A DNA stretch of 64,000 bases from a virus. The stretch is taken from positions 1 through 64,000 of the IMG/VR virus record IMGVR_UViG_3300035126_000631; one strand, given 5' to 3'. Position numbers and translations under genes: made by a program. A model generated the notes under the pieces. It did no database searches, was not told the DNA's origin, and saw nothing but the letters and a program-made list of their open reading frames with translations. Below, in pieces: positions 1 to 64,000 of the stretch; within the stretch, counting starts at the first letter, position 1, and every line of letters begins with the position of its first letter.

Positions 1-2
1 CT

Positions 3-632
3 GGGCTACTGGCCGCAACGAATCTGGCCATCGGATCAACGTTAGACACCATCCTTGAGCGCGGTGGCGCGGGAATCATCGAGCAGAGAAATGCGGCCAA
101 CGCCCAAACCTTCCGAATTTACGGCACTTTTACAGATGCATCAAATTACGAGCGCGGATTTGTCCGTTGGAGCGCGGCAGGAGGAAATTTTGAAATAGGA
201 ACAGAAGGTGCTGGCACAGGCTCTGGGCGGCACATGATTTTGCGGGCAGGGTCAAACACCTTTACTTTTTTCAATAACGGGGAGTTTTCCAGCCCTACTT
301 CAATTCGAATCACAAGCAGGATGGTTATCAACTCGTCTGCAACTGGAGTTGTTGCAATCAGAAACGATGCTGGAACGGATTTTAACCGTCTTCAATTCGG
401 CGGCACAGACGCTAACTTTCCCGCGCTGAAGCGCAGCAGCACCGCACTGCAAGTTCGTCTCGCGGATGATTCGGCTTACAGCGTCATGGACGCACTGCAC
501 CGCTTGCAAGGCGCAGCACCCGCCACCACAGGAGCCACAGGCACAGCGGGCGATATCCGCTATGACGCCGACTACATCTACGTCTGCACGGCAACGAACA
601 CGTGGAAGCGCGTAGCCATCGCAACTTGGTAA
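3..632 (+). CDS. Tail fibre-like protein, C-terminal part
   Basis: Last 209 residues of a virion fibre protein whose start lies left of the window. It carries one copy of a module with the signature NAQTFRIY...NYERGFVRW, found again twice in the next gene, then a serine/threonine-rich beta-like region and a C-terminal tail ending YVCTATNTWKRVA, a common ending of phage tail proteins. The next fibre gene starts 8 bases downstream, so both probably belong to one late operon. It is likely a receptor-binding or host-range fibre; the exact role is not visible. Confidence 0.75.
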   Translation, partial: GLLAATNLAIGSTLDTILERGGAGIIEQRNAANAQTFRIYGTFTDASNYERGFVRWSAAGGNFEIGTEGAGTGSGRHMILRAGSNTFTFFNNGEFSSPTSIRITSRMVINSSATGVVAIRNDAGTDFNRLQFGGTDANFPALKRSSTALQVRLADDSAYSVMDALHRLQGAAPATTGATGTAGDIRYDADYIYVCTATNTWKRVAIATW

Positions 633-640
633 AATAGACT

Positions 641-1837
641 ATGGCCAACCTTTCGACATATTACCCCGCTCCGATCACCGCCGCCGATCTCGGCTTGGGT
701 GTGGCCAGCAACGCGACCTTCGGCTCGCTCACCGCCAACAACGGCACGCTCACGGCGTCCGCGCCTGTGCTTTCCTTGAGTCAGACATGGAACAATGCGG
801 CTGTGACATTTACAGGGGCTAATATTGATATTACAAACACGGCGAGCGCAACTGGCTCACGCTTTCTTGATTGTATGGTCGGAGGCGCATCGGCAATACG
901 TCTCGCTAGAATTGGTTCTAATCCATACGCGCTTTTCGGCACGGCAGACACAGGAATAGGCGCGATCTCCACATCTCAAGCATCAATCATAGCAAATGGA
1001 GGCGTTGCACTTGTCGTAAATTCTGGTGGTAACGGTGTATATGTTCGATCAGATTCTGCGTATGCGTGGGCGTCTGGCACTAACTTGGTTGGAGCTACCA
1101 CAGATTTAATCCTACGCCGTGACGCGGCCAACACCCTCGCGTTGCAAAACGCAGCCAACGCCCAAACCTTCCGAATATACAATACCTTCACGGATGCAAA
1201 TAACCACGAACGCGGCTTCCTGCGCTGGTCGAGCAACGTGTTTCAGATCGGCACGGAGAAGGGATCTGGCGGCGGGACGGCGAGGGAACTTGAGCTTCAA
1301 AGTGACGGTATCACAAGAATGCGGATTACCGCAACTTCGAGAGTATTTGGCGGACTAATAAATTACGCGGGCAGTATTACAGGTGCGGCCACCATCGGAA
1401 TTGGCACGTTTGGGTATCTTTCTGGGACAGCAGGAAATTCTGGAGGAATTGCGTTTTATAACGGAAGTGGTGGCGGTATTGGCGCACGGCTTGGCACTGA
1501 AGACGATTATGTGTTGGCCATGCGGAATGCGGGAAATAGCCATACCCTTCGCATTTATAATACTCACACAGGCACAACAAACTGGGAAAGGCTAAATCTC
1601 CGCTGGGCCAGCAACGAATTTATTTTCGACGCTGAAGCAGGAAGCGGAGGAGGAACCCTGCGCGGCATCAAGATCGGCAGCGCGACCTCCTCGCTGCTTG
1701 GCTTCTACGGCGTCACGCCGGTCGATCAACCCGCCACCGTAGCCGACCCCGCAGGCGGCGGCACGGTGGACGCCGAAGCCCGCACCGCAGTCAACGCCAT
1801 CATCGACCGCCTGCAAGAACTCGGCCTCATCGCCTAA
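641..1837 (+). CDS. Tail fibre-like protein with repeated modules
   Basis: A 398-residue protein rich in Gly, Ala, Ser and Thr. Two copies of the fibre module occur around residues 175-230 (NAQTFRIYNTFTDANNHERG) and 285-330 (SHTLRIYNTHTGTTNWERL). The C-terminal 40 residues (VDAEARTAVNAIIDRLQELG) form a predicted amphipathic helix, a likely trimerisation or attachment end. It is homologous in its modules to the upstream partial gene, and part of the DNA encoding the module (around 101-121 and 1157-1177) is nearly identical between the two genes, which suggests module duplication or recombination. Confidence 0.75.
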   Translation: MANLSTYYPAPITAADLGLGVASNATFGSLTANNGTLTASAPVLSLSQTWNNAAVTFTGANIDITNTASATGSRFLDCMVGGASAIRLARIGSNPYALFGTADTGIGAISTSQASIIANGGVALVVNSGGNGVYVRSDSAYAWASGTNLVGATTDLILRRDAANTLALQNAANAQTFRIYNTFTDANNHERGFLRWSSNVFQIGTEKGSGGGTARELELQSDGITRMRITATSRVFGGLINYAGSITGAATIGIGTFGYLSGTAGNSGGIAFYNGSGGGIGARLGTEDDYVLAMRNAGNSHTLRIYNTHTGTTNWERLNLRWASNEFIFDAEAGSGGGTLRGIKIGSATSSLLGFYGVTPVDQPATVADPAGGGTVDAEARTAVNAIIDRLQELGLIA

Positions 1838-1843
1838 CGCTTT

Positions 1844-2152
1844 ATGCTAACCAACCCAACACCCATCGAAACGCCCGCCGTAGCCGCCAAGGTCTACGAC
1901 CGCCTCCACGTTTACAGTCTGTCCGCCATCCAGCCGACCGCTGATTCCGGCAGCATCACCGTGGAGCTTCTTCCCGCTACCGCAGACGGCGAACTCGCCA
2001 ACGGAAGCCTCGTCCAAAAGATGACCGCACCGTTGACGCCCGAAATCATGCAGGCCGTTCCCGAACTCGCCGCCGCGTTTGAGGCCGTCCTCGCCGCGAT
2101 TCCCGCGACCCAAGCCTACTTGGCCAGCCAACAGGAGCAGCCCAATGAATAA
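1844..2152 (+). CDS. Small late protein, paralogue of the 6707 gene
   Basis: A 102-residue acidic protein of unknown function. The beta-rich N-terminal half (VYDRLHVYSLSAIQPTADSG) is followed by a helix with VPELAAAFEAVLAAIPATQA. Both halves match, in order, the 100-residue product at 6707-7009 (IKRLLLASDGVDSG, VPEVAAAYAAILESVGPMQT), so the two are paralogues. One lies after the fibres and the other after the capsid gene. The stop codon overlaps the start of the next gene, implying translational coupling. Confidence 0.7.
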   Translation: MLTNPTPIETPAVAAKVYDRLHVYSLSAIQPTADSGSITVELLPATADGELANGSLVQKMTAPLTPEIMQAVPELAAAFEAVLAAIPATQAYLASQQEQPNE

Positions 2153-2315
2153 GACCGTCACGCTCTCCGAAGCCGAGGCGAAGATCGTCATGCAGTGTCT
2201 CGACATTGCGACCAAGGCGGGCGGCTTGAACGCAGCAGCGGGCATCTTGCCAGTGGCGATGAGTATCGAAAAACAACTCACCGCGACCGAGGAGCCTCAG
2301 TTGCAGGAGTCCTGA
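2145..2315 (+). CDS. Small protein of unknown function (56 aa)
   Basis: Starts at the ATG in AATGAATAA, overlapping the stop of the upstream gene, with CAGGAGCAG as ribosome-binding site 5 bases before it. The product begins MNKTVTLSEAEAKIVMQCLD and contains two short helices separated by a glycine-rich turn. No family recognised. It lies between a fibre-associated gene and the lysis cassette. Confidence 0.6.
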   Translation: MNKTVTLSEAEAKIVMQCLDIATKAGGLNAAAGILPVAMSIEKQLTATEEPQLQES

Positions 2316-2333
2316 TCCGGAAGCATATTAACA

Positions 2334-2621
2334 ATGAATGTCTCCGACCCGCTCAACATGTTGGCCCCCGACGGTTCTCGCCGACGGAAGGAAGAATCTC
2401 TGTCGATGAGCTTCGATGGTGAAAGATTGGCGCGGTTGGAGACCAAGGTCGACTTGATCTTGGAGCACCAGGAGTCCTTCCGGAGATCGTTCGAAAAACA
2501 TGACGATCGGCTTAAGCACCTGGAGAATACCAAGTCGACGATCTACGGGATCGCTGCCGCGATCGGGGCACTCTCGGCTTTCTTGATGGACGGGTTGCGG
2601 GCGGCAATTTTGCAACGATAG
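2334..2621 (+). CDS. Coiled-coil, single-span membrane protein (haemolysin XhlA-like)
   Basis: A 95-residue protein with a charged N-terminal coiled coil (residues about 28-65, including LARLETKVDLILEHQESF) and one C-terminal transmembrane segment (IYGIAAAIGALSAFLMDGL). This is the layout of XhlA-type holin-associated proteins. A second start at 2406 (MSFDGERLARLE) would give 71 residues and keep both elements. It opens a lysis cassette with a holin-like peptide, a lipoprotein and the endolysin downstream. Confidence 0.6.
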   Translation: MNVSDPLNMLAPDGSRRRKEESLSMSFDGERLARLETKVDLILEHQESFRRSFEKHDDRLKHLENTKSTIYGIAAAIGALSAFLMDGLRAAILQR

Positions 2622-2641
2622 TAATAACCACACAACATATT

Positions 2642-2818
2642 ATGGACATCACCAACATCATCCAAGTGGTCAGTTCCTTGAACTGGCTGGAAATCCTCGG
2701 AGCGGCCTACGGCCTCATCCTCGCCTTGATCGCGATCTTCGCGCTCATCCCCGGCGAGCAGCCGGAGAAGACGCTCAAGGCGATCGCCAACATCGTCGCG
2801 AAGTTCTCCCGCAAATGA
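2642..2818 (+). CDS. Small holin-like membrane peptide
   Basis: A 58-residue protein with one strong transmembrane segment (LGAAYGLILALIAIFALI, residues 19-36) and a basic amphipathic C-terminus (KTLKAIANIVAKF). The size, position and basic tail fit a one-span holin that makes the membrane permeable for the endolysin. The junction motif TAATAACCACACA lies 7 bases before the start; no Shine-Dalgarno sequence is evident. Its stop overlaps the next start (AATGA). Confidence 0.6.
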   Translation: MDITNIIQVVSSLNWLEILGAAYGLILALIAIFALIPGEQPEKTLKAIANIVAKFSRK

Positions 2819-2958
2819 AATACGTGGTCACGGCGGTGGCGTTTTTTCTCACCGGCTGCGTGACCCCGAAAATCGGGTTCGGCTACGACTTCCTCAATCA
2901 AAGGGTGACGGTCTCGGTCGAGCCGGGCGACGGGAAAAAAGTGGTCAAGCCTGAGTAG
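2815..2958 (+). CDS. Tiny lipoprotein, candidate outer-membrane spanin
   Basis: A 47-residue product starting inside the stop of the holin-like gene. It has a short signal peptide and a lipobox, FLTGC, with the modified cysteine at residue 15, leaving a mature peptide of about 33 residues. Position in the lysis cassette suggests an Rz1-like outer-membrane spanin. It lacks the usual proline richness, and no inner-membrane partner is seen unless the coiled-coil protein at 2334 serves. Confidence 0.5.
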   Translation: MKYVVTAVAFFLTGCVTPKIGFGYDFLNQRVTVSVEPGDGKKVVKPE

Positions 2959-2959
2959 T

Positions 2960-3475
2960 ATGATTCAAAAGCTGGCGGATGTCGCGATGTCCCAGGTGGG
3001 GGTGCGTGAATCAGGTGGCAACAACCGCGGAGCCAAAGTCCGCGTCTACCAAGCCGCATCGAACTTGCCGCCTGGGCCCTGGCCGTGGTGCGCGGCCTTT
3101 GTCGATTGGTGCGTGCAGCAGTGGCTCGGGTATCCTGAAGCGAAGAATTGGCTCGGGTTGAAGCATAGCTCGCCTGCGAAATGGCGACCGACCACGGCAC
3201 TGGCTTTCGGTCTGATCGAGTGGGGCCGCAAGCGTCCGAACACCGTCACAGTCTTGCCGGAGAAGACGACCCCGAAGGCGGGCGACATCATCGTCTTTGA
3301 TTTCAGCCACACGGGCATCGTGGTAGGTGCGACCTCCAAGATCGTCGAGTGCGTCGAGGGGAATACCAACGGACGCGGCGACCGGGACTCGGAGACGGGC
3401 GACGGGGTCTGGCTCAAGAAACGCAATCTTTCGCTGGCTCGGTGCTATCTGCGGATCCATCCGAGCAAAGCGTAA
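2960..3475 (+). CDS. CHAP-domain endolysin
   Basis: A 171-residue protein that fits the CHAP (NlpC/P60-like) amidase/endopeptidase fold. The candidate nucleophile is Cys44 in WPWCAAFVDW, the histidine is His117 in FSHTGIV, and the polar residue Asn135 lies in EGNTN. The whole protein is catalytic domain with no separate cell-wall-binding domain, typical of Gram-negative hosts. It would cleave peptidoglycan peptides at lysis once the holin opens the membrane. It starts one base after the stop of the lipoprotein gene. Confidence 0.85.
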   Translation: MIQKLADVAMSQVGVRESGGNNRGAKVRVYQAASNLPPGPWPWCAAFVDWCVQQWLGYPEAKNWLGLKHSSPAKWRPTTALAFGLIEWGRKRPNTVTVLPEKTTPKAGDIIVFDFSHTGIVVGATSKIVECVEGNTNGRGDRDSETGDGVWLKKRNLSLARCYLRIHPSKA

Positions 3476-3484
3476 TAACTCCAC

Positions 3485-3772
3485 ATGAAACAAACCGCCA
3501 ACAGTTACCGCCGCAACGAACTCCTGCAAACGTCGCTGGCCGAAACCCTGAAGCAGAACCACGTCCAACTCGCGCTCCAAGTGCTCCGTGAACTCGGGGA
3601 GCCGACCGAAATGCCAGCACCGGACAATGTCGATTTTCTCATCCACAGCGCCCTCCTGAATTCCCGCCGTGAGGGCTTCTTCCACGCGCTTCGCTCCCTC
3701 GAAGCCCTGGCCACGCCGATCAAGGTGGCCTCCTCGACCAAAGACCTTATGCCGAATCTAGTCGACGAATAA
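3485..3772 (+). CDS. Small helical protein preceding the scaffold gene
   Basis: A 95-residue, largely helical protein (ETLKQNHVQLALQVLREL; FFHALRSLEAL). The initiator ATG overlaps the last base of a perfect junction motif TAATAACTCCACA, with no Shine-Dalgarno sequence. It lies between the endolysin and the scaffold gene and is probably a minor head or packaging accessory protein; no family recognised. Confidence 0.55.
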   Translation: MKQTANSYRRNELLQTSLAETLKQNHVQLALQVLRELGEPTEMPAPDNVDFLIHSALLNSRREGFFHALRSLEALATPIKVASSTKDLMPNLVDE

Positions 3773-3775
3773 TTT

Positions 3776-5059
3776 ATGGCAGAAAACCAAACGCCGGTTC
3801 AAACCGAGTCCGCCACGGCGTCGGATCAAACAAGCAAAACCGTCACTCCGGAACTTTCCGAGACTGGCGGCACCATGACCTTCGACGCGGCACGTTCGCT
3901 CTCGGAGGCATTCAACAGCTTGGGCAAAGAGCCCGAGGCACCGAAGGTGGAGGCCAAAGCCCCCGCAGAACCCGTCAAGACCGCCGCCCCTGAAGCGGCG
4001 AAAGAACCCGCCGCCGAAGCGAAGACTGAAGAGGCCGAGCCTCCGAAAGCCGCCACGGCCGATGACCTCGCCGAACTCCTCGGCGGACCGAAGAAGGCCG
4101 AGCCGAAACCGGACGCCGACGACGAGCCGCCGGTCGATGTGGCGATGACCGATGCCGCCAAACGTAAGTGGGCCGAGCAGCGCAAGGCTCTCAAAGAGGA
4201 GCGCCGTCGCCGCGAGGAACTCGAAGCGAAGGTGGCCGAACTGGAGAAGCGCCCGTCGACCGATGTCGCTCCGGATGAGGTCAAGCAACTGCGGGAGACG
4301 GTCGATGCCTACGAGCGCGAGCTTCAGATCGCCCGTGTCGAGGCGACCAAAGAATTCAAGGATGCGGTGGCCGTTCCCCGTGAACGGATCAACGCGCAAC
4401 TCGAATCCTTCGCCAAGAAGTATGAATTCCGCGAGGCCGATGCCCGTGTCGCCTTTGCCGAAGCCGATCCAGAGAAGCAGACCGAGCTACTCGTTGATAT
4501 GGCCAGCGGCATGAACGACCGCGACCGTCTCCGATTCTATGGCATGGCCGAAGAGTGGCAGAAGGTCGAAGGCATCGCCAACAAGGTTCGCAACAATGCG
4601 CGGCTGGCCCTGGAGAAGATCCAAGAACATCACGCCGAGCAGAACAAGGCATTCGTCGAGACCCGCCAGAAGCAGTATCGCGGGGCGCTGGAGAAGATCT
4701 GGGGCGATGTTTCCGAGAAGGCTCCGCTCTTCCGCCGCCGTGAAGGCGACGAGGTGTGGAATGCCAAGATCGGGGAGATCGAGCAGTTCGCCACCGGACT
4801 CGACTGGAATGTCGTGGCTGAGAACGACACGGCGCGAGCCGAGTTGGCGCTGCGGGCTGCGGCTTCGCCTTTCCTCTATGGGATGGTGCAGCAGCTTTGG
4901 GCCAAGACAGCCGAACTTCAGAAGACCCTCGGTAAGTATCAGAGCGCCAAACCCGGCGCGGGTGGGGGATCTGCGGATCCGGCCATCGGCTCGGGCACAG
5001 CCGAAAAGGTGGAGCATGAAGACTTTTTCAGCGCCATCAAATCGGGGCTCTCTAGTTAG
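3776..5059 (+). CDS. Capsid scaffold-like protein
   Basis: A 427-residue, highly charged protein. Residues 1-120 are low-complexity Ala/Glu/Pro/Lys, residues about 125-180 form a coiled coil (EERRRREELEAKVAELEKR), and the C-terminus has a glycine linker followed by a short acidic helix (EHEDFFSAIKSGLSS), a typical coat-interacting end. Composition, length and its place directly before the major capsid gene indicate the assembly scaffold that directs procapsid formation and is later removed. A strong terminator follows. Confidence 0.75.
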   Translation: MAENQTPVQTESATASDQTSKTVTPELSETGGTMTFDAARSLSEAFNSLGKEPEAPKVEAKAPAEPVKTAAPEAAKEPAAEAKTEEAEPPKAATADDLAELLGGPKKAEPKPDADDEPPVDVAMTDAAKRKWAEQRKALKEERRRREELEAKVAELEKRPSTDVAPDEVKQLRETVDAYERELQIARVEATKEFKDAVAVPRERINAQLESFAKKYEFREADARVAFAEADPEKQTELLVDMASGMNDRDRLRFYGMAEEWQKVEGIANKVRNNARLALEKIQEHHAEQNKAFVETRQKQYRGALEKIWGDVSEKAPLFRRREGDEVWNAKIGEIEQFATGLDWNVVAENDTARAELALRAAASPFLYGMVQQLWAKTAELQKTLGKYQSAKPGAGGGSADPAIGSGTAEKVEHEDFFSAIKSGLSS

Positions 5060-5100
5060 TTTGTTTCCATACCCCTCCGGGAACTTCGGTGACCGGACGC

Positions 5101-5138
5101 GAGGCGGTTCCTTCCAGGGAGCCGCCTCTGCATTTTTC
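5101..5138 (+). terminator. Intrinsic terminator after the scaffold gene
   Basis: An 11-base-pair stem, GAGGCGGTTCC with GGAGCCGCCTC (one G-T pair) and a 6-base loop, is followed by TGCATTTTTC. It would end transcripts coming from the lysis and scaffold genes before the capsid promoters. Confidence 0.8.
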
Positions 5139-5160
5139 GGTGGATAGAAAAGGCTACAGA

Positions 5161-5188
5161 TTTACATAAGTGTGGTCGGATCTATAAC
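5161..5188 (+). promoter_or_regulatory. Sigma-70-type promoter candidate upstream of the capsid gene
   Basis: TTTACA and TATAAC are separated by 16 bases, near consensus, just after the terminator. Transcription would begin near 5195 and give a leader of about 270 bases before the capsid start. Confidence 0.5.
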
Positions 5189-5251
5189 AATCTCTCGGTA
5201 GTTTTTGTGACGGCGATGTCCTGCATGAGGGAGCAAGCATAACCCCACAAT

Positions 5252-5279
5252 TTGACAACCCCTTATGCTGCCGTATCTT
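5252..5279 (+). promoter_or_regulatory. Second sigma-70-type promoter candidate
   Basis: A perfect TTGACA followed after 16 bases by TATCTT, in tandem with the promoter at 5161. Together they make the gap 5060-5465 a regulatory region rather than a coding one. A diverged junction motif (CATAACCCCACA) lies just upstream at 5238-5249. Confidence 0.45.
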
Positions 5280-5465
5280 AGTCTCACGTTTACGGGTAGC
5301 GGCAATCATCCGGTAGAAATCAGAAAGTTAGGTTCGCGAGGAAGCCCGATCCGCGACGGGAAGAGAAAAGCAAAATCGTGGTGTTGTCACTAGCCTCGGA
5401 CCGCATGTGCGTCTCCCGATCAAGGCGAAGTAATAACCCCACAAATTAGGAGAAAAACAAGCATT

Positions 5466-6641
5466 ATGCCTTGCAATAATATTGAAGCTCTCTTCGTGGA
5501 ACATGCCGGCCTCATCCGGAACAATGTCTCGAAGAACATCATCAACTCCGATTTCTACCTGAAGTATCTGCCGCGTGAGCAGTGGATGGACGGGCAAGGA
5601 ACGGAATATAGTTACCCGATCTACGAGCGCACGCTCTCGTCCAGCCCCGTCACTTTTAGTGCATGGGAGTCTTCGGACGGCGAAGCGGGCGGTCAGTGCC
5701 AAGTCGCCGGTCAGAACATCGACAACTTCGGCATCACCCTGCGCCAGACCAGCCTCAAAAAGGCCGCGCTGAACTCGCCCGACATCTGTTTGGACGATCT
5801 TCAGTTCGCCTGGCAGGTCGAAGATCAGGTCAAAAACATCGTTCGCGTTCTTTCCGAGAACACGAAATGGGTTTGGACCAACGCTTATCAGGACGAGTAT
5901 ATCGACGCTTGCGGCACCAAAATGGTCGCATCGGCGAACCTCCCGTCTGGTAGCTCGGTCTTCCCTTCGACTCCGGCCACTTCCAAACTTACCTGGGGAA
6001 TCCTCGAAGAGATCTACCAGCAGCTTGGTTACAATGGCGGCAGCATGAATCCGTTTGCTCGCGTTGACGAGATGACCCCGATTTATGCCGCAGTCGGCGA
6101 GCGTTTCACGTTCCATGACCTCAAGCGCCAAGACGCTAACACCCGTGACGACTTCCGTTACGCTTACGAGGGTTCGGAGACCCAGTCCCCGATGCTCGGA
6201 GCGCCCGGTCTGTCTGGCGTGTATCGCGGCTTCCGCTTCTTCACGGTTGAATTCCCGCCCCGTTACGACTTCGTCGGCGGTGCATGGGTTCGCCGTCAGC
6301 CGTTCGCGTCGACCCCGACGACGAAAGGTGACAAGTGGGAAGTGTCCGACGCCTACAAGAATGCGGAATACACCGACACCGTGATTTATCACGCTGACGT
6401 GTTGAAGGTTCTTGTGCCCAAGCCGAAAGCTGCCAGCCCGATGAAGTATAACCCCCAGTATAGCTGGACCGGTGAATTCGTCTGGCGGAATATCCCTGAC
6501 CGCGACTGCAACGTCGATGGAAATACAGGGTTCTTCCGGGCACTCTTCGCGTATGGCCCGAAGGTGGAGCGTCCTGACCTCGGCTTTGTGGTTCGCCACA
6601 AACGCTGCGCTCGCGCTCTCGACCTCGTCGCTTGCTACTAA
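5466..6641 (+). CDS. Major capsid protein
   Basis: A 391-residue protein assigned by position directly after the scaffold gene, by size, by its own promoters and terminator, and by a strong ribosome-binding site (AGGAGAAAAACAAGCATT before the ATG). It begins MPCNNIEALFVEHAGLIRNN. The middle contains a LGYNGGSMNPFARVDEMTP segment typical of the central domain of HK97-fold shells in this phage type. The TAATAACCCCACA motif lies 22 bases upstream. I recognise the role but cannot name a subfamily. Confidence 0.8.
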   Translation: MPCNNIEALFVEHAGLIRNNVSKNIINSDFYLKYLPREQWMDGQGTEYSYPIYERTLSSSPVTFSAWESSDGEAGGQCQVAGQNIDNFGITLRQTSLKKAALNSPDICLDDLQFAWQVEDQVKNIVRVLSENTKWVWTNAYQDEYIDACGTKMVASANLPSGSSVFPSTPATSKLTWGILEEIYQQLGYNGGSMNPFARVDEMTPIYAAVGERFTFHDLKRQDANTRDDFRYAYEGSETQSPMLGAPGLSGVYRGFRFFTVEFPPRYDFVGGAWVRRQPFASTPTTKGDKWEVSDAYKNAEYTDTVIYHADVLKVLVPKPKAASPMKYNPQYSWTGEFVWRNIPDRDCNVDGNTGFFRALFAYGPKVERPDLGFVVRHKRCARALDLVACY

Positions 6642-6644
6642 GGT

Positions 6645-6695
6645 AGCACCTCACATCACTCTGGGAGCTTCGGCTCCCAGGGTGCCAGAGGTGCT
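6645..6695 (+). terminator. Nested double hairpin after the capsid gene
   Basis: An outer stem AGCACCTC (6645-6652) / GAGGTGCT (6688-6695) encloses a perfect inner stem CTGGGAGC / GCTCCCAG closed by a TTCG tetraloop (6661-6680). It starts 3 bases after the capsid stop and is followed by CCATTTCT. It could be a partial terminator or a stabiliser of the capsid mRNA 3' end. Confidence 0.7.
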
Positions 6696-6706
6696 CCATT
6701 TCTAGC

Positions 6707-7009
6707 ATGAACATTCCTTCGCCGAATCCCATCGTCTTCCCGGCCGCACCGGAGAAGACGTTTCCCCATCTCTGGATCAAGCGCCTCTTGCTGGCCAGCG
6801 ACGGCGTGGACAGTGGGAAGATGGAAGCGCACTTCGCGCCGTATAACGCCGGCACCAAAGAGATCGGCCCTTCGGCATTCGACACGACTTTCACGACTGA
6901 TGAACTTTGGGCGGCAATCGCTGAAGTTCCGGAGGTCGCGGCGGCTTATGCTGCTATATTAGAATCCGTGGGTCCGATGCAAACCTGGCTCGCCAATAGA
7001 AACCAATAA
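6707..7009 (+). CDS. Small post-capsid protein, paralogue of the 1844 gene
   Basis: A 100-residue protein with a beta-rich first half (FPHLWIKRLLLASDGVDSG) and a C-terminal helix (VPEVAAAYAAILESVGPMQT) matching the product at 1844-2152. Function unknown. Location after the capsid gene suggests a minor head protein. Confidence 0.65.
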   Translation: MNIPSPNPIVFPAAPEKTFPHLWIKRLLLASDGVDSGKMEAHFAPYNAGTKEIGPSAFDTTFTTDELWAAIAEVPEVAAAYAAILESVGPMQTWLANRNQ

Positions 7010-7014
7010 ACATT

Positions 7015-7230
7015 ATGAAATTCGCAATCCCTGAAGGAATGGTCCCGCCCGATGGCGTGGAAGTCGGCTCCACATTCGACGCCCTCGCCACGCTTAAACT
7101 CGGTGAAGGTGAGCTTGAACTCGTCGCTGTCGACGGTCTCCCCGTCACCACGTCCGAAGCTCCCGAAGCCGAGGAGATGGACGAAGAGATGGGCTTCGAC
7201 GAAGCCATCCGCTCCGGAATGATGGAGTAA
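7015..7230 (+). CDS. Small acidic protein (71 aa)
   Basis: Starts MKFAIPEGMVPPDGVEVGST and ends in an acidic helix rich in Glu and Met (EAEEMDEEMGFDEA). It resembles the small acidic proteins often coded between head and tail genes, but no family is recognised. Five bases separate it from the upstream gene and four from the nozzle gene. Confidence 0.6.
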   Translation: MKFAIPEGMVPPDGVEVGSTFDALATLKLGEGELELVAVDGLPVTTSEAPEAEEMDEEMGFDEAIRSGMME

Positions 7231-7234
7231 TCGC

Positions 7235-10072
7235 ATGATCGCCGACACGGAGCGTCTCATCGACGGCTTCCGCGGCCTTCCTGCGGGGATGGACGGCTCC
7301 AAGGAGCCGCCCCAGACGCCAAGCGAAGCCGCTTGGTATGCCACGAACGTCACCTTCCGTGGCGGCAACGGCCCGCGCACCCGTCCTGGGTTTCGTGAGA
7401 TCTCGCCGGATTACTGGCGCAATCCGCAGCCGCCGAGGACGAGTTCCTCGATTTCTGGCAGCGGCTCACTCGCTACCGTCACGACCACGGCGAACCACGG
7501 CTACGATGACAGCGACGTGGTGACGATCTCGGGAGCTTCGCCTTCCGGATTCAACGGCACTTACCGGATCACCAAAACCGGAGCGACGACTTTTACTTAC
7601 GCCAATGCGACGAGCGGAACGGCAACCACGCAAGGCGCGATCATCCGCGACATCGACTCGACTTACGGCGAGGATTTCTACAACTCAGCGACCAGCCGGA
7701 CGCGCTACGCCAACGATATCCAGTCCGGCACCTTCTTGCAAGGGACGCTGGTCTACCAAGATCCCCGCGAGGGAAACCCGACCGAGTTGATCGTTGTTGT
7801 CGACGGCAAGATCATGGCGCTGGATTTCGAAGCACGTTCCGTGATGCGTGTAAATCTGAGCGATGAAATGGATACCACGCTTCCCGTCTTTATGGTCCAA
7901 GCGGAGAAGTATGTCATCATCCAAAATGGGTTTGATGAACCCCGGGTCTTTGATGGTTACGTCTGCCGCCGGGCCAGCTACTACGGGAGCCAAGCGGTGC
8001 CGATCGGCAAGCAGATGGCTTATGGTCAAGGGCGGCTCTTTGTTGCGGTCAATGAAGGATCAGAGATTATCGCGGGTGACTTGGTCTTCAGTGGATCTTT
8101 GACTGAAGCAAAAATCGTCAGTGCTTCGGCTGCAAATCCTTCCGTAATCACCACGGCAACTCCACATGGATTGTCTAACGGAGACCTCGTTTCAATTTCT
8201 GGGAATAGTTCGGTCATTGACTCGACTTATGTCGCGACGGTTACTGCGGCGACGACATTCACGATCCCTGTCACACTTTCCACGGCAGGCACGGGCGGGT
8301 CCACATCTAGATTCAACGCAGGCCAAGACAGCGATCTTTTGCGTTTTACTGAAAACACTTTTCTTAATGAAGGTGGAGCGTTGGCCCCGAGCGGGAAGGT
8401 GGGTCGGGTCAAAGCCTTGGCCTTCCTTCCGGTGCAAGACACGGCTACGGGGCAGGGGGATCTCATCGCGTTCTGTGAACGTGGCGCGGTGACCCTCGCG
8501 GTGTCCGCTCCGCGAGAGAAATGGAAAGATACCGAAGGCTTTCAGCGTGTGCTGTTCGACAACATCGGCACGACAAGCGAGAGCATCCTGTCGGTCAATG
8601 GCGATCTGTTCTTCCGCTCCCTGGAAGGCAACGGCATCCGCAATTACCGCAATGCTCGCGCCGAGGCGACGGGCTACGGGCAGACCCCGATCTCTGCGGA
8701 GATTGATCCCATTCTGAAACAGGATACTTCGTGGATGCTCGACAATGTGAGCTTCGCCCAGTTCGACGGGCGGCTCTTGATGACTTGCTTACCGCAGCGT
8801 TTTCCGCGTCGGGCAGCGAACCAGACTGAGGCTGACACCTACGCAGCACAGCCTATCCCGACGATTTTCAACGGCGTTGCCGTGCTCGATTTCCAATCAA
8901 CCTCGGCAGGGCGCGGAAAATCCGCGGCGGTTTTCGACGGTGTCTGGACGGGGCTTCGCATTGTGAAACTTATCCAAGGCACCTTCGATGGCGACCCGCA
9001 GTGCTATGCGTGGTGCTTCCATGAAGATGATACGGGTCGGCGCATCGAGCTTTGGCAGGTGACGAAGGACGATGAATACGACACGCCGGTCGAAGGACCG
9101 CGGGTCATCCACTCGGGCATCGTGACGCGGGCAATGAACTTCAAGGACGACATGGGCCTGAAAAAGCTGATCCGCTGTGACTTGTGGTTCGATGATATCG
9201 GTGGCGGGCCGGACAACGAGTTCAACTGCTCGCTGGCTTATCGGCCCGACGACTACCCGAACTTTACGACGTGGCAGAGTTTCGAGCGCAACTTCAAGAC
9301 GGAGTTCCTCTTGGAGAGTAAGAACCTTCTCTCTTGGTCTGAGAAGATCGACGATGTGACGTGGGTCAAAAGTAACGTCACGACACTATCCGACACCGCT
9401 CTCGATCCACTCGGGCTTCAGACGTTGACCGCCGACAGTCTGATTGAGACGACATCCACTAGTGTCCACAGCACTTACCGGACCAGCCCGACTTTGCAGT
9501 CGCTTACCAGCTACACGTTCTCCGTGTATCTGAAGCCGTCGGGACGCACCCGCATCTATCTGCAATTCCCCACCACCGGAGCAGCGTTCTCCGCCTCCAG
9601 AACAGCGCACTTTTTGCTAGAAGGCAGTGGAGCCATTACCTCCGTTACCGCCACGGCGACCGCCACGATTACACCCCTCGCCGATGGCTGGTATCGCTGC
9701 TCCATGACTTCGGAGACGACGGGCGCTGGAACGGTCCGGACGTTGATCGGTCTCGTCGCTTCCGGAACGACGACAAGCTATGCGGGCGACGGGATGTCCG
9801 GCGTTCTCGTCTGGGGTGCCCAGTTGGAGGCTAATACCTCGGCCACATCTTACGATCCTGACCCGCCGCAGCTTCTCAACTACGAGCGGGGCTACGCTCC
9901 CCAGGTTCGCTTTCCGGCTCCTCCCAGAACGGCGAATCTGGCCACGGACGTTCCGGCTTACTTGGGTTATGATTTCACCTTGCGGGTCAACTGGTCGGGC
10001 CGTGCCCGGCTCGGCCGGCTCATGCTGCACGGAAACCGGCTCACCGAAGCCGTCAACGGAGGAACCCTCTAA
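7235..10072 (+). CDS. Tail nozzle-like protein (T7 gp12-like) with carbohydrate-binding-like insert
   Basis: A 945-residue structural protein. The N-terminus (ATNVTFRGGNGPRTRPGF) is the signature start of podovirus nozzle-type proteins. Two similar beta modules occur around residues 70-130 (VTISGASPSGFNGTY) and 290-350 (VSISGNSSVIDSTYVATVT). Around residues 690-890 lies a module starting NLLSWSEKIDDVTWVKSN and containing LTSYTFSVYLKPSG, a carbohydrate-binding-like jelly-roll common in phage spike and fibre proteins. The stop overlaps the next start. It probably forms the distal tail tube and contacts the host surface. Confidence 0.7.
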   Translation: MIADTERLIDGFRGLPAGMDGSKEPPQTPSEAAWYATNVTFRGGNGPRTRPGFREISPDYWRNPQPPRTSSSISGSGSLATVTTTANHGYDDSDVVTISGASPSGFNGTYRITKTGATTFTYANATSGTATTQGAIIRDIDSTYGEDFYNSATSRTRYANDIQSGTFLQGTLVYQDPREGNPTELIVVVDGKIMALDFEARSVMRVNLSDEMDTTLPVFMVQAEKYVIIQNGFDEPRVFDGYVCRRASYYGSQAVPIGKQMAYGQGRLFVAVNEGSEIIAGDLVFSGSLTEAKIVSASAANPSVITTATPHGLSNGDLVSISGNSSVIDSTYVATVTAATTFTIPVTLSTAGTGGSTSRFNAGQDSDLLRFTENTFLNEGGALAPSGKVGRVKALAFLPVQDTATGQGDLIAFCERGAVTLAVSAPREKWKDTEGFQRVLFDNIGTTSESILSVNGDLFFRSLEGNGIRNYRNARAEATGYGQTPISAEIDPILKQDTSWMLDNVSFAQFDGRLLMTCLPQRFPRRAANQTEADTYAAQPIPTIFNGVAVLDFQSTSAGRGKSAAVFDGVWTGLRIVKLIQGTFDGDPQCYAWCFHEDDTGRRIELWQVTKDDEYDTPVEGPRVIHSGIVTRAMNFKDDMGLKKLIRCDLWFDDIGGGPDNEFNCSLAYRPDDYPNFTTWQSFERNFKTEFLLESKNLLSWSEKIDDVTWVKSNVTTLSDTALDPLGLQTLTADSLIETTSTSVHSTYRTSPTLQSLTSYTFSVYLKPSGRTRIYLQFPTTGAAFSASRTAHFLLEGSGAITSVTATATATITPLADGWYRCSMTSETTGAGTVRTLIGLVASGTTTSYAGDGMSGVLVWGAQLEANTSATSYDPDPPQLLNYERGYAPQVRFPAPPRTANLATDVPAYLGYDFTLRVNWSGRARLGRLMLHGNRLTEAVNGGTL

Positions 10073-10230
10073 TGGCCGAAGTCAAAGAACTCTTCAGTTT
10101 GGATGATTCACTGACCACGGTTCAGGATTCATGGAGCAGTTTACCCGCCGGGCTCACACTGCTCATTGAAGATTCTCCGACTGAGTATACCTTACTGATC
10201 GACGACACCTTTTCTCTTTTGATCGAATAA
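10072..10230 (+). CDS. Small acidic protein (52 aa)
   Basis: Starts at the ATG sharing its A with the stop of the nozzle gene (TAATG). The sequence contains two similar hydrophobic-acidic stretches (LTLLIEDSPTEYT and TLLIDDTFSLLIE), suggesting a small beta protein. No family recognised. Its TAA stop forms the first three bases of a junction motif copy at 10228. Confidence 0.5.
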   Translation: MAEVKELFSLDDSLTTVQDSWSSLPAGLTLLIEDSPTEYTLLIDDTFSLLIE

Positions 10231-10243
10231 TAACCCCGCAACC

Positions 10244-11932
10244 ATGCCATACACCGCGAATAAGAAGATCGCAGGGCTAGACCCAGCAACGACGCCCTTG
10301 GCTGCGGCCAACGAGGTTCCGCTGAACCAAGCTGGGACGACAGTGCGGGCTTCCCTGACCGCGATCGAGGCCAAGGTGTTTGATGCCAAGACGGCCCTGA
10401 CTCCAGTGGCAGGGGAGACGGCAGTGGCCGTTGTCCGCCAGACGGACGGGTCGCTGCGTCAAGTGGCGCTGAACGACATCGTCCCGCCGCTGAATATTAC
10501 CGACGCCAAAGTTGCGGCCGGAGCAGCCATCGTCGACACCAAGCTCGCCACCATTGCAACGGCTAACAAGGTCGCCAACTCTGCGACTACGGCCACCAGT
10601 GCGAATACCGCCAATGCCATTGTGGCCCGAGATGCCAGCGGTAACTTCGCGGCTGGCACGATCACGGCAACTCTTTCCGGGAGCGTCGTCGGTAACGTCA
10701 CCGGCAACGTGTCGGGAACTTCGGGATCCACCACCGGAAACGCAGCCACCGCGACCACCCTTCAGACGGCACGGACGATTGCGATCAGCGGCGATGTCAC
10801 CGGAACGGCGACTTCCTTCAATGGTTCGGCCAACATCGCCATTGCTGCGGCGATTACGGCTGACACCATCGTCAATGCCGATGTGAACAGCGCGGCGGCG
10901 ATTGCGGGAACGAAGATCACTCCGGCCTTCGGGTCGCAAAATATCAGCACGACGGGGACGTTGGCGGCGGGCGCGACGACCGTTACTGGAACGTGTGCGG
11001 CCACCGCTTTCAGCGGACCGTTGACGGGCAATGCCTCAACGGCCACGACACTAGCTACCGCAAGAAATCTTTCGCTGACTGGCGATGTCACCGCGACACT
11101 CTCAAGTTTCAACGGGTCGGCCAACGTCTCGGCGGCGGCAACCTTGGCTAATAGCGGTGTCGCTGCCGGAACCTACAACGACAACGCGGCCCAAGTGCGT
11201 CCGTTCACTGTTGACGCCAAGGGTCGAGTTACAGCAGTCGGAACCGCCGTTCCCATTGCCGTCGACTATTCCGCCGTCACCGGGATGCCTTACAAAGACG
11301 CGGCGCGGCTGGCGACCACGGCCAACCTGACCGCGACTTATGCCAACGGCACTTCCGGTGTCGGAGCGACCCTGACCAACAACGGAACCATTGGCGCACT
11401 GTCTATCGACGGCGTGGCCGTTGCGACGAATGACCGCATTCTGGTCAAAGATCAGACCAGTGCCGCACACAACGGAATCTACAGCGTGACCAATACCGGA
11501 ACTGTATCGGCTGCATGGGTGCTGACCCGTGTCACCGATGCCGATACCAATGGCGAACTCGGCTCGGCGGTGGTCACCGTGACCTCCGGAACGGCCAATG
11601 GCGGTCGCGTCTACATGACTTTCTTCAAGGCGACGGACACAGTCGGAACCACCGTGATGCCTTGGTATCTCGTCCTGACCGGAGGCCCGAGCATCATCAC
11701 CACCTCGATGTTGAACGATGGTGCCGTGACCGAAGCCAAGATCGATCCAAATGCCAAAATCCGTGGCGCTACCGGAGGCGGCACAGATCGTGTATTTTAT
11801 GAGAACGACCAAACGGTCGATACGAATTACACAATAAGCACTAACAAAAACGCCATGTCAGCCGGCCCGATTACGGTCGCCAACGGAATCACAGTCACCG
11901 TGCCCAATGGCTCAACCTGGACTGTCGTCTAA
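10244..11932 (+). CDS. Tail fibre protein with repeated SLTGDVT modules
   Basis: A 562-residue Ala/Thr/Asn-rich fibre. It has repeated short beta modules (ISGDVTGTATSFNGSANI around residue 185; LTGDVTATLSSFNGSANV around 275) followed by VRPFTVDAKGRVTAVG, a hallmark of long tail fibre shafts. The C-terminal 60 residues hold VANGITVTVPNGSTW, a predicted beta-helix cap. It is preceded by the junction motif TAATAACCCCGCA, 3 bases before the ATG, with no clear Shine-Dalgarno sequence. Confidence 0.75.
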   Translation: MPYTANKKIAGLDPATTPLAAANEVPLNQAGTTVRASLTAIEAKVFDAKTALTPVAGETAVAVVRQTDGSLRQVALNDIVPPLNITDAKVAAGAAIVDTKLATIATANKVANSATTATSANTANAIVARDASGNFAAGTITATLSGSVVGNVTGNVSGTSGSTTGNAATATTLQTARTIAISGDVTGTATSFNGSANIAIAAAITADTIVNADVNSAAAIAGTKITPAFGSQNISTTGTLAAGATTVTGTCAATAFSGPLTGNASTATTLATARNLSLTGDVTATLSSFNGSANVSAAATLANSGVAAGTYNDNAAQVRPFTVDAKGRVTAVGTAVPIAVDYSAVTGMPYKDAARLATTANLTATYANGTSGVGATLTNNGTIGALSIDGVAVATNDRILVKDQTSAAHNGIYSVTNTGTVSAAWVLTRVTDADTNGELGSAVVTVTSGTANGGRVYMTFFKATDTVGTTVMPWYLVLTGGPSIITTSMLNDGAVTEAKIDPNAKIRGATGGGTDRVFYENDQTVDTNYTISTNKNAMSAGPITVANGITVTVPNGSTWTVV

Positions 11933-11937
11933 GAATT

Positions 11938-12513
11938 ATGCCGATCACCATCAACGGAACAGGAACAGTCGCCGGAATCACCGCAGGGGGATTGCCGGAT
12001 GGGTGTGTGACTACAAGTGAGATCGCCGATGGTGCTGTTGTTAATTCTAAGGTTGCCGATGGTGCCGTTGTTCAGGTTGTCTCGTCTACAGTGGCGACCG
12101 TATTGAGTATCAGCGCACCTATTCCTTCTGACGACACCATTCCGCAAAGCACAGAAGGCTGGGAATTGCTGACGGCAACGATCACGCCGAATAGCAGCAC
12201 CAACAAAATACTTGTTCAGTTCAGCGGGTTCTGCGCATCGCCAAACACTGGCTTTGCAGCAAGCCACGTTTTGTTCCGTGGATCTACCGCAATCAACGTA
12301 ATGGCCACAACTCACTCAGTAGCCAATGCCTTTACGCCGGTCTTCATTCAGCACCTAGATTCTCCGGCCAGCGGTTCAGCGATAACTTATTCTGTCCGTG
12401 TTGGCCCAAGTGTTGGAACCGTAAATTTTGCATACAACAGCAACGGCGGAACACGCCGCTACGGCGGACAAGCATCTGCTGTGCTGACGCTGACCGAAAT
12501 CAAAGACAGCTAA
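11938..12513 (+). CDS. Fibre-associated protein
   Basis: A 191-residue protein beginning with a short glycine/threonine segment (MPITINGTGTVAGITAGGLP) shared with phage fibre tips, followed by a predicted jelly-roll (IPSDDTIPQSTEGWELL, SSTNKILVQFSGF). It sits between two fibre genes with 5- and 9-base gaps. Probably an exchangeable fibre tip or adhesin. Confidence 0.65.
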   Translation: MPITINGTGTVAGITAGGLPDGCVTTSEIADGAVVNSKVADGAVVQVVSSTVATVLSISAPIPSDDTIPQSTEGWELLTATITPNSSTNKILVQFSGFCASPNTGFAASHVLFRGSTAINVMATTHSVANAFTPVFIQHLDSPASGSAITYSVRVGPSVGTVNFAYNSNGGTRRYGGQASAVLTLTEIKDS

Positions 12514-12522
12514 CCATCTACT

Positions 12523-13053
12523 ATGGCCATCTCATTAGAAGCAGATCCAACACTCGCCCAAGGCTACATCAAGGTCAACGGGACGACCGCGGCGACCTTG
12601 GACGCGACGGGTATTACCACCGGAGGCGTCCCTGCTGGTGCGGTGATGGCATTCGCCATGAACAGCGCACCGACAGGATGGCTGGCGGCAGATGGCACCG
12701 CAGTTTCTCGTTCCACCTATGCAAGGCTCTTTGCTGCTGTCGGAACGACCCACGGAGTTGGCAACGGTAGCACGACTTTCAATGTGCCCGACCTGCGCGG
12801 CTACTTCGTGCGAGGCAGCGGAACCAACGGCGACGGCACGGCGGCGGGGACGTTTGGTGCAAAGCAGGCCGACGAATTGAAAAGCCATGCACATGATATC
12901 AATAATTTTTCAAGCACGGGCAACTTTGGAACTACAGGAACGCAATTTGGCCCAGTCCGATATGGGCCTACGGCAACAGGCGCGGCACTGGCCACCGGCG
13001 GCACCGAAACCCGCCCGAAGAACATCGCCATGCTGTATTGCATCAAATTCTAA
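12523..13053 (+). CDS. Tail collar-domain fibre protein
   Basis: A 176-residue protein with a clear phage tail collar domain: GAVMAFAMNSAPTGWLAADG, then TTFNVPDLRGYFVRG. The C-terminus (TRPKNIAMLYCIKF) is the standard end of that family. It acts at the distal fibre tip as a receptor-contacting module. Confidence 0.85.
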   Translation: MAISLEADPTLAQGYIKVNGTTAATLDATGITTGGVPAGAVMAFAMNSAPTGWLAADGTAVSRSTYARLFAAVGTTHGVGNGSTTFNVPDLRGYFVRGSGTNGDGTAAGTFGAKQADELKSHAHDINNFSSTGNFGTTGTQFGPVRYGPTATGAALATGGTETRPKNIAMLYCIKF

Positions 13054-13055
13054 CC

Positions 13056-13502
13056 ATGCCAACCTCCATCACATCCTCCGGCATCACGTTCGACGACGCC
13101 ACGACGCAGACGACTTCGGCCACTAAGGCACTTGGCATTGGAACCGCGCAGCTTGCTAACGATGCAGTCACCGCTGCGAAGCTGGCCCCTAAAGTTACTT
13201 TTCCAAACTATGCGGCTGGAGTCGCGAGAGCATACAACACCGTCTATCAAGCGGCAGACGATGGATATTTGTGCGTTATTGTGTCGGGTAATTTTATCAA
13301 CGGTATACAGATCTCCGTGGGCACGACAAGCAACCCTGATACGTGGGTCTGGCATTCGGGAGACGACATCAACAACAACACCAAACGCGCAGGTTCAGGA
13401 ATGATTCCTATACCAAAAGACATTTATTACGAGGTTACTCCAATTTCGGGGGTAGCCGCTTTTGAGAACATTACAATCACTTGGTATCCGGTCATTACCT
13501 AA
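13056..13502 (+). CDS. Fibre-associated protein (148 aa)
   Basis: Starts MPTSITSSGITFDDATTQTT, a common fibre attachment peptide, then a helix (GTAQLANDAVTAAKLAPKV) similar to the stalk helices of neighbouring fibre proteins, then an unknown beta domain. The start is taken 2 bases after the collar gene stop. Probably an alternative adhesin in a fibre array. Confidence 0.6.
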   Translation: MPTSITSSGITFDDATTQTTSATKALGIGTAQLANDAVTAAKLAPKVTFPNYAAGVARAYNTVYQAADDGYLCVIVSGNFINGIQISVGTTSNPDTWVWHSGDDINNNTKRAGSGMIPIPKDIYYEVTPISGVAAFENITITWYPVIT

Positions 13503-13507
13503 CAATT

Positions 13508-13930
13508 ATGGCACTAATCCCAGGAACACTCCCCACCGGAACCAAGTATCCCAACGACCCGCAGTCGTTGCTCGATACCTTTGCGTCCTACCTCACGGCA
13601 CCTGAAGCCAAGAAGAATCGTGCCATTGTTACTCTTCCCGCGCCGCCCGCAGCGGGTGGCACGCTGAGTGCAGGGTCGAGCGGGATTGATGAGACTGTGG
13701 TGCTCAACAACACGACGACCTACGCGACTTTCACATTCACCTTCCCGAGCACGAACAATAGTGTGGTCGGACAGATTCTCCGGTTTTTCACACGCAGCAT
13801 TGTCACGACCCTGACCGTCACGCTGAACGGCAATACCGTGCTGGGTGCGGCTTTGCCGGCTGGAACGACGGCTGGTCAATCCTTTGCGTGGCAAAAGATC
13901 GACGGGACGAATTGGATCCGACTGCAATAA
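13508..13930 (+). CDS. Fibre-associated protein (140 aa)
   Basis: Begins MALIPGTLPTGTKYPNDPQS and contains a beta-rich domain ending FAWQKIDGTNWIRLQ, similar in style to C-terminal fibre chaperone-free tips. The next gene, the repeat adaptor, begins directly after its TAA. Function inferred from position only. Confidence 0.55.
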   Translation: MALIPGTLPTGTKYPNDPQSLLDTFASYLTAPEAKKNRAIVTLPAPPAAGGTLSAGSSGIDETVVLNNTTTYATFTFTFPSTNNSVVGQILRFFTRSIVTTLTVTLNGNTVLGAALPAGTTAGQSFAWQKIDGTNWIRLQ

Positions 13931-16900
13931 ATGGCGACTTACCTCGAAGCACGTAATCTGCTGGCACCCTACGTCGATAATGGCGTGGCGGTGACCGATA
14001 CGACGCGCATCGACCAACGGATCAACGAGGCCCAGCGCCGTTTGATCGATCACTACAATTTCCTCTCCCGCCGCGAGGAGTTGGAGAAGTCGCCGCTCGT
14101 CTGGCAATCGGGTGGCACGACCGGCGTGCCGACCACGGGCGACCTCATCCTCGACAACCTCGATGCGACCAAGACGATGATCTTGTCGCTCTGGCGCGAG
14201 GAGAACAACCAGTTGGAACTGGCCACCGCGCTGGAGACCAAGGCCAATTCCTACATCGAGCGCAACTTGATGAATGAAGTCGAGCGGGCGCGTCGGACGA
14301 CCTTTCAATCACTGGCCACCTCAAACGGGCAGAACACCTTCGGCGGTATGACCGGACGGATCGGTCTGGAGACGCTCGTCCAATATCGGCTCCCAGAAAG
14401 TCGGCTCAAGAGTTACATCAACCAGGCTTACCAGCAGGCGGTCGATCACTACAATTTTGTCAGCCGCCGCGAAGACAAGGCCAAGACCAGCCTGACCTTT
14501 GCCGCGCTGACTTCGGATGCCGCGCAATTCGACTCCCTGCTTCCAGTCGAAGTAGTCCGGCTTCTTGCGCTTTCCATCATTGCCGCAGACAACGGGGCGG
14601 ATGGTGCGGGGCTCAAGACACAAGCCTTGGAATTGATCGACCGCAATGTGACGGCCGACGTGGAGCGGACTCGGCGCGGACAGTCCGGTGAGGAAGGTCG
14701 TCTGCACAATGAGCTTCCGGACGGGGTAAAAATCCCGACAGCGCGGATGACGCAGTATCTCTCTCAAGCAGCTTCGGATGCTTCGCTGCACTACGACTTC
14801 TTGGCCCGGCGCGAGGACTACTCGACAGGGATCAAACCAAATCCATTCACCTTCGAAGTTCGCAAGAAACTAGTCGAATCCTACATTGCCACGGCCAATG
14901 CCGCCGCCGAGGTCGCCGCTTCGCTCAAGCAGGAAGCCTTTGCCCTGATCGAGCGTGACTTGATGGATGATGTCGAAACGGTGCGTCGTGCCGCAGGCGG
15001 CACGGAAGGTCAGCTTCACAATGAATTGCCGGAAGGGGTAAAGATCCCGACGGCACGTCTGACCACGTATCTCGCTCAGGCCCAGACCGAAGCCTCGGCC
15101 CATTACTCTTTCCTTTCCCGCCGTGAGGACTATGCGGGCGGCACGACACCGAGTCCTTTCCCCTACGAAGTCCGCAAAAAGTTGGTTGAGTCTTACTTGG
15201 CCACGACCAGCGCGGCGGTCGACGCGGCATCGGCTTTGAAACAAGAAGCCTTGGCCTTGGTCGAGCGCAACCTGATGCAGGAAATCGAAGCGGCCCGCCG
15301 AGTGGTTGGCGGCGAGGCGGGACGGCTGCATAACGAATTGCCGGAGGGCGTGAAGATTCCAACCTCGCGGATGAACGAGTATCTGACTCAGTCGGCCACG
15401 GATGCCGGAGCGCATTGGGATTTCTTGGCCCGACGTGAGGACTATTCCAGCGGCACCAAGCCGAACCCTTTCCCTTTTGAGATCCGTGAGAAATTAGTCG
15501 AGTCATACATCGCGACGGCGACGGCGGCTCCGGATGTGGCGGCATCCCTCAAGCAGGAGGCGTTTGCCGTCATCGAGCGCGACCTCATGGCCCAAGTCGA
15601 AGCGGCTCGCCGTGCGGAAGCAGGGGAAGAGGGTAAGCTGCACAACGAATTGCCGGAGGGTGTGAAAATCTCCACAGCGCGGATGACAACTTACTTGGCC
15701 CAAGCGGCGACTGAAGCCGGAGCGCACTGGGATTTCTTGGCCCGCCGGGAAGATTACTCCAGTGGGACCAAGCCGAATCCTTTCTCCTACGAAGTCCGCA
15801 AGTCCTTGGTCGAAAGCTATGTCGCCGGGGCAACGGGTGCAGTGGAAGTGGCCACAGCGAAAAAGCAGGAAGCCTTGGCCGTCATCGAGCGCGACCTCAT
15901 GGCGCAAGTCGAAGCCGCTCGCCGAGCCGCCGCAGGGGAAGAGGGTCGTCTGCACAACGAACTGACCAATGGCGTGGCCATCTCGACCGCCCGCCTGACG
16001 CAGCACTTGGCCCAAGCCGCGCTCGACGCCTCGGCCCATTACGACTTTCTTGCCCGCCGCGAAGATTACTTCGGCGGCACCAAGCCGAATCCTTTCCCGT
16101 TTGAGGTCCGCAAGAAGCTGGTCGAATCCTATGTCGCGGCGACCAATGCCGCTCCCGACGTGGCGGCGGCACTCAAGACCGAGGCTCAAGCGGTGATCGA
16201 GCGCGACCTCATGTTTGAGATTGAAGCAACCCGTCGCGGCGAAGCAGGGGAAGAAGGCCGTCTGCACAACGAGCTTCCGGAAGGGGTGAAAGTTTCCACC
16301 TCCCGCCTGACAACCTATCTCGGCCAAGCCGCCACGGAGGCTGGCACTCACTGGGACTTCTTGGCCCGTCGTGAGGATTATTCCAGTGGAACCAAACCCA
16401 ATCCCTTTACCTATGAAGTGCGGAAAAAATACGTGGAGTCCTATCTCGCGACCTCAACTGGTGCGATCGAAGCAGCGTCGGCCCTCAAAGCCGAAGCGCA
16501 AGCGTTGATCGAGCGCGACCTGATGACCCAGGTCGAGGCGGCGCGTCGAGCGGCAGCGGGTGATGAAGGCAATTTGCACAACGAACTGCCCGACGGCGTC
16601 ACCATCCCGACGGGGCGTCTGACAACCTACCTTGGCCAAGCCTCGACGGAAATCGGAACGCACCAAGCCTTTGTCCAGCGCCGTGAGGAATACAACGGCA
16701 CCGTCCCCGCGCCGACTTACGAACAGAAGAAATTGCTCGTCGAGGCATACCTCGCCACTTCGAAGGGGCAGTCGGACGTGGCCGCAGCCTTGAAGCAGCA
16801 AGCGGTCGCCTTGGTCGAGCGTGATGTGATGACCGAGATCGAAGGCACGCGCCGGGCAACTCGTGAAGCGTTGCTTGCTTCAGCCAATGACACCTTCGGC

Positions 16901-17521
16901 TACCACTGGGGCCGGATCGGTCTGGAACTTCCCGAGGCTTACAAGCTCTCGGACTCGGCGATCAAACGCATGGTCAATGCGGCCGAAGAGCAGTTGATGC
17001 TGGCCGGTAAGTGGGTCGGCACAGTGGCCGAGTATACCCTTTCGGTGAACGCCACGGGCGAGTTCTTCCTACCGGCCGAGGTGGAGACGATTCTTTTCAT
17101 GTCTTTCGACGGAGATCCCAAGCCGGTCCACGATCGACTCAACGAGTGGATCAAGGGCGGCACGGGCTACCGGGAGGCCGATGACAAGTGGCGGGAAGGG
17201 GCGGTCGATCGCGGTGAGTCGATTGATCCGGCCGACAACGTCCTCAAGCGCAAATACTGGATTACCCTACCGACGACGGTTCCGGTCGTTCGTATCCTAG
17301 CCAAACGCCGCTTCGTGCCGCATACGAGCGACTCGGAGAAAATGTATCTCCGCAACTACCAAGCGGTCTACGAGGCGACCAAGGGGATCCTCCTCGGGGG
17401 CGAGCAAATCACCCCGCATATCGACAAGGCCAAGGAGATGCTTTCCGGCCAGATCGCCCAACAGAACTTCACAGGGAACCGCGGAGCCGCCCACACCCGT
17501 CGCGTTCTCATGTTTCGGTGA
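13931..17521 (+). CDS. Tail adaptor-like protein (T7 gp11-like) expanded by nine tandem repeats
   Basis: A 1196-residue protein. About 1000 residues consist of nine tandem helical repeats of roughly 100 residues with the core FLARREDYSSGTKPNPF, then ERDLMAQVEAARRA and LHNELPEGVKIPTAR; repeats 1, 2 and 9 are diverged. The last 200 residues (AAEEQLMLAGKWVGTVAEYT onwards) are unique and resemble the body of podovirus tail tubular/adaptor proteins, which are normally about 200 residues in total. It is thus an adaptor with a greatly enlarged helical part. Confidence 0.65.
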   Translation: MATYLEARNLLAPYVDNGVAVTDTTRIDQRINEAQRRLIDHYNFLSRREELEKSPLVWQSGGTTGVPTTGDLILDNLDATKTMILSLWREENNQLELATALETKANSYIERNLMNEVERARRTTFQSLATSNGQNTFGGMTGRIGLETLVQYRLPESRLKSYINQAYQQAVDHYNFVSRREDKAKTSLTFAALTSDAAQFDSLLPVEVVRLLALSIIAADNGADGAGLKTQALELIDRNVTADVERTRRGQSGEEGRLHNELPDGVKIPTARMTQYLSQAASDASLHYDFLARREDYSTGIKPNPFTFEVRKKLVESYIATANAAAEVAASLKQEAFALIERDLMDDVETVRRAAGGTEGQLHNELPEGVKIPTARLTTYLAQAQTEASAHYSFLSRREDYAGGTTPSPFPYEVRKKLVESYLATTSAAVDAASALKQEALALVERNLMQEIEAARRVVGGEAGRLHNELPEGVKIPTSRMNEYLTQSATDAGAHWDFLARREDYSSGTKPNPFPFEIREKLVESYIATATAAPDVAASLKQEAFAVIERDLMAQVEAARRAEAGEEGKLHNELPEGVKISTARMTTYLAQAATEAGAHWDFLARREDYSSGTKPNPFSYEVRKSLVESYVAGATGAVEVATAKKQEALAVIERDLMAQVEAARRAAAGEEGRLHNELTNGVAISTARLTQHLAQAALDASAHYDFLARREDYFGGTKPNPFPFEVRKKLVESYVAATNAAPDVAAALKTEAQAVIERDLMFEIEATRRGEAGEEGRLHNELPEGVKVSTSRLTTYLGQAATEAGTHWDFLARREDYSSGTKPNPFTYEVRKKYVESYLATSTGAIEAASALKAEAQALIERDLMTQVEAARRAAAGDEGNLHNELPDGVTIPTGRLTTYLGQASTEIGTHQAFVQRREEYNGTVPAPTYEQKKLLVEAYLATSKGQSDVAAALKQQAVALVERDVMTEIEGTRRATREALLASANDTFGYHWGRIGLELPEAYKLSDSAIKRMVNAAEEQLMLAGKWVGTVAEYTLSVNATGEFFLPAEVETILFMSFDGDPKPVHDRLNEWIKGGTGYREADDKWREGAVDRGESIDPADNVLKRKYWITLPTTVPVVRILAKRRFVPHTSDSEKMYLRNYQAVYEATKGILLGGEQITPHIDKAKEMLSGQIAQQNFTGNRGAAHTRRVLMFR
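14700..16860 (+). repeat. Tandem in-frame repeats of about 315 bases in the adaptor gene
   Basis: Six of the nine units are well conserved, each coding for HNELPEGVKI, a FLARREDY-type motif, VRKKLVESY and ERDLM. Repeat boundaries keep the frame, so they arose by duplication within the gene. Neighbouring units are similar but not identical in DNA, indicating that the expansion is not very recent. Confidence 0.85.
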
Positions 17522-17531
17522 TATAATAACT

Positions 17532-17879
17532 GTGCAACCCGCATGGCAAATCGCAAAACAATGGCACGAGAAATACATCCCAGAGCAGCCGTTTTCGGAA
17601 GCTGTCGTGAACTGTCTGAAAGAGGGAGTTCTCTACTCTTCTCCGGAGATTTTTGTGTGCGGACGGGAAGTGCTTTGGGACGGGGAGACGGTCTACATGA
17701 GTAATCACCCTAACGCATGGTTTGTCCACATGGCCGCTTCGAGTGGTCACACCAATCCGGTCAGAGCCTTCATGCAGGCCGCGACAAAACCCCGTCGCTG
17801 GGTGTTGTGGCACCGTCGCAACGAAGACCGTCTCCGTATTTTTAAGTGGGAAACTCTAGCTAGGAAGGTGGGTCTCTAA
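17532..17879 (+). CDS. T7 gp13-like small internal protein
   Basis: A 115-residue protein starting with GTG inside a junction-motif variant (TAATAACTGTGCA). It contains YMSNHPNAWFVHM and RAFMQAATKPRRWVLWHRR followed by a short helix, the layout of the small protein coded between adaptor and ejection genes in T7-like phages. Probably needed for virion morphogenesis. Its stop overlaps the ATG of the next gene. Confidence 0.55.
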   Translation: MQPAWQIAKQWHEKYIPEQPFSEAVVNCLKEGVLYSSPEIFVCGREVLWDGETVYMSNHPNAWFVHMAASSGHTNPVRAFMQAATKPRRWVLWHRRNEDRLRIFKWETLARKVGL

Positions 17880-20242
17880 TGGGTAATAAAAGCAGCGCAC
17901 CGGCATACCCCAAAGCCGAGATCAACCGTCTAGCGGATCAATACGTCCGCGACCAGCAAGCCGACGTAGGCCCATACCTCAAAGCCATCTCAAACTTTGG
18001 CGATCGGCTCACCAAAAAAGTCGACGACCTTGTCGAGAAAGGTGCGACCAAACTCGATGCTGAAGAGACGGCTTTACTCGGTCGCCTCGATGACTTCAAC
18101 CAACGACTTGTCGAGTTCCAAGCGACCGAGAACACGGAACTCCTCAAGGATCTCGGGGATATCACCGGAGACTTCCGCTCGGCGATGTCCCTCTTGGATG
18201 AGACCGACCGCAAGGAATTCTCGACGGCGCTGAAAAACTTTGAAGAACGTGGAGCCGAGCTTGTCAAAACCTACGACGCACGGGCGACCGCGGAATCTGA
18301 ACGCGGCTTCACTGACAGTCAGAGCGTTCTTGATAAATACGAGGAGGAACGCAAAGCCGACATCGCCAAGACAAAAGGTGAAGAGCTTTCGACGATTACC
18401 AAATATGGGACTGACTCAAAATCACTAGCTGACGAATTTCAGAGGAGTGCTGATGGGTTCCTAAAAAGCTCTTTAGATGAGGCCGACCAAAGAGCGAAAG
18501 ACAGTAAAGACATCACGGGTCGCTTCGACTCTGAGACAAAGGCGCTGACCGACGAGCTTCGTAAAGACTCACTCAGCAACATCGAGCGCAATACCACCGA
18601 AAGGAAATCACTAGCGGATACTTTCCTGTCGATGTCGGGGACTTCTACTTCCGACTACAATCGCCGCTTGGAGGAAGCCCTCAGTCTTTCACCGGAACGC
18701 CTAGCGGAGTTTACCCAAGCGGCCGACTTCATCTCCAAAGCCGCCCTCCAGACCCGGATGGATATGCTGGCTACGGCAGATCCCCGCGCCTTGGAGCTTT
18801 CAGCCATTGCCGACGAAAATGCTGCGGCGCTGATGAGTGGCCGGATCTCGGCCGATGTGCAGGCAAATCTCGCTCGTTCGTCTGCGATGCGTGCTTTGCA
18901 GGGCGGCTTCGGCGCGGGCAGTGAAATGGGTCGTGGCTTGTCGGCACGCGACCTGGGACTGACCTCCTTGGACCTGATGAAGCAAGGCTCGGAGCTAAAC
19001 GACGCGCAGCGTCGATTGAACTACGCGACAAGAGTTGAAGGAGTAGCTAGAGACGCGGGGGCCAATGCGGGTCAATTTCTCGCCAACGACCAGACGCTTC
19101 GGCGCAACCAAGCCGCCGATCTTCTCAGTGCGGAGACCGATCGGAATCGGACTTTCTTTGATGTGAGCGAGCGTGGGCTGGCCAATGAATTGGCGGAAAG
19201 AAATCGCGCTGCGTTAAACTACGCCGACCAAAGCCGGATGTCTTTGACCGACCGGCAAAGGGCTGAACTCGATCAACTCAACAAAGTTGGCGACACGCGA
19301 CAGGCCGCATTCTTACAAGGACGGCAGGACGCACGCGGGGTCTTTGATTATCTGGGCCGCTCCCAAGATCTGATGCTTGGATCCAACCTGGCCGCGATCC
19401 GCTATGGTGCAGAGCGCACCGACAATACTCTCAACACCGCGCTGGCAGGGAATCTCGCCAACATCAACACGCGGACAACGCAGAATCTCGGCATCGCCCG
19501 CGATGTTTTTGCGGGTGAGAGTGATATCAACCGATTGGGCTTTGCCGCCGGTCAAGACAACTTGGCCCAGCGCACCCGCCGACAAGCCGACAATCTGACG
19601 AACATCTGGGACCGCGACTTCCAAGCGCGGCTTGGTGTTTACAATACCAATGTCGGAACTGGGCGTTCGCTCTACGGCACAAATGTCCAAGCGGCCGGGA
19701 ATATTTACAACACTAGCGCCGGGTTTATCCAAAATATGACTGGCAACCAGATCAATACGGCTGGAAATGTCTACCAAGGTGACACCCGTGCTCGGGAGAA
19801 CGCTTTCAATACAATGGCGCAAGTCCGCGGATCGGCGATGGGCACCAAGATAAATGCGGCACAAAAGGGCTGGGAAGTCGATCAAGCCAACTGGGCATCG
19901 GGGAAAAATAGCGACAACGCGATGTGGGGGAGCCTTGTAAACATGGGGGCCACGATTGCCGGGGGAGTCATCGGGACGGCGGCTGGCGGCAACACTATGG
20001 CTGGTTTGCAAATCGGCAGCACTCTTGGTGGCATCGCCAGCAGTGGGATTAGCGGAGGCTCTGGATCGGGCGGAGGCAGTGGATCCAGTGGTGGCGGCAA
20101 TCCGTTCAGCACGATGGGGATGTTTACCAGCGCGTTGGGGGGAATGGGCAAGACCACCGGCTTCGACAATCAGTGGGGGATGTATGGTCGCAACACAAAA
20201 GGATTCGGTAACTTCGACTACGGATCAGGAACAGGAGCTTAA
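17879..20242 (+). CDS. Internal virion / DNA-ejection protein
   Basis: A 787-residue protein beginning MGNKSSAPAYPKAEINRLAD. Residues about 20-330 are a long series of charged helices; the middle is Asn/Ala-rich. Near the C-terminus there is a hydrophobic glycine-rich segment (LVNMGATIAGGVIGTAAGG) followed by a Gly/Ser linker. Coiled coil plus a membrane-active tail and position among ejection genes suggest a component of the channel inserted into the host envelope. Confidence 0.6.
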   Translation: MGNKSSAPAYPKAEINRLADQYVRDQQADVGPYLKAISNFGDRLTKKVDDLVEKGATKLDAEETALLGRLDDFNQRLVEFQATENTELLKDLGDITGDFRSAMSLLDETDRKEFSTALKNFEERGAELVKTYDARATAESERGFTDSQSVLDKYEEERKADIAKTKGEELSTITKYGTDSKSLADEFQRSADGFLKSSLDEADQRAKDSKDITGRFDSETKALTDELRKDSLSNIERNTTERKSLADTFLSMSGTSTSDYNRRLEEALSLSPERLAEFTQAADFISKAALQTRMDMLATADPRALELSAIADENAAALMSGRISADVQANLARSSAMRALQGGFGAGSEMGRGLSARDLGLTSLDLMKQGSELNDAQRRLNYATRVEGVARDAGANAGQFLANDQTLRRNQAADLLSAETDRNRTFFDVSERGLANELAERNRAALNYADQSRMSLTDRQRAELDQLNKVGDTRQAAFLQGRQDARGVFDYLGRSQDLMLGSNLAAIRYGAERTDNTLNTALAGNLANINTRTTQNLGIARDVFAGESDINRLGFAAGQDNLAQRTRRQADNLTNIWDRDFQARLGVYNTNVGTGRSLYGTNVQAAGNIYNTSAGFIQNMTGNQINTAGNVYQGDTRARENAFNTMAQVRGSAMGTKINAAQKGWEVDQANWASGKNSDNAMWGSLVNMGATIAGGVIGTAAGGNTMAGLQIGSTLGGIASSGISGGSGSGGGSGSSGGGNPFSTMGMFTSALGGMGKTTGFDNQWGMYGRNTKGFGNFDYGSGTGA

Positions 20243-20244
20243 CC

Positions 20245-20730
20245 ATGCTTACATCAGTCCTATCTCCCATTAGCATTGCCACTCCAGACACCGCGCCCCC
20301 TTGGGGCTGGAACCCGGCAGCGACGTTTCTGACTGCGTATAACACGCAAGCACAAGCGCGCCGCGATCAGGAAAAGTTTAACATGGCCATGCAGTTGGAA
20401 AGAATTCTTCTTCCAGCCAAAGCGGCTCAAGCCGAGTTCACCCTCAATCAACTCGCCTACGAGACGGAGAACATGGCGAACTCCTATCGTCTGCAAAACG
20501 AAATGGTCAACGAGCGCCGACGCATCATCAGAACTGGCGGCTCCGGTGCCAGCAGCAATGTTGCGGGGAACGGTGGTTCTTCGAATCAGGCTCCTGCTCA
20601 AGATGAGGATCCGACTAGCTTCAATTTGACGGGCACTAGTTATGACCGGAAGCCGGCCGCTCAATCGCAGCCGCAGACGAGTAGTCAGCCGATGGCTAAG
20701 AAGAAAGTGGTAGACTTAACAGGGGTCTAA
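20245..20730 (+). CDS. Small internal virion protein
   Basis: A 161-residue protein with a central helix (QEKFNMAMQLERILLPAKAA, ENMANSYRLQNEMVNERRR), then a low-complexity Gly/Ser/Asn/Gln tail ending in a basic cluster (MAKKKVVDLTGV). It starts 2 bases after the upstream stop. Likely a minor ejection protein. Its TAA opens a short junction motif (TAATAAC) that abuts the next ATG. Confidence 0.55.
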   Translation: MLTSVLSPISIATPDTAPPWGWNPAATFLTAYNTQAQARRDQEKFNMAMQLERILLPAKAAQAEFTLNQLAYETENMANSYRLQNEMVNERRRIIRTGGSGASSNVAGNGGSSNQAPAQDEDPTSFNLTGTSYDRKPAAQSQPQTSSQPMAKKKVVDLTGV

Positions 20731-20734
20731 TAAC

Positions 20735-22414
20735 ATGGCTTTCGATATCACAAATCCGGCTACTTACAGCAAAGACTTCAAAAACCTTCTGCGGCAGAAG
20801 GGTTATGCTGGGAAGAAGGATGTCCCTGTCGAGGAACTGGAAGCTCTCTATGTGGACTACAGCGGAAAGCAGGAGCAGGACACCAAGGTAGCAACCAATC
20901 TGCTTTCGAGTGTGGCGGCAGATCCCGCGCCATATACCGGCGCAATGGCCAGCCAAGATACGTTTCAAGGCGATCAATCTTTCGACCTAACGCAGATAAA
21001 CAACCAGGGCGGAAGCGGTCCGATTTTCTCGACGGTTCAAGCGGTCGATGAGCAAGAAGCCTTGAGGAGACAACAGGCGGAGCAAGCTGCCGCGCAACCT
21101 GACCCGAACGACCAGTTTCGGATGGTGGTGCAGGATCGTATTCTCCCCGCGATTGATGCGATCAAGCAGAAAAGATCGTCGGCAGCCGGCATCAAGAATA
21201 CGTGGGAGCGGAAGATGCAGCAGGACAGTGTGGACCAGCTTGCCGCCACGAGGATCAATGACCTCGTAGCCAGCGGTCTCATCAACTCACAGGATGCTGG
21301 GTTGATTATGAAAAGAGCCGACGAATCCAAAGGTCTGACTTACGAAGAGTCTTTGCGCGGATTCCTCTTTGACCGAATGAACCCGCAGCAACAGACCGAG
21401 GCGGGGGTCTCCGTAGATCCGGAAACGGCCGAGGCTTTGAAGGTCGCTGTGGATGTTTACAAGACGGCTGAAAGTGCAGCCGAATTACGCGCAGACGACC
21501 CGGCTGCTAGGCGTGCTGCTGATGACGCCTACAGAACGGTGCAGAATGTTAAGAAGAAAGCGGGTTTGTCAGTCGAGGTCAATCCCGTCGAAGACTATAA
21601 AACAGTGTTGCGAGATGTGAAGTTCTTGCAGAATGCACAGAATGACGACACCCCGAGGGTGACCTTAAATGACCAAGTCATCGAAGAAGGTAGCTATGGT
21701 GACGCTTTACTCGGGTTGCAAACAAAGCTCGGAACAATAATGGCGTCTCCTGAATTTAGAGAAAAATTACCCGTAATTGATAGGAGAACCTTTGAAACCC
21801 CCGAAGACTACCAAGCCGCGATTCGGAAAGCGGGGCAACTCTACCTAGACGAAAACGGGCAAGTGGTGACCCCAGATATTTTTGCGGAGAAAGAAAAGAA
21901 AGCCCGCTTTACTACTTTTAAGCCAAAGGAAAATGAACCTGTTCCTTCTACTCCGACGGCAGAGCAGCCGGCAAACAATCTCTCTAGAGCGAATAAGAAC
22001 TTAATCCGCCGAATGATTCAAGAGGGCAAAGATTCGACAAATACCAACTTCAAACCCACTCCCGAAATGATCGCCTCGGTCCGGGAAGAGATGAATGAGG
22101 AGCAGATCGAAAGTGCTCTACGTAGTCTTTATGCCGGCAACTCATGGGCCAATAAGATCGGCTTCCGAAATCCGACGATTAAAGACGAAGATATGAGCGG
22201 CGTGCTCGGCCGGACCGAAGATCCCGAAGCAGCCAAGTTCCTCAGTGAAATCGATCCAGAGGTGGTTAAACAAGTCTACGAAAAAGCCGATCGACTCCAA
22301 GGATTCAGTGCTCGCGGGTTAAAGAATGAGGACGGCACATGGAGCCAGAAAGTCGACACCCCCGATAAGGTGCTGTCGCGTATCAGAGCATTAGCATCGA
22401 AGCGTGGTAAGTGA
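20735..22414 (+). CDS. Internal virion protein (559 aa)
   Basis: An acidic, helical, Gln-rich protein. The N-terminus (FKNLLRQKGYAGKKDVPVEE) looks like a small helical module; the middle has coiled coils (EAAKFLSEIDPEVVKQVYEK near the end). It lies immediately before the giant ejection gene, as gp15 does before gp16 in T7. I assign the role by position and composition only. Codon use is more AT-rich than the flanking genes. Confidence 0.5.
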   Translation: MAFDITNPATYSKDFKNLLRQKGYAGKKDVPVEELEALYVDYSGKQEQDTKVATNLLSSVAADPAPYTGAMASQDTFQGDQSFDLTQINNQGGSGPIFSTVQAVDEQEALRRQQAEQAAAQPDPNDQFRMVVQDRILPAIDAIKQKRSSAAGIKNTWERKMQQDSVDQLAATRINDLVASGLINSQDAGLIMKRADESKGLTYEESLRGFLFDRMNPQQQTEAGVSVDPETAEALKVAVDVYKTAESAAELRADDPAARRAADDAYRTVQNVKKKAGLSVEVNPVEDYKTVLRDVKFLQNAQNDDTPRVTLNDQVIEEGSYGDALLGLQTKLGTIMASPEFREKLPVIDRRTFETPEDYQAAIRKAGQLYLDENGQVVTPDIFAEKEKKARFTTFKPKENEPVPSTPTAEQPANNLSRANKNLIRRMIQEGKDSTNTNFKPTPEMIASVREEMNEEQIESALRSLYAGNSWANKIGFRNPTIKDEDMSGVLGRTEDPEAAKFLSEIDPEVVKQVYEKADRLQGFSARGLKNEDGTWSQKVDTPDKVLSRIRALASKRGK

Positions 22415-22425
22415 TACCTTGACCG

Positions 22426-25400
22426 ATGGCTTGGTATGATGACCCAGAAGAAGTCCGTCGCGTCACCGCAGAAGCTCTCGGACTCGGACTAGAGGATCCG
22501 GAATCCGCGGAGGAACCCGACCTCGGACCGCGGCTCAGTCTCAATACGGTCGCCCCTGATGAGTCTCGTGCGGTTGAGGTGACCGAGAAGAAATGGTGGG
22601 AAGATCCGGATGCCGTCGAGGCGGCGATGCGGGAAGCGGGTGTTGCTGTGGCTGCTCCGATGCGGTCGAAACGGTCATTGACTGGAGAAATTGGCGCTGG
22701 ATTGGAACGAGGCACAGACCAGACCCAGGGGCTTCTTTATGGATTCAGCGGACTTCTTGGGCAGGCTATCGGGGTTGAAGAATTGGAGCAGTTTGGTTTG
22801 GAGAATTATGCCCGCAAGATGGAGGAGGCAGCGGAGAACCAAGCCTCGATCCAAGATCCGACCGAGGACATCGACGGGCTAGGGGACTTCGGTCTTTATG
22901 CGGCTGGGATAATAAGTGAGCAACTCCCGCAGCTTTTAATTTCTCTCGGTGGTGCAGGCTTGGGTGGGGCTGCGGCCAAAACAGCAGCCCAGCGCATCAT
23001 CGCCAACGAAGTCGCCAAGCGCACGGCGGCAGGCATGGCCAAGAATGAAGCGGCAAAAGAAGTCGCGCAGCTTGTCGCACAGAACGCGCTGACCGCAGCC
23101 GGAACCGCCGCCAAGCGCGGGGCGGTCGGCGGGGCTTACTTGGCCAACTTCGGCCAGATCGCTGGCGGGAGTTTCGGGCAGATGGCACAGGAATTGGGTG
23201 AGGGTAATGCCGCGCAAGCGGCAGCATTTGCCGCGCCTGGAGCCGCACTCGACACGCTCGGGGAAGTCTTTGTCGCTGGAAAGTTTTTGAAGCCCCTCTC
23301 TCAAGCGCAACGTGCAGCCGTGGAAGGCGTGAAGCCTTTGACCCTCGGCCGCATCGGGGGAGGTCTTGCCGGTGGGGCGGCAAGTGGATCTGCTGTGGAG
23401 GGGCCGACTGAGTATATCCAAACCGGATTGGAGCAAGCGGCCCTCGGATCGGCAGACCCGAATCGCACGGTGGGGGATGTCGTTATGACGCCGGAAGCCG
23501 AACGTGAGCGTCAGATCGCCGCGGCGGCTGGTGCCACGGTCGGCGGTCTTCTCGGCGGTGCGGGTGGTGTGGTCGAAGTGGCGTTCTCCCCGCGGACGAC
23601 CGAGGCGCTCCGGACAAAGAGGCAGCAACAGCAGACCGGAAGCGAATTGCCGCCCGAGCAAAGCCAAGAGCAGGAGCAACAGCAAGAAGCCCCCGCTGAT
23701 GAAGAGTGGTCGGAGCCAATTACGATCCAGAGCCGCAACGAGGAATATAACAATCTCGAATACCGCCAGAACAAGGCGGGTCAGGTGTGGGCGTTCAATG
23801 TGCCAGAGGTGAGCCGCTTCGGAGCATTTGCCATCCCGACCAAATACGGCCAAGGCGTTCTGCTTAATCCTGCGTTCGAAGGTGCTTCGGATATCCGCAG
23901 CGAAGTGAAGGCCAAGCTCGCGGAGATGGCCGATCCAGAGGCGTTCAAGGCACCGCCCGTCACACCGCCGAAGAAGGTCGAGGAGAACCTCGAAGATGCG
24001 GATCTGGTGGAGGGTGAAGAAGTTGCCTCCAACGCCGAGGAGCTTGCCGCTGCGGCCGAGCGCCGCCGTTTACGTGACCAAGAAATTTTGACCCGCGACT
24101 TGGAGTCCGCGGCGGCGACCTTGGCCCGCCCGCAAGAGGATGCCAAGGGCTTCGTCGACAATCTCAAGGAAGGCGACCAAGTCAGTGTGCTGACCGAGGA
24201 CGGCGAAGGTAATGCCTTCGCGATCCCGATGACGTTCGTGCGGCTGAATCAAAACGGCCAAGCCCAACTCCGCAGTGAGCCGGATGAGGATAACAAAGTC
24301 GCCACCCGGCTTTACGATGCAGATGAGTTCAACCGGATCACGACACGTCCGGCCGAGCAAGTGGCTCCCGCCGCCGCGACTACCGGAACTGGCATTAAGG
24401 TGTCGCCGCTAACCGCGCCGATCCGTCCTGCTGCCGAAGGTGAGCAGTTGAGTGAGGCCGAGCGGGCGCAGAATCTTCTCTACTTCAAAGATGTCGAGGG
24501 TTCGAAGATCGATGACAATCTTTGGATCAACTCGGCGCGTGAACTCGGCGTGCCGATCACGCCGGAGACGACGGGTGCAATCGCCGAGCAGGAGATCCGC
24601 AACCGCTTCGGTGTCGAGCGCACTACGACCAAGCAGGATGATCCGGCGAGCCAAGTGCTCATGGACGCTCTCGGGCCGAACCCGACCAGACAGAAGCTCG
24701 AATCGATGACGGGCACGCGCTGGACGGGCAAGGGGAGCAAGTTCACCTGGATGTTGCCGGATAAGCTCGGCGGCAAAGGCATCCCAGTCACGACACGACT
24801 TTTCAATCGTAAGGCTCCGGCCGAGGCGTTGCCGATACCGCAGCGTTCGACGACCCGTGGATTCAAGCCCGAGGAGCAGGGCGGCACGGCTCCGGCTGCA
24901 CCGGACATCCAGACCACAGGACCGGACCTCATTGCCAAGAGCAGCGCGGAATTTGTCGGTGTCCGCAAGGGCGAGAAAAACGAACTTGTCTCTGCCCGTC
25001 CGACCCGCGGGCAGGACAACGCGACTTATCTCCAAGAGGTCGATACCGCTGCCGACACGACGATCCGGCAGATGAACTATCTTGGACAGCCCGTGCTGGT
25101 CACACCGGAGACGGCGCAATCGCTGGCCGAGGCCAACCAATTCTGGACTGAACACGAGCAGCGGCAGAAAGCAGGCACGGCTAAAGTGGATCGCCAGCCC
25201 GTGCGCTTCTATACGCAAGAGCGTTCGGATAAAGACGGCAACCGCAACACTTTCATCACGGGCGTCACCTATGAAGGGCGCACGTATCGTGTCGGCAAGA
25301 CTCCGCAGGAATTTTCCGTAGATCGTGCGCTAACCCAGCGCGGAGCCAAGAGCCGACGCCGAGGCTTGGGGATCTACGATCCGATCCGTATCGCTTCGCC

Positions 25401-28400
25401 GTCCCGCATCGCACGAAGCGAGGCGGGTATGGCATCGGCCAAGACAGAAGCAGGGGATGGTCCGCTGACAGAAGCCCTTCGCGGTGTGCAGGGTCGTGCC
25501 GCGATCGCAGAACTCAATGATGCCGAGAATGCGGTCTATGGCTTCTTCGATGATAAGATCACCAGTCCGATCCTGAATATCCAAGATCCGGCCGTGACGA
25601 CCGAAGTGCGTGACACGGCGCTGGAAACAGCCAGGGGCAAGGTCGCGGCGGCATTCCTCAAAGCGAAGAAGGCCAACCCGAGCGAGAAGACCAAGGTGCT
25701 GCCCGGCCGTCAGCGCACGATCGGCGAAAAGGTCTCCGACAAACTCATCGCCTACCAAGAAGCCAAGCGAGGTCTCGCGATTCAGGCTTTGCGCGACAAG
25801 TTCCGCGGGCTGAGTGAGAAGGCGACCGCAGCCAAAGCCGCAGCCCGCGGAACAGGCGCGGGTAAGGCGCTCAAGATGTCGCCGCAGGGGGCGATGAACC
25901 TCATCACCCGTGCCCGTCGAGGGCAGAAGGCCGGCATCCCCGAGGCCAAGCGTGCAACCCGCGATGAGGCGCTCACTGCGTTGCAGGAACTCGTGGACTT
26001 CGGTGCGCTCGATCAAGAGAAGAAGGACGCGCAGATCAGGCGCATCCTCGATAAGGCCGAGAAGTTCTCCGAGGTCGATCGCGACTTCATGGCCGAGCAG
26101 ATCATCTCGGAGTTGGCCGAAGCGGATAAAGCTCTTGCCACTCAGCAGGGGCGCAAGTATTCGCGCTCGACGGCCGAGGTTGCCCAAGATCGCCGCCTCG
26201 TCCTTTCCACTTTCAATCTCCTCAACGACTCCAGCATCCGCTCGCTCAATCCCTACAACATCGGCAATAGTGCCTTGAGCGCGGCCAAGCGCACGGCGAC
26301 CCGCAAGGGTATGACCCGCGACGAGGTCAGCCTCGATGACGAGAACCAAGGGGCAGGCGATGAGGTGGCGCTAAAGGCCAGCCAGCCGGACGACAAGGGC
26401 CGGATCGATCAAGCCAAGCTGGCCGAGAGGGGCAAGCGGGTGGGCGTTGAGGACGCCGAGGGCGGGGAAATCGCACCGTTTACCAACAACATAGAGGAGG
26501 CTCTCAACCTGATGGACGAGTTGCCCGACTCTGACCGAGACCTTTTCCTGCGTTATGCCGGTATGGAGATTGAACGCCAAGCGGGCGAACGCAGTCAAAC
26601 TAACCAACCACTCTCAGAAGTCGACCGACTCTGGGCCGGAAGGATAAAATCATACCTCGATGGAAAAATTAACAGATCCCAGCTTGAATACTTCAGAAAC
26701 GAAGAGCGTCGACTCGTCGAACGCACCACTCCCAGAGCGACCCCCGCTGAACTTACGAACCTTCGCCGCGGCGTATCAAATGAGGCGGCACTTTCCGGAG
26801 TTGCTGAATCGCGTGCCGCCCGAACTCCGGACACGGCTCCAACAGGGCGAGCCGAGCGTGTTGTCGGATCTCCTGCGGACCCAGCCGGAACTGTTCAGGA
26901 ATCAACTGCTGGGCAGACTGGAGGACGAGGCGTTCAGCCAACTCCTCGCCGGACAAGAGCCGTCGCCGCAGCAGCCCAGCGAGACTTCGCCGGAGCCATC
27001 CTTGGCCTAGACGAGGCCGAGACCGCGGCTCTGCCGCAAGGGACAGTTGACCGCGTCTACCAGTCCTACCTTGCTACCTTTGATGGCGTCCTCGCGGAGC
27101 AGAGTAATAATCCCCTAACTGCATCCGCCGCACCCGCCGCCGACACGGTGACGGCCGACGGCAAGAAGATGTTCGAGCGGTTCGCCGCCGCACGCCTCAA
27201 TCCCAACCAGCAGCGTGCGGCCATCATCCGCAGCAACATGGCGCAAGCCTACCGCGCCGGACTCTTCGACGAAGATCCGGTCGTGTCGGCCATCAACAAG
27301 ATCGCCACCGACAAGACGCAGCCGATGAACCTCCGGCTCATGGCCAAGGAGTTCGTCAAGAATGCCAAGCGCGGCGTGCGCTTCGACCGCGTCGTCCTCG
27401 ACATCGGACGCTTCACCAAGCCGGGCAACAAGCAGACCACTTGGGCCGGACTCTTCAGCCTGACGCCCGAGGGCGCTCCGGTCGTCTCGATCAACCTGGA
27501 CAACCTCCACGACAAGAACAGCGTCCCGCTCACTTTCCTCCACGAACTCCAGCACGTCGTCATCCGCGACAAGGTGCGCCGCGCTATCCCGCTGACCCGC
27601 GCCGAGGAACAAGCCTTGGCCCGTCTGGAAGATCTCCGCAGCCAAGCGGTCATTGCCGCCGCCCGTCAGCAGGGCATTGAGGTCGGAGCCACACCGAACG
27701 TCAACGCGCTGGCCGAACGACTCTACGCCCTGACCGATCCGAATAGCACGCAGAGCGGAGCCGCCGTCGACAACCGCCGCCTCGCCGGACTGGTCAACTT
27801 GGAAGAGTTCGTCATCGAGATGATCGGCAACCCCGACATGGTGCGGTTGCTCTCTGAACTTGGGTTCGGTGAAGCCCGCACCGACGGCAAACGCTTCAGC
27901 CTGACCGGCGCTCTCCGCAATGCTTGGAACGCGGTCGTCGAACTTATCACCGGAGCTAAAGTTGACCCAACCAGTCCCTTGGCGATGGCGTTCAAGGATA
28001 GTTGGACGGTCAACTTCGGCACGGCTCGCAATCCTAACATCACCGAGATCAAAGCGAGCAAACGCCTGGCCGACCGCCAGCAGGCCCAGACAAGGCAGCA
28101 GTATGTCGAAGGCGAGATCGAAGCCCGCGATATGGCCGGAACGACCCGCGATCGCAACCGCATCATGCAGGAGATCACGGGTCCGGCCGACACGCAGACC
28201 GAAGCCATGCGTTCCTCGATGCTCGATGCCGCCCGCAACATGACCGAGGATCAGTGGGTCGCCGCAGCCCGCGCTCAAGGATTCGACTTCGTCGATCCCG
28301 GTGCCGTCTACCGCCAAGCCAGAGCAGAAGCGGTGCAAGCTGCACCGGAACAAGCTACAGGCGACACGGTTCAGGTTGCAGAGAGCCGTGCCGTAGCTCA

Positions 28401-31400
28401 ACCAAGTGGCCAAGATCCTGAGAAGAGCATACAGGAGCAACTCGCAGAGAAGAGGCAACAACTCGCAGAGCTTCGAGCAGTCAATCGCGAAGAAACTGGA
28501 CGTAGACTTCTTCAATTAGCTGAAGCTCGTGGAGAAAACTTTTTTCAACTTCCGAAAAACCTTTCAAACAGCGAAGACCTATTGACTGTTTTAGAGTCGA
28601 CGGGCGCTCGGTTTTCAATGGTCAACATGAGACCTCCGGAGCAGGTGGAGGCTGGAGAATCACGTGAGATCATCCTTGGCTCACGCAACTCTGTTGTCCT
28701 CGGCCGTCGTGCCCTCTACGAAAAAGAAAACGGAGAGGTCTCATCCGGAGACGTTGTTCGTAAGACGAACAGCGCAGTATTCATCCAAGACGGCAAAGAT
28801 GTTGTGAGAATCCCCGCGGAAAGAGTTGTCGGGATCGACGGGACGATAATGATTAAAGAGGAACCCGATCCATTTGGTTCTGTCTGGCCCGGTAAAGTAT
28901 GGGCTGTTGATGCTTCAGACGGAGATACCAATGCTATTGTCGATTCCACGCGCATCTATCAAGGGTTGTATCAATGGGCTGCAAATACAGGGCAAAAGAT
29001 TGTCCCAGACAGCGCAGGGACTTCGCCGACTGGAAGCTACCGTCGCAACGCACAGCAGATCTCTAGTGCTCTTCGCCTACAATCGGCTGAACACTTCATA
29101 CCGACAGAAGCTCAGTTGGACTTAATGTTCCCTGAGATAAGCACTGATTCAGAAAAAGTAACCAAATGGTTAGGCTCTACTTTAGAAGAGAAGGTCGGGG
29201 CTTTGGCACTGGCCGAAGTCGGCTTCGTTGAACAGCTTCTCCCTGATCTTGTCTCACTTAGTTATGACCCAAACACTGATAGCTTCTTGGGAGAAGGCAC
29301 ACCCATTAGTAGAGACGAAGCAGGAAAACGACTTGATAACCTCCTTGCGGACCCGGAAGAGCAAGACCCAACTGATCCTATCCGAATCGGAGAGGCAACT
29401 CTTGTCAGGTATCTTGCAGCGAGATCCGCGCTTCAAGGGAGCTTCAGAGCAGACGCTCCGGTCTTGCGCTCTGAATCTACTTCTTTAGACAAGATCGCCT
29501 ACAGCCGTGCCGTCGGTCGCCCGTTCGCATCCGACACGGCGACGACTTACAACGGCAAGACCTACACGCGCCCTGGGCTGATCTTCGGCGAGAACGCCAA
29601 CCTCGATCCCCAGGCTACGGAACTGGTCTCCATCCTCAAGAGGGTGAAGCGTGCGGCCGAGCAGTATGCCAATCTCAAGGGGCGGGAACTCAATCGCCTC
29701 ATCAAGAAGTATTACAAGGACGAGCCGGTTCCGACCGACCTTATCAACGATGCGCTGGGTAACCTCGACAACCCGCTGACCGATCAGCAGTTCGACGAGA
29801 TCAAGCGGCTTGAATTGACCGACCCCGAAGCGGCGGTAGCCAAGCGAATCGCTTACCTCGGGGAGAACCGCGCACGTTTCCGCACCGAGCGTCAGGCTCC
29901 GGCCTTGCTTGCCCTGCCGGAAGAACTGGCCGAGTTCCTGCGTGAGATCGGCGGAAGCCGCGAAACTCCGGGCGACCTTTATCGTCTGCAAGAGGAAGCC
30001 CTCAAGCTCGGTATTCCGAAAGGTGACATGGCGACGGCTTTCACTGAGAACCTCGGCATCTACCTGACCCGTAGTTACAACGCCTTCATCGATCAAGAAG
30101 GATGGGAGCGCACGCTCCGCGCCGAAGACGCCGCGCTCGGCGAGCAGTCGCGCATGGGGCAGTTCCGTAATCAAATCCGTTCCACGTTGATCGGCCAGCG
30201 GGCCGACGATCTGCTGACCAAGGCCCAAGAAGAGGGCCGCACGCTCTCCCGCGCCGAAGCCGAACGCCGCGCCAAGGAAGGCACGACGACCGAAGAGGTC
30301 GATCAAATGCTGGAGAGCTACATCGCCTACACCAAGGAAGAGGCTTCCTCGGAATCCTTCTCCGGTCTGCGTCTGCCCGGTCGCCAGAACATCAAGAGCT
30401 TGGAGCAGCGCAAGCGGCTCTCCGACGCCCTGCGCGAGTTCTACGGCCAAGTGGAGAACCCGGCGGTCAACTTTGTCACCAGCTACGCGAAACTTTCCTC
30501 GCTCGTCGCCAACCATAAGTTCCAGACCGAACTGAAAAACCTCGGACTGAAAGAAGGCTGGCTCTGGGATCAGGAGAAGAACGTCGGACAGCGTCCTCCT
30601 TCCGGATACGAGCGCATCGCCGCCGACAACGACAAGTCCCTCAAGGTCTTGGCCGGACTCTACGCCCGCTCGGATCTTGTCCGTGGCTTGCGCGAGACGT
30701 TCCCGCCGAACTCGATGGAAGCGGCCCAGTGGTGGCTGCATCCGTTTATGAAGCTCACCGGACTTTCGATGGGCCTAAAGACTGTCGGCTCGATGGTATC
30801 CCAGATCCGCAACTACTGGAGTAGCTACGCTCCGATCATTGCCGGCGGCAACATGACGATCGCCGACTGGTTCCGCCCTGAGTGGCGCAAGAATTGGAAG
30901 GAGGCGCATGAGGTCTCGATCGCCAACGTGTTCCGTAAATACGGCGGCGACCGCCAGAAGATGACCAATCGGATCAAACGCCTCTACGAACTTGGCGTGA
31001 TGGGTGAGTCGCTAACGGTCGGTCTCCTCAACGACCTAACCCGCCTCGGGAAAGATGCCTCGATCAGCGACGAGCAGTTCTTCAACAACTTCGAGAAGAT
31101 CCTCAAGAAGCCGGGTCGCCGGGTCTGGAATGCGACCAAGCAAGTCTGGGAGAAAGCCGAGCAAGTCTACGGCATGACCGACGACATTTTCAAAGTGCTC
31201 ACCTACCTCTCGGAGTTCGACAAATACCAGAAGGTCTATCCGAATATGTCGGAGTCCGAGCTTGAGAAGAAAGCATCCGACATCGCCCGTGACATCCACT
31301 GGACGTATTCCAAGGCTCCTGCGGCGGTCAATGAACTCAAGAAGTTCCCCTTCATCGCGCCGTTCGTTACGTTCACGACCGAGACGATCCGGATCACGGC

Positions 31401-32511
31401 CAACCTCGGCAAGCTGGCCATCAACGAGCGCAAAGAAGGCCAGCGCCTTCGCGAGCAGGGATTGCGTGAGAACAATGCGGAACTGGTGCGCCAAGGCGAC
31501 GAGCTTCTCAAGATCAGCAACAAACGTATGCGTGGTATGGCGGCAGTCGCCTTCGGTCCGTGGGCCGTCGGTTCTTTAGCTATGACCGCAGCCGGATTCT
31601 CCGGAGACGATGAAGAAGACCTCCGCCAGTTCCTCCCCGATTGGCAGAAGAACAGCCAGATTCTAATCCTCGGCCGCAACGGCTCCGACATTAACTATGT
31701 CGATGTCTCCTACCTCGATCCCTTTGAGGTCTGGAAGAAGCCGATGACTGCCTTCATGCGCGGGCTCGGGCGTTCTGAGAACGTCGAAGAGTTCTTCACC
31801 GAAGCGGTGGTCGGAGCAGCCCTCGAAGCCGCCCGCCCGTTCACCAGTGAGCAGATTCTTTCCGGCGCAGTTATGGATGTGATGCGGAACCGTGATGCCA
31901 ACGGCCGTCAGGTCTACAACCCGCAGGATACGGGCACGGCGATCGCCACAGCGGTCGGTGCTAAACTCGGTTCGGCATTCACCCCAGGGACGATGGACAC
32001 CGTCGATCGCATCTATAAGGCCAGCGCCGGACAGATGAGCGAGACGGGTCGCGCCTACCAACCATTCAATGAATGGGGCTCGCTGGTCTTCGGTCAGCGT
32101 GTCAGCGCGGTCGATGCCGAACAAGCCCTTGGCTTCAAGGCTTCGCAGTTCCTCCGCGCCCGTCGGGATGCCCGCAGCATCTTCAACCGCGACTACCTCT
32201 CCCGTGGTTCACGTTCGGAGTCCGATGTAGTAAGTGCATACCAGCGCAGCAACGCGGGTCTCCGCGATGTGACCGAGCGACTCCGCCGTGAGTATATCGC
32301 CGCGCTTAATCTCGGCGTCTCACCCGCCAAAGCCCGCAGCGTTCTTCGCGCCTCCGGACTGGACCGCGACTCGGCCCGCATGATCTCGACGGGCATCTAC
32401 CGCCGTCTCACCCCGAGCGAGGAGCAGGACCGCATGGCCGCACCGGATCGCAAGCGTGCCGCCCGCCAAGCAATTGCCGAGACCCCGCAGCGCGAAGTCC
32501 TGTTCCCGTAA
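22426..32511 (+). CDS. Giant internal virion protein (3361 aa) with zincin-like motif
   Basis: The largest gene. Residues about 80-400 hold alternating amphipathic and hydrophobic segments (QLLISLGGAGLGGAAAKTAA; AAAAGATVGGLLGGAGGVV), suited to membrane insertion. A metallopeptidase motif FLHELQHVV lies at His1706-His1710, with NLEEFVIEM at 1791 as a possible third ligand. Residues about 1995-2350 are coded by visibly AT-richer DNA, like an acquired domain. The C-terminal third has long helices and the KFPFIAPFVTF segment (about 2970), typical of large polyvalent phage proteins. It is probably ejected into the cell with the DNA. No T7-type RNA polymerase motifs were found. Confidence 0.75.
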   Translation: MAWYDDPEEVRRVTAEALGLGLEDPESAEEPDLGPRLSLNTVAPDESRAVEVTEKKWWEDPDAVEAAMREAGVAVAAPMRSKRSLTGEIGAGLERGTDQTQGLLYGFSGLLGQAIGVEELEQFGLENYARKMEEAAENQASIQDPTEDIDGLGDFGLYAAGIISEQLPQLLISLGGAGLGGAAAKTAAQRIIANEVAKRTAAGMAKNEAAKEVAQLVAQNALTAAGTAAKRGAVGGAYLANFGQIAGGSFGQMAQELGEGNAAQAAAFAAPGAALDTLGEVFVAGKFLKPLSQAQRAAVEGVKPLTLGRIGGGLAGGAASGSAVEGPTEYIQTGLEQAALGSADPNRTVGDVVMTPEAERERQIAAAAGATVGGLLGGAGGVVEVAFSPRTTEALRTKRQQQQTGSELPPEQSQEQEQQQEAPADEEWSEPITIQSRNEEYNNLEYRQNKAGQVWAFNVPEVSRFGAFAIPTKYGQGVLLNPAFEGASDIRSEVKAKLAEMADPEAFKAPPVTPPKKVEENLEDADLVEGEEVASNAEELAAAAERRRLRDQEILTRDLESAAATLARPQEDAKGFVDNLKEGDQVSVLTEDGEGNAFAIPMTFVRLNQNGQAQLRSEPDEDNKVATRLYDADEFNRITTRPAEQVAPAAATTGTGIKVSPLTAPIRPAAEGEQLSEAERAQNLLYFKDVEGSKIDDNLWINSARELGVPITPETTGAIAEQEIRNRFGVERTTTKQDDPASQVLMDALGPNPTRQKLESMTGTRWTGKGSKFTWMLPDKLGGKGIPVTTRLFNRKAPAEALPIPQRSTTRGFKPEEQGGTAPAAPDIQTTGPDLIAKSSAEFVGVRKGEKNELVSARPTRGQDNATYLQEVDTAADTTIRQMNYLGQPVLVTPETAQSLAEANQFWTEHEQRQKAGTAKVDRQPVRFYTQERSDKDGNRNTFITGVTYEGRTYRVGKTPQEFSVDRALTQRGAKSRRRGLGIYDPIRIASPSRIARSEAGMASAKTEAGDGPLTEALRGVQGRAAIAELNDAENAVYGFFDDKITSPILNIQDPAVTTEVRDTALETARGKVAAAFLKAKKANPSEKTKVLPGRQRTIGEKVSDKLIAYQEAKRGLAIQALRDKFRGLSEKATAAKAAARGTGAGKALKMSPQGAMNLITRARRGQKAGIPEAKRATRDEALTALQELVDFGALDQEKKDAQIRRILDKAEKFSEVDRDFMAEQIISELAEADKALATQQGRKYSRSTAEVAQDRRLVLSTFNLLNDSSIRSLNPYNIGNSALSAAKRTATRKGMTRDEVSLDDENQGAGDEVALKASQPDDKGRIDQAKLAERGKRVGVEDAEGGEIAPFTNNIEEALNLMDELPDSDRDLFLRYAGMEIERQAGERSQTNQPLSEVDRLWAGRIKSYLDGKINRSQLEYFRNEERRLVERTTPRATPAELTNLRRGVSNEAALSGVAESRAARTPDTAPTGRAERVVGSPADPAGTVQESTAGQTGGRGVQPTPRRTRAVAAAAQRDFAGAILGLDEAETAALPQGTVDRVYQSYLATFDGVLAEQSNNPLTASAAPAADTVTADGKKMFERFAAARLNPNQQRAAIIRSNMAQAYRAGLFDEDPVVSAINKIATDKTQPMNLRLMAKEFVKNAKRGVRFDRVVLDIGRFTKPGNKQTTWAGLFSLTPEGAPVVSINLDNLHDKNSVPLTFLHELQHVVIRDKVRRAIPLTRAEEQALARLEDLRSQAVIAAARQQGIEVGATPNVNALAERLYALTDPNSTQSGAAVDNRRLAGLVNLEEFVIEMIGNPDMVRLLSELGFGEARTDGKRFSLTGALRNAWNAVVELITGAKVDPTSPLAMAFKDSWTVNFGTARNPNITEIKASKRLADRQQAQTRQQYVEGEIEARDMAGTTRDRNRIMQEITGPADTQTEAMRSSMLDAARNMTEDQWVAAARAQGFDFVDPGAVYRQARAEAVQAAPEQATGDTVQVAESRAVAQPSGQDPEKSIQEQLAEKRQQLAELRAVNREETGRRLLQLAEARGENFFQLPKNLSNSEDLLTVLESTGARFSMVNMRPPEQVEAGESREIILGSRNSVVLGRRALYEKENGEVSSGDVVRKTNSAVFIQDGKDVVRIPAERVVGIDGTIMIKEEPDPFGSVWPGKVWAVDASDGDTNAIVDSTRIYQGLYQWAANTGQKIVPDSAGTSPTGSYRRNAQQISSALRLQSAEHFIPTEAQLDLMFPEISTDSEKVTKWLGSTLEEKVGALALAEVGFVEQLLPDLVSLSYDPNTDSFLGEGTPISRDEAGKRLDNLLADPEEQDPTDPIRIGEATLVRYLAARSALQGSFRADAPVLRSESTSLDKIAYSRAVGRPFASDTATTYNGKTYTRPGLIFGENANLDPQATELVSILKRVKRAAEQYANLKGRELNRLIKKYYKDEPVPTDLINDALGNLDNPLTDQQFDEIKRLELTDPEAAVAKRIAYLGENRARFRTERQAPALLALPEELAEFLREIGGSRETPGDLYRLQEEALKLGIPKGDMATAFTENLGIYLTRSYNAFIDQEGWERTLRAEDAALGEQSRMGQFRNQIRSTLIGQRADDLLTKAQEEGRTLSRAEAERRAKEGTTTEEVDQMLESYIAYTKEEASSESFSGLRLPGRQNIKSLEQRKRLSDALREFYGQVENPAVNFVTSYAKLSSLVANHKFQTELKNLGLKEGWLWDQEKNVGQRPPSGYERIAADNDKSLKVLAGLYARSDLVRGLRETFPPNSMEAAQWWLHPFMKLTGLSMGLKTVGSMVSQIRNYWSSYAPIIAGGNMTIADWFRPEWRKNWKEAHEVSIANVFRKYGGDRQKMTNRIKRLYELGVMGESLTVGLLNDLTRLGKDASISDEQFFNNFEKILKKPGRRVWNATKQVWEKAEQVYGMTDDIFKVLTYLSEFDKYQKVYPNMSESELEKKASDIARDIHWTYSKAPAAVNELKKFPFIAPFVTFTTETIRITANLGKLAINERKEGQRLREQGLRENNAELVRQGDELLKISNKRMRGMAAVAFGPWAVGSLAMTAAGFSGDDEEDLRQFLPDWQKNSQILILGRNGSDINYVDVSYLDPFEVWKKPMTAFMRGLGRSENVEEFFTEAVVGAALEAARPFTSEQILSGAVMDVMRNRDANGRQVYNPQDTGTAIATAVGAKLGSAFTPGTMDTVDRIYKASAGQMSETGRAYQPFNEWGSLVFGQRVSAVDAEQALGFKASQFLRARRDARSIFNRDYLSRGSRSESDVVSAYQRSNAGLRDVTERLRREYIAALNLGVSPAKARSVLRASGLDRDSARMISTGIYRRLTPSEEQDRMAAPDRKRAARQAIAETPQREVLFP
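26660..27010 (+). CDS. Possible overlapping gene inside the giant gene (+1 frame)
   Basis: A 116-codon reading frame in the +1 phase, from ATG to TAG. Its product (LNLRTFAAAYQMRRHFPELL, LRTQPELFRNQLLGRLEDEA) looks more protein-like than the host frame, which here reads as an Ala/Thr/Arg/Gly-rich disordered linker. The third codon positions in this frame are mostly G or C, as in real genes of this phage. There is no Shine-Dalgarno sequence. It may be an overprinted gene or the trace of two compensating frameshifts in the giant gene. Confidence 0.35.
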   Translation: MEKLTDPSLNTSETKSVDSSNAPLPERPPLNLRTFAAAYQMRRHFPELLNRVPPELRTRLQQGEPSVLSDLLRTQPELFRNQLLGRLEDEAFSQLLAGQEPSPQQPSETSPEPSLA

Positions 32512-32522
32512 AAAGTGATAGT

Positions 32523-33116
32523 ATGATAGTCAAAGACACCCACGTCATGCCGCCCGGAGGTTGGCGCTACATCCAGCCGGAGACGGGCTTCGAGTTCTCG
32601 GCCTCAACCCTGCGTGTGGTCATCCAAAAGGTGACCGAGCATCGCAAGGCCAACGGCCTACCCGTCGGCGATCCCTCGGCCGACATCCAAGACTTTGTCT
32701 GTGCCCAGCTTCCGGCCGGCAGTGACTCCTGCACCCACGTCCTCGATGGGGACTACGCCCTCAAGAAACACTTCACGATGGAAGACGTGAAGCGGTTCAT
32801 CCAAGCGGCCATCTCCGCGCTCGGGAGCCGCGGTCTCGTCGAGCAGCCCGAAGCCGAACGCCGCGCCGCGATCTGTGCCGCCTGTCCCTTGAACACAACA
32901 GTCGGGGGATGCTGGCGGTGCAAGGGGTTAGCCGATTGGCTCTTCAAGCTGATCGGTGCGCGAAACACGGCACACGCTGGACGGCTCAATCAGTGCGGTG
33001 TGTGCGGCTGTTCTATTAAGGCGAAGATTTGGCTCCCGCTGGATGTAGCGCAAGGAGTCAGTGAAGGATACAAGTTCCCGTCCTGGTGCTGGCTCAATGG
33101 AAACGGTCCGGAATAA
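32523..33116 (+). CDS. Cysteine-cluster protein of unknown function
   Basis: A 197-residue protein. The C-terminal half has zinc-site-like cysteines: ICAACPLN, GGCWRCKG, QCGVCGCSIK and WCW. The N-terminal half (MPPGGWRYIQPETGFEFSAS) is of unknown fold. It is the last gene of the plus-strand late block and overlaps the convergent gene at 33094 by 23 bases. Perhaps a virion-associated or nucleic-acid-binding protein. Confidence 0.7.
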   Translation: MIVKDTHVMPPGGWRYIQPETGFEFSASTLRVVIQKVTEHRKANGLPVGDPSADIQDFVCAQLPAGSDSCTHVLDGDYALKKHFTMEDVKRFIQAAISALGSRGLVEQPEAERRAAICAACPLNTTVGGCWRCKGLADWLFKLIGARNTAHAGRLNQCGVCGCSIKAKIWLPLDVAQGVSEGYKFPSWCWLNGNGPE

Positions 33117-33399
33117 TTATCTTGGACTCTTCCGCTGGTTCCTCCGGAAGCTCTTCCCCCTTCATCTTCGCAATCTCCCGCTGGAGAGCGCGATTGACCT
33201 GATTGGAAAGGGTGACCGAGGAATTGATCGCGTTAAGAAGAAGCGTCTGTTGGAAGAAGACTTGCTCCAGTAGCGCGTCTCCTTCGGACATTCCTTCCTT
33301 CTCAGCGGCCTCGTGTTTCTTGCCGAGGTAAGTGGCGACAGCTTTCAGGCTGTGGCTGTGGATGGGGGCATCGATGGGTTGTGTGTTTTCTTCAGTCAT
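33094..33399 (-). CDS. Small helical protein (101 aa)
   Basis: Start chosen at 33399 (MTEENTQPIDAPIHSHSLKA) because GGAGAAAG precedes it. Predicted to be almost all helix (GDALLEQVFFQQTLLLNAIN; SNQVNRALQREIAKMKGEEL), ending in an acidic tail. No family recognised. It overlaps the methyltransferase gene upstream by 4 bases and runs convergently into the 32523 gene. Confidence 0.6.
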   Translation of the reverse strand: MTEENTQPIDAPIHSHSLKAVATYLGKKHEAAEKEGMSEGDALLEQVFFQQTLLLNAINSSVTLSNQVNRALQREIAKMKGEELPEEPAEESKIIIPDRFH

Positions 33400-33923
33400 A
33401 AATCTTTCTCCAAAACAATCGCCCACGAGTAGTCGGGGAAATCTTCTTCAGCCAAAACCCTGGCGCGGATGTTGCCGGCCTTGAGCACGCGCTTCTTGAA
33501 TGTCTTGAGGGAATAGTCCGCCTCTTTGTGCGCTTCGTTGATCGGCTGTCCCGTCGCCGCGCAGTGGGCCAAGAAGCGTTGCTGGTCGGGGGCTAGGATG
33601 AGAAGCCGACCGCCCGGCTTGAGCACGCGGAGCCACTCTTTAGCCATCGGGATCTGGTCCGCATAGCTGAAGTCCTCGATCAGGTGCGAGTTGTAGAGCC
33701 AGTCGAGCGTTCCGTTCTTGAGCGGGATACTACGGGCATCACCGCCGAGATGTTGCACCGAAGTCCCGACCGAGGTGTAGGGCTGGGGCATGTCGAAGGT
33801 GATGCAGTTCGGGGTGAGGGCATCGCCGCCGAAGCCGACATCCATCCCGTAGCCTTGGGTGTAAGGCAAAAACCAAGCACGATGTTTGCTGGTTTCGCTA
33901 ACGTATGAGGCGGTCGGCGTCAT
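33396..33923 (-). CDS. SAM-dependent methyltransferase-like protein
   Basis: A 175-residue class I methyltransferase-like protein. GYGMDVGFGGDAL corresponds to the SAM-binding loop, LGGDARSIPLKNGTLDWLYN to the acidic and post-I motifs, and LKPGGRLLILAPD to the classic motif after the fourth strand. The start at 33923 is supported by CGGAGGATT upstream; it overlaps the neighbour's stop as ATGA. The substrate is not predictable; sugar or small-molecule methylation is as likely as DNA. Confidence 0.75.
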   Translation of the reverse strand: MTPTASYVSETSKHRAWFLPYTQGYGMDVGFGGDALTPNCITFDMPQPYTSVGTSVQHLGGDARSIPLKNGTLDWLYNSHLIEDFSYADQIPMAKEWLRVLKPGGRLLILAPDQQRFLAHCAATGQPINEAHKEADYSLKTFKKRVLKAGNIRARVLAEEDFPDYSWAIVLEKDL

Positions 33924-34159
33924 TGCACCCAATCCTCCGGTATCTCCACATCCCACTCCCGCCCGTCCATCGGATTGCCGTAGACGCGGATATCCTCGGA
34001 GAAGAAGTGCTTAACTATGCCAGTATGGTGGAGGCGCACTACCCAGACGGAGTTTACCCCAGTGCCGGCCGAAACAATTCCATAGTCCACAAACAGAAAG
34101 GCATCACCTTGGCCGAGCGGAGTGTGGACTGAAATCGGTGCTTTGAACTCGTGGATCAT
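33920..34159 (-). CDS. Small protein of unknown function (79 aa)
   Basis: A compact beta-rich product (MIHEFKAPISVHTPLGQGDA ... NSVWVVRLHHTGIVKHFFSE). No family recognised. It is coupled by an ATGA overlap to the methyltransferase gene. Confidence 0.55.
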   Translation of the reverse strand: MIHEFKAPISVHTPLGQGDAFLFVDYGIVSAGTGVNSVWVVRLHHTGIVKHFFSEDIRVYGNPMDGREWDVEIPEDWVQ

Positions 34160-34408
34160 CTAATCCCAATACTTCTGTGATCCGGTCAGCTTTCCACCCA
34201 TCATGCGTTCGAGCACAGCCTCGGCATCCCACGCATAGACCCCTCCCGCGTAGCATGTCTGCACCCCAAAGAGATCGCTGAACCTCTCACGGTCCAAGCC
34301 TGCCCCGTTGATCGCTTCATCCAACTCGGTCCACGGAACATGGTCCATCGGTTCACGCTTCACGTTGCAGCCGATCTGATGGAGGCGGGGGTATTCGGTT
34401 GCGGTCAT
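34160..34408 (-). CDS. Small protein of unknown function (82 aa)
   Basis: Contains TELDEAINGAGLDRERFSDL, a helix-turn-helix-like stretch without a clear DNA-binding signature, and ends GGKLTGSQKYWD. It overlaps the upstream gene's stop by 4 bases and abuts the downstream gene. Confidence 0.55.
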   Translation of the reverse strand: MTATEYPRLHQIGCNVKREPMDHVPWTELDEAINGAGLDRERFSDLFGVQTCYAGGVYAWDAEAVLERMMGGKLTGSQKYWD

Positions 34409-34737
34409 GCTGCTGCTTTCGTTTCGCGGTATTCCCAGAGCCCGACATGCTCGGGGTGCATAAGGTCGAACAGTCTCGCTAAATAAGGGCTATGGTTATT
34501 ATTGATTTTCCAGCCACCGTTATCGCTCTCTATGAGAGCACTATGATGGCGTAGGAAATGAACAATCGTTCTGGCGCTGTAATGCTCGAAGCCTTCTTGG
34601 ATGACCTTGAATGCCTCGGATTCAAAGGCTTCGTATACATGCAGATTGTCCGGTAAATACCGTAGGAAATCTTTCGTGAACATGTGCTCGTGTTGCAGCA
34701 TGACACTGACTGGATCTTGTGAGGTTACTGTCACCAT
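34405..34737 (-). CDS. Small helical protein (110 aa)
   Basis: A His- and Glu-rich helical protein (YSARTIVHFLRHHSALIESD; ARLFDLMHPEHVGLWEYRET) that may contain a winged-helix-like fold around residues 45-90. The start overlaps the end of the gene at 34731 by 7 bases. No family named. Confidence 0.55.
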   Translation of the reverse strand: MVTVTSQDPVSVMLQHEHMFTKDFLRYLPDNLHVYEAFESEAFKVIQEGFEHYSARTIVHFLRHHSALIESDNGGWKINNNHSPYLARLFDLMHPEHVGLWEYRETKAAA

Positions 34738-34997
34738 AAATCTTTACAGGCCCAGTATCCCGCGGTGGATTTGTCCTTCTTGGCCGCGCAGTTGTGGCGG
34801 CTGCGGAAGTTGGCGCGGCGCTTCGGGTTCTTGTGCTTGGTGAAGTCCGACATCGAGGAGTCCCCGAAGTGGACGACCTTCGCGGTGCCAGCTTTCTTGC
34901 CCGGCACGAAGACTGACTTCTTCTTCGCGGCTGGAGTGATGCCAGCCATTTTGCGCGGTTTATACAGCGTGACCTTCTTGCCTTTGTAGGTAGCCAT
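34731..34997 (-). CDS. Conserved small basic phage protein (FGDSSM...FRSRHNC...YW)
   Basis: An 88-residue basic protein with the ordered signature KVVHFGDSSMSDF, NPKRRANFRSRHNCAAKKD and TAGYWACKDLW. I recognise this as a small phage family often found near structural or packaging genes, of unknown function. The Cys and His residues could bind a metal. Next to it lies the 35000 gene, also a familiar small basic protein, which supports the assignment. Confidence 0.7.
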   Translation of the reverse strand: MATYKGKKVTLYKPRKMAGITPAAKKKSVFVPGKKAGTAKVVHFGDSSMSDFTKHKNPKRRANFRSRHNCAAKKDKSTAGYWACKDLW

Positions 34998-34999
34998 GA

Positions 35000-35137
35000 T
35001 TATCTCCGCTTCTTGGCCGAGAACCCGCCGCGCTTATTCTTCATCTTCGCGTAGGTCTTAGGCTCGATGGTGGACTTGGACTTCGGACGGGACGTGCCCG
35101 CTTTCCGACGTTTGTTGATGTTTTCGTATAGGCTCAT
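35000..35137 (-). CDS. Conserved small basic phage protein (45 aa)
   Basis: Begins MSLYENINKRRKAGTSR and ends in a Lys/Arg-rich tail (NKRGGFSAKKRR), a short protein type often found beside the FGDSSM family. The basic composition suggests nucleic-acid or capsid contact. Its start overlaps the stop of the membrane peptide gene (ATGA). Confidence 0.6.
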   Translation of the reverse strand: MSLYENINKRRKAGTSRPKSKSTIEPKTYAKMKNKRGGFSAKKRR

Positions 35138-35238
35138 AAAATTCCGATCCAGTAGCTCGTCATCAGGAGCATCGCGAAGAACGCGACCAGCAAAGCCAGC
35201 GCATACTCCTCGGGTCCGATGGGGTCCGGATCTAACAT
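35134..35238 (-). CDS. Tiny membrane peptide (34 aa)
   Basis: MLDPDPIGPEEYALAL followed by a hydrophobic segment (LVAFFAMLLMTSYWIGIL), so one transmembrane span with the N-terminus likely outside the span. It is coupled by overlaps on both sides, which supports translation. Function unknown. Confidence 0.5.
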   Translation of the reverse strand: MLDPDPIGPEEYALALLVAFFAMLLMTSYWIGIL

Positions 35239-35462
35239 CCGACTAGTTTCCTGACCTCCTTGTCGTAGCGATCGAGGATCGCCCCGCACATACCGGACGC
35301 CTCGTCGTGACTCCCGAGGGAATGCAACCCGCAGAGGATGCGGACCTCATCGTGGATGTCGCAGTAACGATCATAGAGTTCGATGTATCGGTGTTTCCAA
35401 GCAACGTCGCCGTCACTTTCCTCCTGAGTCAGTTTTCTTCTTGTTCGCTTTTTTGGTGGCAT
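35232..35462 (-). CDS. Small protein of unknown function (76 aa)
   Basis: A basic N-terminus (MPPKKRTRRKLTQEES) and a helical body with three Cys and a His (YCDIHDEVRILCGLHSLGSH). The start lies within the 3' end of the upstream gene (50-base overlap), while its own stop overlaps the next start. No family recognised. Confidence 0.5.
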   Translation of the reverse strand: MPPKKRTRRKLTQEESDGDVAWKHRYIELYDRYCDIHDEVRILCGLHSLGSHDEASGMCGAILDRYDKEVRKLVGC

Positions 35463-35733
35463 AAACTTTGTGCAAGGGCAGATTCCCAAAGACGGCGGAC
35501 AGGGCTTCCTCGATGTTGGACATGACCGCCTTGGCCGCTTCCTTCTCAGCTTCTTCCAAGTCGCCTTCGGTGATCTCGGCGTGACGCTCGGCCATGTCCG
35601 TGCAACCCGCCTCATAGGCGGCGTTCCAGGTCAGGTCGAAGAATCGGCGTAGCGACTCAGGCGTCAGGCACGGGTCGGTAGTCAGCCGAGGGTTCTGTTG
35701 GAGGAAGATCCCCCAAAGTTTCTCTTTGTTCAT
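35413..35733 (-). CDS. Small helical protein (106 aa)
   Basis: Starts MNKEKLWGIFLQQNPRLTTD at 35733, overlapping the stop of the metallopeptidase-like gene as ATGA. The middle is an acidic helix (EITEGDLEEAEKEAAKAVMS), with a lysine-rich C-terminus. No family recognised. Confidence 0.6.
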   Translation of the reverse strand: MNKEKLWGIFLQQNPRLTTDPCLTPESLRRFFDLTWNAAYEAGCTDMAERHAEITEGDLEEAEKEAAKAVMSNIEEALSAVFGNLPLHKVYATKKANKKKTDSGGK

Positions 35734-36017
35734 ACGAGGACTCCCCCGTTCTGTTTGGCCACCCAACGGCACACGTCCGAGGTCAGCCGCCCGATCTCGG
35801 CGACCGCTTCCTCGTCGATGTCGAAGAGGCGGGCATGGATAAGCTCGTGGCAGACAAGCTCGATGCCCCGATGGCCGATGGCGTCGGGGTGGAGGTAGAT
35901 CGTCCGGTCGGTCTGGACGCACAGCCCGTCGTAGGCTTCGCGCCCCGGAGGGCGCTGGAGCCTGATCTTCCACGGCTTCCCGTCGATTTTGACCCGTTTG
36001 GTGCGGACTCGGCGCAT
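35730..36017 (-). CDS. Minimal zincin metallopeptidase-like protein (SprT-like)
   Basis: A 95-residue protein with CHELIHARLFDIDEE: His57, Glu58 and His61 form an HExxH zinc site, and Glu70 or Glu74 could be the third ligand. Short SprT- or peptidase-type domains with this layout occur in phages. It may cleave a host regulator or a DNA-protein crosslink, but the substrate is unknown. A junction-motif variant, TAATAACTGTGCA, lies 10 bases before the start. Confidence 0.65.
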   Translation of the reverse strand: MRRVRTKRVKIDGKPWKIRLQRPPGREAYDGLCVQTDRTIYLHPDAIGHRGIELVCHELIHARLFDIDEEAVAEIGRLTSDVCRWVAKQNGGVLV

Positions 36018-36052
36018 CCACCACAGTTGCACAGTTATTATTAAGGGACAAC

Positions 36053-36430
36053 TCACTTGAGGGTCTTTCCGAGCGAGGGGTTGCGGATGACCACGCTTCT
36101 GGCATGGGATCGGGCGATCCGCTCCAGTTCCTCGACCGCCGCCTCGAGCGACTGGGGCTCGGGCATGGTCGCCAAGGTATACCGCACCTTGCCGTTGACC
36201 TCGGCCGGCACGTAGGCCGCGACCCGACTGAACGGGTGGTGCCGGGTATACTTGGCCCATTCGAGGATGTATCTCTTGACCCCCGCACGATTGACCATGT
36301 TCTTGGCCTCCTTGGTGTCGAGGTAGTGTTTGACCGCCGAGGGCACGACAAGGTAGCGGACGGTTGTCTGGAAGGGTGGCCGCTCGTAGGCCGGACACTC
36401 GGTTCGGGCAAGCCTCTGGATCTCAGTCAT
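36053..36430 (-). CDS. Protein of unknown function (125 aa)
   Basis: Mixed alpha/beta protein (FQTTVRYLVVPSAVKHYLDT; NRAGVKRYILEWAKYTRHHP; VRYTLATMPEPQSLEAAVEE). No catalytic motif found. It lies 3 bases downstream of the 36434 gene in the same operon. Confidence 0.55.
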   Translation of the reverse strand: MTEIQRLARTECPAYERPPFQTTVRYLVVPSAVKHYLDTKEAKNMVNRAGVKRYILEWAKYTRHHPFSRVAAYVPAEVNGKVRYTLATMPEPQSLEAAVEELERIARSHARSVVIRNPSLGKTLK

Positions 36431-36433
36431 GGG

Positions 36434-36763
36434 TCAGAGGGAGTAAGGGTTGCCTTCGGCCAAAGGCAGCGTCTTCGGACGCACCCCCTCGGGCTGTTCC
36501 CAGACCAGACTCTTGGGCTTTGGGGTTACCCCGTCGAAGACCACCCGCAAGGGTAGGAGATGATGGGCCGGAGGATCAGCCAACGGCAGGAAGGTCGCCG
36601 CGACGATGACCGGAAGGGCCGCGCAGATCCGCGCCATCACGGCTCGGCAGTGCGACCACAGGGTCGGTTGCGGCTGGCTCGGGACGGACAATGCCGCCCA
36701 GAGGTAGGGATACGCCTCGGCTGGGAGGCAGGTATTGTTGGGGTCGAATTCTCGGTAGTTCAT
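36434..36763 (-). CDS. Protein with one hydrophobic segment (109 aa)
   Basis: Start at 36763 follows the AGAAAGGAA cassette; an in-frame ATG at 36862 would add 33 residues (MNPEPRTVSRVLIDIDGGRA) and follows a junction motif, so two forms are possible. The span ICAALPVIVAATFLPL (about residues 47-62) is probably transmembrane. Function unknown. Confidence 0.5.
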   Translation of the reverse strand: MNYREFDPNNTCLPAEAYPYLWAALSVPSQPQPTLWSHCRAVMARICAALPVIVAATFLPLADPPAHHLLPLRVVFDGVTPKPKSLVWEQPEGVRPKTLPLAEGNPYSL

Positions 36764-36914
36764 TTGGTTGGTTTCCTTTCTTGGTAGAACCACACGGGAC
36801 CGCGCCCGACCCCCATCAATGTCGATGAGGACACGGGACACGGTGCGTGGTTCAGGGTTCATTTGGTTAATTAGACAATGTGGAGTTATTACTCGTTCAA
36901 ACGGATGTTTGGGC

Positions 36915-37052
36915 TTACATCACGATGAGGTGATCCTTGGCCCACTCTTTGTTGAGACCGCCGCGCTCGATCAACGCTTTCTTCAAAGCGGCTGGGGTCA
37001 AACGCTTGGCGGTTTTCTTCTTGGCTGCTTTCTTCACGGGTTTCTTTTTCAT
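36915..37052 (-). CDS. Histone-like basic peptide (45 aa)
   Basis: MKKKPVKKAAKKKTAKRL followed by a short helix and IERGGLNKEWAKDHLIVM. A lysine/alanine-rich tail joined to a small globular end suggests DNA binding. A ribosome-binding site (AGAAAG) precedes the start; upstream lies the repeated sequence ATGAACCATGAACC. Confidence 0.55.
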   Translation of the reverse strand: MKKKPVKKAAKKKTAKRLTPAALKKALIERGGLNKEWAKDHLIVM

Positions 37053-37107
37053 TGGTCTTGGGTTCTTTCTACTTGGTTCATGGTTCATGGTGCAATGACG
37101 GTGTGCG

Positions 37108-37407
37108 TCATACAGCCAGCCGTTCGAGTTCACGGGCGAACTCTTGGGCCAGCATGGTTTCAAAGCCCTCCTGATCGACAAGCACGATGAGCTTGCGGGC
37201 CTTGGGGTTTCTCTTGAGGACGATCAGCGCCGACTTGCGGGCGTGGGCGGGTAAGCCCTCGACCTCGGAGGCGCGGACCTCCTTGCAGAACTGCGGGGTG
37301 GGGCGGCGCTTGATGAAGCGCGGCGTCCCACCCGTAGTCCAGTCGGAGGCTTTGACTGCGCCTCCGCGTTTGTAGATTTCCAACGTGTTCTTGTGTGTTC
37401 CTTTCAT
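37108..37407 (-). CDS. Small protein of unknown function (99 aa)
   Basis: MKGTHKNTLEIYKRGGAVKA, then a basic beta/helix region (LIVLKRNPKARKLIVLVDQE) and a C-terminal helix (AQEFARELERLAV). AGAAAGGAAACC precedes the ATG. No family recognised. Confidence 0.6.
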   Translation of the reverse strand: MKGTHKNTLEIYKRGGAVKASDWTTGGTPRFIKRRPTPQFCKEVRASEVEGLPAHARKSALIVLKRNPKARKLIVLVDQEGFETMLAQEFARELERLAV

Positions 37408-37421
37408 GGTGGTTTCCTTTC

Positions 37422-38450
37422 TTATCTGGTTGTGGAGTTATTACTCAAGCGGCAAGTGAGGTCGTGGAAGGCGACGGCGGCGCACTGGGGCACAACGCCG
37501 TTTCCTGCCAGACGTAACTCGTCCCAGCGCGAATCGCAGGACACGCACAACTCGGCATAAGCCAGCCGATTGGCAGTCCCATCAAGGCTTCGCAAAACCT
37601 CGGATTCAGCTTGGCCTTCACCAGATAGCCACCCTCGGCCTGACTCACATCCTGCCCGAGTGACTTCTGCTTTCTGCCGACCGCCATCCCAGCTTTGCCG
37701 TCCCCCGCGTTCGGTGTCGCCCAGCAAGACTCGGGGTGGTTCCCAGTCATGCTGCTCTTCGCCCGGACGGGCGGGCCAAGGATGCCCCCCTCCCGATAGG
37801 CTTGGACTGCCACATCCAAGGTGTCCATCGAGAGCTTCCCGTTCCGTATGCGGCCCCCTTGGTAGCCACCCTTCGAGTCCCGCGCCGAGGCGGTGGGCCA
37901 GGATAAAGACCCTGCGTCGTTGGTGAGGCGCTCCCGCATCGACTGACGCCGAGTATAGTCCCGCCTCTGCTCGGTAACCCACGCGCTCCAATTCTCGGAG
38001 GACATGGAGCAGAACCGGAGTGCCGGCAGGGTCGCTCCACCCGTCTCCCTTGAGCTTGGCCGAGACGATGCCTTCGACGTTCTCCAAGAAAACAGCGGTA
38101 GGTCGTGCTCGGCGGATGCCGTCGAGGATGAAGGGGAAGAGGTGTCTCGGGTCTTCATCTCCGGCGCGGACTCCGGCAGCACTGAATGGCTGACATGGAA
38201 AACCGCCCGAGATGATCGAGACTCCGGCGAACTCTTCCCAAGGGAAAGTGCGGAGATCAGGCCAGATCGGAGCCGCATCAAGTTGCCCGCCCTCCATGCG
38301 CGAGAGAAGTAACTCGCACGCGAAGGCTTCGATTTCACTGTAAGCGACTGTCCGCAGACGTTCGCCAACGACTCTACGGATTCCGAGGTCAAGACCTCCA
38401 TATCCGGTGCATAGACTGATGTGTGTGATGGTAGGATCCACATGGTTCAT
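37422..38450 (-). CDS. C5 cytosine-specific DNA methyltransferase
   Basis: A 342-residue enzyme with the ordered m5C motifs: I SLCTGYGGLDLGI, IV GGFPCQPFSAAG (catalytic Cys), VI VFLENVEGI, VIII HQRRRVFILAH and X LRLAGNGVVPQCAAVAF. It would methylate cytosine in a short DNA target to escape host restriction or mark the genome; no cognate endonuclease is seen. A junction motif (TATGGAGTTATTA on the plus strand) lies 6 bases before the start. Its last codons read through another copy of that motif. Confidence 0.9.
   Translation of the reverse strand: MNHVDPTITHISLCTGYGGLDLGIRRVVGERLRTVAYSEIEAFACELLLSRMEGGQLDAAPIWPDLRTFPWEEFAGVSIISGGFPCQPFSAAGVRAGDEDPRHLFPFILDGIRRARPTAVFLENVEGIVSAKLKGDGWSDPAGTPVLLHVLRELERVGYRAEAGLYSASVDAGAPHQRRRVFILAHRLGAGLEGWLPRGPHTEREALDGHLGCGSPSLSGGGHPWPARPGEEQHDWEPPRVLLGDTERGGRQSWDGGRQKAEVTRAGCESGRGWLSGEGQAESEVLRSLDGTANRLAYAELCVSCDSRWDELRLAGNGVVPQCAAVAFHDLTCRLSNNSTTR
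37445..38443 (-). CDS. Second coding-like frame overlapping the cytosine methyltransferase gene
   Basis: An open frame of 332 codons within the methyltransferase gene in another phase. Its C-terminal half (SLSWPTASARDSKGGYQG ... ESCWATPNAGDGKAG ... LNPRFCEALMGLPIGWLMPS) matches a familiar phage protein pattern (WPTP-type repeats, then LNPRFVEALMGFPIGWT). Internal starts at 38158 (MKTRDTSS) or 38005 (MSSENWSAWVTEQRRDY) are more likely than 38443. Its stop lies one base before a junction motif, exactly as for other genes here. Function unknown; it could be a target-recognition partner. Confidence 0.5.
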   Translation of the reverse strand: MWILPSHTSVYAPDMEVLTSESVESLANVCGQSLTVKSKPSRASYFSRAWRAGNLMRLRSGLISALSLGKSSPESRSSRAVFHVSHSVLPESAPEMKTRDTSSPSSSTASAEHDLPLFSWRTSKASSRPSSRETGGATLPALRFCSMSSENWSAWVTEQRRDYTRRQSMRERLTNDAGSLSWPTASARDSKGGYQGGRIRNGKLSMDTLDVAVQAYREGGILGPPVRAKSSMTGNHPESCWATPNAGDGKAGMAVGRKQKSLGQDVSQAEGGYLVKAKLNPRFCEALMGLPIGWLMPSCACPAIRAGTSYVWQETALCPSAPPSPSTTSLAA

Positions 38451-38466
38451 TTGGTGTATGGAGTTA

Positions 38467-38787
38467 TTACTCTACTCCGACATAGACTTGTCGGGTGTAG
38501 AACGTGTTGTTGCTATGGAGTTCGCGGTCGCCGATCTTGCCCAAGGCTTCGATGTCCGCCGCCAAGGCATCCGCCGTGGCCGCGTCTTTCTTGTCCTCGA
38601 TGCAGCGATCCCACCGCCCGGCCACCGGATCGTAGTCGGGGTTGTCGTGCTTGTGCGTCAGGATGTGGACGCAGTATGCCTCCTCCTTGCAGCCCCAAGC
38701 CTCGGGGTCGAGCGGGTGAATGGTGACGAAGCGGATGCTGATCGGGTGACGCTGCACCGCTTCAAGGATCTTGGTTCGTAGGTTCAT
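38467..38787 (-). CDS. Protein of unknown function (106 aa)
   Basis: Alpha/beta protein starting MNLRTKILEAVQRHPISIRF, containing VHILTHKHDNPDYDPVAG and LAADIEALGKIGDRELHSNN. No catalytic motif found. The start follows AGAAAGGAACC. Its TAA is part of the junction motif that precedes the methyltransferase gene. Confidence 0.6.
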   Translation of the reverse strand: MNLRTKILEAVQRHPISIRFVTIHPLDPEAWGCKEEAYCVHILTHKHDNPDYDPVAGRWDRCIEDKKDAATADALAADIEALGKIGDRELHSNNTFYTRQVYVGVE

Positions 38788-38803
38788 GTTACTTGGTTCC
38801 TTT

Positions 38804-38989
38804 CTATTTGGATGAAGACAGACTGTCTTCGAGTTCACCGACTTTGATTTCCAACTTGTCGTAAAGTGACGACAGTTGCTTGGCAGTTTCCGAATCTCCT
38901 CCGGCGTAGGCGTCAGCCAGATAAATGGCTTCGGATGCCAACGTCATTGCTTCATGGAGGTGCTTCATGGCGGTTGCTGCATGGTTCAT
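38804..38989 (-). CDS. Small helical protein (61 aa)
   Basis: MNHAATAMKHLHEAMTLASE followed by a second acidic helix (LYDKLEIKVGELEDSLSSSK): a small helical hairpin. The AGAAAGGAACC ribosome-binding cassette precedes the ATG. Function unknown. Confidence 0.55.
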   Translation of the reverse strand: MNHAATAMKHLHEAMTLASEAIYLADAYAGGDSETAKQLSSLYDKLEIKVGELEDSLSSSK

Positions 38990-39009
38990 GTTACTTGGTT
39001 CCTTTCTGG

Positions 39010-39153
39010 TTATTGTTCGATTTCTGAAACGTCCCGCTCTTCGATGCTGCACGGGAACTCGGTGATGTTGCCGTTGAGGAACAACTCTTCCGCTTCCTCG
39101 GCGGAGTCGGCTTCAACGTGGTAGTGGGCTACTTCTCGGATTAGGTATTTCAT
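39010..39153 (-). CDS. Small protein of unknown function (47 aa)
   Basis: MKYLIREVAHYHVEADSAEE then AEELFLNGNITEFPCSIEER, a short beta-helix-beta unit. The similar pattern (hydrophobic strand, then DSAEEA-type helix) occurs at the start of the 39179 product (VIALDVAAESEEQAKRIAAA), so the two may be related. Confidence 0.5.
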   Translation of the reverse strand: MKYLIREVAHYHVEADSAEEAEELFLNGNITEFPCSIEERDVSEIEQ

Positions 39154-39178
39154 ATGGTGTTTCCTTTCTGGTTGGTTG

Positions 39179-39520
39179 TTATTTGAGTGCCTCGGCGAGT
39201 TCGTTCTCGTTGCCCATGAGCGCAGCGAGTTTCTCCACCGCGTCTGTGAGGCTGATGATCTGCTCATCAGTAGCCTCTTGCTCGTCAGCGACCTCGGCCT
39301 TACTGCCGTCGAGAACGCCGGAGCATCCCTCTCCATCAGACCAGATGTAGACCCCCGCACCATGCAGGGCGTCTATGGTCTCGCCGTCTGTGCTCTCCAA
39401 GAGGTTGGAGACTGGCGTGTAGACCGCCGCAGCGGCGATGCGCTTGGCTTGTTCTTCGGATTCCGCTGCGACATCGAGGGCGATGACTGCGGGGATATGG
39501 ACTCTGTATTCTTTCTTCAT
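39179..39520 (-). CDS. Small acidic protein (113 aa)
   Basis: N-terminal beta-alpha unit (MKKEYRVHIPAVIALDVAAE), glycine-rich middle (VYIWSDGEGCSGVLDG) and a C-terminal coiled-coil-like helix (ISLTDAVEKLAALMGNENEL). It starts after AGAAAGGAAAC. Function unknown. Confidence 0.6.
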   Translation of the reverse strand: MKKEYRVHIPAVIALDVAAESEEQAKRIAAAAVYTPVSNLLESTDGETIDALHGAGVYIWSDGEGCSGVLDGSKAEVADEQEATDEQIISLTDAVEKLAALMGNENELAEALK

Positions 39521-39549
39521 GTGTATGTTTCCTTTCTGTTATGGTTTTA

Positions 39550-39873
39550 TTACTTGGACGCACGCCTCACCTCTTCACATCGAAGTAGGTCGTGGATGTC
39601 CGATAGAACGGAGGACACTGCATCCTTAACTCTCTTCGGCGGTCTGACATCATCCCCGAAATCGAAGCTCGGGCCTTTGGCATATCGGTAATACGGCTCG
39701 GGTATGTCGTCTTCGCCGACCTCTTTGTAGACCCTGACGAGGTATTGCTCCCAACTCGGGAGTGTGACGTAGATGTCCACATCCACATACTCCTCGATGT
39801 TGTCGATGAGTTTATACTCAAGCAGGAGTCCGTCTTCAGTTTCCTTGGTTGTCGTTTCGTATTTGCTACTCAC
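39550..39873 (-). CDS. Acidic protein of unknown function (107 aa), GTG start
   Basis: A GTG at 39873 is chosen because AGAAAGGAACTAAACACC precedes it. Acidic alpha/beta protein (KLIDNIEEYVDVDIYVTLPS; VRVYKEVGEDDIPEPYYRYA). No family recognised. Confidence 0.55.
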   Translation of the reverse strand: MSSKYETTTKETEDGLLLEYKLIDNIEEYVDVDIYVTLPSWEQYLVRVYKEVGEDDIPEPYYRYAKGPSFDFGDDVRPPKRVKDAVSSVLSDIHDLLRCEEVRRASK

Positions 39874-39901
39874 GGTGTTTAGTTCCTTTCTTATTATGGG
39901 T

Positions 39902-40330
39902 TTATGATTTGGTCGCACGGGCGATAGCCTCGTCGACGATGTTGGCCGTGCCTCCGATCTCATCCTTCACATCTTCCAGCCGCCCATCAGCAGCGGCATC
40001 GAGACAAGTCAGGGCCAAGCGCAGTGCGTCGAGCATCGCCGGTGCAGCAGCAACCAAGTTGACTGTCGCTTGCCATCCCTTGTCGGAGAGGCAGGCAGCC
40101 TTGTGGTCGGTGTCGGAGACTTCGTCGGGACGAACCCGATGCAGCGTGGCAATATCCAATCCATCCTCATTGCAGAGGAAGGAGCAGTTGTTGTCGCTCG
40201 CTTCAACATGGGCGAAGGCTCGGTCTTCGCGATTGCCGTGAAGAACGCAGTCGTCGGAAGGGCAGGGGTATTTCCACTTGCCGCCATCTTCGCGTCCGCA
40301 TTCAGGACAGGGTTGGTTGAGTGTAGTCAT
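39902..40330 (-). CDS. Zinc-ribbon protein (142 aa)
   Basis: The N-terminus carries CPECGREDGG and CPSDDCVLHG, a likely zinc ribbon. The rest is helical (NLVAAAPAMLDALRLALTCL), a pattern common in phage proteins of the LTxAPxMLxAL type. The role is unknown. It starts after the AGAAAGGAACC cassette. Confidence 0.6.
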   Translation of the reverse strand: MTTLNQPCPECGREDGGKWKYPCPSDDCVLHGNREDRAFAHVEASDNNCSFLCNEDGLDIATLHRVRPDEVSDTDHKAACLSDKGWQATVNLVAAAPAMLDALRLALTCLDAAADGRLEDVKDEIGGTANIVDEAIARATKS

Positions 40331-40361
40331 TAGTATTGGTTCCTTTCTTGTTGTGGGTTTA

Positions 40362-40661
40362 TTACTGCTTCGCCAACTTGATCGCCTCGGTGAGGACATG
40401 GACTCGGGCGTCGAGCATATCCTGTGACGGGAAACAATCCTCATTGGTGGCATCCTGCTTGCACCACGCGAGGGCTTCACGCAGCACGTTGCAGAGTTTC
40501 TTGTGACGCTTCTCGACTTCGTAGATGCCTGGAACGACATCCTCGTCGATGAGGTCGAGGCCGTTCTCTACTTGGATCGCGTCCGCCGGATTGCTGCAAT
40601 AGAACGATGCAGCCTCGGCGGCGAGCTTAAGTTGGTTAATCATTTCGGATGTTGGTTTCAT
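40362..40661 (-). CDS. Small helical protein (99 aa)
   Basis: All-helical product (MINQLKLAAEAASFYCSNPA; KRHKKLCNVLREALAWCKQD) with four Cys spread along its length. No family recognised. The start follows CGAAAGGAACCC. Confidence 0.55.
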   Translation of the reverse strand: MKPTSEMINQLKLAAEAASFYCSNPADAIQVENGLDLIDEDVVPGIYEVEKRHKKLCNVLREALAWCKQDATNEDCFPSQDMLDARVHVLTEAIKLAKQ

Positions 40662-40682
40662 TGGGTTCCTTTCGTTGGTTGT

Positions 40683-40817
40683 TTAATCCTGACACTCCGC
40701 CGGCAACTCCAGGTCGCCGCACTCACGCTCCGAGTCGCAATCGCGACAGGTCAGCGAGAACTCATTGGTGTGTTGCTTCTCGCAGCACACGCACTCGTAA
40801 CTCGGTTCAGGGTTCAT
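40683..40817 (-). CDS. Zinc-finger-like peptide (44 aa)
   Basis: MNPEPSYECVCCEKQHTNEF then TCRDCDSEREC: two CxxC-type pairs in 44 residues, a compact zinc finger. It begins with the recurrent ATGAACCCTGAACC start and overlaps the upstream stop as ATGA. It could be a small regulator of host transcription or a nuclease inhibitor; the function is not shown. Confidence 0.5.
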   Translation of the reverse strand: MNPEPSYECVCCEKQHTNEFSLTCRDCDSERECGDLELPAECQD

Positions 40818-41026
40818 AGGTCGAACGTGTGATGCTCCATGTCCGACTCGCACAGGAGCTTGAAGACCGCCGCATCGTTGCCGTGAGGCCCGTAGGGGTC
40901 AGGGTCGTCCAAGCGCAGATGCTCGGTGTGGGTGTATGCCTTGCCGTTGGGGGCAAGGATGTGAACCTCGGCGTTCGAACCATCGGTGCAGACGTAGAGG
41001 GTGGATTCGGTGTCGATCTCAATCAT
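40814..41026 (-). CDS. Small acidic protein (70 aa)
   Basis: MIEIDTESTLYVCTDGSNAE, a predicted small beta protein ending SDMEHHTFDL. It follows the CGAAAGGAAACC cassette and is coupled to the zinc-finger peptide downstream. Function unknown. Confidence 0.5.
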   Translation of the reverse strand: MIEIDTESTLYVCTDGSNAEVHILAPNGKAYTHTEHLRLDDPDPYGPHGNDAAVFKLLCESDMEHHTFDL

Positions 41027-41055
41027 GGTTTTGGTTTCCTTTCGTTGTTGGTTGT

Positions 41056-41241
41056 TTAATCCTCAATGCCGACTGCTTCTTTGTAAGCATCCTCAATGTC
41101 GGAGAGGCGTTCTTTGAACTCCTCCAGCATTTCCCTGCGGGAGTCGTAGCCGATGTCTTTATATGACTGTCCGTTGAGTAGATCGCATACGTCGAAGTAG
41201 CACTGCTGAATGTCGGCCAGTCGGTTTCCCTGTATTCCCAT
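41056..41241 (-). CDS. Small helical protein (61 aa)
   Basis: Begins MGIQGNRLADIQQCYFDVCD and ends in a long acidic helix (REMLEEFKERLSDIEDAYKE). Preceded by AGAAAGGAACATC. Function unknown. Confidence 0.5.
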   Translation of the reverse strand: MGIQGNRLADIQQCYFDVCDLLNGQSYKDIGYDSRREMLEEFKERLSDIEDAYKEAVGIED

Positions 41242-41255
41242 ATTGATGTTCCTTT

Positions 41256-41444
41256 CTATTTGTCGTGTTGGTTGTTCGGGTCTTTGACCCACTCGATGTC
41301 GATGCCTAACTCGGTCAGCGCGTCGAGGTCGCGATGATCGATGGTGGTCTTTCCGGTCAGACGTTGGACATAAGGGCCAAGGTGTCCGGTCGGATAGATG
41401 CTCTGGCGTCCGTAGACGCTGCGCTCGAATAGTTGCAGTCTCAT
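41256..41444 (-). CDS. Small protein of unknown function (62 aa)
   Basis: MRLQLFERSVYGRQSIYPTG, then VQRLTGKTTIDHRDLDALTE and ELGIDIEWVKDPNN, a small alpha/beta product. It overlaps the upstream gene's stop by 4 bases. Confidence 0.5.
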   Translation of the reverse strand: MRLQLFERSVYGRQSIYPTGHLGPYVQRLTGKTTIDHRDLDALTELGIDIEWVKDPNNQHDK

Positions 41445-41623
41445 GGTTCCATTTCCTTTCGTTTGTTGTTGCAGACTTGCACCAGCATCTCTTGCGTGAT
41501 GTGCATCCCGCATGGTGCTGTGTAGTCGATTGGTTGATCGGGGAATTCGGAACTCGTCACTCGTTCGCCGTCGAACAAGACGCGCACTTTCTCCCCCGCA
41601 ATGTTGAGCGTGATCGGTTCCAT
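41441..41623 (-). CDS. Small protein of unknown function (60 aa)
   Basis: MEPITLNIAGEKVRVLFDGE, a small beta protein with PCGMHITQEMLVQVCNNKRK at the C-terminus. It shares one base with the stop of the glycosylase gene, so the two are likely translated together. Confidence 0.5.
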   Translation of the reverse strand: MEPITLNIAGEKVRVLFDGERVTSSEFPDQPIDYTAPCGMHITQEMLVQVCNNKRKEMEP

Positions 41624-42192
41624 CAGTTCCTCCCGCTCATCTGCTTCCACGTTGCCAAGTCGAACTCGGCAAACGTCATGGCAGGGAACATCTCGCGCAC
41701 CTTGCGCTTGGCCCGTGCCTCGATGTTCAAGTATTTCGGCGACAGCTTGTCGGGTGTGGTTGCTGGAATGCCGCGCAGCTTGGCGACCTTGCGGAGCCAA
41801 CGCAGAATGTGAACGTCGAGCACGACATACTCCTGATGCGGTCTGCTGTGCAGCAGAAACATCCGCGCCGTCTTATGGCCGATGCCGTGGATCGACAGTA
41901 GATCGTGCAGCGAACAGCCGCGCAGATCCAAGTCGAGCACGGCACTCGTTGCGGGGATCGTCCGTTCCTCGTAAGGGCCGAGGCCGATGTGGCGCATGAT
42001 GTCGCCGATCCGGTTGCGGTGCTGGCGCAACTCGGCGAACGGACTCGGGTTGCCGAGGTAGGTCAACAGATCGTTGACCTTCGTCGCTGCGAGGTCTGAT
42101 TTCTTCCCTGCCACGGCAATGCAGAAGAGCATGAACTCTTCGAGTTGCTCGTCGGTGCGGTGGTAGTTGGTGACTTCGGTGGGTATAATCAT
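41623..42192 (-). CDS. HhH-GPD DNA glycosylase (endonuclease III-like)
   Basis: A 189-residue protein with the helix-hairpin-helix LSIHGIGHKTARMFLL, whose Lys fits the catalytic lysine position, followed 20 residues later by the GPD-type aspartate in VVLDVHILRWL. Such enzymes excise damaged or modified bases and nick the strand. No iron-sulphur Cys cluster is visible at the C-terminus. In a phage that also carries a DNA methyltransferase and a nucleotide-modification-associated protein, it may repair phage DNA or attack DNA with particular bases. Confidence 0.75.
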   Translation of the reverse strand: MIIPTEVTNYHRTDEQLEEFMLFCIAVAGKKSDLAATKVNDLLTYLGNPSPFAELRQHRNRIGDIMRHIGLGPYEERTIPATSAVLDLDLRGCSLHDLLSIHGIGHKTARMFLLHSRPHQEYVVLDVHILRWLRKVAKLRGIPATTPDKLSPKYLNIEARAKRKVREMFPAMTFAEFDLATWKQMSGRN

Positions 42193-42218
42193 ATTAGTTC
42201 CTTTCTTGTGTGGGGTTA

Positions 42219-42401
42219 TTACAAAGCCTCATCGAATTCGATGGGTAGGGTGAGTTGCGGGTCGGCTTGCTCTTTCCGGGCAAGCTGGACGAGGTGCGCG
42301 TGACGCAAGACGAGTGAAGAGAGGCGCAATGCCGCCTCGATGTCGTAGTCGTGGGTCGCATTGAAGTGCGCCGCCGACTCAAGGATCAGTGATTTGTTCA
42401 T
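42219..42401 (-). CDS. Small helical protein (60 aa)
   Basis: MNKSLILESAAHFNATHDYD and a helix (IEAALRLSSLVLRHAHLVQL). The start follows AGAAAGGAAACC; its TAA forms part of a junction motif (TGTGGGGTTATTA, plus strand) that precedes the glycosylase gene. Function unknown. Confidence 0.5.
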   Translation of the reverse strand: MNKSLILESAAHFNATHDYDIEAALRLSSLVLRHAHLVQLARKEQADPQLTLPIEFDEAL

Positions 42402-42421
42402 GTGGTTTCCTTTCTGTTTGG

Positions 42422-42760
42422 TTAAGCGGCCTCGCACGAAACGCTTCGCGCAAAAGCCAAGACTTGTTCCGGCGTGTCCAAGACAAAGTGAACAGTCGGG
42501 GTGGAGTTGTCTGCCGGATCGCCGTCGATATGCCAGATCTCCGACCTCTCATTGCTGATGTGCCGGATGCTGACATGGATCCGGTCGCCGACTTCGGGGA
42601 CGCTGGCATCCTCAAATGCGGTGAGCATGATCTCGGTGTTCCAGTTCTCGTCGGTGAACTCGGGGTATCGATGGGTGACGAGGGCATCGCAGCCCCCGCC
42701 AGTCCCGATCTTGCAGAACCCGCACTTGCGGAGTTCTTCGTGTAGTTCTTCGGTTGTCAT
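42422..42760 (-). CDS. Protein of unknown function (112 aa)
   Basis: Begins MTTEELHEELRKCGFCKIGT, with Cys residues CGFCK, then a beta-rich body (EIMLTAFEDASVPEVGDRIH) and a helical end. No catalytic motif recognised. It follows AGAAAGGAACC. Confidence 0.55.
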   Translation of the reverse strand: MTTEELHEELRKCGFCKIGTGGGCDALVTHRYPEFTDENWNTEIMLTAFEDASVPEVGDRIHVSIRHISNERSEIWHIDGDPADNSTPTVHFVLDTPEQVLAFARSVSCEAA

Positions 42761-42772
42761 GTTGGTTCCTTT

Positions 42773-43276
42773 CTATTTGGTTAGTTCGGTGACGACGTAA
42801 TCGTTCTTCACTCGGGAGTCCTTGAGGATGTCGCGGATGTCGTCCTTGGTGAACGCAGTCGTGGCATACGCTTGCACTTGGTAGTCGTCACCCTCCGAAG
42901 GATGAATCCACGCAGACAAGCGGTGCTTGTATCCCTGCCGGATCATCTTGGCATCCAACGCCGCTTGCTCCTTGGCTTTCTTCGCTTCGATCTTGGCCCA
43001 CTCGCGTTGGAACTTTGCGGCCCGCTTGGCGTAGCTCTTCTCCTTGCGCTCCAACTTGGCGATGCCTTTGCCGTCGATGAACTCGGCAAGCAACTCTTTG
43101 GCTCGCTTGTTGAAGTCCTCCTTGTCGATGGTCTTGTCGCGCAGGAACTCGGACTCGGCATTACAAGCGCCATTACGGAGCGCGACTTTCAACTGCAAGC
43201 CGTAGCCCGCATACATATTGGAACATGGGCTGATCTCGTAGTAAACGGACTGCCCTTTGCGTGTGTATTTCTTCAT
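42773..43276 (-). CDS. Coiled-coil protein of unknown function (167 aa)
   Basis: An N-terminal beta region (GQSVYYEISPCSNMYAGYGL) and a long basic coiled coil in residues about 50-110 (ERKEKSYAKRAAKFQREWAK), then a C-terminal alpha/beta domain. It starts after CGAAAGGAAAAC, downstream of a GTCCG palindrome. Function unknown. Confidence 0.55.
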   Translation of the reverse strand: MKKYTRKGQSVYYEISPCSNMYAGYGLQLKVALRNGACNAESEFLRDKTIDKEDFNKRAKELLAEFIDGKGIAKLERKEKSYAKRAAKFQREWAKIEAKKAKEQAALDAKMIRQGYKHRLSAWIHPSEGDDYQVQAYATTAFTKDDIRDILKDSRVKNDYVVTELTK

Positions 43277-43306
43277 GTGTTTTCCTTTCGTTGTCCGGTG
43301 ATCGGA

Positions 43307-43579
43307 CTAATCATTGGTGATAGTGGTTTTCGGTGTGACGCCTTCGTTCTCCATCCACGCAAACAAGCGGGGTTCGAGGTCGGCGAGTTTGTCGGAGATG
43401 AACGAGTCGTTCTCGAGGACGAGCATATATTTGCCGTTGTCGGTCTCCTCGATGATGTAGTTGGCATACGGCTCCACCGGATCGTGGATGCCGTTGTAAA
43501 CCCATGCGACCATTGGGCCATCAGGGTTCTTGAACTCGTCCTTCGGGAACGTGTGCAGTTGTTTCGGGTATGTTTTCAT
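43307..43579 (-). CDS. Small acidic protein (90 aa)
   Basis: Starts MKTYPKQLHTFPKDEFKNPD, preceded by GGGAGGTCAA. The first residues resemble MKTYPPF of the 43905 product. Predicted alpha/beta, ending GVTPKTTITND. Its stop overlaps a GTCCG palindrome. Function unknown. Confidence 0.55.
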   Translation of the reverse strand: MKTYPKQLHTFPKDEFKNPDGPMVAWVYNGIHDPVEPYANYIIEETDNGKYMLVLENDSFISDKLADLEPRLFAWMENEGVTPKTTITND

Positions 43580-43902
43580 TTGACCTCCCATTTGATTTCT
43601 TCAGTTAGCTTCACGACTTCCGACCAATCGTTCGTCGCAAGCAGTGTCTTCATCTCGTTCTCACCAGCGTGAGGAGTGAGCAGCACTACGGCATAGCGAA
43701 ACCCTTGGTCGCCGTTCTCGCGTAGTGACGGGTCTTTGTAATCGACGAAGACCATGAGCGTCTTCGGGTGAACAGCACCCGCGTCGATCTCTCGTGCGAT
43801 ACTCGGACACGCATCGTGGCTCCACGACGAGTCGTTGAATCCTTCCAACTCTGGAAGGGTGTCGTCGTAATCAGGGAACATTACTTTGTATTTTGGTTTC
43901 AT
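43576..43902 (-). CDS. Protein of unknown function (108 aa)
   Basis: MKPKYKVMFPDYDDTLPELE, then VHPKTLMVFVDYKDPSLREN and a C-terminal helix. It is linked to the next gene by ATGA and starts after AGAAAGGAAAC. No family recognised. Confidence 0.55.
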   Translation of the reverse strand: MKPKYKVMFPDYDDTLPELEGFNDSSWSHDACPSIAREIDAGAVHPKTLMVFVDYKDPSLRENGDQGFRYAVVLLTPHAGENEMKTLLATNDWSEVVKLTEEIKWEVK

Positions 43903-43904
43903 AT

Positions 43905-44270
43905 TCAGTTTCCTTTCTGTGGTAGGTTTGCTTCTTCGATCCCCAGCCAAGACCAACGCTCCAAGGTGCGCTTGTATCCGGTGGGCTTTTCTTTCGTGCT
44001 GCTCAAGCTGGCGATGATGCTGTCGGCATACTCGCACAGCGTGTCGGTGTCGGTGTCGATGGGTAGCCCTGTGCAGTAGGACGCATCGTCCAGTCCCTCC
44101 CAATCGCTGTTGGCGTTTTCGCGCCAGTCGATTGAGAAGCGCAAGAGCGGCGTATCGTCTGGATCTTCATCGTTGTAGTCGCCGCTCCATCCCTCGCCGA
44201 TGTCCTCCCAAACGAAGCGGATGTTGTCTTTGATTACTTCGATGTCGGTGAATGGTGGATATGTTTTCAT
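43905..44270 (-). CDS. Acidic protein of unknown function (121 aa)
   Basis: Very acidic in the middle (GDYNDEDPDDTPLLRFSIDW; DTDTDTLCEYADSI). No family recognised. It lies between the 43576 gene (2-base gap) and the 44287 gene (16-base gap) and follows AGAAAGGAAAC. Confidence 0.55.
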   Translation of the reverse strand: MKTYPPFTDIEVIKDNIRFVWEDIGEGWSGDYNDEDPDDTPLLRFSIDWRENANSDWEGLDDASYCTGLPIDTDTDTLCEYADSIIASLSSTKEKPTGYKRTLERWSWLGIEEANLPQKGN

Positions 44271-44286
44271 ATTCAGTTTCCTTTCT

Positions 44287-44562
44287 TTAGTTGTTGAGTT
44301 TGGGATGCTGCTGCACCCACTTCAGTTCCTTGTGCGCCTTACTCATCTCAAGCATGACGCACAGTTTCCGCCACGCCTTGCGGGCATGGTCGTTGGCAAT
44401 ACCGAATTGCCTCTCGTCGAGAGCGTGCGAGGCACGCTCCATCTCCGCATCGGCACAATCGAAGTGCTCCACGATGCACGCTTCATGCTGCATGATGCGG
44501 TAATCCAGCCACGGGATCATCGTGCCGCCCGTCTCGATCGGCTTGAGTAGTGTCCTGCTCAT
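44287..44562 (-). CDS. Small helical protein (91 aa)
   Basis: Helical product with clustered His and Cys (LDYRIMQHEACIVEHFDCAD; HARKAWRKLCVMLEMSKAHK). It is preceded by the palindrome that overlaps the stop of the glutamine amidotransferase gene and may be cotranscribed with that gene. Confidence 0.55.
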   Translation of the reverse strand: MSRTLLKPIETGGTMIPWLDYRIMQHEACIVEHFDCADAEMERASHALDERQFGIANDHARKAWRKLCVMLEMSKAHKELKWVQQHPKLNN

Positions 44563-44585
44563 AGGTCAGTTGTCCGGTGACCGGA

Positions 44586-45704
44586 CTACACGATGCCGTC
44601 GAGAAGACGCTGGCTCTGCGGGATGAAGCTGCTCATACCCTGCAACTGTTCGAGTTCCTCTTCCGCCGTCAGATCGACCTCGCGCATCGTGGCGTAGGTC
44701 GCCAGATCGTCGTCGAGGTTGTGCTGCGTCAGACCAATGTCCTCGGAACGTGCGGCCAAGCCGTCATACTTTCCGCTCGGCACTGTGACTGTGCTGTATG
44801 CACCTTCGGACTTCTTCTCGAAGCGGAACTCCGAGAGCTTGGGCTGCGAACCTCGGGGGCCGGAAGCCCATGAGGTGTCGATGGGGGCAAGGCTGCGACC
44901 GAGGCTGGCCGAAGCGTATTGCGACTCGCGGCTGGTCGTGTCGCCGTGCAGCCAGCGACTCACCTTGGGATCGCCGCCGTTCTTCGGGAACTCCAACCAT
45001 GACCAGTCGTCGATGGCGAAGGCTTCGAGCGACTTGCAACGCCACGCATCGCCGATCGCTTCGACAATCTCCGGCTTCGTGCCGAAGATCCAGCGACCTT
45101 TCTTGGTGATGCCAGCATACAACGACGCCATCGAATCGACGGCGACGATGAGCTTGCCGCTCGGGGCGAGGGCGAGGAACGCAGCGTAGCCCGTGATGTG
45201 CATCATGGCTTCCCGCTGTTTCTCCGGATCGCCAGCGTTGTCGGTCAACGCATAGAGCAAGTGCTGCGAATCGCACGTTGCCTTGTTGTGGTGCTTGGTC
45301 TGCTTGCCGTGCCAAGTGACCACGCCATTGTGGGCCAACGACCAGCCGTCATGCCGGAACGGGTGCGTGTTGCCAAGGTTCACGGCACACGTTGCAGTGC
45401 GTCCGTGGACGATGGTGGACTTCATCCGGTTGTAGTATCCGGTCTGCTCGAACCGCTTGCTGGCGGCGAAGGCGGAGAAGCCGTCTCCCGCGAGCTTGGA
45501 CAACTGGGGCAACGCATCGAGCGTGCGGAAGTCATCGGGTTTCACATAGCGACCGCGCAGACCATTGGGTCCGGCTTGGGCGAAACCGAAGCCGTGACGC
45601 TCGGTTCTGCCGATTGCTTCTGCCGCTGCGACAAGGGCTTTGTCGGCGGAGTGTCGGGTCAAAGGCGAGGCTTTGCTCGCTGTCCATCCTGCTAATTTAC
45701 ACAT
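44586..45704 (-). CDS. Class II glutamine amidotransferase (Ntn hydrolase)
   Basis: A 372-residue protein. MCKLAGW gives an N-terminal nucleophile at Cys2; STIVHGRTATCAVNLG, NTHPFRHDGW and LAHNGVV are the glutamine-binding and oxyanion motifs of the family. It would release ammonia from glutamine. No synthetase domain is fused; the C-terminal 150 residues are unassigned. The directly neighbouring upstream gene codes an amidoligase, so the pair could make amide bonds with ammonia from glutamine. Flanked by GTCCG palindromes on both sides. Confidence 0.8.
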   Translation of the reverse strand: MCKLAGWTASKASPLTRHSADKALVAAAEAIGRTERHGFGFAQAGPNGLRGRYVKPDDFRTLDALPQLSKLAGDGFSAFAASKRFEQTGYYNRMKSTIVHGRTATCAVNLGNTHPFRHDGWSLAHNGVVTWHGKQTKHHNKATCDSQHLLYALTDNAGDPEKQREAMMHITGYAAFLALAPSGKLIVAVDSMASLYAGITKKGRWIFGTKPEIVEAIGDAWRCKSLEAFAIDDWSWLEFPKNGGDPKVSRWLHGDTTSRESQYASASLGRSLAPIDTSWASGPRGSQPKLSEFRFEKKSEGAYSTVTVPSGKYDGLAARSEDIGLTQHNLDDDLATYATMREVDLTAEEELEQLQGMSSFIPQSQRLLDGIV

Positions 45705-45759
45705 GGTATTTGTTTCCTTTCGTTATGGTTGATGTTGTTTGTCCGGTGATCGGACTAGT

Positions 45760-47091
45760 TCACTGATCGTCCGTGCTGCAAACGGCAGTCACGGCTTGGC
45801 GCGGCATCCGGCGGTAGCCGGACAAGCGCGTGTCGGAAGCGTCGAACTGACGCACGAACTCGTCGCACTTGACCGCCCCGTAGCGGTCAACACTGCGCGA
45901 GGTGTTGTTGATGGTGCGGACTTTGGCCTTCATCGCTTTGATGATGTCCTTGAGCGTCTCCGGCTCATGGATCGCGGCCCACCGATAGAACGATGCCCAC
46001 GCTTGCGGCGCGGTTTCGTTGGTGACGGACGCCTCGGGCGTCACGTTGTCCTCGCTCCACCGGGCGATGGCTTGCATGAGGGCGGCACGCATCCGCCACT
46101 CGCTCGGCTTGCGACTCGTCGGCCACAAGCGGACTTCGATCGTGCCGAGTCGCTCGAACTGGGCGGCACTGACCGCCGAATACTTGCGACCCAAGGCGTC
46201 ATCCCAATTCTCGCAGCAAGCGTTGACCGCACACCAACGAGAGCGGCGGCGGGTCAACGGCGCAAGATACCGGAACCATGACAAGTGGTAACGCAACGAG
46301 TAGTAGACGGCTTGGCCGTAGTCCTCGGCACGTTTGCAGTTGATGTGGATGTGACCGCCGTTGCGCTCGATCGAACCGAGGTTGCTGACCAAGTTGCAAG
46401 CGACATCGGGCAACTTCTGCGTGATGCGGAAGCGGATCTCATGCTGACCGCCGCCATCGCGACCGACATCCCAGTAGGGTTTCTGGTAGCTGCGGATGCG
46501 GTTGGTGCTGACGCTGCGTCCGGTCGGCGTGGTCTTGTAACCATGCAAGCCAGTCGCTTCCAACTCACCACTGCACTCGTAGAGCGGAAGCCGATCCCAA
46601 TACTCCGGAGTCAGAGGCTCGGGGAGCATCTGCTTGATCTTGGACTTCTCGATCGACTTGAGGAACTGACCGACTCCCTTGACGACCTCACGCTGATTTG
46701 CAGATCCGAACCAGTCGTTGCCGAAGTGACAGCGGATGCGCTCGATGAGATCCTGCAACGTGCCGCCATCCTTGCGGAAGGTGCGACGATACAGCTTGCG
46801 ATGCCGGAGACATCCGACGATGACCGAAGCCACGCCGCGCAGATGCCGACGCTGACGCTCGGCCCGCTCGTCGCGGTAACGCCGATAGACTCGTTCATAA
46901 GCCCTCTTGAGCACCGCCTTGTCGTCGTAATTGAGGACGTAGTAGTTCGGTGCCGAGTCGAGCGTGACCGGACTGTCCTTGGACTTCGCCCAGTTGTTGC
47001 GGAGATACCAATAGGCATACCGACCATCCTCCGAGAGATGCATCGGCTTCGATGCGACCTCGGCCAGTTGTAGTGTGGAGTTATTACTCAT
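45760..47091 (-). CDS. Amidoligase-family (COOH-NH2 ligase) enzyme
   Basis: A 443-residue protein. The C-terminal half has the amidoligase signature: DVGRDGGGQHEIRFRI (DG...E), IERNGGHIHIN, and RLGTIEVRLWPTSRKPSEW. These glutamine-synthetase-like enzymes join an amine to a carboxylate using ATP. The N-terminal 180 residues are basic and helical and may bind the substrate. A ribosome-binding site (AAAGGAAAG) supports the start at 47091; a junction motif sits inside codons 2-6, and Met at 47043 is an alternative start. The pair with the amidotransferase fits known phage amidoligase clusters. Confidence 0.7.
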   Translation of the reverse strand: MSNNSTLQLAEVASKPMHLSEDGRYAYWYLRNNWAKSKDSPVTLDSAPNYYVLNYDDKAVLKRAYERVYRRYRDERAERQRRHLRGVASVIVGCLRHRKLYRRTFRKDGGTLQDLIERIRCHFGNDWFGSANQREVVKGVGQFLKSIEKSKIKQMLPEPLTPEYWDRLPLYECSGELEATGLHGYKTTPTGRSVSTNRIRSYQKPYWDVGRDGGGQHEIRFRITQKLPDVACNLVSNLGSIERNGGHIHINCKRAEDYGQAVYYSLRYHLSWFRYLAPLTRRRSRWCAVNACCENWDDALGRKYSAVSAAQFERLGTIEVRLWPTSRKPSEWRMRAALMQAIARWSEDNVTPEASVTNETAPQAWASFYRWAAIHEPETLKDIIKAMKAKVRTINNTSRSVDRYGAVKCDEFVRQFDASDTRLSGYRRMPRQAVTAVCSTDDQ

Positions 47092-47172
47092 AGGTCTAAC
47101 TTTCCTTTCATGTGTTGTTTGGTTGTTGCTTGTCCGGTGATCGGACAACTCTGTCCGGTTTGAACAAGCCAT

Positions 47173-47197
47173 CCGCCCCCTCGCATGGAAGGGGCGG
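47173..47197. terminator. GC-rich hairpin between the amidoligase gene and the 47215 gene
   Basis: CCGCCCC (47173-47179) pairs with GGGGCGG (47191-47197) around an 11-base loop. There is no T-run on either side, so it is a weak or factor-dependent terminator or a processing site. Confidence 0.4.
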
Positions 47198-47214
47198 TGC
47201 GGCTTGCACAGTTA

Positions 47215-47574
47215 TTACTTGTCGGCGAACTGACCGACGAACTTGCGAGGGTTGATCCACTCGCCGTGCGGCATCTCGATGGCGTCATGCCATACCAACT
47301 CGAAGTCGTGGCCTCGGTCGTAAGTGTTGACCTTGGTCACGCCCCGATCACGGAACACCGAGAACGATGCGCGGCGTCCGACTCCATTGAGCCGTTCGCG
47401 TGTCGTCACAGTGTCCCATCCAGCCAACGTGATCTCGATGTCGCCGTTGTCTGCATGACGCGCAATCGCATTGCCATGCAGCCAGATCGTCGTGCCATCG
47501 GTTCGGGTATTGCCGCACTTGCGGGGACGCCGATTGAAGAAGGCGTCAGTCACTTCTCTCGTTACTTTTCTCAT
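47215..47574 (-). CDS. Conserved phage protein with LHGN...TLAGW...TTRERLNG motif
   Basis: A 119-residue protein with TTIWLHGNAIARHADNGD, IEITLAGWDTVTTRERLNGV, a pattern I recognise from many phages and plasmids without a known function. The start is preceded by AGAGAGAAACAGT. Its TAA forms part of a junction-motif variant (TGCACAGTTATTA, plus strand). Confidence 0.65.
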   Translation of the reverse strand: MRKVTREVTDAFFNRRPRKCGNTRTDGTTIWLHGNAIARHADNGDIEITLAGWDTVTTRERLNGVGRRASFSVFRDRGVTKVNTYDRGHDFELVWHDAIEMPHGEWINPRKFVGQFADK

Positions 47575-47595
47575 ACTGTTTCTCTCTTTCTAAAT

Positions 47596-47611
47596 GTCCG
47601 GAATTCCGGAC
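47596..47611. repeat. GTCCG-type palindromes, eight copies in 43.3-48.6 kb
   Basis: This copy is the perfect palindrome GTCCGGAATTCCGGAC. Related copies of GTCCGGTGATCGGAC or GTCCGGTGACCGGAC (either orientation) are at 43293-43307, 44572-44586, 45741-45755, 47132-47146, 47973-47987, 48133-48147 and 48578-48592. All lie between genes, several overlapping a stop codon. No copy was seen elsewhere. The arms are too short for intrinsic terminators; a protein-binding site is likely. Confidence 0.8.
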
Positions 47612-47626
47612 AAGGTTGTGGAGTTA

Positions 47627-47725
47627 TTACTTGGTGATCTCGATGAGGAGCCAGACAGCAACGAAGCACAAGGCCGCGAAGCTGAAGAGCAATTCGTCGA
47701 GTTGATTCGGGGTGGGCCGTTTCAT
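47627..47725 (-). CDS. Tiny membrane peptide (32 aa)
   Basis: MKRPTPNQLDELLFSF and a hydrophobic span (ALCFVAVWLLIEITK). It lies between two perfect junction motifs: one ends 2 bases before its ATG and the other overlaps its stop codon. This placement is the best evidence that it is a real gene. Confidence 0.5.
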   Translation of the reverse strand: MKRPTPNQLDELLFSFAALCFVAVWLLIEITK

Positions 47726-47727
47726 CG

Positions 47728-47740
47728 TGTGGAGTTATTA
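47728..47740 (-). repeat. Junction motif TAATAACTCCACA, representative copy of about twenty
   Basis: Perfect or near copies on the plus strand: 2622-2634, 3473-3485, 5431-5443, 10228-10240, 17524-17536, 20728-20734 (short). On the minus strand: 36028-36040, 36879-36891, 37431-37443, 38457-38469, 42209-42221, 47074-47086, 47205-47217, 47617-47629, 47728-47740, 53422-53434, 58353-58365, 61645-61657. Weaker: 40352-40364 and 59441-59453. They always point in the direction of transcription, and most lie between a stop and the next start. Confidence 0.85.
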
Positions 47741-47953
47741 TCCGAGTTGAGCCACCTTGGGAAGCAAATCCGCAAAGGGGTTGAACGTGAGCGGATTAGC
47801 CGCCGCCCGATAATCGTTGCCGCCGATCAGATCGACCGCAGCGTTGCGCTTCTCCTCAACCGAAAGACCACGAGCGTTGCGCTCGGATGTCCGGTCAAGT
47901 CTGTAGTCTGTTTTGCTGGCACTCGCCAACAGGATGTGGATGGTTCGTTTCAT
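47738..47953 (-). CDS. Small protein of unknown function (71 aa)
   Basis: MKRTIHILLASASKTDYRLD and a C-terminal helix with NPFADLLPKVAQLG. Its TAA is the start of the junction motif upstream of the membrane peptide gene. No family recognised. Confidence 0.5.
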   Translation of the reverse strand: MKRTIHILLASASKTDYRLDRTSERNARGLSVEEKRNAAVDLIGGNDYRAAANPLTFNPFADLLPKVAQLG

Positions 47954-48015
47954 CTGTCTGTTTTGATTCCTTGTCCGATCACCGGACAAGTCTCGCCGTA
48001 TTGGGCAAGGGACAA

Positions 48016-48040
48016 CGCAAGACGGATGGAACGTCTTGCG
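48016..48040 (-). terminator. Perfect 9-base-pair hairpin downstream of the 48147 gene
   Basis: CGCAAGACG pairs with CGTCTTGCG around a 7-base loop; on the minus strand it is followed by TTGTCCCTTGC. A second hairpin at 48067-48101 (ATGCACC-GCAACG / CGTTGC-AT-GGTGCAT) lies between it and the gene. The stretch 47954-48146 holds these two structures and two palindromes but no gene. Confidence 0.55.
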
Positions 48041-48146
48041 CTGATACTTTGCTCACCTCGGACATGATGCACCGCAACGGGTCGGACGTTGCATGGTGCA
48101 TGGTTCATGGTTCACGCTGCGGGGTTCGCGTTGTCCGGTCACCGGA

Positions 48147-48548
48147 CTATTTGCGGAACAAGCGAGCGACGACAGCGCGATACAGCTTCTTGTCTCCGCC
48201 TACGAGTTTGAGCAGCGCGGCTTCCGCCTTGGGAAGCATGGCGTCGATCTTCTCGCTGGCCTCTGCACGGCTCTTCGACTTGGCGCGACGAGTGATGCCG
48301 TAGGATTGGAGCAACTCACTGATGCGCTGTTTCGCGTAGCCATTCGCCTTGAGCGTGGCCGTGACCTCTGCAACGTCGATCGCTTCGCGATTGTCCTTGA
48401 TGAACGCGCAAAGCGTTTCGCGTTGCATTGTCGCCGCTTGGGTCAGGGTTTCGATTTGATGGATCTCGCGAGCGATTGCATCGTTCACGCTGTCCTTCGT
48501 TTCTGCCACGCGGTAGTTGATGCTGATGGTGATGTGGTTCTTTTTCAT
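48147..48548 (-). CDS. Helical protein of unknown function (133 aa)
   Basis: N-terminal beta strand (MKKNHITISINYRVAETK) followed by several helices (DVAEVTATLKANGYAKQRIS), including a segment that resembles a winged-helix or SAP-like DNA-binding unit, and a basic C-terminus. First gene of the long minus-strand accessory operon. Possibly a regulator, unproven. Confidence 0.55.
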   Translation of the reverse strand: MKKNHITISINYRVAETKDSVNDAIAREIHQIETLTQAATMQRETLCAFIKDNREAIDVAEVTATLKANGYAKQRISELLQSYGITRRAKSKSRAEASEKIDAMLPKAEAALLKLVGGDKKLYRAVVARLFRK

Positions 48549-48667
48549 ATACTGATCTTTCTTTCTGTTTGGTTGTTGTCCGGTGATCGGACAGCGTCTT
48601 GCTGCCCTTTCCGGTTCATTAATAAGTGACCAGCAGCGCGATTTACTCTGTTAGGAGAGGGGAAAAT

Positions 48668-49285
48668 GTGCGATTATTACGGATGCCCAGACCGCCCCTT
48701 TCTGTAGACTGGCAAGCAATTCGCGGACTCTACCTTCAAGGAGTCGAACCTTTGACGTTAGCGAATAAGTTTGCAATCAAGATAAGCACCTTGAATTCAA
48801 GGATTTACAGAGAGAAGTGGCATGAGATATTGCAAGGGGAAAAGAAAACGAATGAGAAGGCGAGAGAGGAAAGCGTAGCAATCGCAAGGGACATCTGGAC
48901 AGAGAGACGAGAGACAATCCGAGAGCGCATCCATCTCATAGGTGATCGAATGACCCTTGCAGCTTCGCAACTCTCTGAAGATCAACTAATTAACAAAGCA
49001 GACAAGATCAAGATTGCGACAGAGATTGCTGGCAAATCAGTAGGCTTGGACAGAGAGGAAGACCGGAACCAAGTAAACATCGCCATCTTGGGCGCAATAG
49101 GCTCAAAATCAGGTGCTTATGATGATATTGTGCAAGGTGAGGTCTGGTCAGAATCGGGTCGAAACCTACCCGCTAACAGTGTAGAGCACACGGAATCCGA
49201 ATCCGTGAACACCACCACCCAACCCACCACTGTCCCCCTCGACCCAGCCGCGCCACTGTATGATAATATAAATAATGGGTTCTAA
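48668..49285 (+). CDS. Terminase small subunit-like protein
   Basis: A 205-residue product. GTG at 48668 is chosen because AGGAGAGGGG ends 5 bases before it. The N-terminus has a helix-turn-helix (LYLQGVEPLTLANKFAIKIS), followed by a long coiled coil (AIARDIWTERRETIRERIHL) and a Thr/Pro-rich tail, the layout of small terminases that bind the packaging site. The gene is visibly AT-richer than its surroundings and isolated from any large terminase. A transcription regulator is the alternative. Confidence 0.5.
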   Translation: MRLLRMPRPPLSVDWQAIRGLYLQGVEPLTLANKFAIKISTLNSRIYREKWHEILQGEKKTNEKAREESVAIARDIWTERRETIRERIHLIGDRMTLAASQLSEDQLINKADKIKIATEIAGKSVGLDREEDRNQVNIAILGAIGSKSGAYDDIVQGEVWSESGRNLPANSVEHTESESVNTTTQPTTVPLDPAAPLYDNINNGF

Positions 49286-49361
49286 ATTTTTTGCCCGTTT
49301 TTAGAATTATTAACTTTTAGGGGAGGGGAGAGCCGGATCGGACGGAACTCCCCCTGGCGCG

Positions 49362-49505
49362 TTAGAGAAGCGAACACAGATACTTCAGGAAACGACGCCA
49401 CCGGAAAGAAGTCACGACAGCCTTCAGGTCACCCCGCTCGAAGTATCCAAGCCCGCCGTAGGGTCCGTAGACCAAGCCAAGATCGTTCGATCGATACATA
49501 CACAT
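49362..49505 (-). CDS. Small protein with a perfect ribosome-binding site (47 aa)
   Basis: MCMYRSNDLGLVYGPYGGLG then a basic helical end (SFRWRRFLKYLCSLL). AAAGGAGGTGA lies just before the ATG, the best Shine-Dalgarno match in the window. No family recognised. It is convergent with the terminase-small-like gene. Confidence 0.5.
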   Translation of the reverse strand: MCMYRSNDLGLVYGPYGGLGYFERGDLKAVVTSFRWRRFLKYLCSLL

Positions 49506-49644
49506 TCACCTCCTTTCATCGGCGCGTAATAAAGCACGGATCAGGCCAAGTGCTATAGTAATACCGGCGGGGTGCTGCCTGTGTCACCGTATGGTGCGCC
49601 GAAAGCAGCCCGATGCGGCTAAAACCCGGCCCCGCCTCCTCTTT

Positions 49645-49866
49645 ATGAAAGCCACCCTGGAGTTCAACCTACCCCAAGACGACGAGGCCTTGACCGACGC
49701 CCGAAAGGGCTCCGATTGGAAGTGGGCGGTGTCAGACCTCTCGGACTACCTCCGGAACCAGATCAAGCACGTCGACCACTCGGCCGAGGAATACCGCATC
49801 TTGGAGGCCGTCCAAGAGCGCATCTCTGGGATCCTTGATGACCGAGGGCTCAACCTTTACGAATGA
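49645..49866 (+). CDS. Conserved small phage protein (73 aa)
   Basis: MKATLEFNLPQDDEALTDAR, then WKWAVSDLSDYLRNQIKHVD, a familiar phage protein of unknown function in which a short strand MKATLEF-LP is followed by a helix with a WxLDxxLR-type motif. The stop overlaps the next start (ATGA). Confidence 0.65.
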   Translation: MKATLEFNLPQDDEALTDARKGSDWKWAVSDLSDYLRNQIKHVDHSAEEYRILEAVQERISGILDDRGLNLYE

Positions 49867-50018
49867 CCTTCTGGCCTCTACTGATAACGACACTGCTTTA
49901 TCTCATTACCGCGGCCGGCTGGTATCGAGAGGGTAATGTAGGACTTGCGATAGCCTTCGCAGGTTATGCCGCAGCGAACCTCGGGTTTCTGTATATAACA
50001 ATGTTCGGACAGCCTTAA
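49863..50018 (+). CDS. Small two-span membrane protein (51 aa)
   Basis: Two hydrophobic segments, PLLITTLLYLITAAGWY and LAIAFAGYAAANLGFLYIT, joined by a short charged loop (REGN). Coupled to the conserved 49645 gene, a pairing I have seen in other phages. Possibly an inner-membrane accessory; function unknown. Confidence 0.6.
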   Translation: MTFWPLLITTLLYLITAAGWYREGNVGLAIAFAGYAAANLGFLYITMFGQP

Positions 50019-50042
50019 AGGCTCGATTTCGGCCGATTAGGT

Positions 50043-50355
50043 GGGAACTCACTTGTCAGTTCCCCTAAGTTCCCACCCTGAGTTCCCGAGGTTAAGTCGC
50101 TGATTTACAGTATACTTACGACAAACGGGAACTGAGGAACTTACCCCTATATCTTTTCTTAAAGAAAAAGTATATATACCCCGTAAGTTCTCCCCCCACG
50201 GTCGCCGGGGGCGGCACCCCAGTCCCCCGAAAACCACCATGCCTCTACCCCCCAAAATGAGTTCCTCAGTTCCCTTTTACCCTAAACCCCTAACCATGAA
50301 CCACTTACCCTTGGGAACTTAGGGTGGAACTAAGAACATGAGTTCCCCAGTTCCC
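50043..50355. repeat. AGTTCCC repeat cluster, candidate replication origin or regulator array
   Basis: About a dozen copies of AGTTCC(C) or its complement: 50043, 50058, 50068, 50081, 50127, 50136, 50260, 50268, 50313, 50326, 50341 and 50349. In the middle lies an AT-rich inverted repeat, CTTTTCTTAAAGAAAAAG, at 50153-50170. The 500 bases from 50019 to 50519 contain no convincing gene and separate the plus-strand segment from the minus-strand replication genes. Iterons for an initiator or operators for a repressor both fit. Confidence 0.65.
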
Positions 50356-50519
50356 CTGCAGGCTGTAGCCCTGTATCATGTTCCTCTGTAGCCCGTATTT
50401 CGACACATGAACCCTGTCATGTCGAAGCCGTCGACAGGTTGCCTAGACCCACCGGAGCATACCAAAAGGCCGCTTTGTTCAAGCCAACCTTGAACTGCTG
50501 CGCAAAAGCTACTCCGCGG

Positions 50520-50945
50520 TCAGATCCACCGGACCACGCAGCCCGCTTCATGGAACATGGTGCGTGCTGCATGGAACGAGTCAGCCCACCTGCAGGCGTC
50601 GGGCACTGTGGGGCAGATGACTTCAGTGATCCCCGCCTGGATGATGGCGGCGGCGCACTGAGCGCATGGTTGGAAGGGGTAGACCACGATTGAGCAACCG
50701 TGGAGCGGCTCGCGGGCAGCAAGGATCGCGTTAAGCTCTGCGTGGACTGTGTAGAGGAGTTTCTGGTCTCGGTCGGCCAATCGTGCCGGATCGTCGGAAA
50801 CGGCCCTGGGGAGGCCGTTGAAGCCTACGCTGGCCACCGAGCGGTCGGGTCGGATAATAACCGCGCCGACTTGGGTCGAGTCTTTTGACCAGCCGGCAAC
50901 GTGTGCGGCTAAGTTAATAAACCTCGCGGTCCACTTGGCGTTCAT
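50520..50945 (-). CDS. dCMP deaminase
   Basis: A 141-residue zinc deaminase: HAELNAI (His68, Glu70) and PCAQC (Cys94, Cys97) form the zinc site; QVGAVIIRPDRSVASVGFNG is the typical N-terminal region. It converts dCMP to dUMP and so feeds dTTP synthesis. No thymidylate synthase is in the window, so the product would pass to a host or out-of-window enzyme. It lies next to the primase-helicase gene, separated by a tRNA-like element. Confidence 0.9.
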   Translation of the reverse strand: MNAKWTARFINLAAHVAGWSKDSTQVGAVIIRPDRSVASVGFNGLPRAVSDDPARLADRDQKLLYTVHAELNAILAAREPLHGCSIVVYPFQPCAQCAAAIIQAGITEVICPTVPDACRWADSFHAARTMFHEAGCVVRWI

Positions 50946-50954
50946 ATTTTAGGC

Positions 50955-51052
50955 GGCGGTGGCAGGACTCGACACCTGCTTTTGTCACATATTCTCGTGT
51001 TATTTTGTGACGCTCCGCTGTCCGGCCGCGTGTCCTTCCACGCCGCACCGCC
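50955..51052 (-). ncRNA. tRNA-like element (98 nt), degenerate or atypical
   Basis: On the minus strand the 5' end GGCGGTG pairs perfectly with CACCGCC at the 3' end (7 base pairs), and just before it is a T-arm-like hairpin GCAGG / CCTGC around TGTCGAGT, one base longer than the usual TTCGAGT loop. A 5-base-pair hairpin (GCGTG / CACGC) takes the D-arm place. No proper anticodon arm is seen; GTCACA / TGTGAC forms a large loop instead. It fills the gap between the primase and deaminase genes exactly. Confidence 0.4.
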
Positions 51053-51056
51053 ATGA

Positions 51057-53414
51057 TTAAAATGGATCATTCGACTCCGGCTCCGCCGTCTCCGGGGTCG
51101 GCTTGGTCAGCCGGTATTTGTGGAGCTTGGCCTTGCCGCAGCGTTTGGCGATCAACTCGACGTTCGGGTCACCTTGGGTCTGGAGTTCGGCGAGGCGGCG
51201 TCCGAGGACGCGAACCGGCCACTCACGGGTCAGGGAGACGTTGTCGAAGACATCGTTGAAGGATTGGTGCAGTTCGACCGCGGTTCCTTCCCACGGTTCG
51301 TCGGTGCCACGGCGCTCCCACCAAGCGTTGAGCGTGTCGCGCAATTCGGCGGTGCGGCTTGAGGCTTCGATCTTCTCGCGCACTTCTTGGGCGATGTAGC
51401 TACGGATGAAGTAGCGGTTGGCTGCGTCGATGTATTTCGGTGGGATATCCCACGCCTTGAGCCAAGCGAGGAGGGCGGGGAGTTCGGATTCCACGTCCTT
51501 GAGTTCATCGACCGTCGGGCCTTCCTCGAAGGTTCTCATAGCCAGCGCGATGATCTTGTCCTCATTCGAGATGTTGAGCGCCGGCACGGCCTTGATTGAC
51601 ACCGGATCGTCGTTGGCTGCGATGACCACACGGCCGCGCCACTCGACCATGATGGGGGTCAGGTATTTCTCGTGGTATTTATGGGTGCCGTGGGCGACGA
51701 GCTTCTTGATTGCGCTCGCGTAGCGGTTGAGTTGCGCCTCGGATTCCGCGGCACGAGAGTCATCGATGATGGCCAGTGGCGACTGGAAGAGGTCGGCGTT
51801 GAATCCGTTGCCTTCGCCCGAGACGATCGAGGAGAGATCCGCGTAGCCGCCCATTGCGGGCTTGAGGAACTTCTCGATGAAGAAGGTCTTATAGCAGTGG
51901 ACCGGACCGACCAGGATCATGGCTTGGCCCATGCAGAGTTTGCCACGTTCCGCGGATTCGTAGAACCGTTTGAACCACGCGAGGAAGATGTCGCGGTATT
52001 CATCGGAGGCGAAGACGTTGTCGAGGATGGCCGCGTAGCGTGGGAAGCCTTCGCCCCAAGCCCCGGCGGTCTCGGCCGCTTTGACGATATGGACGTTCTT
52101 GGCGGTGTTGAGGTATTTCTTGCCGCCTTCGAACCAAAGTTCGTTCTTGTTGTAGAGCGACGGTCCTGCACCGTCCACGCGACGGTGTTCGCGAATGAAG
52201 GCTTTGGCGCGGTCCATCGGTGACATGGCGGCACCCTTCGGGGCGCGGTCACTGAACCCGCGGCATTTGAGTTCGCTGGACAGCATCGCGACCATTTCGT
52301 ATCGCCAAATCCCGTCGTCGGCTTTCATAAAGAAGGTTTTGCCGTCGTAATATATGTCGTCAAACTGTCCGCTCTTGTTCGCATTGGTGGACGGTTTGGA
52401 CACCTCTGGTGAGGTGCTATCCCCGTTTTCGGCGGCTAAAGCGTCATTTGTGCGGTCCTCGGTAAGGGGGGCGGCAATTTGACCCCCTCCTTCTAAACCC
52501 GTGGATTTCGACGGGTTCACGCGCCCAGCCTCCGGGTTGAAGTAGATGAGGGTCTGTGCCTTTCCGGTGTCTTTCCTCATGCACCCTGGCACACGAGTCA
52601 GGCGCACGGCCGACATGGCAGCGGGATCGGCACCGAGCGGGACGAGGACATCGGCAATCTCGGAGGCTTTCTCCAGATACTCGGCACGGTTTTTAGTATT
52701 TACGCGGACGAGAGCGTGAGCCGACTTCGAGCCGGAGGTCGTGACCGAGACGATCGGGAGGTTGAGATTGGAGAGCACACGTAGCCATAGTTCGAGATCG
52801 ACCGAGTCGGATTCGATGAGGAGGTATTCGTAGGCCACGAGATTCTCTTCGGCCCGGCGGGACTTCTTGCCGAGGCGCTCGATCGCTTTGAATTGACCGT
52901 CGACCGGATTGACCATGATCCATGCGCCCTCTGTGTTGTTGGCGATGATTTGATCGACGGCCAGATCCGGCACCTTGTCGTGCCACACCAGCTTCCCCTG
53001 AGTCTGCTGATCGACGAAAACGATGTTATGCTTGCCGCCGTAGAGACGACGGAGGAACTCGGAGGTCGAGACATCGGCTGTCGGGATGGGTGAGGAGGCT
53101 TTGAAATCCTCGATCGAGAGCGGGCCTTCTTTGGTCAGTTCGGTCAGACGATCCTCATCCTTCTCGCGCTTCAGTGAAACCTTCGGGCGCGGCTCGATGA
53201 GACCCTCGGCCTCGGCGCGGACGTTGGCGAGCGTGTCGACGATCTCGCGTGGCTGTGGGTCACGCTGGAGGTGGTGCGTGATCCATTGCTCGATGAAGGC
53301 ATCGTCATAGGCGTTAGCAACCAGCGCGTGCGCTGCGCCGAACATCCATGTGTGGCATCCTTGGCCGGAGGTTGGGCAGGGGTTGAGTCCGAGTTCTTCA
53401 GGTGTAGGTGACAT
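51057..53414 (-). CDS. Primase-helicase (SF3 / D5-like)
   Basis: A 785-residue replication protein. The N-terminal half contains YEYLLIESDSVDLELWLRVL and TTSGSKSAHALVRV, matching the archaeo-eukaryotic-type primase region of phage primases. Around residue 500, ILVGPVHCYKTFFIEKFL is a Walker A motif with Tyr in place of the usual Gly; LAIIDDSRA is Walker B, and GRVVIAANDDP sensor 1. The C-terminus looks like a winged helix. It starts after a junction motif (GGTGGAGTTATTA on the plus strand). It would prime and unwind phage DNA for the PolA. Confidence 0.8.
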   Translation of the reverse strand: MSPTPEELGLNPCPTSGQGCHTWMFGAAHALVANAYDDAFIEQWITHHLQRDPQPREIVDTLANVRAEAEGLIEPRPKVSLKREKDEDRLTELTKEGPLSIEDFKASSPIPTADVSTSEFLRRLYGGKHNIVFVDQQTQGKLVWHDKVPDLAVDQIIANNTEGAWIMVNPVDGQFKAIERLGKKSRRAEENLVAYEYLLIESDSVDLELWLRVLSNLNLPIVSVTTSGSKSAHALVRVNTKNRAEYLEKASEIADVLVPLGADPAAMSAVRLTRVPGCMRKDTGKAQTLIYFNPEAGRVNPSKSTGLEGGGQIAAPLTEDRTNDALAAENGDSTSPEVSKPSTNANKSGQFDDIYYDGKTFFMKADDGIWRYEMVAMLSSELKCRGFSDRAPKGAAMSPMDRAKAFIREHRRVDGAGPSLYNKNELWFEGGKKYLNTAKNVHIVKAAETAGAWGEGFPRYAAILDNVFASDEYRDIFLAWFKRFYESAERGKLCMGQAMILVGPVHCYKTFFIEKFLKPAMGGYADLSSIVSGEGNGFNADLFQSPLAIIDDSRAAESEAQLNRYASAIKKLVAHGTHKYHEKYLTPIMVEWRGRVVIAANDDPVSIKAVPALNISNEDKIIALAMRTFEEGPTVDELKDVESELPALLAWLKAWDIPPKYIDAANRYFIRSYIAQEVREKIEASSRTAELRDTLNAWWERRGTDEPWEGTAVELHQSFNDVFDNVSLTREWPVRVLGRRLAELQTQGDPNVELIAKRCGKAKLHKYRLTKPTPETAEPESNDPF

Positions 53415-53431
53415 ATTGAGTGGTGGAGTTA

Positions 53432-54808
53432 TTATTTACGGTAATGTTTGGATACGATGGCTTCGGCTCCCAGCGGGAGGTCCGAGGCCCAAATTGGTGG
53501 GGTCGACATGATTTCTTCGATCACTTGGCGGTGATCTTCGGCGTCATATTCATCGACGAGGACGACGACTTCATCGTGGATACGCATGAGGATTTCATAA
53601 CCAGCGTCTTCCAGTGCCATGCAGCGGTCCATGAAGACATCACGGGCAAGCGCCTGCGTGGCATTTTCCGCCAGCAAGCCCCCATACAGCTTTACGTCCA
53701 TGAGCTTCCCGAGTCTCGGGAGCTTGGCGACGATGTTGCCGGTGATGCGCCGAACGTCGCGGTAAACGAGTTCTCGTCCGGAGGGTAGGGGAATTTCCAA
53801 AGTCTTGTCGTTTGGGTCGGTGGCGATGCGGAGCGCACGATCGAGCTTGGCCCACAGTGCGGTGATCTTCGGAGACGACTCGCGGTAGGACTGCACAATT
53901 TGTTGCGATTCCTCGAAAGATATGTCGAGTCCGGCCAGCATCTTGGCGACGAGTTGGAACTTCGCCGCACCGCAGCCATAACCAAGACCAAGCACACGGG
54001 CCTTGGCGAGAAAGCGCATCTTCGGATCCACTTCCTTGAGTGGGCGGGGGTCGTTGTATCCCATCGTCGCCCTGGCGTGCGCCTCGTAGATGTCGATACC
54101 GGAGGCGATCAGTTTGAGGAGATCCTTGTCGCCCGCGAGGTAGGGGAGGCAGCGTGCTTCGATCTGGGCAAGATCGCAGATGACGAGTGTATTCCCCGCG
54201 GGAGCCTCGATGAGGTTGCGGATATCCACGCCGGCCACTTCTCCTTTGGGGATATTCTGGGCGTTCCAGCCGCCCCCTCCGCTATCCCGTCCGGTTGTGG
54301 CACCGAAGTATTTAAGCTCGTAGCCCATCCGACCGTCGGGCCGCGTCCGGGCAATCATCGCCTGCACGGTCTTCAAATGTTTGTTGGCCTTACGGTAGTC
54401 GCGCACAGCGCGAACCCACGGAAACTTGTCGGCGAACTCCGCTTCCCATGCCGCACCCTCGGGATCTTTCTCCGCAAAGGACTTCGGTGAGCGGATACCT
54501 TCCTTCTCGCACTGGTCGCGGATCGCTTGCAGGGAGAGGGGAGGATATTCACCACCGATCCAAGGAAGAAGAGCCTCGGTCCGGCGCTTCTCCTCGATGA
54601 GCTTGGCTTCCGCGGCCTTGAGCTTCTCCATGTTGACTGGCACCCCGCGCATTCCCATCCGGCGCGTCATAGCCGAGATCCGCCACTCATGGTCGGGCAT
54701 CTTATGGCCATGCTCCTTCCAGAGCATGAAGGTGGCCTTCGCGTCATGGAGCGCGTAGCGGGCGACTTCTTTTTTGAAGTCGTTGGTCATGTAAGGGCTC
54801 TTAGGCAT
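53432..54808 (-). CDS. Family-A DNA polymerase, polymerase part with only exonuclease motif III
   Basis: A 458-residue polymerase: motif A ICDLAQIEARCLPYLAGD (about 210-220), motif B RFLAKARVLGLGYGCG (about 263-278), motif C RIHDEVVV (about 410). The N-terminus starts abruptly with VARYALHDAKATFML, which is exonuclease motif III (Tyr18, Asp22); motifs I and II are on the separate product at 55228-55725. The polymerase is therefore split within its 3'-5' exonuclease domain. The two parts would need to associate for proofreading. Confidence 0.85.
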   Translation of the reverse strand: MPKSPYMTNDFKKEVARYALHDAKATFMLWKEHGHKMPDHEWRISAMTRRMGMRGVPVNMEKLKAAEAKLIEEKRRTEALLPWIGGEYPPLSLQAIRDQCEKEGIRSPKSFAEKDPEGAAWEAEFADKFPWVRAVRDYRKANKHLKTVQAMIARTRPDGRMGYELKYFGATTGRDSGGGGWNAQNIPKGEVAGVDIRNLIEAPAGNTLVICDLAQIEARCLPYLAGDKDLLKLIASGIDIYEAHARATMGYNDPRPLKEVDPKMRFLAKARVLGLGYGCGAAKFQLVAKMLAGLDISFEESQQIVQSYRESSPKITALWAKLDRALRIATDPNDKTLEIPLPSGRELVYRDVRRITGNIVAKLPRLGKLMDVKLYGGLLAENATQALARDVFMDRCMALEDAGYEILMRIHDEVVVLVDEYDAEDHRQVIEEIMSTPPIWASDLPLGAEAIVSKHYRK

Positions 54809-55043
54809 CGGGTTTCTTCAATACAAAGGGTCTTGGTAGGAGGATCGGCCGCTGTCCCGCTTTCCGGCTGGTTGTCTTGCGGCGGTAGCCGATCAGGGCC
54901 AGGTCGTCTCCCGACTTCGCGATGATTGGGATGAGCCGGCCCTGCTTCACGAGGCGCTCGATCTTCGGCATACCTTGGCGTTGTTTTGCTTGGTTGGTGG
55001 CTGTTCGTTGCACGACAGACCCGTCTTTCAGTCCGTAGCTCAT
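54801..55043 (-). CDS. Small basic protein inserted between the polymerase halves (80 aa)
   Basis: MSYGLKDGSVVQRTATNQAK, then IERLVKQGRLIPIIAKSGDD and a basic C-terminus (RRKTTSRKAGQRPILLPRPF). Possibly a small nucleic-acid-binding domain; no endonuclease motif. It overlaps the polymerase start by 8 bases and the upstream gene by 4. Confidence 0.55.
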   Translation of the reverse strand: MSYGLKDGSVVQRTATNQAKQRQGMPKIERLVKQGRLIPIIAKSGDDLALIGYRRKTTSRKAGQRPILLPRPFVLKKPDA

Positions 55044-55243
55044 CGTCTTACGAAGGTCTGGTCACTCAGCCACATGGCGTTGAGATGCTCGTGAGACATG
55101 TCTGCTTTCCAGAAGAAAGCCGACTTGCGTTGGGTTTTCGGATCGGGTTCGAAGGTGACGTAGCCATCGTTGTCGTGACCGAAATCCTCCGGTGTCTGCC
55201 ATCCGCTGATCGCGGTGAATACGCGCATTAGTCCTTTGTCCAT
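55040..55243 (-). CDS. Small protein inserted between the polymerase halves (67 aa)
   Basis: MDKGLMRVFTAISGWQTPED, then YVTFEPDPKTQRKSAFFWKA and HEHLNAMWLSDQTFVRR. The start is preceded by GAAAGGGATGAT, which is also coding sequence for the end of the exonuclease gene (16-base overlap). No family recognised. Confidence 0.55.
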   Translation of the reverse strand: MDKGLMRVFTAISGWQTPEDFGHDNDGYVTFEPDPKTQRKSAFFWKADMSHEHLNAMWLSDQTFVRR

Positions 55244-55725
55244 ATCATCCCTTTCATATTGGTTCGGGTGTCTTTCTTGATTTTGATTTTGAGCAGTTCG
55301 GCCGAGGCTTGGGCCAGACTCCTGGGGTAGCCTAGATAGGCCGCGAGGTCGGCTGTATCGAAGACGAAGCGAGGCTTCACTGGAGGCACCGTGCCGGACT
55401 CGACGAGCGCGTCGAAGAGCGTCAGGTCGAAGGCAGCGTTGTGCATGATCCAGTTGAGCCCGTCGCACTCGTCCCACGGCGCGTCGAAGGGTGATCCGAC
55501 ATAGGCATCCCCGTCGTCGAAATACATGCTTACCATGTAAATGTCGGTAGCGCGGGCGTAGTGCCATGCCCCCATCGTGGTGACTGAGGTGTCGGTGTCG
55601 TAGTAGCTCTCGAAGTCGATTGCTACGGAAGAGCACTGGGAGACTGCGTTTTTCGCGCAAACCCCGCCCCCCAGCGGAGTTGTTTGTGTTTTAATTGTGC
55701 AGTCCCCCAGTAAAGTCGTTGTCAT
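55228..55725 (-). CDS. 3'-5' exonuclease fragment of the family-A polymerase (motifs I and II)
   Basis: A 165-residue protein. Exonuclease motif I is VAIDFESYYD (Asp37, Glu39), motif II MHNAAFDLTLFDAL (His95, Asp100); motif III is missing and is found at the start of the polymerase gene. The C-terminus KKDTRTNMKGMIWTKD is the linker that in intact polymerases is followed directly by motif III. The start at 55725 overlaps the upstream stop as ATGA. It is not a free-standing nuclease but the front half of a split enzyme. Confidence 0.8.
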   Translation of the reverse strand: MTTTLLGDCTIKTQTTPLGGGVCAKNAVSQCSSVAIDFESYYDTDTSVTTMGAWHYARATDIYMVSMYFDDGDAYVGSPFDAPWDECDGLNWIMHNAAFDLTLFDALVESGTVPPVKPRFVFDTADLAAYLGYPRSLAQASAELLKIKIKKDTRTNMKGMIWTKD

Positions 55726-55937
55726 AGTTCGTAGCATGGTCGCGTGGGGTCGAACGCTGCCGGCGGTGGAAGCTGTGAGCGTAGCCACTCGATCTCGGTG
55801 AGAAGGTCTCCAGCAAAGAGGCAAAGGTCATCGACCAGTTCCTCTTGGGCGGCGATTTCGTCAATCAACTGCCCAAGCGTTGTGAAAGAATCACGCGGCC
55901 CGAAGTTGATGCGCCCGATGGTGTATTCTGCGTTCAT
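55722..55937 (-). CDS. Small protein of unknown function (71 aa)
   Basis: MNAEYTIGRINFGPRDSFTT, followed by an acidic helix (LGQLIDEIAAQEELVDDLCL) and a second helix. Probably a small helical hairpin. The ATGA overlap couples it to the exonuclease gene. Confidence 0.5.
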   Translation of the reverse strand: MNAEYTIGRINFGPRDSFTTLGQLIDEIAAQEELVDDLCLFAGDLLTEIEWLRSQLPPPAAFDPTRPCYEL

Positions 55938-56109
55938 AGTATTTTTGCCGTTGCTGCTTTGTGAATTTTCGCTTTTTGGATTTCGGAGTTGTCCGGTGCC
56001 AGTTTCCGCAATACAGGCAGAGATAGATGTCTTGCCCGGGAAACCGTGCCTGCTCCTCGGTCAGGTAGGCGCGTTTTGTCATGCAGCCGGATATAAAATC
56101 GGTCTTCAC
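55891..56109 (-). CDS. Zinc-knuckle protein, LCLYCGNWHRT type (72 aa)
   Basis: Contains CMTKRAYLTEEQARF and DIYLCLYCGNWHRTTP, a Cys-Cys-His arrangement familiar from small phage and bacterial proteins, then a strongly basic tail (KQQRQKYYERRIHHRAHQ). GTG start at 56109, with GGAGGA 9 bases upstream. It overlaps the downstream gene by 47 bases. Confidence 0.6.
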   Translation of the reverse strand: MKTDFISGCMTKRAYLTEEQARFPGQDIYLCLYCGNWHRTTPKSKKRKFTKQQRQKYYERRIHHRAHQLRAA

Positions 56110-56112
56110 AAC

Positions 56113-56301
56113 TCATTCCTCCTCCTCCTCTTCCGCCTTGCGATCCGCTTCACGTTCTTCTTCGCAGTCACACTCTCCGTAGAAGCCTTCGCAATACTCG
56201 CAGTATTGTTCCATTGGGTCGTTGCGTCTGGCCCAGTAGTGAGCTTCTTCAGCGTCCATGCCTTGCGCTTCGTCGCGGTCCTGATCTGGGTCACTCGGCA
56301 T
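56113..56301 (-). CDS. Acidic cysteine-rich protein (62 aa)
   Basis: MPSDPDQDRDEAQGMDAEEA then CEYCEGFYGECDCEEE and a run of Glu residues at the C-terminus. Possibly a metal-binding acidic peptide or DNA mimic; unproven. The start overlaps the end of the membrane peptide gene upstream by 11 bases. Confidence 0.5.
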   Translation of the reverse strand: MPSDPDQDRDEAQGMDAEEAHYWARRNDPMEQYCEYCEGFYGECDCEEEREADRKAEEEEEE

Positions 56302-56416
56302 TTTGATCCTCCCGTAGCTTATAGCCCATCGCCCATGCGAAGATGGCTCCGTAGGTTGCGAGTCCGCCGAGCATAATGCCGACGGCGAGACCGATGAGAA
56401 ACCAGCCGGCGCTCAT
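56291..56416 (-). CDS. Tiny membrane protein (41 aa)
   Basis: One long hydrophobic segment (WFLIGLAVGIMLGGLATYGA, continuing IFAWAMGYK) and a charged C-terminus. Overlaps its neighbours on both sides, which supports coupled translation. Function unknown. Confidence 0.5.
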   Translation of the reverse strand: MSAGWFLIGLAVGIMLGGLATYGAIFAWAMGYKLREDQNAE

Positions 56417-56685
56417 GCTGTCCTCCAGAAACGAAGGCGATCAACGCCCTCTCCGTCAGTGACGAGTCTAGTCGCGAACTTCTTACCGGAGCGACGGCCA
56501 GTGCTTGAGGCAATGGACCGCAGCCCATTGAAGCCTTCACAAGTCGAAGCCGGATAGACGAACGAGTCGCCGACGTTGAGCTTGGATAAAAGCCACGACA
56601 GCGGGTGTTGATACCGCGACTGTTCACCGGGCTTCTTGTCCGCGAGTGGAACGTCCTCATCGATGACGATTTGGTAAGTCCTCAC
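56413..56685 (-). CDS. Conserved phage protein, VGDSFVYPA type (90 aa)
   Basis: LLSKLNVGDSFVYPASTCEG, then LRSIASSTGRRSGKKFATRL and VDRLRFWRTA. I recognise the order GDSF..P, then a basic helix, then a KF-TR strand and a final VWR, from many phage and plasmid proteins thought to bind DNA. Function unproven. Confidence 0.65.
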   Translation of the reverse strand: MRTYQIVIDEDVPLADKKPGEQSRYQHPLSWLLSKLNVGDSFVYPASTCEGFNGLRSIASSTGRRSGKKFATRLVTDGEGVDRLRFWRTA

Positions 56686-56771
56686 TTTGCGTCCCCTCCT
56701 TTAGCAGCGAGCCATGCGCCGAACCCGAGAAGTCCTAGCCACGAGAAGAATAGTCCGATGGCCGCGGTCAT
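56682..56771 (-). CDS. Tiny membrane peptide (29 aa)
   Basis: MTAAIGLFFSWLGLLGFGAW followed by LAAKGGDAK. One membrane span. ATGA overlaps on both sides place it inside a coupled gene string. Confidence 0.45.
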   Translation of the reverse strand: MTAAIGLFFSWLGLLGFGAWLAAKGGDAK

Positions 56772-56962
56772 TTGATCCCCCCGACAAATTCACGCTGGCG
56801 CTCGGTCAGCAGATTTTCCTTCCACTCCTGTAACTCCCATTGCGCGAGTTCTTCCGACATCTGGTGGCGCTTATGAACCTCCAGATAGGCGGAGCCAAAC
56901 CCGACAACCACGGCGGTGGTGACAGCCATCGCCATGACGGAACAGAATCGACGTGCGGTCAT
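56768..56962 (-). CDS. Small single-span membrane protein (64 aa)
   Basis: Starts MTARRFCSVMAMAVTTAVVV with GGAGTGGAA before it; one N-terminal membrane anchor and a charged helical C-terminus (SEELAQWELQEWKENLLTER). The stop overlaps the next start. Function unknown. Confidence 0.55.
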   Translation of the reverse strand: MTARRFCSVMAMAVTTAVVVGFGSAYLEVHKRHQMSEELAQWELQEWKENLLTERQREFVGGIK

Positions 56963-57315
56963 TTCCACTCCTTCCGGTGGCAGAGGAGGCCGATGATCCC
57001 GTAATTCGCGATATCCAACCAAGTGTCGGAAACCTTCTCGTGCTCTGGCGACTTGTCCTTCCAGACGAGCGTCTTGAGGCGCTCGACCTTATCATTCATC
57101 CGGACGATGATTCCCTTCTCGCCGAAGGCGGAGATGTTCGCGCTGCCGTAGTCGCGCTGTTTGGAGTCGAGGAGAACAGCAGATTCGCAAAAGGCACGGA
57201 ACGCTTTACGTCCCATGTCGGTTTTGATGCCGAGAGCTTCGGCGGTTTTGTCCATCAATCCTTCGGCATCGAGTTCGAAGGCTTTCGGGTCGTAGGTAAT
57301 AGTTTCAGTAGTCAT
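56959..57315 (-). CDS. Nucleotide modification associated domain 1 protein (DUF1599-like)
   Basis: A 118-residue protein with SKQRDYGSANISAFGEKG, IIVRMNDKVERLKTLVW and EKVSDTWLDIANYGIIGLL, the conserved blocks of the DUF1599 family, a MazG-related helical family linked with phages carrying modified nucleotides. It may hydrolyse or sense a nucleotide. The start at 57315 follows the terminator-like region. Confidence 0.75.
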   Translation of the reverse strand: MTTETITYDPKAFELDAEGLMDKTAEALGIKTDMGRKAFRAFCESAVLLDSKQRDYGSANISAFGEKGIIVRMNDKVERLKTLVWKDKSPEHEKVSDTWLDIANYGIIGLLCHRKEWK

Positions 57316-57334
57316 AAAAATTATTTTGAAGAAG

Positions 57335-57397
57335 TCCCCGGAGAGGGAGAACACAGGGACGCCAACCAAAGCGCCCCAACAAGACCCTCTCCGGGGA
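57335..57397 (-). terminator. Long perfect inverted repeat between the 57405 and 56959 genes
   Basis: TCCCCGGAGAGGG (57335-57347) pairs perfectly with CCCTCTCCGGGGA (57385-57397) across a 37-base loop. On the minus strand it is followed by CTTCTTCAAAATAATTTTT, a loose T-run, so it probably ends or attenuates the replication transcript. The large loop could also hold a regulatory structure. Confidence 0.6.
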
Positions 57398-57404
57398 AAT
57401 TCAT

Positions 57405-57602
57405 TTAGCGTTTGCTTCGTTGCCAGACTTCGACGGAGTAGCAATCTCCGCTGAAGGCCACGTCTTTGTTGTTACGCCTCGCGTCAGACACGACACGCAA
57501 CAGCCAATCCTCTTGCTTGGGTGAGTAGTGACCCGCCAAGCTGACATACCCGTCGTCTTTCAACTGCTTCGGGGTATGGAAGCGGAGATTCTGGTAGCCC
57601 AT
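57405..57602 (-). CDS. Small protein of unknown function (65 aa)
   Basis: MGYQNLRFHTPKQLKDDGYV, then GHYSPKQEDWLLRVVSDARR, ending VEVWQRSKR. A compact alpha/beta product. Its ATG shares one base with the stop of the ssDNA-binding-like gene. Confidence 0.55.
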   Translation of the reverse strand: MGYQNLRFHTPKQLKDDGYVSLAGHYSPKQEDWLLRVVSDARRNNKDVAFSGDCYSVEVWQRSKR

Positions 57603-58345
57603 TAGATGAGGCTTTTGATTTCCGCCTGAACTGCCTCCGGCACTTCGCCGGCCGTCTTGAGGGACGGCACCCACCAGGAGCCCTTGTCTCCGGTCTTGGT
57701 CTTCGCCCCGAGCAGATAGAACCCGCCCATGAGGCCGGTCTTGTTCAAATGCCCGACGCGGTAATCCGAGTAGAGGATCTGAGCCGTCTCCGCGTAAGCG
57801 GTGGAGGACGCCGTGTAGAGGACGCGAGCGTATTCCTTGTCTCCGAGCAAGTAGAAGAACTCGGAGGACGCTTCCTCACTGAGCTTCTCGGGTTTCTCGA
57901 TCAGGAACTCGATGTGCCCGACTTTGGCAAAGATGCCTTCACCGCGGCCGTAGGCGACACGACCGCCGTTCATACGAACTTGCTCGGCCGTCGCGAAGAC
58001 GCGAGGACGGACGTTCGGGTCGTAGGGGAGGGACTCTTGGTATTCCACCTTAAGTCGGACCGCGATGACCTTGAGCGAGCCAGCTTCACCTTTCACGACA
58101 TCGGTAAGCTGGTGCTCTTTCTTGAGAACCCACGCTCCGGGCGTGAAGAGGTTGGAGAGATCGCCAACTTTGTTGACGAGATTCAGGCGCGGCAACTTGA
58201 TGTCGTCACTGCCGAACTCGCCAAAGATTCCTTTTTCCGGCGCTTCGCCGATGATGGCGACCTGTGTTTCGGGACGAACCGCGATGGCGCTGCTCTCCTC
58301 GATGACTGTAGCCTCAACGGCCTCTTCGAATGATACTTTTCCCAT
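57602..58345 (-). CDS. ssDNA-binding / recombination-associated protein candidate
   Basis: A 247-residue protein. GSDDIKLPRLNLVNKVGDLS followed by FTPGAWVLKKEHQL is the recognisable start of a phage family found beside recombination and polymerase genes. An acidic patch, beta-rich middle and helical C-terminus (AGEVPEAVQAEIKSLI) fit an OB-type ssDNA-binding protein. Position just before the helicase-nuclease agrees. A junction motif precedes the helicase gene stop and this start. Confidence 0.6.
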   Translation of the reverse strand: MGKVSFEEAVEATVIEESSAIAVRPETQVAIIGEAPEKGIFGEFGSDDIKLPRLNLVNKVGDLSNLFTPGAWVLKKEHQLTDVVKGEAGSLKVIAVRLKVEYQESLPYDPNVRPRVFATAEQVRMNGGRVAYGRGEGIFAKVGHIEFLIEKPEKLSEEASSEFFYLLGDKEYARVLYTASSTAYAETAQILYSDYRVGHLNKTGLMGGFYLLGAKTKTGDKGSWWVPSLKTAGEVPEAVQAEIKSLI

Positions 58346-58362
58346 ATATAGTGATGGAGTTA

Positions 58363-60777
58363 TTATTTCTGTTTCTTGAGGTAGTGATACGCTCCCTCTG
58401 AGCGGGCCGCATCGGCGTCAACCAATGCGTCACGAAGGTTGTCTTTGGCCCGTTTCATCTCACCGCGGGGTGCGGTGCGGGCGATGGCTTTCTCTAGCGC
58501 ACCGATGGAGACTTCGGCGCAGGCGGCGAATGCCTCGGGGCTGATCCGGTCGCGGACCACGTCCCACGCTTTCTGGGCGTCGGTGACCTTGAAGGGGAGG
58601 GCACGTTCGGCCAGTTCGTAGCCTGGGATCTCGATACCCTCTTCGAGTCGCATTTGAAGGGCACGTTGATCGACCTTCTCAGCCCACGACTTCATAATCG
58701 GCGCGGCCCGTTTGGCGAGCGCAATAACGTGCGGGTCGGCGATGTTCGCCGGATCGTATTGCGCCGGCAGTGCGAGTTCGTCGGCCTTGTATTGGGTGGC
58801 GATCGTCAGTGCGAGTGACGACAACTTCGGGCAACTCGCCTGTTTCGCGCACCAAGCGCAATGCGATCCGGTTAAATAGGTCGCGGGGTCATCCCGCCTA
58901 GCAGCAGCTATAATGGCGGTGATTTGCGCGGAGAGACGCTCATAGTCTTTTTCCCGAGACCACGTCTCCTTGTCGATGACCCCGCGAAAGGGCAAAAGCA
59001 CATGCACAGTTATTTCACTGACCTCCGGATGAGCGTCCCAGAGGCCGACGGCATACGCCCAGAATTGCGGTGAATCGGCGACGTATTCACCGAAGGCAAA
59101 TTTGTAATCAATCAACTCGGCTTTGTCGCCGTGTAGGATGATGTGGTCGACATGACCGAACTGGTCCTGCATGTAATATTTTTGCTCCCGAAGCTCCTTG
59201 TGCGGGCCGACTTGTTTGCGGAGCGATGCTAAGTATTTGAGGCACTGGTCGGCCGCTTCCCGCAGCTTCGGGTCATCTGGCGGGATGACATCGAGATTTT
59301 CTTTCTCCACCGCGAGGTGCCCGAGAGTTCCGCGGTTCGCTGCGCTCTTGTCGCGGGTCTGGTCGTTGCGAAAACCGGGGCACTTGGCCTTCTCTTTGAG
59401 GCTCGAAGGGGAGTGCTCGCTGTGCTCTTTTTCTTCGGGTTGTGGAGTTATTTCAGCGGGCATGGAAGTAGAGACATCACCCCATTTACTTTCGTTCAAA
59501 TTATTTTCTCCGCGGTTTAAGATCGCCACATTTTCACGTTTTTCGGCGGTCAATTTCAACGCAGCTTGCTCAACGGTGCCGCCAGCAAAGAGTCGGATGG
59601 CCAGCGCACGGGACTTGGCACCGACCCTGCAAATACGACCCACCGCCTGTTCCTCGACGGTTCCGGAAAACTGCGGACATAGCAGAGCAACTCGCGGGTA
59701 ACGTCCGTCCAGATCGTGAAGGTCGATGGACTGTCCACCGGCTGCGATCTGCACGATGACGGCCCGGAGGTCGTTCCTTTGAAAGGAATCTTGGGTCTTT
59801 TTTCTCTCAGTTTGGGGGACGCGGCCGTCGATGACTTCTGCCTCGGGGAACTGCTTTTTCGCTGTGTCGATGCTTTCATGGAAATTCAAAAAGAGGACGA
59901 CCGAGCCACCGGACTCGACGATCTCCTTCGCCCGTTCGACGATGTAGGGCACTTTGACCAGTTCGATCGCCTGACGTTGCCGCAGGTTTTTGACCCCACC
60001 AGGATCATCCGGATCGGCCATCTCGTCATAGAGTTCCTTGATCGTCGCCTTGTCCTTCGGACTCAACCACAGCGGGTCATCCTCGGTCATCAGTTCCGGC
60101 AACTGCTCCCTGAGTGTTTCCTCGGAAACGCGGTATCCTCTGTTCGCGAATACCGAATGGTGCAGCCGTTCCATTGCGACCTTGTTGGCCGGTAGTTTGG
60201 GATTCCATTCGATGCCACCCCAGCGTGATTCTTCGGCCCCCATCTCACGGACCCACTTCCAAAAGTAGCCGGAGGTGAAGAGCCGGAGATTCACCCCGAT
60301 CGCCTTCATCCGGAGGGGATTTTCTGCCGCCGTGGCCGAAAGCATGAGGACATAGTTCCCCGCCGCGGCCTCCAGCATCTTCCCGTTCTGCGAGTTGTAG
60401 GCTCCGAACATGTGAACCTCATCGAATATGAAGAGACACCGAGCGGGAACCTGCCACTCGTAGGCAAACTTCTTTCCTCCTTTGGAGACCTTTTTGAGCC
60501 AGGGCGTGTTCCCGTTCCGTAACTTTTCTGGGTTCAGGACGAAGAGCGGATCGACCCCGAAGCTGGACAGGGTATCTGTCCATTTCGAGAGGACCGACTT
60601 TGGGGCGATCACCCCAATGGGCAAAGCGAACCGAGCCGCTACACTACTGGCAATGACTGTCTTTCCTCCCCCGCACCCTGTCCCGTCGAGTGACGATCCG
60701 ACAGAGTCGAGGATTTTGAGGTGGCGGTCGACTGCTTCCTTCTGGTAGGGAAAAAGGTTGAACGTCTTGGTGGGCAT
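58363..60777 (-). CDS. SNF2/DEAD-like helicase fused to a PD-(D/E)XK nuclease
   Basis: An 804-residue fusion. Helicase motifs: Walker A GTGCGGGKT (32-40), DEVH (119-122), SAT (147-149), and motif VI QAVGRICRVGAKS (377-389). From about 465 begins a RecB/Cas4-like nuclease (DUF2800-type): RGTLGHLAVE (His487), GHVDHIIL (Asp544), ELIDYKFAFG (Asp557, Lys559), and a C-terminal Cys cluster CAWCAKQASC. The two parts are usually separate phage genes. The linker residues ITPQ (443-446) are coded by a near-copy of the junction motif. It probably processes DNA ends in recombination-dependent replication. Confidence 0.85.
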   Translation of the reverse strand: MPTKTFNLFPYQKEAVDRHLKILDSVGSSLDGTGCGGGKTVIASSVAARFALPIGVIAPKSVLSKWTDTLSSFGVDPLFVLNPEKLRNGNTPWLKKVSKGGKKFAYEWQVPARCLFIFDEVHMFGAYNSQNGKMLEAAAGNYVLMLSATAAENPLRMKAIGVNLRLFTSGYFWKWVREMGAEESRWGGIEWNPKLPANKVAMERLHHSVFANRGYRVSEETLREQLPELMTEDDPLWLSPKDKATIKELYDEMADPDDPGGVKNLRQRQAIELVKVPYIVERAKEIVESGGSVVLFLNFHESIDTAKKQFPEAEVIDGRVPQTERKKTQDSFQRNDLRAVIVQIAAGGQSIDLHDLDGRYPRVALLCPQFSGTVEEQAVGRICRVGAKSRALAIRLFAGGTVEQAALKLTAEKRENVAILNRGENNLNESKWGDVSTSMPAEITPQPEEKEHSEHSPSSLKEKAKCPGFRNDQTRDKSAANRGTLGHLAVEKENLDVIPPDDPKLREAADQCLKYLASLRKQVGPHKELREQKYYMQDQFGHVDHIILHGDKAELIDYKFAFGEYVADSPQFWAYAVGLWDAHPEVSEITVHVLLPFRGVIDKETWSREKDYERLSAQITAIIAAARRDDPATYLTGSHCAWCAKQASCPKLSSLALTIATQYKADELALPAQYDPANIADPHVIALAKRAAPIMKSWAEKVDQRALQMRLEEGIEIPGYELAERALPFKVTDAQKAWDVVRDRISPEAFAACAEVSIGALEKAIARTAPRGEMKRAKDNLRDALVDADAARSEGAYHYLKKQK

Positions 60778-60790
60778 AACGTCTAAAAAT

Positions 60791-61036
60791 ATGATGAAAA
60801 TTATTAACTCAGTAGTCGTAGCAAGTTTGTTAGCTGGAAGTGCATGGGCCGGAGAGGTTTCCTATATCGTCGACCCGAGCGGGAATAACCAAATCGTCTG
60901 GGTCCAGAGGCAGGGCAATATCCTGTATGTCACAGAGTCGGATGACATGAAGCTGGAGCGCATGTCTCGTCGCATGTCGGAACGCCGTCGCATGTCGTCG
61001 GAGAGTTTGCTTGGCGATCTTCTGGACATTCGCTAA
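60791..61036 (+). CDS. Secreted small protein with signal peptide (81 aa)
   Basis: An isolated plus-strand gene in a minus-strand block. MMKIINSVVVASLLAGSAWA is a clear signal peptide with an A-x-A site before GEVSYIV; the mature part is a short beta region plus a Met/Arg/Ser-rich tail (MSRRMSERRRMSSE). Its last 107 bases overlap the convergent resolvase-like gene. It might act in the periplasm, for example in superinfection exclusion. No Shine-Dalgarno sequence is visible. Confidence 0.5.
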   Translation: MMKIINSVVVASLLAGSAWAGEVSYIVDPSGNNQIVWVQRQGNILYVTESDDMKLERMSRRMSERRRMSSESLLGDLLDIR

Positions 61037-61358
61037 CCACGCGGTCGGACTCCTTTACGAGTTCCAACCAATCAGCGGCGAGCATCGTGACTAACCACGG
61101 CTCGCCGTTTTTCTTGTGCGCGACGACCGGCGTCTTCGTGCCGCTATCGGCAATCGCCTGCTTCATCGCGTTGAGCACGTTGAGATTCTGCACCCCTTTC
61201 ACTTCGAAGTGCATTGAAGGCAATTCAGGACAAACCACATCGGCATTGCCTGCGGCACCGCAATACTGCTGACCGCGGAAAGCCTTGAGGAATCCGGCCT
61301 CGCGGAGTTGATCCCGCCAGAGCCGCTCGACCCGTTTGCCTTTCTGCCGCGAGTTCAC
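60930..61358 (-). CDS. Holliday-junction-resolvase-like PD-(D/E)XK nuclease
   Basis: A 142-residue protein starting with GTG that overlaps the upstream stop as GTGA, preceded by GGGGAG. NSRQKGKRVERLWRDQLREA gives the conserved Glu; GAAGNADVVCPELPSMHFEV then K gives the D...ExK site; VVAHKKNGEPWLVTMLAADW follows. This is the pattern of Hjc-like phage nucleases that cut branched DNA. The C-terminal tail past residue 110 is Cys-rich and shared with the overlapping gene. Confidence 0.75.
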   Translation of the reverse strand: MNSRQKGKRVERLWRDQLREAGFLKAFRGQQYCGAAGNADVVCPELPSMHFEVKGVQNLNVLNAMKQAIADSGTKTPVVAHKKNGEPWLVTMLAADWLELVKESDRVVSECPEDRQANSPTTCDGVPTCDETCAPASCHPTL

Positions 61359-61645
61359 GGCAACGCGCTCCCCAGTCGGCCTTGCGCCCACAGCACGAGA
61401 TCATCGTCGTTGTAGACGATCTTCTTGTCCCCGAGCCGGACGAAGGGGAGACCCTGTTTTCGCCAGTAGTTCAACGAAGCGTAAGTGAAAGGTTTACCTA
61501 AAAGTTCACTCAGCCGGGCGACAGCCTCGCCGGCACTATAGACCGCTTTGCGCGGTTGCGCGGGCTCGGCTATTTCTAGTCGGACCCGACCTTCTCCTAT
61601 CGGTGTCGCCCTGAATGAGGCGCACTCGATCGTCATGGTGGTCAT
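61355..61645 (-). CDS. Excisionase-like winged-helix protein
   Basis: A 96-residue protein whose C-terminal half, SAGEAVARLSELLGKPFTYA then LNYWRKQGLPFVRLGDKKIV, matches MerR/Xis-type helix-turn-helix domains. The start is adjoined by a perfect junction motif TAATAACTCCACA that shares the A of the ATG. It lies upstream of the nuclease and replication genes, and may be the excisionase partner of the integrase or an early regulator. Confidence 0.65.
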   Translation of the reverse strand: MTTMTIECASFRATPIGEGRVRLEIAEPAQPRKAVYSAGEAVARLSELLGKPFTYASLNYWRKQGLPFVRLGDKKIVYNDDDLVLWAQGRLGSALP

Positions 61646-61658
61646 GTGGAGTTATTAT

Positions 61659-61835
61659 CTAGAGCCCGAAGAAGTTACGCAAAGCCTTACGTATGACCGC
61701 GCTCATTGAGCGCCCCGAACTCTCTGACTCCTTTTTCAGGCGGTCTTCAAGCTCGGGGTCGCTGGCGAATGAGCGGATCAGCTTCGGGTTGCGAAGATTA
61801 CTCAGCTTCTCCGTCAAGGGTGCCTCTGAATTCAT
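61659..61835 (-). CDS. Ribbon-helix-helix DNA-binding protein (58 aa)
   Basis: MNSEAPLTEKLSNLRNPKLI and RLKKESESSGRSMSAVIRKA, the latter a CopG/Arc-type ribbon-helix-helix. The start at 61835 lies within the upstream gene, so translation may be coupled. A small repressor is likely. Confidence 0.6.
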   Translation of the reverse strand: MNSEAPLTEKLSNLRNPKLIRSFASDPELEDRLKKESESSGRSMSAVIRKALRNFFGL

Positions 61836-61971
61836 TGGGTTCTCTACGATACAACGCGAGACCGTCTTCGACAAACAGAGCCGCTAACTTCTCTGGGGGG
61901 AGAGAGCAACGGTGGGCAGCTTCGATTAGTTCTTGGCTGTGGGTATTATTTAAGGCTATCTGCATGGGCAT
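61798..61971 (-). CDS. Small protein (57 aa) overlapping the ribbon-helix-helix gene
   Basis: MPMQIALNNTHSQELIEAAH, then CSLPPEKLAALFVEDGLALY. GAGGAATACAGAT precedes the start, a good ribosome-binding site. The helical middle resembles small antitoxin-like or regulator domains. It overlaps the next gene's 5' end by 38 bases. Confidence 0.5.
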   Translation of the reverse strand: MPMQIALNNTHSQELIEAAHRCSLPPEKLAALFVEDGLALYRREPNEFRGTLDGEAE

Positions 61972-62032
61972 ATCTGTATTCCTCTCTTATGTGTGTGTGG
62001 TTGTGGTTTTATGCTGGCGTAGTGAAAAAGAA

Positions 62033-62060
62033 GCTGCGGGGAGTGGGGCGTCCCCGCAGC
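62033..62060 (-). terminator. Intrinsic terminator after the 62067 gene
   Basis: GCTGCGGGGA and TCCCCGCAGC form a perfect 10-base-pair stem with an 8-base loop; on the minus strand it is followed by TTCTTTTTCAC. It separates the 62067 repressor-like gene from the early operon downstream. Confidence 0.75.
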
Positions 62061-62066
62061 GGTGAT

Positions 62067-62363
62067 TTACTTCTTCCTGAGTTTCCCCAGGACTTTGGCG
62101 AGAGCGCGTTGAGTGTCATCATCGACGACATCTTGCATTCTTTCGTTTTTATCATCTGGTAGGTTGTTGGCAAGCGTTTGCGCGATTTTACGCAAGTCGC
62201 CGTCCGTATCGTGCTTTGCCAGGTATTCAGCGGTCGCTTCGCGGACGAGGGCGGACAGGTTAGTGTCTTTTGCCGCGGCCATAATATCGAGCGCCTTGTA
62301 GGTGGCGTTCTCTTCGATGTATGACACTCTCCGCATTCCTGGTTTTGGTTTTCCTTGGCTCAT
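62067..62363 (-). CDS. Ribbon-helix-helix repressor-like protein (98 aa)
   Basis: RRVSYIEENATYKALDIMAA, then TNLSALVREATAEYLAKHDT, a strand-helix-helix DNA-binding domain; the C-terminus is a charged helix (DDTQRALAKVLGKLRKK). It sits between integrase and early genes with its own terminator and AGAAAGGAAACC ribosome-binding site, as expected for a lysogeny repressor, and is a candidate for binding one of the dispersed motifs. Confidence 0.6.
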   Translation of the reverse strand: MSQGKPKPGMRRVSYIEENATYKALDIMAAAKDTNLSALVREATAEYLAKHDTDGDLRKIAQTLANNLPDDKNERMQDVVDDDTQRALAKVLGKLRKK

Positions 62364-62405
62364 TGTGTTGGTTTCCTTTCTGTGTTCTCTAACGAAAGCG
62401 ATAGT

Positions 62406-63620
62406 CTACCAAGATATTAAATGCGTCAATCCTTGTTTCTCCGCATATGCACGCACTGATATCGGTGAGATATTAAACCACTCTTCGGCGGCACGTTTAC
62501 TCACCAAGGCTACGTAGTGTTTTGATAACATCTTGATCGAGGTTCCTCCGTGGTAGGCGGTGTTGTGTGGATTTTGGAAAGCTGCAAGGTGGTAGCTCAA
62601 GAACGAGTGTCGGAGGATATTGTCCTCCCATCCGGCTAGACCGACTTGCTTGAGCTTGGCTACGTCACGGGAGATATTTCCGACTTTGCGCTCGGTCATT
62701 ATTGGGCCGTAATCCGGAAAGGTCGCTAGGTTGAGCCATTCGAAGAGACAATCAGGGGTGAAGATGTGCCGCGGCAGAGTCTTTTTGGCGATCACCCGGT
62801 CAACGTGCGCGGTCTTCTCCTCAAAGTTGAAGTGCGCTTTGGTCATCTGAGTGCATTCGTTGCGTCTTGCCCCGCCGAACGCCATTGTCGCGACATAGGC
62901 CAATTCCTTGGGTTTCACTACGATGAGGAACCTCATCAACTGCTCCGGCGTGAATACAGGGTAGTTACCTTCCGGTATCGCCATGAGCGTGACTTGGTCG
63001 GCGATCGTCTGGTGGTCGTCTGCGAGGTAGCGCCGTTTTTTGGCGAAGTTCTCGATCGTCCGGTAAAAGCTCAGAAACTTGTGTTGCGTGTAGGGCGCGA
63101 AATGAGATTCCCGCAGCCGACGCTCTAGGCTTTGTGGAGTGATCTGCTGCATCGTCTCTTTCGGGAACCACGACTTCAAGGTTCTCACTTGGGAATTGAC
63201 CGTCTGCTCGTGGTCTTTCGAGAGCTTCTTTATCTTGATGTCGGCGACCAACTCATCGCAGATCACGCCAAAGTTCTTCCCCTTCGAACTCAAAACGTGG
63301 AACTTCCGGAAGAACTCACACGCCTTGTGGAGTTGATGGGGGGCCACGCTTTTCTCGCACTCCAGTAGGTAGACCAGACGGGCTGCATCGACCTTGGTGT
63401 GTTCTCCCTCGGCGCGGGAGAGATGTCGGACCTTCTGCTTCGCTAGGTCGATCGCCTCGTTCTTGTCGGCGCGTGTGACCCGGAAGCGTTTGTCTCCGAC
63501 ATACCAAGTGAGGCGGTAGGCTGGGTAGCGCCCGGTGGATATTGCGTTTATCTTAACGACTGAATCTCCCAGCCGAACTTCTGTGCCTTTTTTCGATTCG
63601 AGAACCTTCAAATTGTCCAT
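62406..63620 (-). CDS. Tyrosine-family phage integrase
   Basis: A 404-residue recombinase (start at 63620, MDNLKVLESKKG). Catalytic residues: Arg252 in GGARRNE, Lys279/280 in IAKKTLPR, Arg337-His338 in NILRHSFLSYHL (the first His is Asn), His357 in YHGGTS, and nucleophile Tyr369 in KHYVALV. The N-terminal half includes a SAM-like core-binding domain. LRHSF...SYHLA with HYxxLV resembles integrases of Verrucomicrobiota. The start lies beside a diverged junction motif (CATAATCCACATG). Confidence 0.9.
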   Translation of the reverse strand: MDNLKVLESKKGTEVRLGDSVVKINAISTGRYPAYRLTWYVGDKRFRVTRADKNEAIDLAKQKVRHLSRAEGEHTKVDAARLVYLLECEKSVAPHQLHKACEFFRKFHVLSSKGKNFGVICDELVADIKIKKLSKDHEQTVNSQVRTLKSWFPKETMQQITPQSLERRLRESHFAPYTQHKFLSFYRTIENFAKKRRYLADDHQTIADQVTLMAIPEGNYPVFTPEQLMRFLIVVKPKELAYVATMAFGGARRNECTQMTKAHFNFEEKTAHVDRVIAKKTLPRHIFTPDCLFEWLNLATFPDYGPIMTERKVGNISRDVAKLKQVGLAGWEDNILRHSFLSYHLAAFQNPHNTAYHGGTSIKMLSKHYVALVSKRAAEEWFNISPISVRAYAEKQGLTHLISW

Positions 63621-63671
63621 GTGGATTATGACCAGAATTGGGTCGAATCGTTCAAAATTCGACATAACCGC

Positions 63672-63702
63672 ATATAAAAATAAACAAAAGATCCTTCGTA
63701 AA
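63672..63702 (-). promoter_or_regulatory. Integrase promoter candidate
   Basis: On the minus strand TTTACG is followed, after about 17-18 bases, by an AT-rich TTTTATATG box, upstream of the integrase. An inverted repeat, GTCGAAT / ATTCGAC (63642-63663), lies downstream and could be its operator. Confidence 0.35.
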
Positions 63703-63740
63703 CCGCTGTCCTACAGAGAAATGGACAATTTGAAAATATG

Positions 63741-63760
63741 CAGCGCGCACGGGATTCGAA
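63741..63760. other. Candidate attP core (tRNA 3'-end mimic)
   Basis: On the minus strand, TTCGAATCCCGTGCGCGCTG matches the 3' part of a tRNA: 7-base T-loop, 5-base T-stem strand, 7-base acceptor strand and discriminator. It lies 120 bases from the integrase start. Inverted repeats flank it: AAATTGTCCAT / ATGGACAATTT (63610-63620, 63721-63731) and AGAATTGGGTCGA / TCGACCCAATTCT (63634-63646, 63823-63835), as arm-type sites would. Confidence 0.5.
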
Positions 63761-63853
63761 GCGGTGTGTCATCTTGCGTAAAACTCTGACGGGCAGAGGA
63801 ATAAACATTATCAAATTAGGTCTCGACCCAATTCTACCCAGCTTTTTAATTCG

Positions 63854-64000
63854 ATGTCTTTGATTTTAGTGAAATCCGGCATTCAACCGCCGGCCGGCTC
63901 GATCCAACGCTACGGTGCTTGGTGGCCGCAGCACACCGCTGACTGGGCGATTGAGTTGTTTTGTTTCCGTGGGATGGACACCGCGGGGATGGATGTTCTT
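63854..64000 (+). CDS. N-terminal part of an unidentified plus-strand protein
   Basis: The first 49 codons of a gene that continues past the window: MSLILVKSGIQPPAGSIQRY, then GAWWPQHTADWAIELFCFRG. Not recognised. In a circular phage genome it could be the first gene of the packaging/portal block that is missing here; in a prophage it could be host or a further phage gene. Confidence 0.5.
   Translation, partial: MSLILVKSGIQPPAGSIQRYGAWWPQHTADWAIELFCFRGMDTAGMDVL

Follow-up and report, generated by a model that had tools for sequence, protein, structure and literature searches.

We found that the family-A replicative DNA polymerase of this virus is encoded as two proteins, with the break falling inside the proofreading exonuclease domain, and we consider it likely that this is a stable gene fission in which the exonuclease and polymerase halves form a two-subunit enzyme that completes its proofreading site in trans. 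The window, meaning the whole stretch of DNA analyzed, covers bases 1–64000 of the 74,043-base IMG/VR record IMGVR_UViG_3300035126_000631. Four overlapping genes lie on its minus strand in the order exo, g1, g2, and pol: exo (55228–55725) is an ORF for the 165-aa exonuclease half of PolA, with motif I (DFE), motif II (HNAAFD), and the C-terminus ...NMKGMIWTKD; g1 (55040–55243) and g2 (54801–55043) encode proteins of 67 and 80 aa; and pol (53432–54808) encodes the other PolA half, 458 aa long with the N-terminus MPKSPYMTNDFKKE. The start of g1 sits within the final codons of exo, its stop shares the sequence ATGA at 55043 with the g2 start, and the final 8 nt of g2 overlap the start of pol, in keeping with the preliminary description of two overlapping insert genes with start–stop coupling. 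The minus-strand gap within the polymerase gene, from exo stop to pol start (54809–55227, 419 nt), is wholly coding in the window, with 0 non-coding bases left. A primase-helicase-like gene follows pol 17 nt on (51057–53414, minus strand; PHROG 2597 DNA primase, E 1.2e-23; Pfam DUF5906). Elsewhere in the window, a single ORF of 3361 aa was found among the structural genes (22426–32511, plus strand).

The two ORFs match successive stretches of the PHROG 17 (phage DNA polymerase) profile, exo at 673–787 (E 1.5e-8) and pol at 804–1231 (E 1.8e-76), and are thus consecutive pieces of one protein family. The assignment of pol is further supported by alignment with intact relatives and by Pfam DNA_pol_A (PF00476; E 1.2e-28, 100.5 bits against a cut-off of 34.3). 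Against Pfam DNA_pol_A_exo1 (PF01612), exo scored 18.8 bits, below the cut-off of 23.6, and we assign it through PHROG 17 and its alignment to intact relatives. The three DEDDy motifs, I (DxE), II (NxxxD), and III (YxxxD), are all present but spread over two chains: motifs I and II are on exo, and motif III (Y18 and D22) is on pol together with the full polymerase domain, a division noted in the preliminary description with which both the coordinates and the alignment agree. None of the six catalytic exonuclease residues is missing from any of the proteins compared (14/14 split, 30/30 fused).

Across the junction, the sequence of L053, the closest relative with an intact gene, is ...STRDNMKGKHWKDMTPEFKKEVADYAL..., or in a longer stretch ...EMSKSTRDNMKGKHWKDMTPEFKKEVADYALGDAK...; in split relatives, exo ends ...STRDNMKGMKWTKDS* and pol restarts MPKSPYMTNDFKKEVARYAL.... 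Comparison of these ends indicates that no residues were lost at the junction, and each half is usually a few residues longer than in L053. When L053 was modeled with AlphaFold (mean pLDDT 93), the cut mapped to a loop between W131 and M134, ahead of the long helix (136–163) that bears Y145 and D149 of motif III. Alignment and model agree on the location first proposed, in the linker ahead of YxxxD that is continuous in intact relatives. The Pol I large fragment fold was recovered on this model of the intact sister, used in place of the window pol; the L053 model matched Aquifex and Bacillus Pol I at E 1e-21 to 1e-23 and a TM of ~0.7. Modeled alone with AlphaFold, the window exo has a compact core, with pLDDT above 90 for most of residues 31–140 and without the motif III helix, and its N-terminal tail is variable and disordered. 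A methylase gene lies directly after the intact polymerase in L053, and a similar C5 DNA methyltransferase-like ORF is present in the window (37422–38450, minus strand).

Scanning viral contigs with pol yielded 20 loci, and an alignment scan returned 67 viral loci and 5 in bacterial genomes. The survey of relatives for the same split suggested by the preliminary description found the break in 17 related viral contigs with differing gap contents and an intact gene in ~50 remoter relatives: the split occurred in all contigs with at least 79% pol identity and exo visible (17), and the fused form at 62% identity or less (~50). In a maximum-likelihood tree, the split loci formed one clade (support 100/99) with the fused L053 as its sister (100/100); by this topology, the split arose once. 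We rejected one further locus as an independent split, since its in-frame TAG is accompanied by no insert and no nearby restart codon, making a nonsense change or sequence error likelier; this prophage-like locus of Verrucomicrobiaceae bacterium E54 (L108:5461–7326) carries the TAG in the same exo–pol linker. The bacterial-genome matches (39–45% identity) came from Akkermansia, Pontiellaceae, a Verrucomicrobiaceae isolate, and one other bacterial MAG. These matches indicate Verrucomicrobiota hosts for the wider group, and the lineage probably consists of uncultured phages of Verrucomicrobiota, an assignment taken from the wider group's matches. No isolated phage has a close exo relative.

Between exo and pol, the gap in relatives spans 346–3446 nt and is packed with small coupled ORFs, which in various relatives include coiled-coil-like proteins, a match to PHROG 18407 (L010, with a similar ORF in L008), and others. 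Judged by these contents, the gap behaves as a variable cargo island. By eye, the PHROG 18407-type ORF (~143 aa; L008:3622–4053 and L010:1890–2321) resembles a PD-(D/E)XK nuclease. The insert of two genes is thus present in the window as originally described but is not a fixed unit, as g1 is constant, while g2 is found in nearly all split relatives but is exchanged. HMM matches to g1 were detected in all split contigs, and g1 follows exo in every split relative with the junction covered, with one extra ORF between them in L008. In L015 (5297–5497), an in-frame stop interrupts g1, leaving two HMM pieces in one frame. The DNA distance of g2 between the window and L012 is 3.6%, though their pol genes differ by 23%, and between the window and L002 it is 36%, though pol differs by 3%, a pattern indicating that g2 moves independently and is exchanged between lineages. 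Neither g1 nor g2 had a usable match in Pfam, PHROGs, or PADLOC.

Profile searches also detected g1 homologues (E 1e-13 to 1e-16) directly downstream of the uninterrupted polymerase gene in L067, L068, L070, L085, L090, and L097. The gene order in these relatives is SSB-like, polymerase, DUF1599, membrane protein, g1, and primase; in the split lineage, the DUF1599 gene (nucleotide modification associated; in the window at 56959–57342, minus strand, Pfam PF07659, E 3.5e-7) and a small membrane-protein gene lie upstream of exo. The presence of g1 homologues in the block flanking intact polymerases suggests that g1 comes from an old accessory block, and it very likely entered the polymerase gene through rearrangement. 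A search for g1 in the 28-kb record of the intact sister L053 did not find it. The split could also have begun with insertion of a homing endonuclease whose place was taken by small genes after its loss, a route known for T4-type nrdA and perhaps also followed by gene 43 (PMC2988022). We keep this origin in play because an HNH endonuclease ORF lies directly after the intact pol of L089 (6187–6921; PHROG 3322, 3e-24) and intein-like inserts occur in L088 and L090, but we regard it as unlikely: no homing endonuclease is recognizable in the gaps of split relatives, with no match for g1, g2, or the tested cargo and the remaining cargo judged by eye, and the constant resident is instead g1, with its homologues beside intact polymerases. 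Such a beginning would be compatible with a two-subunit enzyme, as it bears on the origin of the split alone. We also considered tandem duplication followed by complementary loss, but no remnant of the missing halves was seen in the gap.

Median dN/dS was 0.25 for exo, 0.12 for pol, and 0.19 for g1, values indicating that exo and pol are both under purifying selection. Across 13 split contigs, the DNA distances of exo and pol were correlated at r=0.87, compared to 0.30 for g2 and pol, which points to co-inheritance of exo and pol. The conservation of both halves makes it very likely that they assemble into one enzyme. At the level of sequence, the single origin of the split, the catalytic residues on both chains, dN/dS far below 1, and co-inheritance all favor the functional two-subunit enzyme that the preliminary description thought likely. 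In such an enzyme, exo and pol would be translated separately from one operon via their overlapping start and stop codons and would associate without a covalent link; both complex formation and activity are steps we infer. The active site would be composite: exo would contribute the two metal-binding residues of motif I (D and E) together with N and D of motif II, and pol the motif III residues Y and D, carried on its first long helix, so proofreading should need both chains. The break may later have become a tolerated landing site for small accessory genes, with g1 as a resident gene, most likely out of the accessory block flanking intact polymerases, and g2 and the remaining gap genes as exchangeable cargo. 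More doubtfully, g1 could be a third subunit or regulator of a polymerase with trans-completed proofreading, with fidelity tunable by subunit supply.

A different reading is that exo is an independent nuclease (e.g., RNase T/DnaQ-like), leaving pol exonuclease-deficient and its motif III a relic. A structure search with exo alone ranked RNase T first, the exo N-terminal tail is variable and disordered, and exo outpaces pol in divergence within the split clade, where, at 70–86% pol identity, the exo/pol distance ratio is ~1.3–1.5 versus 0.8–0.95 in fused relatives. This faster divergence suggests that constraint on exo may be somewhat relaxed within the split clade, but over the longer term the exo half is not ahead, as the split clade shares 66.5% identity with L053 in exo and about 61–62% in pol. 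We find an independent nuclease quite improbable, because the motif III residues of pol, Y18 and D22, do not vary among the split proteins (14/14), which would be unexpected of a relic at 79–85% pol identity, exo itself is without the helix bearing motif III, and the two genes are kept in one operon and co-inherited. A complete independent exonuclease elsewhere in the genome would have spoken against a shared site, but no second PolA-type exonuclease or other match to exo was found in the 74-kb record, though other diverged exonucleases could escape a PF01612 search that overlooked even the window exo.

It is very unlikely that the gap is spliced out, as a group I/II intron or split intein, to yield a single polymerase chain. 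Introns and inteins commonly reside in phage polymerase genes, and in two fused relatives pol is interrupted at another site by an intein-like insert of ~350 aa. These inserts (L090:4515–7316 and L088:2667–5426) occupy the site ...TEN/CVQA-ARDVFM in the intact pol, starting CLSGETQVLSQRGW and ending ..IAHN. In the split lineage, by comparison, the gap is fully coding with varied content over its range of lengths, exo ends in a stop codon of its own and pol opens with its own start, and no intein-like sequence was seen at the exo C-terminus or pol N-terminus when these ends were inspected across split relatives. Rfam gave 0 matches even at E<=1 in the window (50–59 kb) and 0 at gathering thresholds in eight relatives. 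Rfam, Pfam, PHROGs, and the inspected termini thus gave no signal of a homing endonuclease, intron, or intein in the gap, as the first reading of the sequence had held. Although the sequence derives from a metagenome, an assembly or sequencing artifact has a negligible chance of explaining the break, which the survey found in identical position in 17 contigs with diverged gap contents while more distant relatives are fused.

The split lineage offers a natural experiment in which a proofreading active site is divided over two proteins and is old enough for the halves to have diverged, with a closely related intact sister (L053) at hand for comparison. Mixing of subunits would allow the coupling between polymerase and proofreading to be studied, and a core replication gene here appears to host a hot spot for exchangeable small genes. 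Split phage polymerases are already known, and what is new here is the cut between motifs II and III and the variable cargo. The OM43 (Methylophilales) phages MEP401/402 and most of their group encode PolA in two ORFs with a small ORF between them (PMC10580990), and thus share with our lineage a family-A phage polymerase in two ORFs and a small insert without known function. The cut in those phages instead falls immediately ahead of motif A, within the polymerase domain; all three exonuclease motifs are on gp13, and the insert is one 77-aa ORF, with variable cargo not described (PMC10580990). In the Aeromonas phages 25 and 44RR, gene 43 is split, and the 43A and 43B proteins from phage 25 are active and purify together (PMC2988022). 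This is likewise a replicative phage polymerase made as two proteins, but it belongs to family B, is of unrelated origin, and has its gap occupied by either a seg homing endonuclease or a spacer that is not translated. The nrdA gene of Aeh1, split by mobE yet still functional (PMC2988022), is similarly an essential phage enzyme broken by a small inserted gene, though the enzyme is a different one and the insert is a homing endonuclease. Polymerases of the phiKZ type also have the polymerase and proofreading nuclease on separate proteins (PMC7824862), but there the entire exonuclease is encoded elsewhere, whereas here one active site appears to be shared by neighboring genes.
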